From positions 1-40,631 of the forward strand of contig NZ_NCSM01000062.1 of assembly GCF_002224125.1 (NCBI RefSeq): a stretch of DNA of 40,631 bases, read 5' to 3'. Shown here piece by piece: positions 1 to 40,631 of the stretch (position 1 is its first letter; each line of letters begins with the position of its first letter). The notes below the pieces were generated by a model. That model saw nothing but the letters and a program-made list of their open reading frames with translations. It did not search any database and was not told the DNA's origin. A program made the translations under genes and the position numbers. Origin of the DNA: Streptomyces sp. NBS 14/10 (GTDB lineage: Bacteria; Actinomycetota; Actinomycetes; Streptomycetales; Streptomycetaceae).

Positions 1-705
1 GCCTACGCCGTCGTCTCGCGGCATTCGGCTCGGGCGGGTGCGGCTTTCGTCTCGGACCCTCCGGGTCCAAAGCGCCGGCGAGAAGGGGGAGAGGGGGCGG
101 CTGGTCCGGTGTCCGGATTCCTCGGCCCCGCGGGCGGCTGAGCTTAAGGCTGGCTCCGCTGCGCTCCGCCGCAGCTGCTGCCGCGCGGTGGCTGACGTAT
201 CAGCGCAGCGGTGCGCTCGGCCGGGGGCGCGCGAGTGCGACGGACAGGCGAGCTCAAATGAGCGGGACCGGCCCTCACCCCACCTGCTCTCAGGAAAACG
301 TTTGATGCAGTACTTGCTCTGCATCAAGCATTTTTTTAAGAGCAGGTGGGGGGGAGGGCCCCAACCGGACCGGCGACGAAGCCTCCGGCCGCCCCTCCCC
401 TTCCCCGCTGCTGGCCGCTTTGCGCCGAAGGCGCGAGACGATACGCGCACGCGGCGTCCGGACCATGTCGCCCCAGCGGCGCTGGTCCGTACGTCGCACT
501 CGCGCGCCCCCGGCCCAGCGAACCGCTGAGCTGATACATCGGCCACCGCGCGGCAGCAGCTGCGGCGGAGCGCAGCGGAGCCTCTTTGACCTCAACCAAC
601 CATCGGGCCAAGCAGCCACGACAACAGGCCAGCCGCCCCCTTCCCCCCTTCTCGCCGGCGCTTTGGACCCGCGTGAGCCGAATGCCGCGAGACGACGGCG
701 TAGGC
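1..705. repeat. Long imperfect inverted repeat, non-coding
   Basis: Two arms run towards each other around an off-centre apex. Perfectly matching inverted blocks include 1-31 with 675-705, and 152-192 with 542-582 (41 bp). A close match pairs 197-241 with 493-537, and another pairs about 63-104 with about 629-674. Between the blocks the arms have diverged, and 348-492 is present only in the right half. Short open frames on both strands have no recognisable protein similarity and repeat each other because of the arm homology, so I do not call genes here. No transposase or flanking target duplication is visible. It could be a decayed inverted duplication or a non-autonomous element. Confidence 0.85.
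302..337 (+). terminator. Intrinsic terminator in the apex of the inverted repeat
   Basis: TTGATGCAG (302-310) pairs with CTGCATCAA (319-327) around an 8-nt loop and is followed by seven T residues at 331-337. A second, enclosing stem pairs ACCTGCTCT (282-290) with AGAGCAGGT (339-347). A hairpin with a real U-tract is uncommon in GC-rich actinomycete DNA, so this looks like a functional terminator for a transcript entering from the left. Confidence 0.65.
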
Positions 706-711
706 ACAGCC

Positions 712-1020
712 TCAGTCCACCCCGAGCCACCTGAGCACCCCGGTGGTGGCCGCTGCCGCCAGCACCGTGGCGAGGAACGGCGCCCGCCGGGTCGCCAGCA
801 CCCCGCCCACCAGCACCCCGGCGGGCCGGGCCCAGCCGGCGAAGGCGTGGTCGGCGGTGAGGGAGGAGGTGGCGACCAGCGCGCACAGGAGCACGGTCGC
901 GGATACGGAGAGCAGCCGCCGGGCCCGTTCGCCCAGCTCGATCCGGTCCGAGAGCAGCGGGCCGGACAGCCGTAGCCCGTAGGTGCCGACGGCCAGCAGC
1001 AGTACGGTCAACAGGGTCAT
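712..1020 (-). CDS. AzlD family branched-chain amino acid exporter subunit
   Basis: Small hydrophobic protein of 102 aa with three to four membrane segments. Its N-terminus has the pattern TYGLRLSGPLL typical of AzlD. AzlD is the small partner of AzlC, and the pair exports branched-chain amino acids or related amino acids through the cytoplasmic membrane. The start codon overlaps the azlC stop as ATGA (1017-1020), so the two are translationally coupled. The family call rests on length, topology and the adjacent AzlC homologue; the substrate cannot be read from the sequence. Confidence 0.85.
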   Translation of the reverse strand: MTLLTVLLLAVGTYGLRLSGPLLSDRIELGERARRLLSVSATVLLCALVATSSLTADHAFAGWARPAGVLVGGVLATRRAPFLATVLAAAATTGVLRWLGVD

Positions 1021-1928
1021 GCGCGGCCCTCCGTCCCCAGCGTGCCCTCCGCCCCCGGCATGCCCTCCGCCCCCGACGCTCCCTCCGTCCTCGGCGCGCC
1101 ATGGGGCCCGCCGGTGTCATGCGTCCCGCCCGGTCCACGGGTCCTGCCTGCGCCACGGGACCCGCCTGCGCCACGGGACCCGCCGGTGCCACGGGACCCG
1201 CCGGTGCCATATGACCTGCCTGGGCCACGGGGCCCGCCTGCGCCATGCGATCCGTCGGTGCCGCCGCCCATCGCGGCCACCACCCCCGCCAGGGCCACCA
1301 GCACGGGCAGCCCGCCGGGCAGGAACGGCGTGCAGGCCAGGGCGATCGCGGCGCCGAGCAGCGCGGACCGGCGGGTGCGGGGCTCGCGCAGGGCCGGGAG
1401 GACCAGGGCCAGCAGGACCATTGGCTCGGCCGCGTCCAGGCCCAGGGCGCCCGGATCGCCCATGGCCCGTCCGGCCACCACGCCCAGCAGGGTGCCGAGG
1501 TTCCACATCACGTACAGCAGCGCGCCGCAGACGAAGAACGCGGCTCTGCGCCGCGCCGGTTCGCGCTGCGACAGGGCGAACGCCACCGACTGGTCGACCA
1601 GCGCATGGCTGCCCAGCAGCCGGGCCGGCCACCGTACGCCGGCCAGCACATCGGCGACGGCCAGGCCGAACAGCAGCAGCCGGGCATTGAGCACCAGCCC
1701 GGCGGCCACGGCGGCGGCCGTTCCGCCGCCGCCCAGCGCGATGTCCAGCGCGGCGAGCTGCGCCCCGGCGGCGAACACCGCCAGCGACATGGTGAGCGGC
1801 ACCCAGGCCGGTTCGCCGCGGGAGACCGCGATCGCTCCGAAGGACACACCCACCACGGCGATGGCTACCCCCACCATCGCGATGTCGCGCAGGAGCGGGG
1901 GGTCGAGCGTTTTTCGTAGCGAACGCAT
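1017..1928 (-). CDS. AzlC family permease with collagen-like C-terminal tail
   Basis: About 303 aa from an ATG at 1928; a TTG at 1946 is an alternative and neither has a clear Shine-Dalgarno. The first about 220 residues form the AzlC permease domain: multiple hydrophobic segments and the conserved SHALVDQSVAFAL stretch. AzlC is the large subunit of a branched-chain amino acid efflux pair with AzlD, which follows with an ATGA overlap. The last roughly 80 residues are unusual. They are a Gly-X-Y type run rich in Gly, Arg, Ser and Thr, encoded by imperfect 15-bp tandem repeats, and are not part of the AzlC family. Divergent to an XRE-cupin regulator that probably controls the pair. Confidence 0.85.
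   Translation of the reverse strand: MRSLRKTLDPPLLRDIAMVGVAIAVVGVSFGAIAVSRGEPAWVPLTMSLAVFAAGAQLAALDIALGGGGTAAAVAAGLVLNARLLLFGLAVADVLAGVRWPARLLGSHALVDQSVAFALSQREPARRRAAFFVCGALLYVMWNLGTLLGVVAGRAMGDPGALGLDAAEPMVLLALVLPALREPRTRRSALLGAAIALACTPFLPGGLPVLVALAGVVAAMGGGTDGSHGAGGPRGPGRSYGTGGSRGTGGSRGAGGSRGAGRTRGPGGTHDTGGPHGAPRTEGASGAEGMPGAEGTLGTEGRA
1132..1246 (-). repeat. 15-bp tandem repeats coding the AzlC Gly-rich tail
   Basis: Imperfect copies of a 15-bp unit containing CACGGGACCCGCC lie in the 3' part of azlC. They encode repeating GTGGSRG-like pentads. The reading frame is kept through all copies, as expected for slippage in multiples of three. Confidence 0.75.
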
Positions 1929-1974
1929 GGACGGTATGGTGAACAAACCATCGGCCGTTCGTCAAGGAGAACGC
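1929..1974. promoter_or_regulatory. Divergent azlC/XRE control region with candidate operator
   Basis: The gap between the divergent starts is only about 46 bp. It contains the inverted repeat ATGGT (1936-1940), a 6-nt spacer, and ACCAT (1947-1951), a plausible operator for the XRE-cupin protein. The 12-mer GAACGCATGGAC occurs at both edges (1921-1932 and 1969-1980), and each copy holds a start codon used on the opposite strand. The regulator has a strong ribosome site, AAGGAGA, at 1964-1970. Confidence 0.4.
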
Positions 1975-2553
1975 ATGGACCGACAGAGCGAACGGGCCCA
2001 GCCGGCCCGCCCCCCTCTGGAACGGATCGCGGCCTCGATCCGCAAAGAGCGCGGCCGGGCCGGGCTGTCCCTGTCCGAGCTGGCCAAACGCGCCGGAATC
2101 GCCAAGTCCACGCTGTCCCAGCTGGAGTCAGGCGCGGGCAACCCCAGCGTGGAAACGCTCTGGGCGATCAGCGTCACGCTCGACGTGCCGTTCAGCAGGC
2201 TGGTCGACCCGCCGCGTCCCCCGGTGACCGTGCTGCGCCACGGCGAGGGCATCGCGGTGCCGTCCGAGCGCTCGAACTACGTGGCCACCCTGCTGGCCTC
2301 CAGCCCGCCGAACGCCCGCCGGGACATCTACCTCGTACATGTGGAGCCCGGCCCGCCGCGCGAATCCGATCCGCATCAGCCGGGCACCGTGGAACACGCG
2401 GTGGTCAGCGCCGGGCGTGTGCTCATCGGCCCCAGCGAGGAGCCGGTCGAGCTGGGGCCGGGCGACTACATCGCCTATCCCGGCGACGCCCCGCATATCT
2501 GCCAGGCCCTCGAACCCGGCACCGCCCTGACCCTGACCATGGAGCACAACTAG
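1975..2553 (+). CDS. XRE-cupin transcriptional regulator
   Basis: 192 aa from the ATG at 1975, chosen because AAGGAGA lies 4 nt upstream; longer upstream reading has no coding signal. Residues about 15-75 form an XRE helix-turn-helix (KERGRAGLSLSELAKRAGI, then KSTLSQLESGAGNPSVETL). The C-terminal about 100 residues form a small cupin barrel (VELGPGDYIAYPGDAPHICQA). Such fusions are cytoplasmic DNA-binding proteins that sense a small ligand in the cupin and commonly regulate a divergent transporter or catabolic gene. Here the divergent partner is the azlCD pair, so autoregulation and control of amino-acid export are the inference. Confidence 0.9.
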   Translation: MDRQSERAQPARPPLERIAASIRKERGRAGLSLSELAKRAGIAKSTLSQLESGAGNPSVETLWAISVTLDVPFSRLVDPPRPPVTVLRHGEGIAVPSERSNYVATLLASSPPNARRDIYLVHVEPGPPRESDPHQPGTVEHAVVSAGRVLIGPSEEPVELGPGDYIAYPGDAPHICQALEPGTALTLTMEHN

Positions 2554-2572
2554 CCGCAGATATCTCGGCCGC

Positions 2573-3262
2573 TCAGCCGCCGCCGAGGTCCCGCGCCAGC
2601 TGCTCCGCCTCGTCCCGGTCGAACGACCCGGTGATCTGGACCTTGCCCCCGGGGATGGCGGAAGCGACGGTCGGGGCGGACAGCAGCTTGTCGCCGCGCA
2701 CCATCGCCAGCCGGTTCCGCGGGGGCTGCTCCTGGGCGAGCTTGCCCGTCAACTCGCCGAAGCGCTTGGCGTCCGCGTCGGCGAGGTCGATGGTCACGAT
2801 GAAGCCATTGGCGTACTGCGTGTCCAAGGTCGCCTTCGCCGACTCGGTCCGGCGCACGGTCATCCCGCCGTCCGGATCGAGGTAAAGGCACGACGGCGCG
2901 GCCTCGGTCGCCCCGCCCGACGCCGTCCCGCCCGTCCCGGTCGCCCCGCCCGTCTTGCCCGTCGGCGTGTCCGTGTACGCGTCGGCGGCCCCGCTCGGGC
3001 AGGCCCCGGGCTCCTCCCGCTCGACCGGGAGGAACTTCACCGGCGGCCCGCTCACCACGCCACCCGCGGCGCTGCCGCCCTCGTCGTCTCCGCCTCCGGG
3101 CGCCGACGGGGCCTTCTTCGGCGGGTCGAAGGCGCCACCGATGGCGCCGCCCCGGTCACCCGCGCCGTCACTTCCGCCGTCGTCGCACCCCGTCGCGGCC
3201 GACGCCGTCAGCAGCAGCCCCGCCACCGCAACGCCCCGCGCCCGTACCCATCCGGTCCTCAT
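2573..3262 (-). CDS. Secreted lipoprotein with SecD P1-head-like domain
   Basis: 229 aa from the ATG at 3262; an in-frame ATG at 3301 would put 13 extra residues ahead of the signal peptide. The N-terminus is a lipoprotein signal (RARGVAVAGLLLTASAATGC), with the lipidated Cys at residue 26. A low-complexity Gly/Ala/Thr linker follows. The C-terminal about 90 residues resemble the periplasmic P1 head of SecD: GFIVTIDLADADAKRFGELT, then LLSAPTVASAIPGGKVQITG, then DRDEAEQLARDL. There is no membrane transport domain, so this is a stand-alone, lipid-anchored version of a SecDF head. Its role is unknown; protein export or chaperoning outside the membrane is inference. Convergent with the XRE-cupin gene. 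Confidence 0.75.
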   Translation of the reverse strand: MRTGWVRARGVAVAGLLLTASAATGCDDGGSDGAGDRGGAIGGAFDPPKKAPSAPGGGDDEGGSAAGGVVSGPPVKFLPVEREEPGACPSGAADAYTDTPTGKTGGATGTGGTASGGATEAAPSCLYLDPDGGMTVRRTESAKATLDTQYANGFIVTIDLADADAKRFGELTGKLAQEQPPRNRLAMVRGDKLLSAPTVASAIPGGKVQITGSFDRDEAEQLARDLGGG

Positions 3263-3337
3263 CGGCCCTGCCCCCCGTGGTTCTGCACCCTGTGGCCTCA
3301 AATCGGTCCTGAAAGTAGACCAGAAACCGCGCCCCGG

Positions 3338-3367
3338 TCAGAAGACATCGACTCAGTAGACATCGGC

Positions 3368-3370
<3 letters not shown>
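3338..3370 (-). repeat. 15-bp tandem repeat carrying three in-frame stop codons
   Basis: On the minus strand the mutase stop TGA (3370-3368) is followed by two more TGA codons exactly 15 nt apart (3355-3353 and 3340-3338). The segments between them are near-identical, with GATGTC in each unit. Direct reading of the sequence. Confidence 0.9.
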
Positions 3371-4957
<1,587 letters not shown>

Positions 4958-5126
4958 GGGTTCACGTCTCCTGCTGGTCCGGTGTCCACCACTGGGGAAA
5001 GAGCCCTCCTCACAGCATGCGCCGATGTTCGCCGGGCGGCAGCCCCGGGAAGCATGGAAGACGGATAGCGACAGCGAACTGCGAACACAAGACCGGGGCA
5101 GAGACAGGACTGGGGGGTTGGGGAGG

Positions 5127-6011
5127 ATGCACCGGATATCGGTGGCTGGTACGGCGCTCGCCACGGCTGCGGTGGCGACGCTGGTCACAGGGTGCAAACA
5201 GCAGGACGTGGCCGACGCCGGGCATGCGCGGGCGAGGCCGGAGGTGCGTACGAGCCACAGCGCGCCCGCTCACGCGGCACCGGCGAAGCCGCGGCCGCAC
5301 AGGACCTGGCACAAGCCGACGTACAAGCCACGGCCCACGCATCGGGCCGTGCCACCGCGGCGGACCGCCCCACCGGCGCCCGCCGCCGTGATCGCCTTCG
5401 GGACGAGCAGTGAGCGGGTGCGCGAGTTACAGGCGCGGCTGCGCGCGCTCGGTCTCTTCGGCCGCAATCCGACCGGCTACTACGGCACGGTCACCCGCTC
5501 CTCGGTGCTGGCCTACCAGCGCGGCCACGGCCTGTCGGCCACCGGCTCGGTGGACCGCCGTACCTGGAACTCGCTGCGCACGGCCAGCAAGCGGCCCACG
5601 CGCGACGAGCTGTACCCGCCGACCACCAACCCGCTCGCCAAGCCCGATCCGCGCTGTATGACCGGGCGGGCGCTGTGCATCAGCAAGACGAGCCGGACGC
5701 TGGCCTGGATGGTCAACGGCAAGGTCGTCTCGGCGATGGATGTGCGGTTCGGCTCGCAGTACACCCCGACGCGGGAAGGGCAGTTCCAGGTCGACTTCAA
5801 GAGCCGCGACCACGTCTCGACGATCTACCACACCCCCATGCCGTACGCGATGTTCTTCAGCGGCGGTCAGGCGGTGCACTACTCGGCGGACTTCGCCGCC
5901 CGCGGCTACAGCGGCGCCTCGCACGGCTGCGTCAACGTACGGGACAAGGCCAAGATCGCAACCCTCTTCGACCAGGTCCGGGCGGGTGACAAGGTCGTGG
6001 TCTACAAGTAG
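5127..6011 (+). CDS. L,D-transpeptidase lipoprotein with peptidoglycan-binding domain
   Basis: 294 aa from the ATG at 5127 (GGGGAGG abuts it). The signal peptide ends in a lipobox (LVTGC, Cys at about residue 23). A Pro/His/Arg-rich linker leads to a peptidoglycan-binding domain type 1 ([17 protein letters not shown] to [11 protein letters not shown], about residues 93-150). The C-terminal YkuD domain has the catalytic motif [10 protein letters not shown], where the Cys forms the acyl-enzyme. L,D-transpeptidases make 3-3 peptidoglycan crosslinks or attach proteins outside the membrane. The stop region TAGGCCACA is duplicated at 6009 and 6020. Divergent to the mutase and convergent with the acidic membrane protein, with a terminator between. 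Confidence 0.9.
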
Positions 6012-6046
6012 GCCACACCTAGGCCACAAGCAGGCCCAAAGAGAAG

Positions 6047-6085
6047 GGCGCGGGCAGGGCCGGGGGAACGTGCCCTGCCCGCGCC
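6047..6085. terminator. 14-bp perfect hairpin between convergent genes
   Basis: GGCGCGGGCAGGGC (6047-6060) pairs perfectly with 6072-6085 across an 11-nt loop, in the gap between the L,D-transpeptidase and the convergent membrane protein gene. It has no U-tract, which is usual for Streptomyces terminators, and could act on both strands. The rest of the 6012-6205 gap shows nothing else I recognise. Confidence 0.75.
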
Positions 6086-6205
6086 ATATGCGCGGAGCCG
6101 TCGGTACGGGGGGAACCTCGGCTCCCGCGCGCCGGCCGATGACCAGTCGGCCCGTTTCTTACAGCGTCACCGCCGAAAAAAACGTCACACCCTGTTTCCG
6201 CACCC

Positions 6206-7570
6206 TCAGTGGGCCGAGCCGGTGGCGTCGTCCGCCACACCGCCGGCGGTGTCACCAGCGCCGTCACCGGTGCTGTCACCGGCGACGTCGTCGGCGCTCT
6301 CGGTCGCGTCGTCGACGGTCGAGGTCGGGTCGGCGGTCACCGGGTCGGAAGGATCAGAAGGGTCGGACGGGTCAGACGGGTCGGAAGGGGGTGGTGGCGG
6401 AGGAGGGGGCGCCGGGACGTTGTCAGTGCCCGTGCCCCCGTCCCCTTTTCCCTGGTCGCCCCCACCGCCGTTGTCGTTGTCGCCGCCGCCGGAGTCGCCG
6501 CCCTGGCCGCTGTCGCCGTTCCCGCCGCTGTCGCCGCTGTTGTCGCCGCTGCTGTCGCCGTTGTCACTGTTGTTGTCGCCGCTGCGCGGGGTCCCCTCGC
6601 TGGTGCCCCCGTTGTTGACGACCGCGACGCAGTAGCCGTGGATCCCGGTCGCGCTGCCCGCCGCCTTCTCCAGCTTGCTCAGGTCCTTGGCGTCGACGGC
6701 CTCGGCATCGCCGCTCTCCGCCGCCAGATAGTCACGGCAGACGTTGAGCGCCCAGCCTCCCGCGTTCGAGCCCGGCGCCGAGGGGTCGTCCTTGCCGTTG
6801 TTCCCCTCGCCCTTGCCGTCCGTGCCACCCTCGGCCTCATGGCCCTGGCCGGGTGACGTCGACGAGCCGCCGGGGCCGTACCAGGCCCCGCCGCTGGCAT
6901 CGTTGTCGGTCGATCCGCCGGTTCCGGGCGTCGTGCCGTCCGGGGAGATGTTGGGCTCGGCCGACTTGCCGGTGGTGTCGGCCGGCATGCTCACCGAGGG
7001 GCCCGGCGCGCTGTCCTGCGGTCCGAAAGGCAGCACGCCCGCGGCCGTCGCGACCGCGAATCCGCTGAGCGCGCAGCCGGCCAGCGCGGCGACCAGTCCC
7101 ATGTGCAGTGGTCTGCGCAGCCGCGCCTGACCGTTCGACGGGCCCGCCATCCGGAACGTCCCGCGGGGTCTCGAGCCGCCGTCGGCGCCGAACCGTACGC
7201 CGCGCAGCGCCGCCCGGCCGACCCGGCCTGCCTTGCCGGCCCGCGCCGCCTCCTGCTCCGCCTGCTCGGCCCGTACCGCGCGGAACGCGGCCAGCGCGGC
7301 CTCCTCGCCCGGCAGGGGCTTCCCGTCGGCGGTGCCGTCCGCCGCTGTCGGGCGGGACATCTCGGCCACGGCGTCGAGTACGGCGGCCAACCGCTCCGCT
7401 TCGCTCCGCGACTGGCTCGACCAGCCGTTCTGCCCGGCGGTCCGTCCGGCGGTCTGCCAGCCGTTCTGCCCGGCTTCGAGGTCGCTGGGTTGCACCCAGG
7501 CCGGCTCACCACGAAGCAACCGCTCCGCCGCATCGTCATCCAGCCAGCTGTAGCGGTGGTCGTCGGCCAT
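6206..7570 (-). CDS. Single-pass membrane protein with acidic Gly/Asp-rich exterior (sigma-factor partner)
   Basis: 454 aa from the ATG at 7570, sharing one base with the sigma-factor stop (TGATG). The cytoplasmic part (about 1-155) starts with HRYSWLDDDAAERLLRGEP and carries the conserved-looking AERLAAVLDAVAEMSRP segment. One membrane helix follows (MGLVAALAGCALSGFAVATA). The rest is a long low-complexity exterior: a small folded patch with two Cys (NVCRDYLAAESGDAEAVD to GIHGYCVAVV), then runs of Asp, Gly, Asn and Ser, a poly-Pro stretch and SDPSDP repeats. Cotranscription and topology suggest a regulator or anti-sigma-like partner of the ECF factor. No zinc anti-sigma motif is visible, so that role is inference. 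Confidence 0.75.
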   Translation of the reverse strand: MADDHRYSWLDDDAAERLLRGEPAWVQPSDLEAGQNGWQTAGRTAGQNGWSSQSRSEAERLAAVLDAVAEMSRPTAADGTADGKPLPGEEAALAAFRAVRAEQAEQEAARAGKAGRVGRAALRGVRFGADGGSRPRGTFRMAGPSNGQARLRRPLHMGLVAALAGCALSGFAVATAAGVLPFGPQDSAPGPSVSMPADTTGKSAEPNISPDGTTPGTGGSTDNDASGGAWYGPGGSSTSPGQGHEAEGGTDGKGEGNNGKDDPSAPGSNAGGWALNVCRDYLAAESGDAEAVDAKDLSKLEKAAGSATGIHGYCVAVVNNGGTSEGTPRSGDNNSDNGDSSGDNSGDSGGNGDSGQGGDSGGGDNDNGGGGDQGKGDGGTGTDNVPAPPPPPPPPSDPSDPSDPSDPSDPVTADPTSTVDDATESADDVAGDSTGDGAGDTAGGVADDATGSAH

Positions 7571-8304
7571 CACATGTCCTTCTGCGTCGGAGCGCCGGAA
7601 TCCGTCACACCAGCGGACCTCGCGGTCCCTCTGCGTGACTCCCGCTGCAGCGGGATCCCGTCCAGCACCCCTTGTTCGGCCCCGTTCCCCGCGTCGAGCA
7701 GGTCGGCCAGACGCCGCAGGCCCCGGTGGGCGGCGGTGCGCACCGCTCCGGGGCGTTTGCCGAGCACCGCGGCCGCGCTCTTGGCGTCGAGCCCGAGGAC
7801 CACCCGCAACACCACCGCCTCGGCCTGGTCGTGCGGCAGCTGGGCGACGAGCCCGAGGGCTCGGCCGGTGCCCAGCGCCTCCAGCGCCTGGTCCGCGGTG
7901 TCCGCGTCGGACGCCCGGCCCTCCAGTTCGGTCTCGTCGCCGCCGATCGCCGGGCGCCGACCGCGCATCCGTATGTGGTCGAGCGCCCGGTTCCGGGCTA
8001 TCCGCGCGGCCCAGCCGCGGAAGCGGTCGGCGTCGCCGCTGAACCTGGCCAGGTCGCGGGCTATCTGCAGCCACGCCTCGGAGGTGATGTCCTCCGCGTC
8101 GCCGTCGCCGACCAGCGTCCGTACGTACCCGAGGAGGCGAGGGTGGACCGCCCGGTACACGGTCCGGAAAGCGGTCTCGTCTCCGTCCTGCGCCGCGCAC
8201 ACCGCGGCGGTCAGTTCCGCGTCGTCCCCCTGCACGCCCTCTACCTGCCCCACTCGGAGAAACGGAGGTCCAACGATGCCGTAGCCGAGGCTAGCCGTGG
8301 CCAT
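7570..8304 (-). CDS. ECF RNA polymerase sigma factor
   Basis: Up to 244 aa from the ATG at 8304, which overlaps the DUF4328 gene's end by 14 nt. A GTG at 8235 with AGAGGG just upstream is an alternative, giving 221 aa. Region 2 is seen as DETAFRTVYRAVHPRLLGYV, then GDAEDITSEAWLQIARDLAR and RNRALDHIRMRGR. Region 4 is LPHDQAEAVVLRVVLGLDAKSAAAVLGKRPGAVRTAAHRGLRRL. It directs RNA polymerase to a small regulon. The stop overlaps the start of the membrane protein gene downstream, which strongly suggests a coupled sigma/partner operon. The inducing signal cannot be told. Confidence 0.92.
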   Translation of the reverse strand: MATASLGYGIVGPPFLRVGQVEGVQGDDAELTAAVCAAQDGDETAFRTVYRAVHPRLLGYVRTLVGDGDAEDITSEAWLQIARDLARFSGDADRFRGWAARIARNRALDHIRMRGRRPAIGGDETELEGRASDADTADQALEALGTGRALGLVAQLPHDQAEAVVLRVVLGLDAKSAAAVLGKRPGAVRTAAHRGLRRLADLLDAGNGAEQGVLDGIPLQRESRRGTARSAGVTDSGAPTQKDM

Positions 8305-9316
8305 AGGGCGGGTACTGCTGGTTCGCCGGACCGGGCGGGCCGTAGGGAGGTGTGGGAGGCGTGCCGTAGGGCGGGGCAGGCGTGCCGTACGGAGCGGCCG
8401 GCGGCGTGCCATAGGCCGGGGCGACGCCCCCGACCTGCGGCGGAAGCGAGGCGCGCTGCTCCTGCATCGCGGTGATCTGGCGGACGAGCAGCAGCGCCAG
8501 GATGGCCGCGGCGATGAAGACGACGACCGCGAACATATCGAGCGCGAGGATGCCGTGCAGGTCGTCGAGGTCGCTCCTGGCCTCCGAAAGGCTCGGCTGG
8601 TAGCTGTCGCTCTCGACCTTGCTCCGCAGCGTGTTGTAGCGGATCGTGCCGACGGCGTTGGCGACAAGGCCGACGATCCAGGTCACCCACCATCCGTTGA
8701 GCAGTCCGCGGCGCACGTTGTGCGGCCCCTGGGGGGAGCTGGCGCGCCAGATGTCGTTGGCGATCTGCTTGGGGAACCAGAGGTTGACGACCGGGGTGAA
8801 CCAGGAGCCCGCGGCCCAGCCGCTGCTGAACCGGTGCTGCCCGGGGGCGAACACCTCGGCGTTCAGCCGCAGCCGGCGGAACCAGATGGCCCACACGACG
8901 ACGATCGCCACCATGAGGCAGAAGTAGATGGCCGCCGCGCCCGTATAGAAGTCGTCGGCGTCGTCGAGGTCCTTCACGGACACGAACGAGCCGTCGAGCA
9001 TGTCCCCGATGACGCCGTACTGGTCACCACGCGCCACGAGAAGAAGGATGAGGGAAGGGATCGCCACACCGAAGAGCACCACCAGTGTGGTCGACAGCCC
9101 GCGCCGCAGATCCACGCCTCCGGCCGGCATCCCCATACCCGGGGCGGCCGGGTAGGCGAGCGGCGGCGCGGCCGGTATGGGCCCCTGCTGGGGAGGGGCA
9201 TACGGCGGAGGCTGCTGGGGTGGCTGCTGATCGAGCTGTTGCTGGTAGGTCCCGCATGCTGCGCAGCGCCCGTCGGGGCCGACGGCCACGGCGCGGCAGT
9301 TCCCGCACGGATACAT
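8291..9316 (-). CDS. DUF4328 membrane protein with N-terminal zinc ribbon
   Basis: 341 aa from the ATG at 9316. It begins with a two-CxxC zinc ribbon (YPCGNCRAVAVGPDGRCAACG). A Pro/Gln-rich linker leads to a DUF4328-type membrane core: about four helices with the signatures FSSGWAAGSWFTPVVNLWFP and NGWWVTWIVGLV. A Pro/Tyr/Gly-rich C-terminal tail with repeated APYGTP units follows. DUF4328 proteins are common in Streptomyces and have no assigned function. The 3' end overlaps the likely sigma-factor start. Upstream, 9317-9557 is non-coding and I see no motif in it beyond a possible leader. Confidence 0.85.
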   Translation of the reverse strand: MYPCGNCRAVAVGPDGRCAACGTYQQQLDQQPPQQPPPYAPPQQGPIPAAPPLAYPAAPGMGMPAGGVDLRRGLSTTLVVLFGVAIPSLILLLVARGDQYGVIGDMLDGSFVSVKDLDDADDFYTGAAAIYFCLMVAIVVVWAIWFRRLRLNAEVFAPGQHRFSSGWAAGSWFTPVVNLWFPKQIANDIWRASSPQGPHNVRRGLLNGWWVTWIVGLVANAVGTIRYNTLRSKVESDSYQPSLSEARSDLDDLHGILALDMFAVVVFIAAAILALLLVRQITAMQEQRASLPPQVGGVAPAYGTPPAAPYGTPAPPYGTPPTPPYGPPGPANQQYPPYGHG

Positions 9317-9557
9317 TTTTTGGAGTCCCCCTGAAAACGTGGCCCCTTTTCGGCCACGCAAGGAATAAACAACACCGCGCCCACAGCGCGGACCTGCACG
9401 TTACGGGGATTCGACCGGTCACGTCCAGAGCCGTACCGGGCGTCGGACCCGGCCCGGGTGGATCGGTCCGGTCTCGATCTCGTCCGCGGGAGGTGTGACG
9501 GATTCGGGGCGTGCGACGCTGTAGGGAGTACGGGTCCTTCGCGGGCCCGCACCGGAC

Positions 9558-9601
9558 GACGGTCGGGGCCTCTCCTGTGGGGGGTGGCGGCCCCGACCGT
9601 C
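9558..9601. terminator. 13-bp hairpin downstream of the GH20 gene
   Basis: GACGGTCGGGGCC (9558-9570) pairs with GGCCCCGACCGTC (9589-9601), with an 18-nt loop, in the gap after the hexosaminidase stop and before the DUF4328 gene's start. On the plus strand it is followed by CCTTCCTTTT. It would terminate the minus-strand GH20 transcript. Confidence 0.65.
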
Positions 9602-9665
9602 CTTCCTTTTGGGGAGGGCCCGTATCTGAGGCCCGGGCGAGGGCCCGCTCAGGGGGCCGCGGAGC

Positions 9666-11381
9666 TCACGTCGTCAGCCGGTCATAGAGCGCGACGAAAT
9701 TCTTCCAGCTCAGGGACGGTTTCCCGGGATCCCACAGCCGTTGGGCCAGCGCCGCGAGCGGCAGCCTGATGCCGTTGGCCACCTGTGCCTGCGTCTGCGC
9801 ACCGGCGATGTCGCTCCACACCGCGAAGCGTGCGCCCGGCACCCGGGCGGGGCCGGTCAGCGACGGGTCGGAGACGGGCGTGGTGCCGCGCAGCACCGCC
9901 GGGGACCAGTCTTCGTATATACGTTCGCCGGTCGGGTAGCGGAAGTTGTTCGGCTGCCCCAGCACGTAATAGAGGTATTCGTCGTTGAGGTTCACCACCG
10001 TGCGCCCCTCGCGCAGATACTCCGCCGGTGGTCTGGCCCCGGCCTCCCGGCCCGTCCAGTACTCGACCTGGATGGAACGGTCGGGGGTGACGACGCCGCC
10101 GGAGAAGAAGCCGTCGTTCCACGCCTTGGGCTGCTTGCCCAGCTGGCGCGCGACCGCGGCGCGGGCGTTGAGCCAGGCGGTGGCCAGGTCCTGGATGCGC
10201 CCCCGCGGCCCGTAGGCCAGCCGGGCGGCCGTGGCCAGGGCCGGATAGGTGGCCTCGGGGTTCCGCGACATCAGCGCGCCGTACTCGTCGCCGCCCAGAT
10301 GCCAGTACGGGCCGGGGAAGAGTGGCGCGAATTCGCGCATCAGATCGTCCACGATGCGTGCGGCGGCCGGGTTCGAGATGTCCACGGCGCCGCGGAACGC
10401 GGACCCGCTCGCGGTGCGCAGCTGGAGCGCGGGGTGCGCGCGGATGACCGCGCCGAGGTGGCCGGGCGAGTCGATCTCGGGGACGACGGTGATGTGCAGG
10501 CTCTGGGCGAGGCTCACGATCCGGCGCACCTCCTGCTTGGTGAGGTGCTGCGGGGCGACGATCTCCGGATGCGTCGAGCTCTGGATACGGAAGGCCTGGT
10601 CGTCGGAGAAGTGCAGACCGAGCTGGTTGAGCTTGAGATCGGCCATCTCGCGCAGCCGGGCCTCGATCCACGCGGGCGAGTAGTACTTACGCGCGATGTC
10701 GAGGTTGAGGCCGCGCTGTGAGCGGTCCGGGGCGTCGCGGATGACGCCCTGCGGCACCCGGCCCCCGGAGCGCAGCGCCTGCTTGACGGTGCGGGTGCCG
10801 TAGAAGACGCCGGCGTCGGCGGAGCCGGTGATCCGGGCCAGGCCGCCGCGCACGGTGAGGATGTACGCCTCGCGGCCGCCGCTCTGCTTGGGGTTCAGCG
10901 CGAGCTCCAGGTCGCCACGGCGTGCGGGGCCCGAGCTGACGCGAAGGCCCAGCTCACGCGCGATCAGCGCGGCTTCGTCGGCGAGCGGGCCACGCGTGTT
11001 GGTGACGACGCGGCTGCCCGCGCCGGGCCGCCAGCCGGGGCCGGCCGCGGGGACGAAGTGCCGGACGGACGGGATGGTGCGGGGCGCGGCGGGGAGGGCC
11101 GTCGGGCTGACCGGTGGCCGGGGCGAGGTGGTGGTGGGGCGGGGGCTCCGGGTGGCCGGGGGACGTTTGGTCGGGGTGGGGCTTGCGGTGCTGGTCGGGC
11201 GGTGGCTGGTGGTGGCCGGGTGCCCGCCTTCGCCGCTCTGCTGCTGGCAGCCGGTGACCAGGGCGACGGCCGTGACGACCGTGACGGCGACGGCAGTGAC
11301 GACGGGGGTGCCCGCGCGGCGGGTGGCGTTCGCGCGGTCGGTCGTCTGTCGCCCTGGCCGCCTTATATACGGCAGTCCCAT
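9666..11381 (-). CDS. GH20 beta-N-acetylhexosaminidase, lipoprotein
   Basis: 571 aa. A long n-region and hydrophobic stretch end in the lipobox ALVTGC (Cys 45), so the enzyme is probably lipid-anchored outside the cell. A Ser/Thr/Pro linker and an N-terminal GH20b-like domain (about 100-200) follow, then the GH20 barrel: GLNLDIARKYYSPAWIE, LNQLGLHFSDDQAFR, HITVVPEIDSPGH, the catalytic pair in WHLGGDEYG, and KAWNDGFFSG. The family cleaves terminal beta-linked GlcNAc or GalNAc by substrate-assisted catalysis, relevant to chitin or peptidoglycan turnover. The start at 11381 has only a weak ribosome site; a small open frame with a better one overlaps it. Confidence 0.9.
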   Translation of the reverse strand: MGLPYIRRPGRQTTDRANATRRAGTPVVTAVAVTVVTAVALVTGCQQQSGEGGHPATTSHRPTSTASPTPTKRPPATRSPRPTTTSPRPPVSPTALPAAPRTIPSVRHFVPAAGPGWRPGAGSRVVTNTRGPLADEAALIARELGLRVSSGPARRGDLELALNPKQSGGREAYILTVRGGLARITGSADAGVFYGTRTVKQALRSGGRVPQGVIRDAPDRSQRGLNLDIARKYYSPAWIEARLREMADLKLNQLGLHFSDDQAFRIQSSTHPEIVAPQHLTKQEVRRIVSLAQSLHITVVPEIDSPGHLGAVIRAHPALQLRTASGSAFRGAVDISNPAAARIVDDLMREFAPLFPGPYWHLGGDEYGALMSRNPEATYPALATAARLAYGPRGRIQDLATAWLNARAAVARQLGKQPKAWNDGFFSGGVVTPDRSIQVEYWTGREAGARPPAEYLREGRTVVNLNDEYLYYVLGQPNNFRYPTGERIYEDWSPAVLRGTTPVSDPSLTGPARVPGARFAVWSDIAGAQTQAQVANGIRLPLAALAQRLWDPGKPSLSWKNFVALYDRLTT

Positions 11382-11509
11382 GGCACGGGCCGCTCTCTCG
11401 CGTCACTCGGACCTGTCGGCTCGCTCAGGCCCCTCAGACCTCTCTGGTCTCTCTGGTCTCTCTGGTCTCTCAGATCTCTCAGATCCCTCTGATCTCTCGG
11501 CTCTCTCAT
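11363..11509 (-). CDS. Possible small RD-repeat protein upstream of GH20
   Basis: 48 aa from the ATG at 11509, with GGGAGG 8 nt upstream. The first half repeats Arg-Asp-Gln and Arg-Asp-Leu triads, encoded by the 9-bp tandem repeats. The frame ends 19 nt inside the hexosaminidase gene, so it could couple translation into it. It may equally be a chance frame across a repeat array; no homologue is recognised. Confidence 0.25.
   Translation of the reverse strand: MREPRDQRDLRDLRDQRDQRDQRGLRGLSEPTGPSDARERPVPWDCRI
11439..11507. repeat. 9-bp tandem repeat array
   Basis: About eight imperfect copies of a 9-bp unit (TCTCTCTGG drifting to TCTCTCAGA and TCCCTCTGA) lie between the divergent GH20 and OHCU-decarboxylase-like genes. 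There are no unique spacers, so it is not a CRISPR. It is a pyrimidine-rich tract on the plus strand, in the leader of the GH20 gene. The rest of 11382-11717 shows no other motif. Confidence 0.85.
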
Positions 11510-11717
11510 CGCGCTGACCTCCCGTTCCGGCCCTGTGGCGTCCATCGCATGCCGCGAAACCTCCCCTTCCGGGTGAATTTCGCACATCCTCCGGACAGCG
11601 ACTGACACATATCGCTACCTTGAACTGCCGATCGCACCACTTCAACCCCTGGCGCCCGTTATCTCCCTCTCCGTACCTCTCGCATCGCCCCTTCGAACAC
11701 ACGTGTCCAAGGAGCCC

Positions 11718-12245
11718 ATGCTGTCCACCGCCCGCCTCGCCCGCCTCAACGCCGCCTCCGCCGGCGCCGCCGAGGACGCACTGCTCGCCTGCTGCGGCAG
11801 CCGCCGCTGGGCTCGGCTGCTCGTGGCGCACCGCCCCTATCCGGATCTCGACGCGCTGCTCGCGGCCGGCGACGAGGCCAGCTATGACCTCACCCCCGCC
11901 GACCTCGACGAGGCCCTGGCCGACGAGGCGGTGGTGGGACAGTTACCGGCCGGCAGCCCCATGGACGGGCCGGGGGCGCTGGCCGCGCATACCGCACTGC
12001 GGGCCGCCCACGCGGAGTACGAGCGCCGCTTCGGACATGTCTTCGTGATCTGTCTGGATGACCTTCACCCCGACGAAATGCGCAATCGGGTGCTGGCCGA
12101 AATACATACCCGCCTGGACAACGAGAAGGACGCCGAGCGGGTCAAGGCGGCCGACGAACTGCGGCGTATCGCGCGCGGCCGACTCGTACGGCTGATCGCG
12201 GGCCAATCTCGGATGTCCGGAATCAAACGGTTCCACCCCGCCTGA
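11718..12245 (+). CDS. OHCU-decarboxylase-like (UraD family) protein, atypical
   Basis: 175 aa from the ATG at 11718, with AAGGAG at 11709-11714; a GTG at 11703 lies ahead of that site and is unlikely. The body matches 2-oxo-4-hydroxy-4-carboxy-5-ureidoimidazoline decarboxylase, the last step from urate to S-allantoin. The family elements ALLACCGSRRWARLL, the YERRFGHVFVIC strand and EMRNRVLAEIHTRLDNE are present. The catalytic histidine of the usual HPxIG motif is absent: residues 69-74 read DEAVVG. No other urate genes are adjacent. It may be a non-catalytic or divergent paralogue next to the sdh operon. Confidence 0.75.
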   Translation: MLSTARLARLNAASAGAAEDALLACCGSRRWARLLVAHRPYPDLDALLAAGDEASYDLTPADLDEALADEAVVGQLPAGSPMDGPGALAAHTALRAAHAEYERRFGHVFVICLDDLHPDEMRNRVLAEIHTRLDNEKDAERVKAADELRRIARGRLVRLIAGQSRMSGIKRFHPA

Positions 12246-12401
12246 CATAGGCCGTGCGTGCCTGATCGATCACACTGAAGCCCCCCGGGCGAGCGAACCG
12301 ACAACACGTCGCTACGATGGCCAGGGCCGGTGGACCGTACCCGGCCGGGCCCGACCGACAGAAGCCGGCAGGCCCCAATCCCCGTTTCCGGAGGGTTTTC
12401 C

Positions 12402-12785
12402 GTGCCGGCTGGAACGCTGTATCGCGGCCGGGAAGGCATGTGGTCCTGGGTGGCTCATCGAGTCACCGGCGTCCTCATCTTTTTCTTCCTGTTCGTCCAC
12501 GTGCTGGACACCTCGCTCGTTCGCGTGTCGCCCGAGGCCTACGACGACGTCGTGGCGACGTACAAGAATCCGATCGTGAACGTGATGGAGTACGGCCTGG
12601 TGGCCGCCATCCTGTTCCACGCTCTCAACGGCCTGCGCGTCATCGCCGTGGACTTCTGGTCGAAGGGCCCGAAGTACCAGAAGCAGATGCTGTGGAGCGT
12701 CGTCGGTATCTGGGTCGTGCTGATGGCGGGTGCTTTCTACCCGATCCTGCAGCACACCCTCCGCGAGCTGTTCGGGAAGGGCTGA
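12402..12785 (+). CDS. sdhC: Succinate dehydrogenase cytochrome b subunit
   Basis: 127 aa from the GTG at 12402, with GGAGGG 6 nt upstream. Three membrane helices anchor the enzyme. The motif YRGREGMWSWVAHRVTGVLIFFFLFVHVLD carries the conserved SxxxHRxxG quinone-site pattern, and LFHALNGLRVI holds a likely haem-ligand His. It passes electrons from succinate to menaquinone with SdhD. It is the first gene of sdhCDAB; 12246-12401 upstream holds the operon leader, in which I see no clear regulatory motif. Confidence 0.93.
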   Translation: MPAGTLYRGREGMWSWVAHRVTGVLIFFFLFVHVLDTSLVRVSPEAYDDVVATYKNPIVNVMEYGLVAAILFHALNGLRVIAVDFWSKGPKYQKQMLWSVVGIWVVLMAGAFYPILQHTLRELFGKG

Positions 12786-12791
12786 CGCACG

Positions 12792-13262
12792 ATGTCCGCC
12801 GAGACCACCATCCCCGTGAACGACAGTGTCCACATGTACGACGTGGACCACCCCGCGCCGCTCATCGAGCCGCCGCGCGCCCGTACCCGTAAGACGCCGA
12901 AGGCGACCCGCACCAATTTCGAGATGTACGGATGGCTGTTCATGCGGCTGTCCGGCGTCCTGCTGGTCGTGCTCGTCCTGGGCCATCTGCTGATCCAGCT
13001 GGTGCTCGACGGCGGCGTCTCCAAGATCGGCTTTGCCTTCGTGGCCGGCCGCTGGGCCTCGCCGTTCTGGCAGGCATGGGATCTGATCATGCTCTGGCTC
13101 GCCACGCTGCACGGCGCGAACGGCCTGCGTACGGTCATCAACGACTACGCGGAGCGGGACAACACCCGCCTGTGGCTGAAGGGGCTGCTCTACACGGCGG
13201 CAGGATTCACCATTGTGCTCGGCACTCTGGTGATCTTCACCTTCGACCCGAACATCCGCTAG
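12792..13262 (+). CDS. sdhD: Succinate dehydrogenase hydrophobic membrane anchor
   Basis: 156 aa, starting 7 nt after sdhC. A polar N-terminal extension of about 45 residues precedes three membrane helices. The first has LSGVLLVVLVLGHLLIQLV and the second LATLHGANGLRTVINDY, each with a His positioned as a haem or quinone-site ligand. It forms the membrane domain of complex II with SdhC. The reading frame and spacing support one polycistronic transcript. Confidence 0.92.
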   Translation: MSAETTIPVNDSVHMYDVDHPAPLIEPPRARTRKTPKATRTNFEMYGWLFMRLSGVLLVVLVLGHLLIQLVLDGGVSKIGFAFVAGRWASPFWQAWDLIMLWLATLHGANGLRTVINDYAERDNTRLWLKGLLYTAAGFTIVLGTLVIFTFDPNIR

Positions 13263-13286
13263 GCCCCGGGGCTGAGGTAACCACTC

Positions 13287-15041
13287 ATGAAGATCCACAA
13301 GTACGACACCGTCATCGTCGGCGCCGGCGGCGCCGGGATGCGCGCGGCCATCGAGTCGACGAAGCGCAGCCGCACCGCGGTGCTCACCAAGCTCTACCCG
13401 ACCCGCTCCCACACCGGCGCCGCCCAGGGCGGCATGGCCGCCGCCCTCGCGAACGTCGAGGAGGACAACTGGGAGTGGCACACCTTCGACACGATCAAGG
13501 GCGGCGACTACCTGGTCGACCAGGACGCCGCCGAGATCCTGGCGAAGGAGGCCATCGACTCGGTCCTCGACCTGGAGAAGATGGGCCTGCCGTTCAACCG
13601 GACCCCGAACGGCACCATCGACCAGCGCCGCTTCGGCGGCCACAGCCGTAACCACGGCGAGGCCCCGGTCCGCCGGTCCTGCTACGCCTCGGACCGCACC
13701 GGCCACATGATCCTCCAGACGCTGTACCAGAACTGCGTCAAGGAGGGCGTGGAGTTCTTCAACGAGTTCTACGTTCTGGACCTGCTGCTGACCGAGGTCG
13801 ACGGCGTCCAGCGCACCGCGGGTGTGGTGGCGTACGAGCTGGCGACCGGCGAGCTCCATGTCTTCCAGGCGAAGGCCGTCGTCTTCGCCTCGGGCGGCTG
13901 CGGCAAGTTCTTCAAGGTGACCTCCAACGCCCACACCCTGACCGGTGACGGCCAGGCGGTCGCCTACCGGCGCGGGCTGCCGCTGGAGGACATGGAGTTC
14001 TTCCAGTTCCACCCGACCGGCATCTGGCGCATGGGCATTCTGCTCACCGAGGGCGCCCGCGGTGAGGGCGGCATCCTGCGCAACAAGGACGGCGAGCGCT
14101 TCATGGAGAAGTACGCGCCGGTCATGAAGGACCTCGCCTCCCGCGACGTGGTCTCGCGCTCCATCTACACCGAGATCCGGGAGGGCCGCGGCTGCGGTCC
14201 CGAGGGCGACCACGTCTACCTGGACCTCACCCACCTGCCGCCGGAGCAGCTGGACGCCAAGCTGCCCGACATCACCGAGTTCGCCCGGACGTACCTGGGC
14301 ATCGAGCCCTACACGGACCCGATCCCGATCCAGCCGACCGCGCACTACACGATGGGCGGCATCCCGACCAACGTCCTGGGTGAGGTGCTGTCCGACAACG
14401 ACACCGTCGTGCCGGGCCTGTACGCGGCGGGCGAGGTCGCCTGTGTCTCCGTACACGGCGCCAACCGCCTGGGCACCAACTCGCTCCTCGACATCAACGT
14501 CTTCGGCCGCCGGGCCGGCATCGCCGCCGCGGAGTACGCCGCCGGGAACGACTTCGTCGAGCTCCCCGACGACCCGGCCACGTTCGTCGAGGGCCAGGTC
14601 GAGGGGTTGCGGAACGCCACCGGCAGCGAGCGGGTCGCCGAGGTCCGCAAGGCGCTCCAGGAGACCATGGACAAGAACGTCATGGTCTTCCGCACCGAGC
14701 AGACGCTGAAGGAGGCCGTCGAGGAGATCGGCCACCTGCGCGAGCGCTACAAGAACATCAGCGTCCAGGACAAGGGCAAGCGGTTCAACACCGACCTTCT
14801 CGAGGCGATCGAGCTGGGCAACCTGCTCGACCTGGCCGAGGTCATGGCCGTCTCCGCGCTGGCCCGCAAGGAGTCGCGCGGCGGCCACTACCGCGAGGAC
14901 TACCCGAACCGCGACGACGTCAACTTCATGCGCCACACCATGGCGTACCGCGAGGTGGGCGCAGGCGGTTCCGAGTCCATCCGCCTCGACTACAAGCCGG
15001 TCGTGCAGACCCGCTACCAGCCGATGGAGCGTAAGTACTGA
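13287..15041 (+). CDS. sdhA: Succinate dehydrogenase flavoprotein subunit
   Basis: 584 aa with an ATG at 13287 behind GAGG. It oxidises succinate to fumarate at a covalently bound FAD. Visible motifs: the dinucleotide-binding start [15 protein letters not shown], the flavinylation site [10 protein letters not shown], the substrate-site [21 protein letters not shown], the catalytic region [11 protein letters not shown], and the C-terminal [13 protein letters not shown] and [13 protein letters not shown]. Length is normal for the family. Its stop shares one base with the sdhB start (TGATG). Confidence 0.97.
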
Positions 15042-15814
15042 TGAGCACCCCGACGCTTGACAAGCCGGCCGAGGCTCCGGAGGCGGCCGAGGCCAACGCT
15101 TCGCACCTGGTCACGGTCACCTTCCGGATCCGCCGGTTCAACCCGGAGGTCGCGGCCGATGCGTTCTGGGAGGACTTCCAGATCGACATCGACCCCAAGG
15201 AGCGCGTCCTCGACGGGCTTCACAAGATCAAGTGGGATCTGGACGGCACCCTGACCTTCCGCCGCTCCTGCGCCCACGGCATCTGCGGCTCCGACGCCAT
15301 GCGGATCAACGGCCGCAACCGGCTCGCCTGCAAGACGCTGATCAAGGACATCAACCCTGAGAAGCCCATCACGGTCGAGGCCATCAAGGGCCTCACGGTC
15401 CTCAAGGACCTGGTCGTGGACATGGAGCCGTTCTTCCAGGCGTACCGCGATGTGATGCCCTTCCTGATCACCACGGGCAACGAGCCGACGCGCGAGCGCC
15501 TGCAGTCCGCCGAGGACCGCGAGCGCTTCGACGACACCACCAAGTGCATCCTGTGCGCCGCGTGCACCTCCTCGTGCCCGGTGTTCTGGAACGACGGCCA
15601 GTACTTCGGCCCGGCGGCGATCGTCAACGCGCACCGCTTCATCTTCGACTCGCGCGACGAGGGCGGTGAGCAGCGCCTGGAGATCCTGAACGACAAGGAC
15701 GGCGTCTGGCGCTGCCGCACCACCTTCAACTGCACGGAGGCCTGCCCGCGTGGCATCGAGGTCACCAAGGCCATCCAGGAGGTGAAGCGCGCGCTGATCA
15801 CGCGGCGCTTCTGA
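15041..15814 (+). CDS. sdhB: Succinate dehydrogenase iron-sulfur subunit
   Basis: 257 aa. It carries electrons from FAD to quinone through three clusters. The 2Fe-2S ligands lie in RRSCAHGICGSDAMRI and RLAC. The 4Fe-4S ligands lie in CILCAACTSSCPVF. The 3Fe-4S ligands include the Cys in FNCTEACPRGIEV. Translationally coupled to sdhA by TGATG. A hairpin terminator follows at 15851. Confidence 0.97.
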   Translation: MSTPTLDKPAEAPEAAEANASHLVTVTFRIRRFNPEVAADAFWEDFQIDIDPKERVLDGLHKIKWDLDGTLTFRRSCAHGICGSDAMRINGRNRLACKTLIKDINPEKPITVEAIKGLTVLKDLVVDMEPFFQAYRDVMPFLITTGNEPTRERLQSAEDRERFDDTTKCILCAACTSSCPVFWNDGQYFGPAAIVNAHRFIFDSRDEGGEQRLEILNDKDGVWRCRTTFNCTEACPRGIEVTKAIQEVKRALITRRF

Positions 15815-15850
15815 CGGCCTGCACGCAGCAGTCCTCGATGCGGGGGCCTA

Positions 15851-15890
15851 CGAGGGCTCCGCCTCCCATTCGTGGGTGGCGGGGCCCTCG
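15851..15890. terminator. Terminator after sdhB
   Basis: CGAGGGCTCCGCC (15851-15863) pairs with GGCGGGGCCCTCG (15878-15890) with one mismatch and a 14-nt loop. It strongly resembles the hairpin at 17838-17879 on the far side of the ATPase/DUF4276 pair. Just after it, GTCTTTCAG (15892-15900) is repeated inverted at 15924-15932, immediately before the ATPase start, and might be an operator. Confidence 0.75.
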
Positions 15891-15939
15891 CGTCTTTCAG
15901 TTCGAGCGTCGTAATCGCCCGATCTGAAAGACTGAGGCC

Positions 15940-17205
15940 ATGCCTCGAAAGAGTCCGTTTCGCCTGTCCCGGGTGCGGCTGCGTGAGTACCGCAGCATCG
16001 CCGCATGCGATGTGCGGCTGGGGCCACTGACCGTGCTCGTGGGGCCGAACGGCTCAGGGAAGAGTAACTTCCTCGACGCGCTGCGCCTGGTGTCCGAGGC
16101 GTTGCACGGCTCTTTGGAACAAGCGGTACGTACACGCGGAGGGATGGCCGAGATCCGGCGCCGCCAGGCAGGCCATAACCTCAAGTACCCGGACGACACC
16201 GCGTTTGTCGAGATCATTCTCGAGTGGGCCGACGACCACAGCAGTGGCGTATACGGTCTGGAGCTGGCTGACGCCGCAGGTCACAGCGCCCGGGTACCCC
16301 ATGAATGGGCCCGCGTGTGGTGGGGCCCGCAGGACGGCGAGGAAGATCGTCCCGCCGACGCCGCCTTCGACGTCTATGAAGGCGGCGCCGTCGAATCCAC
16401 CGAGGAGATCATGCCGCCCCCGGCGCAGCATGCGCTCTATCTCGTCCGGGCAGCGGGCGTGGACGCTTTCCGGGCGCTTTTCGACGGCCTGAGCCGGATC
16501 AATGTGTACAGCATCGACCCTGAGACCATGCGTCGGCCTCTCCCCCCAGCACAAGGGGAACAACTCGAGCGGGACGGAGCCAATATCGCAGCCGTGCTGC
16601 ATCGGTTGGAACCGTTTGAGCAGCCGAGCAGATACAGGGAAGGGCCCAAGGTCCGTATCGAGGAGTATCTGCGGCTGATCGTCCCTGGCCTGGAGATGGT
16701 ACGCCCCACGCATGTGGGCGCCTGGGACAGTCTGGATTTCATACAGGAGTCGGCTCGCGGCGAGGCCGAGGAGTTTGGGGAGAGCAGCCTGGAGCGGTCG
16801 CAGCGGACCTTCTCAGCGCTCTCGGTATCCGACGGGACGCTCCGCGCGCTCGGCGTTCTCACCGCGCTCTTCTCCGACACAGACGGCCCGTACAGTCCGA
16901 TCGGCATCGAAGAGCCCGAGAACACCCTGCACCCAGCCGCGGCCGGAGTGCTCGTCGACGCGTTCCAGGAAGCCGCCGAACAACGCCAGATCATCATCAC
17001 CAGCCACAGCCCCGAACTCCTCGATCACCCTGCCTTCGGTCCCGAGCAACTGCGCGCGGTGCGGCAGGAGGATGGCGACACCGTGATCGACAAGGTGGAC
17101 CGGGCGACGGCCGAGTCACTGTCCGATCGCCTGTTCACGGCGGGTGAACTGCTGCGCGCAGATCAACTCCAGCCCACTCCGCCGCTGGAGGACGACGGAC
17201 AGTGA
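15940..17205 (+). CDS. AAA/ABC-type ATPase (RecF/OLD-like), candidate defence gene
   Basis: 421 aa from the ATG at 15940 with TGAGG upstream. The N-terminal half-domain has RLREYRSIAACDVRLGPLTV followed by Walker A GPNGSGKS (residues 35-42), the pattern of SMC/RecF/OLD ATPases (AAA_21/AAA_15). The signature-like LSVSDGTLR, Walker B IGIEEPENTLHP and the switch His in IITSHSPELLD lie in the last third. The middle has no coiled coil long enough for SMC function. The stop overlaps the start of the DUF4276 gene as GTGA, so the two make one unit. Known relatives pair with nuclease or TOPRIM partners in phage defence; that role here is inference. Confidence 0.88.
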   Translation: MPRKSPFRLSRVRLREYRSIAACDVRLGPLTVLVGPNGSGKSNFLDALRLVSEALHGSLEQAVRTRGGMAEIRRRQAGHNLKYPDDTAFVEIILEWADDHSSGVYGLELADAAGHSARVPHEWARVWWGPQDGEEDRPADAAFDVYEGGAVESTEEIMPPPAQHALYLVRAAGVDAFRALFDGLSRINVYSIDPETMRRPLPPAQGEQLERDGANIAAVLHRLEPFEQPSRYREGPKVRIEEYLRLIVPGLEMVRPTHVGAWDSLDFIQESARGEAEEFGESSLERSQRTFSALSVSDGTLRALGVLTALFSDTDGPYSPIGIEEPENTLHPAAAGVLVDAFQEAAEQRQIIITSHSPELLDHPAFGPEQLRAVRQEDGDTVIDKVDRATAESLSDRLFTAGELLRADQLQPTPPLEDDGQ

Positions 17206-17801
17206 GCCAATACACGATCGCCTCCGTCGTCGAGGGCTACGGCGAGGTTCAGTCCCTTCCGGTTCTGATCCCGCGCATCGCGTACGAGCTCCTCGGCTTC
17301 AGCGGCGGATTACGTGTCGAAAAGCCCCACCGCGCCGCGCAGTCGGATATGCGCGATGCTGCCTGCCTATCCCGTTATCTACGGTTGCAGGCGCTCAAGG
17401 TCTCCCAGCGAGGTGGCGAAGGCGGCGTCCTGGTCCTGCGCGACGGCGACGACAAGCAGGTTTCCTGCCCGGTGGAGCTGGCTCGGCTGCTCGCCCCGGC
17501 GGGCGCGGGGCTACCTGTGCAAGTCGAGGTGGTCATCGCCTGCCGCGAGTACGAGGCCTGGTTCCTCGCCGCTGTCGAGTCGCTGCGTGCGCACAAGTCG
17601 GTACGCGACGATGCGACCAGCCCGCCCGAGCCCGAAGCGCGCCGCGACGCCAAGCGGCAGCTTGAAGCCCTGATGAACGAGAACTACAAACCAACCTTGC
17701 ACCAGGCCGCCTTCAGCCACTTCCTCGACCTGGACACGGCCTGGGCGACGAGCCGCTCCTTCCGTCGGTTGGTACATGGCGTTGAGCTTCTGCTCACTTG
17801 A
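17202..17801 (+). CDS. DUF4276 (TOPRIM-like) protein, partner of the ATPase
   Basis: 199 aa from the GTG at 17202 within a GTGA overlap. The N-terminus has SVVEGYGEVQSLPVLI, with Glu 11 placed like the TOPRIM glutamate. VLVLRDGDDK (Asp 81, Asp 83, Asp 84) supplies the DxD metal motif, and ACREYEAWFLA adds two more acidic residues. This matches DUF4276, which I regard as TOPRIM-like. If active it could cut nucleic acid in a metal-dependent way, gated by the ATPase. Codon 37 (17310-17312) is TTA, so full translation should require the bldA tRNA. Codon use is a little less GC-biased than in sdh. Function is unproven. Confidence 0.8.
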   Translation: MSQYTIASVVEGYGEVQSLPVLIPRIAYELLGFSGGLRVEKPHRAAQSDMRDAACLSRYLRLQALKVSQRGGEGGVLVLRDGDDKQVSCPVELARLLAPAGAGLPVQVEVVIACREYEAWFLAAVESLRAHKSVRDDATSPPEPEARRDAKRQLEALMNENYKPTLHQAAFSHFLDLDTAWATSRSFRRLVHGVELLLT

Positions 17802-17837
17802 TCCCCGTACCGCTCCTCGTAGCGCCTGCGGTCATCT

Positions 17838-17879
17838 GCCGAGGGCCCCGCTTCCCACTCGAGAAGCGGGGCCCTCGGC
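17838..17879. terminator. 17-bp perfect terminator hairpin after the DUF4276 gene
   Basis: GCCGAGGGCCCCGCTTC (17838-17854) pairs perfectly with 17863-17879 around an 8-nt loop. Sequence and loop resemble the post-sdhB hairpin at 15851-15890, as if one terminator had been duplicated on either side of the two-gene island. Confidence 0.85.
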
Positions 17880-17915
17880 GTATGCCAACAGGGCTTCCCG
17901 CGTGCGTCTTTGCGT

Positions 17916-17948
17916 CTATACACGCGGTGTATACGTGGTGTGTATAGT
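17916..17948 (+). promoter_or_regulatory. Operator-like TATACAC repeats at the vanZ-RDD promoter
   Basis: TATACAC (17917-17923), a 3-nt spacer and GTGTATA (17927-17933) form a perfect inverted repeat. A third half-site, GTGTATAG, lies at 17940-17947. TATAGT at 17943-17948 could be the -10 box, 8 nt before the ATG. The arrangement suits a repressor of the GntR/PadR kind. No regulator gene is adjacent. Confidence 0.5.
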
Positions 17949-17955
17949 GCTCCGC

Positions 17956-19299
17956 ATGACCGATGCGTATCTGCTGCCGATCAAGACCGCCGCGGCGCTG
18001 TTCCCCCTCCTCGCGCTGGCCCTGTTCCTGCCGACGGCCGTCGCGCTGTACCGCAGGCACGGCGTCATGTCGCGGGGGCGGGCCCTGTCGCTGTACGGGT
18101 TCCTGTACTACGCGCTGAGCGCGTTCTGCATGACGGTCGTCCCGCTGCCCAGGCGGTCCGCGGACATGTGCGGCAGATTCGCCGCGGTCGCCGACCCGCA
18201 GCTGATCCCCGGCAACACCTTCGGCGACATCTGGAAGGAGGCGCACGGCAAGGTCGGTGTCAACGCGCTGGTCCTGCAGAACCCCGCCGTCGCCGGAACC
18301 CTCTTCAACCTGCTGCTGCTCCTGCCGCTCGGGATCTTCCTGCGCTATCACTTCCGGCAGGGGCTGCGGGCCACCGCGGCCCTCGGCTTCGGCGCCTCGC
18401 TGTTCTTCGAGCTGACGCAGTGGAGCGGGGTGTGGGGCCTGTACGCATGCCCGTACCGGCTCTTCGACGTGGACGATCTGATCGTCAACACCTCGGGCGC
18501 GATGCTCGGCTGGGTCCTGGCCGGGCCCGTGGCGCGGCGGCTGCCCACGCTGGAGACGCTGGACGGGCGGGCGCTGGCGCGCCACCCGGTGCCGTTCGGG
18601 CGGCGGCTGACGGCCCTGGTGGTCGACCTGGTCGGGTATGCGGCGGCGACGCTGCTCGCCGTCGTGGTGAGCACGGGGTTCGGCGTGGGGGACCTCGTGC
18701 TGTGGGTGCCGATCGCGGCCTTCGCCGGGTGGTTCGTCGTCCTGCCGTATCTGACCGGGGCAACGCCCGGCAAGCGGCTGTTGCTGCTGCGGGTGGTGCC
18801 GTCGGACGGCGCCAGCGGAGCGCTCCCCCTCTGGCGGCTGGCCGTACGGGCGCTGGTGCTCGGCGTGGCCGCGCTGCCGTTGCTGGCGGGGCTGTCGTTC
18901 GCGACGGCGGTGCTGCTCTTCGAGCCGTCGCTGTCCGGCCTTCTCCACACCGCTCAGGCGAACGGCGAGGACGCGGTGTACCTCGTGGCGTCCTCGCCGG
19001 AGCAGGCGTTCGTCGCGATGCTGGGCGTCACGCTGCTGGTGGCGTATGGGCTGCGGACGCTGCGGCACCCCGATGGGCTCGGCCCGCACGAGACCCTGTC
19101 GGGGCTCCGCAACGAGGCCCTGCCGCACACCCGCGCCCGGCGCCCCCTCGGCGCGGTGGCCGTCCCGGTCGCCGTCACCGCCCCTGCCCCCGTCACCGTC
19201 ACCGTCCCCGGCCCGGTCGCCGGCCCCGTCGCCGTTGGGACTGCCCCTGTCGCCGCGAGGGCAACCGCCCCGCGAGAGAAGACGCTCACCAGCGTGTGA
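17956..19299 (+). CDS. VanZ-RDD fusion membrane protein
   Basis: 447 aa from the ATG at 17956, just downstream of the operator-like repeats. The N-terminal half (about 1-190) is a VanZ-like domain with about five helices (GTLFNLLLLLPLGIFLRYHF, then FFELTQWSGVWGLYACPYRLFDVDDLIVNTSGAMLG). The second half (about 215-370) is an RDD domain (RRLTALVVDLVGYAAATLLAV, then LTGATPGKRLLLLRVV). The last 60 residues are a Pro/Val/Ala repeat tail. VanZ relatives affect glycopeptide tolerance or surface processes; RDD proteins are possible transporters. Function here is unknown. Convergent with the kinase gene, which ends 19 nt away. Confidence 0.85.
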   Translation: MTDAYLLPIKTAAALFPLLALALFLPTAVALYRRHGVMSRGRALSLYGFLYYALSAFCMTVVPLPRRSADMCGRFAAVADPQLIPGNTFGDIWKEAHGKVGVNALVLQNPAVAGTLFNLLLLLPLGIFLRYHFRQGLRATAALGFGASLFFELTQWSGVWGLYACPYRLFDVDDLIVNTSGAMLGWVLAGPVARRLPTLETLDGRALARHPVPFGRRLTALVVDLVGYAAATLLAVVVSTGFGVGDLVLWVPIAAFAGWFVVLPYLTGATPGKRLLLLRVVPSDGASGALPLWRLAVRALVLGVAALPLLAGLSFATAVLLFEPSLSGLLHTAQANGEDAVYLVASSPEQAFVAMLGVTLLVAYGLRTLRHPDGLGPHETLSGLRNEALPHTRARRPLGAVAVPVAVTAPAPVTVTVPGPVAGPVAVGTAPVAARATAPREKTLTSV

Positions 19300-19317
19300 G
19301 CCCGGGGCAGGCCCGGT

Positions 19318-20997
19318 TCATGCCTCCCGGGCGCAGAGGGTGAGTTCACCGGGCCTGACGATCACCGTGTACGTCCCGAGGTCATCGCCGCAGGCGTCCG
19401 CGTAGACCTTGTCCTGGCCTTCGAGCACCTTGAAGATCCGTGCCTTCACCCAGTCGCGGCCGGTGAACGGGATCTGCCGCCCGCACGGCGTACGGGCGCC
19501 GACCCGCGCCTCGACGATCTCGTCGCTCGACGAGTCCGTGCGCAGCGGGAAACACTGCCCCACCCGGTAGACGCGCTCCATGCACAGCGCCGGCCGTTCC
19601 GCTTCGGCCGGCTTCCACTCGATCTGCCAGGTCTCCGAACAGTCCAGCCCCTCGCGCTCTTCCGCGCGGTCGACCACCTTGTAGTAGGCGTCGTCGGCCG
19701 CGCAGTCGACCGGCCCCGGGGCCTGGTCGGCCGGATACCACGCGCTGCCGTCATGAAAGACGTCGGTGCACTCGCCGGTCAGCAGCGCGGGCTCCCCGGC
19801 CGTGTCCGCCGTACGCGTGGAACTCGCCGAGCCCGGCGATGGCGATGGCGATGGCGACGTGCTCTGCGACGGCGATGTGCTGCCGCTGCCGCCCGCCCGC
19901 GCCTTCGGCTCGTCCCCGTCGTCGGACATCACGCCGCCGAACATCAGCACCGCCGACACGACGGCCAGGACCACGACGATCGCGGCGACCGCGACCGCCA
20001 CCGCGGTCTTCCGTACCGGCGCGGTCCGTACGTCCTGGAGGACGTCGGCCTCCGCCGGCCACGCTGTTTCGCCGGGCTCCTGGGCGGAGGCCGCACCGCG
20101 CTCCCGGAAGGCGGCGATGGCCCGTAACCAACTCGGCGGCAGCCAGGCCGGGTCGTCCCAGGCCGAGGCCGTGGCCGACTCGTCCAGCTCGGCGGCCAGG
20201 ACCCCGAGCAGTTCCCGCGGCGACGGCCGGTCGGCCGGGTCGGCCGCCAGACAGCGGCGTACGAGGCCGTCGAGCTCAGCGGGCAGGCCGGTCAGGTCGA
20301 ACCGCCCTTGGGCGACTCGCCTCAGCAGTCGGGGAACCTCGCCGGTCTCGGCGTACGGGGGACGGCCGACCGCGAGGTAGAACACCGTCGCCCCGAGGGA
20401 GAAGACATCGGACGCCGCGCCGCTCTCCTCACCCCGGGCCTGTTCGGGCGAGGTGAAGGCGATCGTCCCCGGCGTGACCGTGGTCCGGGTCAGGTCGACG
20501 GCGTACGGGACACCGAAGTCGATCAGGCGCGGGCCGCCCTCGGGCAGCAGCACATTGGAGGGCTTGACGCCCCCGTGCACAAGCCCCGCCGCGTGCACGT
20601 TCACCAGCGCCTCGGCGACCCCGGCGGCCACCCACCGCACCGCGGGGACGGGCAGCGGCCCGCAGGTCTCGACCAGATGGGCCAGGGAAGGCGCCGCGAT
20701 GTACTCGGTGGCCAGCCACGGCACCTCGGCCGCGGGGTCGGCGTCCATCACGTTGGCGGTGTAGATGCCCGCGACCCGCCTGGCGAGCGTCACCTCATGC
20801 GCGAACCGCTGCCGGGCGGCGTCGCTGATCGGCCCCTCCGCACAGATCGTCCTGAGCGCGACCAACCGGCCACCGCGTAATGAACGGGCCAGATACACCC
20901 GCCCCATGCGCCCGTCGGCGAGCACCGACAGGATGCGATGGGGCCCGGCCCGGCCTCCCGGCGCAAGTCCTTCTCCGCTTGTGTCGTAGCCCGTCAT
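19318..20997 (-). CDS. Degenerate Ser/Thr protein kinase (predicted pseudokinase), membrane-anchored
   Basis: 559 aa. The N-terminal 280 residues have the PknB-type fold, but key residues are lost. The Gly-rich loop reads LADGRMGRVYLA. The VAIK lysine is Arg (VALRTI, residue 49). The catalytic HRD is HGG (VHGGVKPSN, residues 141-143), so the base Asp is missing. DFG is kept (IDFGVP), and SPEQARG and the DVFSLGATVFYLAVGRPPY helix are normal. A cytoplasmic linker leads to one membrane helix (AVAVAVAAIVVVLAVVSAVLMFGG) and an exterior Ser/Pro linker plus a Cys-containing domain of about 150 residues. Probably a scaffold or sensor rather than an active kinase; biochemical proof is lacking. Confidence 0.85.
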   Translation of the reverse strand: MTGYDTSGEGLAPGGRAGPHRILSVLADGRMGRVYLARSLRGGRLVALRTICAEGPISDAARQRFAHEVTLARRVAGIYTANVMDADPAAEVPWLATEYIAAPSLAHLVETCGPLPVPAVRWVAAGVAEALVNVHAAGLVHGGVKPSNVLLPEGGPRLIDFGVPYAVDLTRTTVTPGTIAFTSPEQARGEESGAASDVFSLGATVFYLAVGRPPYAETGEVPRLLRRVAQGRFDLTGLPAELDGLVRRCLAADPADRPSPRELLGVLAAELDESATASAWDDPAWLPPSWLRAIAAFRERGAASAQEPGETAWPAEADVLQDVRTAPVRKTAVAVAVAAIVVVLAVVSAVLMFGGVMSDDGDEPKARAGGSGSTSPSQSTSPSPSPSPGSASSTRTADTAGEPALLTGECTDVFHDGSAWYPADQAPGPVDCAADDAYYKVVDRAEEREGLDCSETWQIEWKPAEAERPALCMERVYRVGQCFPLRTDSSSDEIVEARVGARTPCGRQIPFTGRDWVKARIFKVLEGQDKVYADACGDDLGTYTVIVRPGELTLCAREA

Positions 20998-21122
20998 CCC
21001 AACCCCCCTGTGGGCGGCGCCGCTTGGCGGACGGAGCGGACGGATCGGCGGACGTCGACCACCATCACCTTACGGCTCGGGGCGCTCCCGGTCCCCGGAA
21101 GCGCCCCCGCCCGCGCAGGAAC

Positions 21123-23399
21123 TCAGCGCTCCGCCACCAGCTCCCGTTCTCCCTCGGGCTCCGGCGAGGCCCCCGGCGCGGCCCCCGGGTACGGGCGGTC
21201 CGGCGGGTCGACCGCCAGATGCGGCAGCCGCTTGTCGATCGCGCGCGGCAGCCACCAGTTGGCCCGGCCGATCAGTTGCATCAGGGCCGGTACGAGCACC
21301 ATGCGCAGGATGAACGCGTCCAGCGCCACGGAGCCCGCGAGCCCGAGCCCGGCCATGACGCCACCCCGGTCGCCGCTGAGGATGAACGAGGAGAAGACGC
21401 AGATCATGATGAGCGCCGCGCAGTTGATGACCCGGCTGGTGTCGGCGAGCCCGGCCCGTACCGCCCGCGCGTTGTCCTTGGTGTGCACCCACTCCTCGTG
21501 CATCCGGCTGACCAGGAAGACCTGGTAGTCCATGGACAGGCCGAACAGCAGCGGCAGCATGATCACCGGCAGGAAGGAGATGATCGGCCCCTCCTTGCCC
21601 AGGCCCAGCAGGTCCATGCCCCAGCCCCACTGGAAGATCGCCACCAGCACGCCGAAGGACGCGGCCGCCGCGATCAGGTTCATCACCGCGGCCGTCAGCG
21701 GCACCACCACGCTGCGGAACGCCACGAGCAGCAGCAGCGCGCCAAGACCGACGATCAGGGCGATGAACGGCGGCAGCCGTTCGCCGATGACCGACGCGAA
21801 GTCCTTCTGGATGGCCGTGGCGCCGCCGATGTCGACCTCGAGCGCGGTGCCCCGCTCGGCCGCGGGCACGATGTCGTCGCGCAACGTGTCGATCAGCCGG
21901 TCGGTCTTCTCCGACTGCGGCGAGGTGGTCGGCACCACCTGCACCACCGCCGTGTCCTTGGCGGTTCCCGGCGCGGCGGGCAGTTGTACGGCTCGTACCA
22001 CGCCCTCGGTGCCGTTCACCCGGCGCACCAGACCGTCCAGCGCGCGCTGTTCGGCCGCCCCGCCGGAGACGTCCGCGACCATCAGCAGCGGCCCGTTGAA
22101 GCCGGGCCCGAACCCCTCGGCCAGCAGGTCGTACGCCTTGCGGGTGGTCTGCGACTCGGGCTGGTTGCCCTGGTCGTTGGTGCCCAGCCGGAGCGAGAGC
22201 GTGGGAATCGCGAGCACCGCCATCACGACGAGCGCGACCGCGGCCAGCACCTTGGGCCGGCGCTCCACGAACGAGGCCCAGCGCACCGCCCGCCCGCCGG
22301 GCTTCTCGCCCTCCCGCGGCCCCTCCTCCGCCAGGGCCCGCCGCTCCTTGCGGCTGAGCACCCGGTGCCCGAGGAAGCCGAACATCGCGGGCAGCAGGGT
22401 GACCGCGGCCGCCACGCTGAGCAGGGTGGTGAGCGTCGCGGCGATCGCGATGCCGTTGAGGAAGCTCAGGTCCAGCGAGAACATCGCCAGCAGCGCGATA
22501 CACACCGTGCCGCCCGCGAACAGCACCGCGCGGCCCGAGGTGTCCAGCGCCCGCATCGCGGACTCGGCCGGATCCAGGCCCGCCCGAAGGCCCTTGCGGT
22601 GCCGGGTGACGATGAACAGCGCGTAGTCGATGCCGACGCCGAGCCCGATCAGGCTGCCCATCAGCGGCGCCACATCGGGCAGGTCGACGACATGGCTGAG
22701 CAGGATCAGCGCGGACAGGCCGGTGCCCACCGCGAAGATGGCGTTGAGCAGCGGCAGCAGCATCGCGAACAGCGATCCGAAGGCGAGGAAGAGCACGACG
22801 GCCGCCGCGACGATGCCCACCGCCTCCGAAAGCCCGGCCGGGGGCTCCTGCGTCTGCTCGATGGCCTGCCCGCCGAGCTCCACCCGCAGCCCGCCGGTGC
22901 GCGCCTCCTCGGCCCGGTCGACGACCTTCTGGATGTTCTCCTTCCGCAGCTCGAACGCCTGCTTGGTGAAGGTCACCTCGGCGTAGGCGATCCGCCCGTT
23001 CTCGCTGATCTGCCGCGCGCCCTCGGGCTCGTACGGGCTGACCACCGTGCCCACCTCGGGCAGCTTCCCGATATCGGCGAGCGCCGCCGACATCCGCTCC
23101 CGTACGGCCGGATCCTTGACCGACTTGGCGTACTTGTCTGCGTCTACCTCCCACACCACGCTGTCGGTGTCCCCCGCGCGCTGCGGGAACGCCTTCTCCA
23201 TGCGCTCCATGGCCCGCGAGGACTCGGTCCCCGGGAAGCCGAAGACGTTCGCGTACGCGCTGCCCGCGACCCCGCTCGCGACGGCCGTGCCGAACAGCGC
23301 CCCCACCCACAGCAGAAGCACCACCAGCCGGTGTCTGAGGCACCACCGTGCCCATGCCGCCATGCGTTCCGCCCCCTGTTTCTCGTGATGTTCCGACAT
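21123..23399 (-). CDS. MMPL family RND transporter
   Basis: 758 aa from the ATG at 23399; an ATG at 23363 (MAAWARW) with GGGGGCGGA upstream is an equally good start. Two repeats, each with one large exterior domain followed by a bundle of helices, give the RND/MMPL layout of about 11-12 membrane segments. The proton-relay type motifs GVGIDYALFIVTRHRKGL and GLSMDYQVFLVSRMHEEW are present. MMPL proteins export lipids, siderophores or antibiotics in actinomycetes. Divergent to the adjacent two-component system across 127 bp, so it is a likely target of that system. Confidence 0.92.
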   Translation of the reverse strand: MSEHHEKQGAERMAAWARWCLRHRLVVLLLWVGALFGTAVASGVAGSAYANVFGFPGTESSRAMERMEKAFPQRAGDTDSVVWEVDADKYAKSVKDPAVRERMSAALADIGKLPEVGTVVSPYEPEGARQISENGRIAYAEVTFTKQAFELRKENIQKVVDRAEEARTGGLRVELGGQAIEQTQEPPAGLSEAVGIVAAAVVLFLAFGSLFAMLLPLLNAIFAVGTGLSALILLSHVVDLPDVAPLMGSLIGLGVGIDYALFIVTRHRKGLRAGLDPAESAMRALDTSGRAVLFAGGTVCIALLAMFSLDLSFLNGIAIAATLTTLLSVAAAVTLLPAMFGFLGHRVLSRKERRALAEEGPREGEKPGGRAVRWASFVERRPKVLAAVALVVMAVLAIPTLSLRLGTNDQGNQPESQTTRKAYDLLAEGFGPGFNGPLLMVADVSGGAAEQRALDGLVRRVNGTEGVVRAVQLPAAPGTAKDTAVVQVVPTTSPQSEKTDRLIDTLRDDIVPAAERGTALEVDIGGATAIQKDFASVIGERLPPFIALIVGLGALLLLVAFRSVVVPLTAAVMNLIAAAASFGVLVAIFQWGWGMDLLGLGKEGPIISFLPVIMLPLLFGLSMDYQVFLVSRMHEEWVHTKDNARAVRAGLADTSRVINCAALIMICVFSSFILSGDRGGVMAGLGLAGSVALDAFILRMVLVPALMQLIGRANWWLPRAIDKRLPHLAVDPPDRPYPGAAPGASPEPEGERELVAER

Positions 23400-23526
23400 A
23401 CGTCCCCGAGGTACGCACCAAGGCTCGGGCGCGGGGGCGGGGCGGCAGGGCGGCCGAGCCCGGACTCACAAGAAGCTCCCAGGCTTCCCCATGGGATCGC
23501 GCAATTTTGCGACCGATACTGGGGAG

Positions 23527-24306
23527 ATGAGTGCCGCAGACCCCAACGGCAACCCCGGCAACCCCGGCAGTCCTGGCAGCCCTGGCAGCCCTGGCAGCGC
23601 CACCGTCCTGGTCGTCGAGGACGAGCCGAGCATCGCGGACGTGCTCGCCATCACCCTGCGCTTCCACGGCTTCTCGGTGGTGTGCGCGGGCAGCGCGCGG
23701 GCCGCCGTGGAACTCGCCCGCGAGGCGCGCCCGGACGCCGTGCTGCTCGACATCGCCCTGCCCGACGGCGACGGGCGCCATGTGTGCCGGGTGCTGCGCG
23801 CCGAACGCGCCGATCTGGCGGTCGTCTTCCTCACGGCGCGCGACGCCCCCGCCGATATCGTGCGCGGCCTGGCCCTCGGCGGCGACGACTACATCACCAA
23901 GCCGTTCAACGTCGACGAGGTGGTCGCCAGGATCCGGGCCGTGCTGCGCCGCACCCGCCCGCCGGGCCCGGCCCCGGACGCCCCGCCGCCGCCCCGGCCC
24001 CCGGTGCTGCGCCACGGTGACATGGAGCTCGACGAGGCCACGTACACGGTGCGGCGCGGCGGGCGCAGCGCGGATCTGACTCCGACCGAGTTCGCGCTGC
24101 TGCGCCATCTGGTGCGGCACGCGGACCGGATCGTGCCCAAGGAGCAGCTGCTGCGGGACGTATGGCGGTACGAGCAGCCCGTCGAATCCACGGTCGTCGA
24201 GACGTACATCAGCTATCTGCGGCGCAAGCTCGACCCGCTGGGGCCGCCGCTGATCCGCACTCGGCGGGGCGTCGGCTACGGTCTGCGGCCCGTGGAGCCG
24301 GCGTGA
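23527..24306 (+). CDS. OmpR-family response regulator
   Basis: 259 aa from the ATG at 23527; a start at 23491 would add 12 residues. The first about 20 residues are a Gly-Asn/Ser-Pro repeat coded by 9-bp tandem units. The receiver domain has VLVVEDEPSIADVL, the phospho-acceptor Asp 75 in VLLDIALPDGDG, and the Lys in YITKPFNVDEV. The C-terminal winged helix has LTPTEFALLRHLVRHADRIV and VVETYISYLRRKLDP. It binds DNA when phosphorylated by the coupled kinase (GTGA overlap at 24303). The MMPL gene divergent from it is the probable target. Confidence 0.94.
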   Translation: MSAADPNGNPGNPGSPGSPGSPGSATVLVVEDEPSIADVLAITLRFHGFSVVCAGSARAAVELAREARPDAVLLDIALPDGDGRHVCRVLRAERADLAVVFLTARDAPADIVRGLALGGDDYITKPFNVDEVVARIRAVLRRTRPPGPAPDAPPPPRPPVLRHGDMELDEATYTVRRGGRSADLTPTEFALLRHLVRHADRIVPKEQLLRDVWRYEQPVESTVVETYISYLRRKLDPLGPPLIRTRRGVGYGLRPVEPA

Positions 24307-25871
24307 AGTGCTGGGGCGCGAAGTGCTGGTGCTGGGGGTGCGGGAGGTGCCGGTGGAAGGAGCGGCATCAGCGCGCGACGCTGCGGGCCAAGCTGACGCT
24401 CAGCATCATCGCCATGCTGACGCTCGGCATCGCCGCCGCCCTGTGGGTCAGCACCATGGGCATCCGGCACTACATGGTCGCCAACATCGACGGCGATCTC
24501 ATCGCCTCCCGCAACGGGCTCCAGCGGACCGGGCTGAGCAGCGACCAGATAGCGGCCATCGCCGCGATCGCCGACCTGAGCGGCCAGTTCGCCGCCCAGA
24601 ACCACTCCAACCGGACCCTGTTCACCGTCGTCGGCCGCGACGGCAAGGCCGCGTCGTTCGGCAGGGTGCCGCCGGACGACGCCCAGCGCGCCCTCGCCGA
24701 CGCCGTCCCCGACGCCGCCGCGCTGGCCCGCCGCGACGAGCCCATCGACGTGACCGCGCACGGCACCGGCTACCGGGTGACCGCCCTGCGCCTCGGCGGC
24801 CCCGACGGGCTGCTGGTCCTGATGGCCAACTCCACCACGGCCGTCACCCAGACCATGCACAAGGTCGTACGGATGGTGCTCACCATCGGCGCCGCCCTGG
24901 TCGCCTGCCTGGGCGCGGCCACCTTCTTCGGCACGCGGCGGCGGCTGCGCCCCTTGGAGGACATGGTCGAGACAGCCTCGGCCATCGCCGAGGGCTGCCC
25001 CCAGGGACTCGACCTCTCCCGCCGGGTCGCCTCCCGCGGCCACCGGCACAGCGGCGGCGAGGTCGAACAGCTGCGCACCGCCCTCAACGCCATGCTCCAG
25101 CAGCTGGAGACCGCCTTCGTCACGCGCGAGCACGCCGCCGGACAGCTGCGCCGGTTCATCGCCGACGCCTCGCACGAGCTGCGGACGCCGCTCGCCGCGA
25201 TCCGCGGCTATCTGCAGCTGGACGAGAAGGGCATGTTCAAGGACGAGGCGGAACGGGCGCGCGCGATGGCCCGGATGAACGCCGAGGCCGAACGGATGGC
25301 CCGGCTCGTCGACGAACTCCTCGCCCTGGCCCGCCTCGACCAGCGGCCCCGGCTGCGCCCCGCACCGGTCGACCTGGCGGGCGTGGCGCGCGGCGCCGCC
25401 GCCGACCTCAGCGCCCAGCAGCCCGGCCGCCCCGTCGAGCTGTGCCTGCCCGCGGACTGCCCGGTCCTCGCCGACGAGCCGACCCTCCACCAGATCGTCA
25501 GCAATCTGCTGGCCAACGTACGCATCCACACGCCCGCCGACGCGCGGGTGCGGGTGAGCGTGGCCGAGGAGGGCGGATACGGGGTGCTGCGGGTCGCCGA
25601 CGAGGGGCCGGGCATGGGCCAGCAGGACGCGGAGCGCATCTTCGACCGCTTCTTCCGTACGGGCGGCGCGGAGGGCAGCGGTCTTGGCATGGCGGTCGTA
25701 CGGGCGGCGGTCGACGCGCACGGCGGCACGGTACGGGTCACCACCGCCCCGGGCGTGGGGCTGACGGTCGTGGTGGCCCTGCCGTCGGCGCGGGCGGACG
25801 GCCACCATCGGGCGCGGGCGGCGGCCGACCTTGAGACAGCCGGAGAACCGGCGGGCCGGCCGACGCCCTGA
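24303..25871 (+). CDS. Sensor histidine kinase with Cys/Trp-rich N-terminus
   Basis: 522 aa from the GTG at 24303 that overlaps the regulator stop. The first 18 residues contain five Cys and four Trp (KCWGAKCWCWGCGRCRW). A membrane helix (LTLSIIAMLTLGIAAALWVS) follows, then an exterior sensor region of about 140 residues, a second helix (MVLTIGAALVACLGAATFF) and HAMP. The HisKA box has ASHELRTPLAAIRGY with the phospho-His at residue 291. The ATPase domain has IVSNLLANVRIHTP, DEGPGM and GSGLGMAVV. It autophosphorylates and passes phosphate to the upstream regulator. The Cys-rich leader is unusual and could bind metal or sense redox. Confidence 0.93.
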   Translation: MKCWGAKCWCWGCGRCRWKERHQRATLRAKLTLSIIAMLTLGIAAALWVSTMGIRHYMVANIDGDLIASRNGLQRTGLSSDQIAAIAAIADLSGQFAAQNHSNRTLFTVVGRDGKAASFGRVPPDDAQRALADAVPDAAALARRDEPIDVTAHGTGYRVTALRLGGPDGLLVLMANSTTAVTQTMHKVVRMVLTIGAALVACLGAATFFGTRRRLRPLEDMVETASAIAEGCPQGLDLSRRVASRGHRHSGGEVEQLRTALNAMLQQLETAFVTREHAAGQLRRFIADASHELRTPLAAIRGYLQLDEKGMFKDEAERARAMARMNAEAERMARLVDELLALARLDQRPRLRPAPVDLAGVARGAAADLSAQQPGRPVELCLPADCPVLADEPTLHQIVSNLLANVRIHTPADARVRVSVAEEGGYGVLRVADEGPGMGQQDAERIFDRFFRTGGAEGSGLGMAVVRAAVDAHGGTVRVTTAPGVGLTVVVALPSARADGHHRARAAADLETAGEPAGRPTP

Positions 25872-25887
25872 TGTGGGTCGTCGGGGG

Positions 25888-27183
25888 TCAGGCGCGGGTC
25901 GCCGCCAGCTCCACGACGGTGATGTCCGGCGGCGCCCCCACCCGTACCGGCGGGCCCCAGGCGCCGGCGCCGCGCGTGACGTAGAGCTGTGTGTCGCCGT
26001 AGCGCTCGAGTCCGGCGGCGGTCGGGTTCGCGAGCTCGGCCACGTAGTTGCCGGGCCACATCTGGCCGCCGTGGGTGTGCCCGGACAGCTGGAGATCCAC
26101 ACCGTGGTCCACCGCGTCGTGGATCACCACCGGCTGGTGGGCGAGCAGCACACAGGCGCGGGCCGGGTCGCGGTCGCCGAGCGCCGCCTTGAAGTCGGGG
26201 CCCTGGCCCTCGTCCTCGCCCGCGATGTCGTTCACCCCGGCGAGGTCGAAGCCGCCCAGCTCGGTGCGCTGGTTCTCCAGCGGCCGCAGCCCGAGCTCGC
26301 GTACGTGGTCGACCCACTGGGCCGCGCCGGAGAAGTACTCGTGATTGCCGGTGACGAAGTACGACCCATGGCGGGCGCGCAGCTCGCGCAGCGGCTCGGC
26401 GGTGGGGCCCAGGTCCTCGACGCTGCCGTCGACGAGATCGCCGACGACGGCGACCAGATCGGGGCTGGTGCGGTTGATCGTCTCCACGATCCGCCGGGTG
26501 TGGGCGCGGCCCAGGATCGGCCCGAGGTGGATGTCGCTGACCACGGCGATCCGGAACCCGTGCGCCTGGCGCGGCAGCTTGGCCAGCGGCACGGTGACCC
26601 GCTTCAGGCGCGGCCCGCGCAGCACGGTGTACGTCCCGTATCCCACGGTGCCCGCGGCCACGGCGGCCGCCCCGACGGCCACGGTCCGCGCGACGAACAG
26701 GCGGCGGGAGGGGGGCGGTGGCGCGTCTGTGGTCGCGGTCTCGGCTTCGGCCTCGGTCTCGGTGCGCACCGCCACCCGTACCTGCTCCGCGGGCGGTTCG
26801 GCGGGCGAGGCGACCAGCTGGGGCTCAGGCTCAGGCTGAGGCTGACCGGACCGGGCCGCGTCGCGCCGCTCCAGCCATCGGCGCAGCAGCGGCCGTACCG
26901 CCTCGCCCGCCAGCAGGGCGAGCGTCAGATACAGCACCAGCGCCAGCCACAGATACCCCGGCCAGGCCAGGACCTGCTGCAGGGCGAAGGGCGCTCCGGC
27001 CCGCCCGGAGACCAGCGCGCCCACGCTGATCAGCGGCAGCACCACCGCGGCGACCGTACCGGCGCGCCGGGCGCGCCCGCCCCGCGCCGTCGTATCGCGG
27101 ACGAGCCGGCGCCACAGATACCAGTGGACGCCGGCCAGCAGGCCGACGACGGCAAGCGCCACGAGGGCGAAGAGCACGACCAA
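25888..27183 (-). CDS. Membrane-bound calcineurin-like metallophosphoesterase
   Basis: 431 aa from a TTG at 27183, supported by GGGAGG with 7-nt spacing; the next GTG is two codons on. Four to five membrane helices in the first about 190 residues precede a metallophosphoesterase domain. The metal-binding motifs are all present: AVVSDIHLG, VVGDLVDG, FVTGNHEYF, LLAHQP and LSGHTHGGQMWPG. The layout matches YkuE/YaeI-type phosphoesterases, some of which act on lipid phosphate bonds; the substrate here is unknown. The next gene upstream on the same strand ends 15 nt away, so cotranscription is likely. Confidence 0.9.
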   Translation of the reverse strand: MVVLFALVALAVVGLLAGVHWYLWRRLVRDTTARGGRARRAGTVAAVVLPLISVGALVSGRAGAPFALQQVLAWPGYLWLALVLYLTLALLAGEAVRPLLRRWLERRDAARSGQPQPEPEPQLVASPAEPPAEQVRVAVRTETEAEAETATTDAPPPPSRRLFVARTVAVGAAAVAAGTVGYGTYTVLRGPRLKRVTVPLAKLPRQAHGFRIAVVSDIHLGPILGRAHTRRIVETINRTSPDLVAVVGDLVDGSVEDLGPTAEPLRELRARHGSYFVTGNHEYFSGAAQWVDHVRELGLRPLENQRTELGGFDLAGVNDIAGEDEGQGPDFKAALGDRDPARACVLLAHQPVVIHDAVDHGVDLQLSGHTHGGQMWPGNYVAELANPTAAGLERYGDTQLYVTRGAGAWGPPVRVGAPPDITVVELAATRA

Positions 27184-27198
27184 CCCAGGTCCTCCCGT

Positions 27199-27474
27199 TC
27201 AGTGCTGCTGCTGTTTTTCAGCGGCTTCAGCGGTGTCCTCGTGGCGCAGAGCGCGCAGCCCACGGAACCCGATCACGCCGATCCCCGTCCCCAAGAGAAA
27301 CGAGGTGATCGCGAGCAGCAGATGCACCCAAAAGTACGCGGTGGGATCTCCGGCGTCGTCGAAAGCCAGCCCGCTGCTGTCCTTCCACAAGTTTTTGACA
27401 AAGGTGAACCAGATGGCCCAGCTCCAGACCCCGAAGGCGAGCAGGAACCAGGAAATGGGGCGGCTGAGCTTCAT
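27199..27474 (-). CDS. SCO4848 family small membrane protein
   Basis: 91 aa from the ATG at 27474. Two membrane helices (ISWFLLAFGVWSWAIWFTFV and YFWVHLLLAITSFLLGTGIG) flank a short loop containing NLWKDSSGLAF, and the C-terminus is charged. The sequence matches the small conserved Streptomyces family named after SCO4848, whose function is unknown. It lies directly upstream of, and probably in an operon with, the metallophosphoesterase. Divergent from the D,D-carboxypeptidase, whose start is 107 bp away. Confidence 0.85.
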   Translation of the reverse strand: MKLSRPISWFLLAFGVWSWAIWFTFVKNLWKDSSGLAFDDAGDPTAYFWVHLLLAITSFLLGTGIGVIGFRGLRALRHEDTAEAAEKQQQH

Positions 27475-27580
27475 GCTTTCCAGTATGAACACGCATGGCG
27501 GACGTACCTCGCGCGGGTCGAACACTCGCAAGACCGCAGCTATTTCGCCCGGGGGTTCGACGGCCGGTACGTTCACAGGC

Positions 27581-28873
27581 GTGCCGACCTCCTCCCGCGC
27601 CCCCAAGCGGCGCACCGCCGCCCCCCTGGCCGCCTCCGCCGCCCTTCTCCTGGCCGCCCTGTTGTCCGCCGCCCCGGCCCATGCCGCGCCGACCGCCGAC
27701 CGCGACGACGACACCCCCAAACCGCCCGCCAAGATGTCCGACGTGGGCGGCGAACGGCTCGGCCGCGCGGGCACCCAGGTCTCGCTGAAGGGCGGCGCGC
27801 CCGAGCTGCCCAAGGGGCTGAGCGGACTCTCCTGGATGGTGGCCGACGCCGAGTCCGGCGACGTACTCGCCGCGCACAACGCCCACTGGAAGCTGCCGCC
27901 CGCGTCGACCCTCAAGATGCTCTTCGCGGACACGGTGCTGCCCAAGCTCCCCAAGGACCGCGAGCACAAGGTGGCGCCGTCCGACCTGGCGGGCATGGGG
28001 GCGGGCAGCAGCCTGGTCGGGGTCAAGGAGAACCTGACCTACTCGGTGCACGATCTGTGGCTCGGTGTCTTCCTGCGCTCGGGCAACGACGCGGTGCATG
28101 TGCTGTCCGCGATGAACGGCGGCAAGGGGAAGACGGTCCAGGAGATGCAGGCGCACGCCGAGCAGCTGAACGCGCTCGACACGCATGTCGTCACCCCGGA
28201 CGGCTACGACGAGAAGGGCCAGGTCAGCAGCGCGTACGACCTCACGCTGTTCGCCCGCTCGGGGCTCCAGAAGGCGGACTTCCGGGAGTACTGCTCGACG
28301 GCGACCGCGAAGTTCCCCGGGGAGTACAAGAAGGATAAAAAGAACAAGGGGAAGAAGAAGCGCGAGAGCTTCGGGATCCAGAACACCAACCGCCTGCTGA
28401 CCGGCTACGAGGTCCCGCAGTACAAGGGCATCGCCGGGGTGAAGAACGGCTACACGACGCACGCCGGCTCCACCTTCACCGGGGTCGCGCAGCACGGCGA
28501 CCGGGTGCTGCTGGTCACCGTCATGAACCCGCAGAAGGAGGAGGCCAACGAGGTCTACAAGGAGACCTCGAAACTCTTCGACTGGGGCTTCAAGGCGGCC
28601 GACAAGGTCGAGCCGGTGGGCACGCTCGTCCGGCCGGGCCCCAAGGGCCTGGAGAGCGGGTCCGGGTCGGACGGCGCCGGGGGCAGCGGGAAGAAGACCG
28701 GTGACCACGCCCAGGCGGCCGTCTCGCCCGGCGAGGACGGCTCGGGCTCGGGCGGCATGTGGACGGCGGTCGGTGTCACGGGCGGCTCGCTGGTGCTGCT
28801 GGGCGGCGTGGCGTACGCGGTGCACCGGCGGTGGCCGCTGCCGGAGCTGGTGCGGCGCCGCTCACGCGGCTGA
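27581..28873 (+). CDS. D-alanyl-D-alanine carboxypeptidase (penicillin-binding protein)
   Basis: 430 aa from a GTG at 27581; upstream starts (ATG at 27488) would lengthen the region before the signal peptide. The signal is KRRTAAPLAASAALLLAALL with cleavage after AHA. The penicilloyl-serine transferase motifs are SxxK in PPASTLKM, SGN in RSGNDAV, and the third triad as KNG in GVKNGYTTHAG, where KTG is commoner. The protein removes the terminal D-Ala of peptidoglycan stem peptides outside the membrane. A Lys-rich insert (YKKDKKNKGKKKRES) interrupts the domain. A C-terminal helix (MWTAVGVTGGSLVLLGGVAYAV) anchors it. Confidence 0.92.
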   Translation: MPTSSRAPKRRTAAPLAASAALLLAALLSAAPAHAAPTADRDDDTPKPPAKMSDVGGERLGRAGTQVSLKGGAPELPKGLSGLSWMVADAESGDVLAAHNAHWKLPPASTLKMLFADTVLPKLPKDREHKVAPSDLAGMGAGSSLVGVKENLTYSVHDLWLGVFLRSGNDAVHVLSAMNGGKGKTVQEMQAHAEQLNALDTHVVTPDGYDEKGQVSSAYDLTLFARSGLQKADFREYCSTATAKFPGEYKKDKKNKGKKKRESFGIQNTNRLLTGYEVPQYKGIAGVKNGYTTHAGSTFTGVAQHGDRVLLVTVMNPQKEEANEVYKETSKLFDWGFKAADKVEPVGTLVRPGPKGLESGSGSDGAGGSGKKTGDHAQAAVSPGEDGSGSGGMWTAVGVTGGSLVLLGGVAYAVHRRWPLPELVRRRSRG

Positions 28874-28902
28874 GCACGCCGCTCTGCTCGGGAGTCCCGA
28901 CC

Positions 28903-29799
28903 TCAGGAGCGCTCGGGCTGGGGAATCTTCAGCCCGGGCCGCTCCGGCTCGGGGACGGGTTTGGTGGCGGTCCAGGCGGCGCAGTAGAGCGTCAGTTTGG
29001 CGGTCAAGTTGATCCACAGGAGCAGGGCGATGGGCACCCCGAAGGCCCCGTACATGCTCTTGGCCGCGACGTTCTGGAGGTAGCTGCTCAGCAGCAGCTT
29101 GAGCAGTTCGAAGCCGATCGCGCCGATGAGCGCCGCGACGACGACGCTCCGGCGGGGTGGCTGTACGCCGGGCAGCCAGGTCAGGACGTAGCACAGCAGC
29201 AGGAAGTCGGCGACGACGGCGGCCGCGAAGGCCGCCAGCCGCAGCAGCGAGCCGCCGGGCCCGTTCTCGGGGATGCCGAGATGGCGCGCGGTCCAGCCGA
29301 CGGCGGTGACGGCGAAGGCGGACACGGCGAAGGAGGCGAGCGCGACGCCGCCGAGGCCGAAGAGCACGACGGCGTCCTTGAGCTTGCGCTTCACCGCGTT
29401 GCCGGGGTCCTCCTCCAGCTCCCACACCGCGCGCAGACACTCACGCAGCGAGCCCACCCAGCCGATGCCGGTGAACAGCAGCAGCGCTCCGGCCACGACG
29501 CCGACGGTGGCGGCGTTCTCGATGAGGCCGCTGAGGTCGAGCTGCCCGGAGATCCCGGGGACCTGCTGGGCGAGCTTCTTCTCCAGCTGCCGCATCTGGT
29601 CCGCGCTGAGCGTCGCGGCACCGATCGCGGCGCCGACGGTGATCAGAGGGAAGAAGGCGAGAAAGCTGATGAAGGTGATGGCGGCGGCGAGCCTGGTCCA
29701 GTGGACGCGCTCCAGCGTCTCGTACGAGCGGTATGCGTGGGTGTGCATCAGCCGGACGATCAGGGGTCCGATCACGGGCAGCCGGGTCAACCAATCCAT
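28903..29799 (-). CDS. YihY/BrkB family membrane protein
   Basis: 298 aa from the ATG at 29799. About six membrane helices; typical motifs are AITFISFLAFFPLITVGAAIG near the N-terminus, GWVGSLRECLRAVWELEED in the middle, and the C-terminal YGAFGVPIALLLWINLTAKLTLYCA. Members were once called ribonuclease BN, wrongly; they are integral membrane proteins of uncertain role. It follows the 2'-5' ligase gene on the same strand after a hairpin at 29908-29934 and is convergent with the carboxypeptidase. Confidence 0.9.
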   Translation of the reverse strand: MDWLTRLPVIGPLIVRLMHTHAYRSYETLERVHWTRLAAAITFISFLAFFPLITVGAAIGAATLSADQMRQLEKKLAQQVPGISGQLDLSGLIENAATVGVVAGALLLFTGIGWVGSLRECLRAVWELEEDPGNAVKRKLKDAVVLFGLGGVALASFAVSAFAVTAVGWTARHLGIPENGPGGSLLRLAAFAAAVVADFLLLCYVLTWLPGVQPPRRSVVVAALIGAIGFELLKLLLSSYLQNVAAKSMYGAFGVPIALLLWINLTAKLTLYCAAWTATKPVPEPERPGLKIPQPERS

Positions 29800-29907
29800 G
29801 ATCAGCGAGTACCCTTCGGTCGGCTTCCAGTCCCGGGGCGAGGAGGCCAGGGTCTCGCTGCGACGGGCCGTCAGCCGGAATCGACTTGTCCGACACCCCG
29901 CTCATCA

Positions 29908-29934
29908 CTCTTACGGATCCGTCGGCTCCGTAAG
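29908..29934. terminator. Inverted repeat between the 2'-5' ligase and YihY genes
   Basis: TCTTACGGA (29908-29916) is repeated inverted as TCCGTAAGA (29926-29934) around a 9-nt centre. It could be a terminator for the upstream ligase gene or an operator for the YihY gene. ATCCGTC also recurs directly at 29916-29922 and 29934-29940. Confidence 0.45.
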
Positions 29935-29939
29935 ATCCG

Positions 29940-30539
29940 TCAGAGGGACGGCGCGGGCGGACGGCAGAGGTTGACCTGGCGAGGGAGCACCGGGCCGGGG
30001 CCCGACGGGCCGGGGCCGTCGCCGAAGGGGTATTCGCGCTCCAGCCGCCAGACCCCGTCCGCGCCCTGCTGATAGAGCGCGAAGCCCTCGATCGTCCAGG
30101 CCGCCTCGAAGTCCTTCAGCTCCGCGTACGCCCGGTCCATGGCCTCCTCGTCGATGCCATGGGCGATCGTGACGTGGGGGTGGTACGGGAACTGCAGCTC
30201 ACGGGCGCACGGCCCGGAGGCGACCCGCACCCGCTCCTGGAGCGCCGCGCACTCCTCGACGCCCTCGGCGATCTTGACGTAGACGACCGGGGACAGCGGG
30301 CGGAAGGTGTCGGTGCCCTCCAGCCGCATCGTGAACGGCCGGCCCTCGGCCGCGACCGTCGCCAGATGGCGCTCGACGCCGGGCAGCGCCGAGGAGTCGA
30401 CCTCGGTGGGCGGCAGCAGCGTGACGTGGGTGGGGATGCCATGAGCGGCAGGGTCGCCGAAGCCCGCGCGCCGCTGCTGCAGATAGCTGCCGTACGGCTC
30501 CGGGACCGCGATCGAAACGCCGAGCGTTACGGTCCCCAC
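29940..30539 (-). CDS. 2'-5' RNA ligase family (2H phosphoesterase)
   Basis: 199 aa from a GTG at 30539 with GGAGGGAG upstream. The two HxTx motifs of the 2H phosphoesterase superfamily are present: HVTLLPP at about residue 38 and HVTIAHG at about residue 122. These hold the catalytic His/Thr pairs that hydrolyse 2',3'-cyclic phosphates or join 2'-5' ends. The natural substrate of actinobacterial members is unknown. It lies alone, between the YihY gene and the trpS 3' region. Confidence 0.88.
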   Translation of the reverse strand: MGTVTLGVSIAVPEPYGSYLQQRRAGFGDPAAHGIPTHVTLLPPTEVDSSALPGVERHLATVAAEGRPFTMRLEGTDTFRPLSPVVYVKIAEGVEECAALQERVRVASGPCARELQFPYHPHVTIAHGIDEEAMDRAYAELKDFEAAWTIEGFALYQQGADGVWRLEREYPFGDGPGPSGPGPVLPRQVNLCRPPAPSL

Positions 30540-30660
30540 TGCGTTCTCCCTCCTGGCCCTCCCGGGCGTTGTGGGCCTGAGCCGCTGTATCCGGTGTCAG
30601 TGTGGCGGCTGAGCCGCCTTCGCGGCTAGGTTCGCCGGTCCATCGGCGCACGTACCCACG

Positions 30661-30677
30661 GCCCCCGCGAAGGGGGC
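30661..30677 (-). terminator. Short hairpin downstream of trpS
   Basis: GCCCCC (30661-30666) and GGGGGC (30672-30677) enclose GCGAA, about 80 nt past the trpS stop. It is a compact GC stem without a U-tract, as is common for Streptomyces. The gap 30540-30754 otherwise contains only the duplications listed next. Confidence 0.55.
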
Positions 30678-30708
30678 GTCGGGACATCGGCCGGTGATCG
30701 AGGTGATC

Positions 30709-32987
<2,279 letters not shown>

Positions 32988-34298
32988 GCGGCCATCAGCT
33001 CGGCGACCTCGGCCCTGATCTTGGCGAGCGTCTCCTCGTCGCCGCTCCCGGCGGCACCCACGCCCCGGTCGATCCACTCGGCGACGGTGGCCATGTGCTC
33101 GGTGCGCAGACCGCGCGAGGTCAGGGAGGGGGTGCCGATCCGGATGCCGGAGGGGTCGAAGGGCTTGCGCGGGTCGAAGGGGACGGTGTTGTAGTTCACC
33201 ACGATCCCGGCCTGGTCGAGGGCCTTGGCCGCGACCTTGCCCGGCACGTCCTTGGGCGTGAGGTCCATGAGGATCAGGTGGTTGTCGGTGCCGCCGGAGA
33301 CCAGGTCGAACCCTCGGGCGAGCAGGGCTTCGGCGAGGGCCTGGGCGTTGGCGACGATGGCGTGGGCGTACTCGCGGAAGGCGGGCTGGGCGGCCTCGTG
33401 CAGGGCCACGGCGATGCCCGCGGTGGTCTGGTTGTGCGGACCGCCCTGCAGCCCGGGGAAGACGGCCTTGTCGATCGCCTTGGCGTGCACCTCGCGCGAC
33501 ATCAGCATCGCGCCGCGCGGGCCGCGCAGCGTCTTGTGGGTGGTGGTGGAGACGACATCGGCATGCGGCACCGGGGAGGGGTGGGCGCCGCCCGCGATCA
33601 GTCCGGCGATATGCGCGATGTCGGCGACCAGCACCGCGTCCACCTCGCGGGCGATCTCCGCGAAGGCGGCGAAGTCGATGGTGCGGGGCACCGCCGTACC
33701 ACCGCAGAAGATGACCTTGGGGCGCTCCTTACGGGCCAGGTCGCGCACCTCGTCGAAGTCGATCAGCCCGGTGTCCTGCCGCACCCCGTACTGAACGCCG
33801 CGGAACCACTTGCCCGTGGCGGAGACGCCCCAGCCGTGGGTGAGGTGGCCGCCCATGGGCAGCGACATGCCCATCACGGTGTCGCCGGGCTCGGCGAAGG
33901 CCAGGTAGACGGCGAGGTTGGCGGGCGAGCCGGAGTACGGCTGCACATTGGCGTGCTCCACGCCGAACACGGCCTTCGCGCGGTCCGCCGCCAGGGTCTC
34001 GACCTGGTCGATGACCTGCTGCCCCTCGTAGTAGCGGCGGCCCGGGTAGCCCTCGCTGTACTTGTTCTGGAGCACCGTGCCGGATGCCTCCAGAACGGCG
34101 CTGGAGACATAGTTCTCGCTGGGGATCATGCGCAGGGTCTCCGCCTGCAGCCGCTCCTCCGCCCCCACCAGCGCGGCAAGCTCCGGGTCGGCGGCGGCCA
34201 GCGCGGGATGGGAGAGAGCGGGGGCGGGGGTGGAATGGGAGTGTGGCAGGCTCACGGTGTCCTCCGGGCGATCGGTCGGTTGGTCCGGTCGTGATCCC

Positions 34299-34386
34299 GG
34301 GGTGCCCAGGCGGGCGGCACCTCGTGGTAGCTGGCACACACCGCTTCCTCGTGGTCACTTCCACGTTCGCCAGTCACGGTGTGCGC
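34299..34386 (-). promoter_or_regulatory. ZTP (pfl) riboswitch upstream of glyA
   Basis: On the minus strand, GCACACCG (34384-34377) pairs with CGGTGTGTGC (34343-34334) as P1. It encloses the conserved GACTGGC (34375-34369) and a GTGG/CCAC P2 with the GAGGAAG strand. Downstream, GGTGCC (34321-34316) and GGCACC (34307-34302) form P3, carrying the hallmark CCGCCTGGGCA (34313-34303). This is the consensus of the pfl RNA, which binds ZTP/ZMP and controls purine and one-carbon genes, glyA being a classic target. A likely -10 box TAGAGT lies just upstream at 34397-34392. About 44 nt separate the aptamer from the GTG. Remaining bases to 34468 show nothing else. Confidence 0.88.
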
Positions 34387-34468
34387 TCCCACTCTAGTCG
34401 GGGTGCGGTTTCGGCCCAGCCGGGCGTCGGCTCATCTTGGCCTTCGGGCCGGACAGGGGTTCGTCATG

Positions 34469-35812
34469 TCAGCTTCCGAGTAGTTCGACGAGGTGATCGT
34501 CGAGGTCGGCGACGAAGTCCTCACGCCGCCAGGGCCGCAGTTCCTTGCGTGCCTGCCGCAGCCGCAGCGCAGGCACACGCCCGCCGGTACTGGCGGCGGA
34601 GTCGACGCAGTTGTGCAGAAGATCCGCGGCTTGCTCAGGCGCGTCCAGCCGGATGCAGGCCAGGGCCTGATCGGTGGAGACGATCGCCCGCTGTACCCGC
34701 TCACGCGGTGTGCCGAGAGCCGCCACGCTATCGGCGAAGAAGTCGTGAGCGACCGCCGCGTCTCCGACGTACAGCTCACACAGCCCCTCGAAGCCGCGCA
34801 GGTGGTCCGGGCTGAAGCTGGCCGGCGCCGGATCGCCCTCGCCATTGCGGTCGAGGTCGTACCAGGCAAGCGACAGCGCAGTCCGCGCGTGCCGCTCGGC
34901 CCCCGCCCGGGCGGCGACCTCGGCTTGTAACCCATGCGCTCGGGCCCGCACGCGGACGCTGTCGCCCGTACGCGCATCACGCACCGCGGCGTCGACCAAC
35001 CCGCGGGCCGCTTCGATACCGGGGGCGGAGTACAGCGTGACCAAGGCGTGGCTCATGTGAACGACGGCCCGCCGCCACCGAGCGTCGAGTTGTCCGGCCG
35101 TAGCCGTGGCGGCCGCGTACAGCGCGTGGGAGGCCTGGTCGTCCCGGGTCTCGAACGCCAGCCGCCCGCCGAGGGTGTATGCCTGAACCGCGACCGTGCG
35201 CAGCTCAGGCAGCAGGGGGGCGGGGGCATCTCCGGTCAGGAGCCGCCGGCAGGACTCGATCACGGGGGCGAGCAGGAGTTGGAGCCGAGCGAAGGGCAGC
35301 GAGCCGACGTGCGCGTTGACGTCACCCACGGCCGTCCGTAACCCGTCGAGCAGGACCTCATCGACGCGCGTCGGATCGGTGAGCGCGGCGGCCATGGACA
35401 GTCGGGTTGCGGGCCCGAGCAGAGCGAGCAGACCGGTTCCGTCATCAGTGGCCGTACGCATCAACAGCGCGCGCAGATCGCTCAGCCGGGCCTCCGCCTC
35501 TCCCAGGTGGGCCAGTGCGTCAAGCAGTTCGGCGAAGTCGCTGCCCGGCCCAAGTGCGATGTGCCCGTCGGCACCTCGGGCGTAAAGGTGCGCCAGCAGA
35601 AGCTGATACCGGTCGCTGGGGAGGATGGGGCGCGTCGCGCTCTCCCACCGGGCCGCCGATCGCTGCACACTCGAGGCAGATGAGTCGAGAGGCTGGCCAA
35701 GGCGGCGCGCTGTGGCGATGAGCGCCCGTGAGGTTTCGGCCAGAGACAATCCCCGGGCCTTCCGAAGGGACTTGAACGCAGCCGCACCAAGGAGCATTTC
35801 GCGCGTGCTCAT
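34469..35812 (-). CDS. Helix-turn-helix/TPR-like regulator with two TTA codons
   Basis: 447 aa from the ATG at 35812 with GAGG upstream. The N-terminal about 80 residues look like a divergent XRE helix-turn-helix (FKSLRKARGLSLAETSRAL, ARWESATRP). The rest is all-helical and Ala/Leu-rich with TPR-like pairs (RARAHGLQAEVAARAGAERHARTALSLAW; ERVQRAIVSTDQALACIRLDAPEQAADLLHNCV). Such proteins are frequent Streptomyces-specific regulators, often beside small paired genes. TTA codons occur at 35341-35339 (codon 158) and 34930-34928 (codon 295), so synthesis should depend on bldA tRNA. Target and ligand are unknown. It ends in the accessory block next to glyA. Confidence 0.75.
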   Translation of the reverse strand: MSTREMLLGAAAFKSLRKARGLSLAETSRALIATARRLGQPLDSSASSVQRSAARWESATRPILPSDRYQLLLAHLYARGADGHIALGPGSDFAELLDALAHLGEAEARLSDLRALLMRTATDDGTGLLALLGPATRLSMAAALTDPTRVDEVLLDGLRTAVGDVNAHVGSLPFARLQLLLAPVIESCRRLLTGDAPAPLLPELRTVAVQAYTLGGRLAFETRDDQASHALYAAATATAGQLDARWRRAVVHMSHALVTLYSAPGIEAARGLVDAAVRDARTGDSVRVRARAHGLQAEVAARAGAERHARTALSLAWYDLDRNGEGDPAPASFSPDHLRGFEGLCELYVGDAAVAHDFFADSVAALGTPRERVQRAIVSTDQALACIRLDAPEQAADLLHNCVDSAASTGGRVPALRLRQARKELRPWRREDFVADLDDHLVELLGS

Positions 35813-35837
35813 GGCCTCATCATGCCGGTGATCCGCG

Positions 35838-36296
35838 TCACACGGGCACGATCAGATGAGGTTTCCCCTGTTCGGCACCGTAGTTGATGGTTTGCCAGGT
35901 ACCGGAAGTACCCTGCGGGCCAGCGAGGGGGAACCCGATGACCATGTGGGAGTGGTCGACCATCCAGCGGTTCCGGGCGTGGAATGCGGGCGCATCGAGC
36001 TGGTCGGCGCGCAATTCGACGATCTCCGTGATGCGGTTGCGGCTGCGGGTGATGGCTTGCTGCGCCTCAGCGGGCTGCTGCTGAACGGTACCGGGTACGA
36101 CGATCGTGATCTGTGAGGATGCGTTGCCCGCCAGCCAGAGCAGGGCGAGGGAGTCGATGCCCGTGGCCCCGCCGAGGTAGAAGCTCACGTTGGGGTCTAC
36201 GAATGGGCCGAGGTAGTCGGCGAACAGTTCGGCGTAGCTCGCGAGATCGCGATGCGCTGTCGACCGCGTACCGGTGATGGCCACAGCCCGGGTCAT
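35838..36296 (-). CDS. SLOG/DprA-like Rossmann-fold protein
   Basis: 152 aa from the ATG at 36296 with GGAGTGG upstream. The fold begins AVAITGTRST and has the glycine motif FYLGGATGIDSLALLWLAGN, then ITIVVPGTVQQQPAEAQ, ELRA and AFHARNRWMVDHSHMVIGFP, and ends GTWQTINYGAEQGKPHLIVPV. This matches the SLOG superfamily (DprA/LOG relatives), nucleotide-sensing proteins that also occur in conflict systems. Whether it binds DNA or a nucleotide is unknown. It lies 26 nt upstream of the TPR regulator on the same strand and probably shares its transcript. Divergent to the 36360 gene. Confidence 0.7.
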   Translation of the reverse strand: MTRAVAITGTRSTAHRDLASYAELFADYLGPFVDPNVSFYLGGATGIDSLALLWLAGNASSQITIVVPGTVQQQPAEAQQAITRSRNRITEIVELRADQLDAPAFHARNRWMVDHSHMVIGFPLAGPQGTSGTWQTINYGAEQGKPHLIVPV

Positions 36297-36359
36297 GATC
36301 CACTCCGTGTCCTAGGTTGTCATATCCCGCCGCGGTTCGCGGTGCGGTGATATCGATGC

Positions 36360-36821
36360 ATGGACGCATCCCGTTGCCTCGACCTGGCTGAACGCCTCAA
36401 AGCCTACGGACCCGAACCGTGGGCACCGCCAAGCGGCCGTGGCACGGAGCTGCAGCCCGCCGGCCGTTCTTGGGACGTCGTGCGCGTTCCCCTCTCCATC
36501 GGCATCGGCAAACGCACTCTCGACCTGCTGGGCGAGGCGACGGGCGCGGTTATCGAGAACCCCTTCGACAAGGTCTTCTACTGGTTGATCGCGCCCGGCT
36601 CAGCCGCCGGGTGGGACATGAGTGCGCTGCCCAGCGTCCAGGTCTGGGGAGCGACCGCCTATATCGAGGTGCCCTCCGTCGACTCCCGTAGGGGACCCGG
36701 GGTGCGCTGGCGCGTACCGCCCCGGGACGACCGGCACCTCACCGACCCGACGGTTCTCCTCGCCGCGCTGAAGATCGCCACCAGCGCGGCGCTCGGCCCA
36801 CGCGAGGAGGCCCACCGGTGA
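36360..36821 (+). CDS. Conserved hypothetical protein of the accessory block
   Basis: 153 aa; the start at 36360 has no ribosome site and may be leaderless. I see no known catalytic motif. It has alternating strand and helix: SWDVVRVPLSIGIGKRTLDLLGE, VIENPFDKVFYWLIAPGSAAGWDM, VQVWGATAYIEVPSV, and GVRWRVPPRDDRHLTDPTVLLAALKIA. The layout recalls the short primase-like (prim-pol N-terminal) proteins common beside Streptomyces TPR regulators, but the resemblance is weak. Its stop overlaps the next start as GTGA. The leader holds nested inverted repeats (ATATC at 36322 and GATAT at 36349; CCGCG/CGCGG inside) that may bind a regulator. Confidence 0.7.
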   Translation: MDASRCLDLAERLKAYGPEPWAPPSGRGTELQPAGRSWDVVRVPLSIGIGKRTLDLLGEATGAVIENPFDKVFYWLIAPGSAAGWDMSALPSVQVWGATAYIEVPSVDSRRGPGVRWRVPPRDDRHLTDPTVLLAALKIATSAALGPREEAHR

Positions 36822-37003
36822 CCCAGTGCTGCTATCGCTGCGACAAGCCCACCCGCGAACCGATCACCGTGCTGCGCGCATCCGCTTCCGGGCCCGGCTG
36901 CCTGCGCCACCTGTGCCCGGAGTGCAACCGCCGACGACCGCACCCCGACGCCGACCTCTACACGGTGCTCGTCACCCTGCAGCGCGAGCGGCAGACGAGG
37001 TGA
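36818..37003 (+). CDS. Small zinc-ribbon protein
   Basis: 61 aa from a GTG at 36818 in a GTGA overlap with the gene before. CCYRCDK near the start and CLRHLCPEC in the middle give a four-Cys zinc ribbon. The C-terminal 20 residues are helical (YTVLVTLQRERQTR). No function is known; a nucleic-acid or protein docking module is possible. Overlaps the next gene by GTGA too. Confidence 0.7.
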   Translation: MTQCCYRCDKPTREPITVLRASASGPGCLRHLCPECNRRRPHPDADLYTVLVTLQRERQTR

Positions 37004-37206
37004 CCGTCCCCGCCAGCGCCCGGCGCCTATCGCCGTACTGCGCGCTGTACACCGCCGAACCCGACACCACACCCGCCGAGATCCACGCCTTCTGCAAGGG
37101 GCCGGGCGAAGTTCGGCTGAAGCCGGCACCACCCGCGACCCGCGGACTGCTCCTCTTCACCGTCCGGTGCGACCGCGACTGCCACAAGAAGGCGGACGCC
37201 ACCTAG
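37000..37206 (+). CDS. Small Cys-containing protein, third of a coupled trio
   Basis: 68 aa from a GTG at 37000 that overlaps the upstream stop. Four Cys and two His (PYCALY, IHAFCKG, VRCDRDCHKKAD) could bind zinc. Codon use is normal for the genome. The three genes from 36360 to 37206 are linked by two GTGA overlaps and should be made in equal amounts, perhaps as a complex. No homologue recognised. Confidence 0.6.
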   Translation: MTVPASARRLSPYCALYTAEPDTTPAEIHAFCKGPGEVRLKPAPPATRGLLLFTVRCDRDCHKKADAT

Positions 37207-37210
37207 ACCG

Positions 37211-37281
37211 GTGGGCCGCGCGGCGGCCCACCCCACCCTCGTCCCGGCCTCCCGCTTGCAGGCCAGTGGGCCGGGACGAGG
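37211..37281. terminator. Two strong hairpins after the coupled trio
   Basis: GTGGGCCGC (37211-37219) pairs with 37223-37231. CCTCGTCCCGGCC (37237-37249) then pairs perfectly with GGCCGGGACGAGG (37269-37281) across a 19-nt loop. Together they make a likely terminator and insulate the small gene at 37339. Confidence 0.7.
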
Positions 37282-37338
37282 ACCGCGCAACCAGCGCGGG
37301 GACACCCCTGCGCAACTCAACAACTCACAGGAGGCCCT

Positions 37339-37467
37339 GTGCGATTACAGCACGCCGTCCACCGCCACGACCCCGACGACCGCGACACCATGCCGGACAC
37401 CGACACCCCGACACCCGGCGGCCAGACGCCCGGCGACTCGGACGACGGGCGCCAGTACGCGCGCTGA
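37339..37467 (+). CDS. Candidate 42-residue protein with early TTA codon
   Basis: GTG start at 37339 with a strong AGGAGG-type site at 37329-37334, 4 nt upstream. The third codon (37345-37347) is TTA, so translation should wait for bldA tRNA. The peptide is very polar (His, Asp, Arg, then TPTPGGQTPGDSDDGRQYAR). It is bracketed by two 13-bp hairpins, like a separate small transcription unit. No similarity is recognised; the call rests on ribosome site, frame and isolation. Confidence 0.5.
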   Translation: MRLQHAVHRHDPDDRDTMPDTDTPTPGGQTPGDSDDGRQYAR

Positions 37468-37474
37468 CCAGACC

Positions 37475-37517
37475 GCGGCCCCGTCCTCAGACCGCCCCCG
37501 CCGCAGGACGGGGCCGC
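37475..37517. terminator. 13-bp perfect hairpin
   Basis: GCGGCCCCGTCCT (37475-37487) pairs with AGGACGGGGCCGC (37505-37517), loop 17 nt. It starts 8 nt after the small gene's stop and ends 9 nt before the next ribosome site, so it could terminate one and control access to the other. Confidence 0.65.
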
Positions 37518-37537
37518 TCCCCCACGCAGGAGCCACC

Positions 37538-38023
37538 ATGACAACACCGCCCACACCTGATCACTGGCACTGCTACCGCTGGACGGGGGAACGCCGAACC
37601 TATGACGATGAGTCCGCACGTCGGCCGCCCCATCTCGTCGTCCAGAACATGTCGCCCCAGGAGTGGAAGCAGATCGCAGCCGCCAGCCCTACCTTCATGG
37701 CAAGTGATGTACCGCCCCTGGAGGTAGCGCACTGGCTGCTACGCCCAGCCAGAACGATCAAGGCGACCTTCAAAGAGCCGGAGAAAGCCTCAGCCTGGTA
37801 CCAAGACCAGGTCACCGAACTGACTCCCACCTTCATGACCCACCACGACAAAAACCCCACCCGACAAGCCGAACGCTTCGCCGCCGCCGACGACCGGCTC
37901 AGCTGGGGCGGAGACGTCGTCGGCGGCTGGTATCTGCGAGGCACCGGATTCGCCTCAGTGCAGTTGGTCGCCTGCAGCGCGAACCGGATCCGCCCGACCA
38001 TCCCCTGCCCGACACTCCCCTAA
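37538..38023 (+). CDS. Hypothetical protein
   Basis: 161 aa from the ATG at 37538 with GCAGGAG at 37526-37532. The sequence is rich in Trp, His and Pro (DHWHCYRWTGERRTYDDES, EVAHWLLRPARTIKATF, YLRGTGFASVQLVAC) and looks like a small globular alpha/beta protein. I recognise no domain. Its TAA stop lies inside the first of the IS-end-like repeats (38019-38040), so its last residues may have been altered by that insertion. Confidence 0.6.
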   Translation: MTTPPTPDHWHCYRWTGERRTYDDESARRPPHLVVQNMSPQEWKQIAAASPTFMASDVPPLEVAHWLLRPARTIKATFKEPEKASAWYQDQVTELTPTFMTHHDKNPTRQAERFAAADDRLSWGGDVVGGWYLRGTGFASVQLVACSANRIRPTIPCPTLP

Positions 38024-38040
38024 GACCTGTCCGGCGGATC

Positions 38041-38148
38041 TTGTGACCGTCGTGGTCTCGGGTCATTGGTCGGCGGACGGTGCGTGGGACGAGATCTTCG
38101 CGGCTGTCCTCAGCAAGGGGCCGACCCGAACGGTCCGGCGGACCGCTA
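38041..38148 (+). pseudogene. Relic of an IS transposase N-terminal region
   Basis: The translation from 38043 reads GHWSADGAWDEIFAAVLS, which resembles the RWSxDGTWxxI helix found near the start of IS5-family transposases. It breaks down after about 25 residues and runs into a copy of the terminal repeat. No DDE catalytic region is present. The stretch 38024-38256 holds this relic and repeat copies only. Confidence 0.45.
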
Positions 38149-38256
38149 GGGCTCGTCCGGCGGATCATGGGCCGGGCCAGGGCCGGACCGAGGCGAGGGC
38201 CGGCCAGTGCCCTAATCGTGTTGACCGCCGCCGGCAGGCAGTGCTGGAGTCGGCAC

Positions 38257-38997
38257 GTGGACAGCATCCCCGCCAACCGGCGGCTCTGGAACCGGATCAG
38301 CAGCGCCTACCAGCACGAGCACGACCCGCAAATCGGCGCCACACCCCGGCTGTGGGGCATGTACTCCATCCCCGACGCGCATCTGCACGCCCTGGGCGAC
38401 GTCACCGGCAAGCGCGTCCTCGAACTCGGCTGCGGCGCCGGCCAGTGGTCCAGGGCGCTCGCCGCCGAGGGCGCCACCGTGGTCGGGCTCGACCTGTCCG
38501 AAGCCCAACTCGCCGCAGCGGCCCGCGCGATGGGAGCGGCCCGCTACCCGCTGGTGCAAGGCGCCGCCGAACAACTCCCCTTCGCCGCCGACAGCTTCGA
38601 CCTGGTGTTCTGCGACTTCGGTGGGCTCAGCTGGGCGCCCCCGCACCTGGCCGTCCCGCAGGCCGCACGCGTCTTGGTCCGAGGCGGGCGCCTGGTGTTC
38701 AACGTCGCCAGCCCATGGTTCGAAGCTTGCTACGACGAAGCCGCCAGCCGCGTGACCACGACGCTGCGGCAGGACTACTTCGGGCTGAACACCATCGCCG
38801 AAGACGACGGCGCGACCAGCTATCAGCTCACCTACGGCGGCTGGGTCAAGGTCCTGCGCGGCGCGGGTCTCATCATCGACGACCTCATCGAGCCGCGGCC
38901 CGAACTCGGAACACCCAACGGCTACAACGAAACCGACCCACCCGACTGGGCACACCGCTGGCCGGCGGAACTGCTCTGGGTAACCCACAAACCGTAA
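38257..38997 (+). CDS. Class I SAM-dependent methyltransferase
   Basis: 246 aa from a GTG at 38257, with GGAG 7 nt upstream. The SAM-binding motif I is VLELGCGAGQWSRALA, followed by VVGLDLSEAQL (acidic loop), AEQLPFAADSFDLVFCDFG and the motif III-like ARVLVRGGRLVFNVASP. These place it among the Methyltransf_11/25 small-molecule enzymes. The N-terminus WNRISSAYQHEHDPQIG is like the group that precedes secondary-metabolite or unknown methylations. Substrate unknown. The whole gene is bracketed by IS-end-like direct repeats, so acquisition by transposition is likely. Confidence 0.88.
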   Translation: MDSIPANRRLWNRISSAYQHEHDPQIGATPRLWGMYSIPDAHLHALGDVTGKRVLELGCGAGQWSRALAAEGATVVGLDLSEAQLAAAARAMGAARYPLVQGAAEQLPFAADSFDLVFCDFGGLSWAPPHLAVPQAARVLVRGGRLVFNVASPWFEACYDEAASRVTTTLRQDYFGLNTIAEDDGATSYQLTYGGWVKVLRGAGLIIDDLIEPRPELGTPNGYNETDPPDWAHRWPAELLWVTHKP

Positions 38998-39064
38998 GTT
39001 CCGCCGCGCCGAGACGTGAGGGCATCCCCTCGCCGCGCAGGCCTAAGACCCGTCCGGCGGACCG

Positions 39065-39400
39065 CTAGCCCTCTGGGTAGAAGAGGAACAGCGTGCAGCC
39101 GGTGGTGGTCGAGGGCATATGCCACGACCCGGCCGGGGCGTGCAGGAACGTGCCGGCCGGGTAGTCGCGTGCTCCGTCGTTGAAGGTGCCGGCAACCACG
39201 TAGACCTCCTCCGGGCCGGGCTCGTGGACGTCGCGGTGCGGCCAGGAGGTGCCCGCCTCCATCTCCAGCACGTCGGCGTGCGCGCCGGCCGGCCCCCGCC
39301 AGAGGGGACGCAGCCGGATCCCGGGGAACAGGTCACGGACCGGGGATTCGTCGACAGAGACGGAGGTGTAGCCCTCCTGCGCAAGGATCTCGGGGTGCAT
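39065..39400 (-). CDS. Cupin (ChrR-like) domain protein
   Basis: 111 aa from the ATG at 39400. A single cupin barrel with the metal-site motif SWPHRDVHEPGPEEVYVVAGTF, then GARDYPAGTFLHAPAGSWH. The pattern matches ChrR-like cupins and anti-oxidant or acetylacetone-cleaving-type enzymes. The stop codon lies inside the right-hand IS-end-like repeat. Divergent from a GlxA-type regulator 55-73 bp away, which probably controls it. Confidence 0.82.
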   Translation of the reverse strand: MHPEILAQEGYTSVSVDESPVRDLFPGIRLRPLWRGPAGAHADVLEMEAGTSWPHRDVHEPGPEEVYVVAGTFNDGARDYPAGTFLHAPAGSWHMPSTTTGCTLFLFYPEG

Positions 39401-39454
39401 GCCCGCAACAGTGCCGTGCGTGGGCCGCGGCAGGACAGAGTCTGAGATGACACC

Positions 39455-40408
39455 ATGGGGTACTTTTCTGCCATGCATCGCGTGGTAGCCCTGGTGCGGC
39501 CAGTGCAGTCGACGTTCGAGCTCGGCTGCGCCGTCGAGGTCTTCGGCACGAAGCGGTCAGGGGTGCCGGAGCATTACGCATTCGAGACGTGTACGGAGAC
39601 GCCCGGCCCAGTGCCGACCACGGGCGGGTACGCGATATCCGTGTTGCAGGACCTGTCGGCGCTCGAGGCCGCGGACACCGTGATCATCCCGGGCTGGCTG
39701 CCGGTGGAGGAGCCGCTCTCCGATCCCGTACGCCGGGCTGTGCTGCGGGCGCACGCGCGTGGGGCGCGGCTGGTCACGATCTGCTCCGGGGTGTTCGCGC
39801 TGGCCCGCACCGGACTGTTGGACGGCCGCTCGGCCACCACGCACTGGGCGCGCGCCGAGCAGCTGCGGCGGGAGTTCCCCCGGGTGCGCGTGGAGCCGGA
39901 CAGGCTCTACGTGGATCACGGTGACGTCGCCACCAGCGCCGGTGCGGGCGCGGGGTTCGACCTGTGCCTGCATCTGGTCCGGCACGACCACGGGGCCGCG
40001 TACGCCGCCCTGCTCGCGCGGCACATGGTGCTGCCGCCGCATCGCGAGGGCGGCCAGGCGCAGTACGCGCCGCCTCCACCGCCCGGGGATGCGCTGGGCG
40101 GCCTGCTCGGATGGGCCGACGAGCGCCTTGAGACACCGTTGTCGGTGGACGACCTGGCCGCGTACCTCGGCGTCTCACCCCGCACCCTGGCCCGACGCTT
40201 CGCCGACCAGCTCGGCACGAGTCCGGGTGCATGGTTGCTCTCCCGACGGGTGGCCGCGGCACGCACCCTGCTGGAGGAGACAGACCTGCCAGTCGAGGCG
40301 ATCGCGGCCCGCGTCGGCCTCAGCTCCGCGGTCAACCTGCGCCGCCGCTTCCGCGACCGGACAGGCACGACCCCGGGCGCCTACCGGCGAGCGTTCCGGG
40401 TCCCATGA
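39455..40408 (+). CDS. GlxA-family AraC regulator (DJ-1/PfpI plus HTH)
   Basis: 317 aa from the ATG at 39455; an ATG at 39473 (MHRVVALVRP) is equally plausible. The N-terminal DJ-1/PfpI-like domain has VVALVRPVQSTFELGCAVEVFG, DTVIIPGW and the nucleophile-elbow Cys in LVTICSGVFALARTGLLDGR. The C-terminal AraC helix-turn-helix pair spans about 210-310 (LSVDDLAAYLGVSPRTLARRFADQLGTSPGAWL; LPVEAIAARVGLSSAVNLRRRFRDRTGTTPGAYR). A cytoplasmic transcription factor, probably of the divergent cupin gene. Confidence 0.92.
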   Translation: MGYFSAMHRVVALVRPVQSTFELGCAVEVFGTKRSGVPEHYAFETCTETPGPVPTTGGYAISVLQDLSALEAADTVIIPGWLPVEEPLSDPVRRAVLRAHARGARLVTICSGVFALARTGLLDGRSATTHWARAEQLRREFPRVRVEPDRLYVDHGDVATSAGAGAGFDLCLHLVRHDHGAAYAALLARHMVLPPHREGGQAQYAPPPPPGDALGGLLGWADERLETPLSVDDLAAYLGVSPRTLARRFADQLGTSPGAWLLSRRVAAARTLLEETDLPVEAIAARVGLSSAVNLRRRFRDRTGTTPGAYRRAFRVP

Positions 40409-40437
40409 TTCGCCGGGCAGGCCCTCCGCGCGGAAAG

Positions 40438-40469
40438 CCGATGGCCCCCGCGGGGGCGGGGGCCATCGG
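40438..40469 (+). terminator. Terminator after the AraC-type regulator
   Basis: CCGATGGCCCCCG (40438-40450) pairs perfectly with CGGGGGCCATCGG (40457-40469) around 6 nt. It lies between the regulator and the convergent partial gene and can serve both. Confidence 0.8.
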
Positions 40470-40555
40470 GGCGGGAAGCCGGGGGGAGTCGGCTCCCCGA
40501 GTCTGTGGGCCGGGTTGGCCGGCCGGTCGTCAGCTGGGTGGGTTAGTCGGACGGG

Positions 40556-40631
40556 TTAGTCGAGGGCGTTGGACAGGTCGCTCTGCCAGTAGGTGACCTG
40601 GGCGGTGTCGTCGATGTAGACGGAGCCGCCG
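40556..40631 (-). CDS. 3' end of an unidentified gene (partial)
   Basis: The last 24 codons read GGSVYIDDTAQVTYWQSDLS and four more residues, then TAA (40558-40556). The beta-rich ending with Trp and Tyr would suit a secreted carbohydrate-binding or hydrolase domain, but this is too short to name. Codon third positions are G/C-rich, supporting coding. GGGTTAGTCG, which contains the stop, is duplicated 14 nt away at 40540-40549. Confidence 0.5.
   Translation of the reverse strand, partial: GGSVYIDDTAQVTYWQSDLSNALD

Follow-up and report, generated by a model that had tools for sequence, protein, structure and literature searches.

Several described systems join an ABC-type ATPase to a Toprim domain; the papers on them are cited here from those parts of their text that were available. 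Class 1 and Class 2 OLD proteins (TsOLD, BpOLD, XccOLD and GajA) combine an ABC ATPase with a Toprim domain carrying the residue set E, E, D, D, (T/E)-x-E and K. HEC-04 (IbfA), an ATPase-Toprim fusion, is reported to act against T4 and T5 (PMC12111858). In PARIS, a Class 4 OLD system, AriB is held by a hexamer of AriA; once a phage protein sets it free, AriB cuts tRNA (PMC12409363). OLD-ABC ATPases with TOPRIM nucleases have also been described as backup effectors in BREX and related loci (PMC12839542), in a paper that acknowledges previous studies of ABC-ATPase conflict systems. HEC stands for Hma-embedded candidate (PMC10855318). Several HECs, including HEC-06, are credited with antiviral activity (PMC12988326), and for HEC-01 the one relevant paper reports detection only, in Desulfovibrio piger (PMC12724379). 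The literature that we searched, which included neither the paper on MADS nor the preprint on guilt by embedding, contained no phage test of HEC-01 and nothing on DUF4276 by name.

An ATPase gene and a DUF4276 gene overlap downstream of sdhB

The window (the whole stretch of Streptomyces sp. NBS 14/10 DNA analyzed, 40,631 nucleotides) contains a two-gene unit whose features are collected in Table 1. A preliminary description of this DNA had listed Walker A, LSVSD, EEPENTLHP and ITSHSPELLD motifs in the ATPase, and all were read directly, EEPENTLHP at residues 324–332 and ITSHSPELLD at residues 353–362. Its account of a 199-aa partner that overlaps the ATPase gene through GTGA was equally accurate: E11, a DGDD motif at residues 81–84 and a further acidic pair, E116-Y-E118, are present. 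The sdhCDAB operon lies 5' of the pair and ends at 15814, and a gene for a VanZ/RDD membrane protein lies 3' of it. The pair thus sits beside core sdh genes as described, while the defense function attached to it there is, on our part, a prediction. ARAGORN found no tRNA genes in the window and a promoter scan found none; a terminator scan gave a single site, on the minus strand within the DUF4276 gene, which is no more than in shuffled sequences.

Table 1. Window coordinates of the gene pair, its motifs and flanking hairpins. Conservation is counted over 87 rows (86 loci and the window).
Feature	Position	Strand	Remarks
HEC-01A, OLD/RecF-type ABC ATPase, 421 aa	15940..17205	+	ATG start; predicted sensor/regulator
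HEC-01B, DUF4276, 199 aa	17202..17801	+	GTG start; effector, predicted two-metal Toprim nuclease
GTGA, start of DUF4276 gene over stop TGA of ATPase gene	17202..17205	+	read in sequence
Walker A GPNGSGKS, ATPase residues 35–42	16042..16065	+	read in sequence; K41 in 86/87 rows, gap in the other
ABC signature-like LSVSD, ATPase residues 294–298	16819..16833	+	read in sequence; S297 87/87, D298 73/87
Walker B/D-loop region IEEPENTLHP, ATPase residues 323–332	16906..16935	+	E324 85/87, E325 86/87, E327 87/87
Toprim EGYGE, E11 and E15, candidate metal ligands	17232..17246	+	E11 87/87; E15 78 E and 9 D
Toprim DxD, D81-G-D83, candidate metal ligands	17442..17450	+	D81 86/87 (one E); D83 75 D, 9 E and 3 other
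E116-Y-E118, candidate second-metal ligands	17547..17555	+	both 87/87
K151, candidate counterpart of OLD K562	17652..17654	+	87/87; by order only, spacing differs
Hairpin after sdhB, possible terminator	15851..15890		similar to hairpin at 17840..17877
Hairpin after pair	17840..17877		type found directly after sdhB in three relatives

Both proteins match the components of HEC-01

Pfam assigned the ATPase to AAA_21 (E = 1.2e-27), with a further match to AAA_15, and the 199-aa protein to DUF4276 (E = 2.1e-10), each above the curated cut-offs. Against PADLOC-DB 2.0.0, the best match of the ATPase was HEC-01A (PDLC04178, E = 4.1e-135, residues 1–415) and the best match of the DUF4276 protein was HEC-01B (PDLC04196, E = 1.8e-60). 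Because these models score far ahead of AriA (E = 1.3e-28), AbiLi (6.4e-21), Old (3.6e-18) and GajA (1.4e-16), the weaker matches of the ATPase, we identify the pair as the catalogued candidate HEC-01. The definition of HEC-01 requires adjacency of HEC-01A and HEC-01B, and here the HEC-01B gene directly adjoins that of the HEC-01A ATPase. Hma genes adjoin or enclose some of the relatives; the window copy, however, is free-standing after sdhB.

The preliminary description had likened the pair to OLD, PARIS and AbiL. What stands of this is the OLD-type character, an ABC-type ATPase with Walker A, signature and Walker B accompanied by a predicted Toprim protein. By the sequence models the pair is neither PARIS nor AbiL: neither AriB nor AbiLii is among the 15 PADLOC families, all listed, that the DUF4276 protein matches at E up to 1, and AbiLi trails HEC-01A. 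The ATPase, which matches AriA less well than HEC-01A, could still be of the AriA type. OLD proteins of Classes 1–3 are one chain and HEC-04 is a fused single protein, whereas HEC-01 is split into two polypeptides. Unlike Gabija, the window pair has no UvrD-like helicase gene beside it, its neighbors being sdhB and the VanZ/RDD gene. The ATPase also matches MADS mad3 (67.7 bits with the PADLOC model), but its score with NCBIfam NF047739 (MADS3) is far below the cut-off (103.1 versus 420 bits). The pair had further been put forward as a candidate anti-phage system; it is indeed a two-gene unit, but one already catalogued in PADLOC, and its part in defense is something we infer. Since HEC-01 is already a candidate in PADLOC-DB, this copy is of use as a further member and a good test case, more than as a new kind of system. 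Novelty is also low because the linkage of OLD-ABC ATPases to TOPRIM nucleases has been described generally (PMC12839542), in a paper whose available text does not name DUF4276.

DUF4276 is predicted to be a two-metal Toprim nuclease

When the predicted fold of the DUF4276 protein was searched with Foldseek, the top five matches were Toprim domains of Class 2 OLD proteins. A sequence search of solved structures with the DUF4276 profile gave no match, and the single sequence gave chance-level matches only. The candidate metal residues (Table 1), E11, E15, D81, D83, E116, E118 and K151, were paired with E400, E404, D455, D457, T506, E508 and K562 of OLD (structure 6nk8). This pairing follows their sequence order and local spacing and not a superposition of coordinates, and OLD T506 corresponds to a glutamate here. 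In BpOLD, single changes at the metal site were tolerated and triple changes were needed to abolish cleavage. Judged from the model and these residues, DUF4276 very likely adopts a Toprim fold with a conserved two-metal residue set. It had previously been called TOPRIM-like, and the predicted fold and conserved candidate ligands agree; a structure prediction lacking a Toprim fold, which would have spoken against that reading, is not what was obtained. This structural half of the earlier interpretation is well supported by the models. The effector of HEC-01 can now be described as a probable two-metal Toprim nuclease, an activity deduced from the model. A domain of unknown function thereby acquires a concrete prediction, a two-metal Toprim nuclease with an ABC-type sensor.

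The two genes are strictly paired

A search of genome contigs yielded 278 stretches encoding a DUF4276 relative, of which the best 80 were kept. In all but two of these best 80 of 278 loci (78 of 80), the ATPase gene immediately precedes the DUF4276 gene in the same order, and the gap is estimated at 164 bases or less; the exceptions are L043, without an ATPase match, and L066, with only 70 bases upstream. By record title, the best 80 include Actinomycetota, Pseudomonadota, Acidobacteriota, Verrucomicrobiota, Planctomycetota, Chloroflexota and Elusimicrobiota. An NTGA start/stop overlap in the DUF4276 frame was found in 70 of the 92 loci where both genes matched, and the spacing fits no fusion in the 86 loci from which both ORFs were extracted. 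Distances among the ATPases and among the DUF4276 proteins were correlated across 87 pairs (Pearson 0.72, Spearman 0.46); none of 999 permutations reached a Pearson value of 0.72, part of which may be explained by shared descent of the hosts. Within Streptomyces, 15 of 19 further wide loci have the ATPase gene immediately before that for DUF4276. For the remainder, tblastn did not recover DUF4276 in L037–L039 or the ATPase in L036, and in L037 a weak DUF4276 match starts 113 bases past the end of the ATPase match. The ATPase and DUF4276 genes are a strictly paired two-gene unit.

The same pair was also seen on a record filed as a bacteriophage (MT835995.1, L193:18814-20567), an unverified human faecal scaffold. 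The GC content of this stretch is 0.714, and the record may be bacterial.

The pair is patchily distributed and probably mobile

Of 295 genomes of the genus, 19 have a DUF4276 match, the window's own among them. The 19-kb sdhB stretch of 15 of 15 relatives contains sdhB and lacks both the pair and the VanZ gene (E up to 1e-10), and no sdhB or VanZ match was found in stretches L021–L119. A syntenic position in nearly all Streptomyces, which the preliminary description had named as evidence against its reading, is therefore not what we found. Among the six closest relatives (L021–L026), the sole common neighbor match joins L022 and L023 (30%), both HTH-DUF5753 regulators, and with only this one match the pairs each occupy a different place. 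Such regulators are an abundant family in Streptomyces, and the regulator, common to L022, L023 and the restriction loci described below, was dropped as a possible third component. GC3 is 0.77–0.81 for the pair and averages 0.89 for 28 window ORFs, with several other ORFs equally low. Relatives occur on three Streptomyces plasmid records, and we examined the surroundings of two. Plasmid NBC_00723 carries a transposase gene and a gene for conjugal transfer close to the pair; on plasmid NBC_00445 (L191:8754-15566) the pair is followed after about 1.1 kb by genes annotated as an AAA family ATPase and an ATP-dependent helicase, an arrangement that is Gabija-like by annotation only. The pair is accessory and patchily distributed in the genus and probably horizontally mobile.

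In three relatives (G013, G007 and G001), a hairpin whose arms are identical to those of the one following the pair lies 23–48 bases after the sdhB match. Each of the eight relatives that were searched contains this arm pattern only 1–4 times, and the genome studied here has it 3 times. Two similar hairpins bracketing the pair fit an insertion at the sdhB terminator, which is suggestive only and no proof. The best direct repeat of the window pair's flanks scored 13, equal to the shuffle maximum of 13, and among 20 other loci flank repeats exceeded the shuffles only in L044 (23 versus 12) and, barely, L021 (14 versus 13). The L044 pair (Streptomonospora nanhaiensis, about 6819-8585) is bordered by an imperfect 89-base direct repeat, possibly a trace of insertion.

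Part of the family neighbors restriction and defense genes

Three Streptomyces loci (L027, L028 and L030) have type I methyltransferase genes on one side of the pair and a gene for a type I restriction-type helicase on the other; in L030:4445-13282 the pair is flanked by HsdM-HsdS (the specificity subunit) and an HsdR-like gene. These methyltransferase and restriction genes recur in L031 and L033 at 90–96% identity, so that a type I restriction-type context is present in 5 of 15 Streptomyces loci. The hsdS-hsdR gap is a known site of embedded defense genes, holding in four genomes an AAA-like ATPase and a putative RNA-binding protein, according to the available text of PMC12255303. Seven other loci were picked for confirmation rather than at random. 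L048 has the order HmaB, pair, HmaC; the pair is followed by HmaC in L055, L075 and L112, by HmaB in L105 and by DrmD in L059, and is preceded by a DrmMI-type methyltransferase in L089.

The 140 immediate neighbors of the best 80 of 278 loci were scanned against PADLOC as sets of 69 and 71 proteins. The 69 included matches to HmaC (3), HmaB (2), HmaA (2) and DrmD (2) among 25 of 97 families listed, and the 71 included HmaB (3), DrmMI (3) and HmaC (2) among 25 of 69 families listed; one protein may match several models, and most neighbors match no Hma or DISARM model. As controls we used 95 of the 125 ORFs retained from 14 stretches of the Streptomyces genomes that carry these loci, at a distance of about 23–100 kb, whereas the best 80 of 278 loci span many phyla. 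No Hma or DISARM model appeared among 25 of the 47 families listed for the controls, where sorting by member count could hide a single-member family of either kind. Generic models did match controls (mad3 in 3 of 95, GajB in 1 of 95), so such matches mean little. Similarly, a kinase beside some relatives (L028) that matches PD-T4-6/mad6 was rejected as a defense gene, with 2 of 95 controls matching the same models.

The 15 Streptomyces loci have 126 neighbor ORFs, from which we scanned 58 (all of L021–L026) and 10 chosen others. None of the 58 neighbors of the six closest relatives matched PADLOC at 1e-15, and guilt by association therefore applies to part of the family and not to the close clade. 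The neighborhood survey proposed in the preliminary description thus gave a divided answer, with Hsd, Hma or DISARM genes beside some distant relatives and no PADLOC match at 1e-15 beside the six closest. In one close relative (L025:6224-7750) the next gene downstream of the pair, in the same orientation, encodes a 508-aa HNH-domain protein.

A proposed split OLD-like mechanism and its alternatives

We consider it fairly likely that the pair is a mobile anti-phage module of the HEC-01 type, a split counterpart of OLD in which the ATPase is a sensor that holds, and then activates or releases, the DUF4276 nuclease. The scheme we infer covers assembly, trigger, nuclease activity, substrate and defense. 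The HEC-01A ATPase would assemble in an ATP-dependent manner, sense infection and keep the small Toprim protein HEC-01B inactive. On a trigger, it would activate or release DUF4276, whose two-metal site (E11/E15, D81/D83, E116/E118 and K151) would cut nucleic acid, and this cutting would stop phage growth, probably by abortive infection. The split genes and the small Toprim protein lead us to favor a PARIS-like mechanism. By analogy with AriB and RNase M5, RNA may be a slightly better guess than DNA for the substrate; the closest solved folds, those of Class 2 OLD, are DNA nucleases. If the scheme is true, HEC-01 would stand beside PARIS as a second, widespread family of split OLD systems. A more specific version, which we think unlikely, casts HEC-01 as a restriction guard: the ATPase would monitor a type I or Hma-type restriction complex and, on its inhibition by a phage, free DUF4276, as a minimal RNase M5-like Toprim ribonuclease, to cut host tRNA. 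The HsdM/HsdS-HsdR copies would then be ancestral, and the free-standing Streptomyces copies would have moved to dispersed sites, such as the sdhB terminator, from which they guard the cell. The pairs inside type I restriction loci of some Streptomyces offer a direct test of this idea.

The same two proteins might instead act on DNA, with the ATPase sensing ATP levels as in Gabija GajA or Class 1 OLD. The closest solved Toprim folds are the DNA-cutting Class 2 OLD domains, whose metal residues the DUF4276 residues match in order, and GajA is reported to respond to ATP depletion (PMC12796447, in its available text). Yet the Toprim protein is a separate 199-aa polypeptide, as in PARIS (PMC10568477, likewise) and unlike GajA, no helicase gene adjoins the window pair, and the available descriptions give RNase M5 and AriB the same kind of metal site, which leaves this reading clearly less probable than not. 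Strict two-gene organization with overlap in most loci, patchy distribution with three Streptomyces plasmid records, and a close clade outside recognized defense islands would also suit a toxin-antitoxin unit that stabilizes a plasmid or genome, in which the ATPase neutralizes a DUF4276 toxin and phage defense is a side effect at most. The HsdM/S-HsdR, Hma and DISARM genes beside some relatives and the retained ATPase active-site motifs make this quite improbable. We regard as very improbable a housekeeping pair for DNA or RNA processing, in repair or the cell cycle: DUF4276 is found in so few genomes of the genus, no neighborhood is conserved and GC3 is below that of most window ORFs, even though the ATPase resembles Rad50/SMC heads, Cran1 provides a precedent and the window copy adjoins core sdh genes. 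The split OLD-like defense module remains the reading that we prefer.

Other features of the window

The DUF4276 gene has a lone TTA leucine codon (window 17310-17312, residue 37). TTA codons are rare in Streptomyces and need the bldA tRNA, and expression of the gene could be tied to development. Elsewhere, window positions 34469-38023 form a second stretch of low-GC3 ORFs (0.785–0.837), in which one ORF matches DNA_processg_A and three have no Pfam match at 1e-5; this is possibly another acquired segment.
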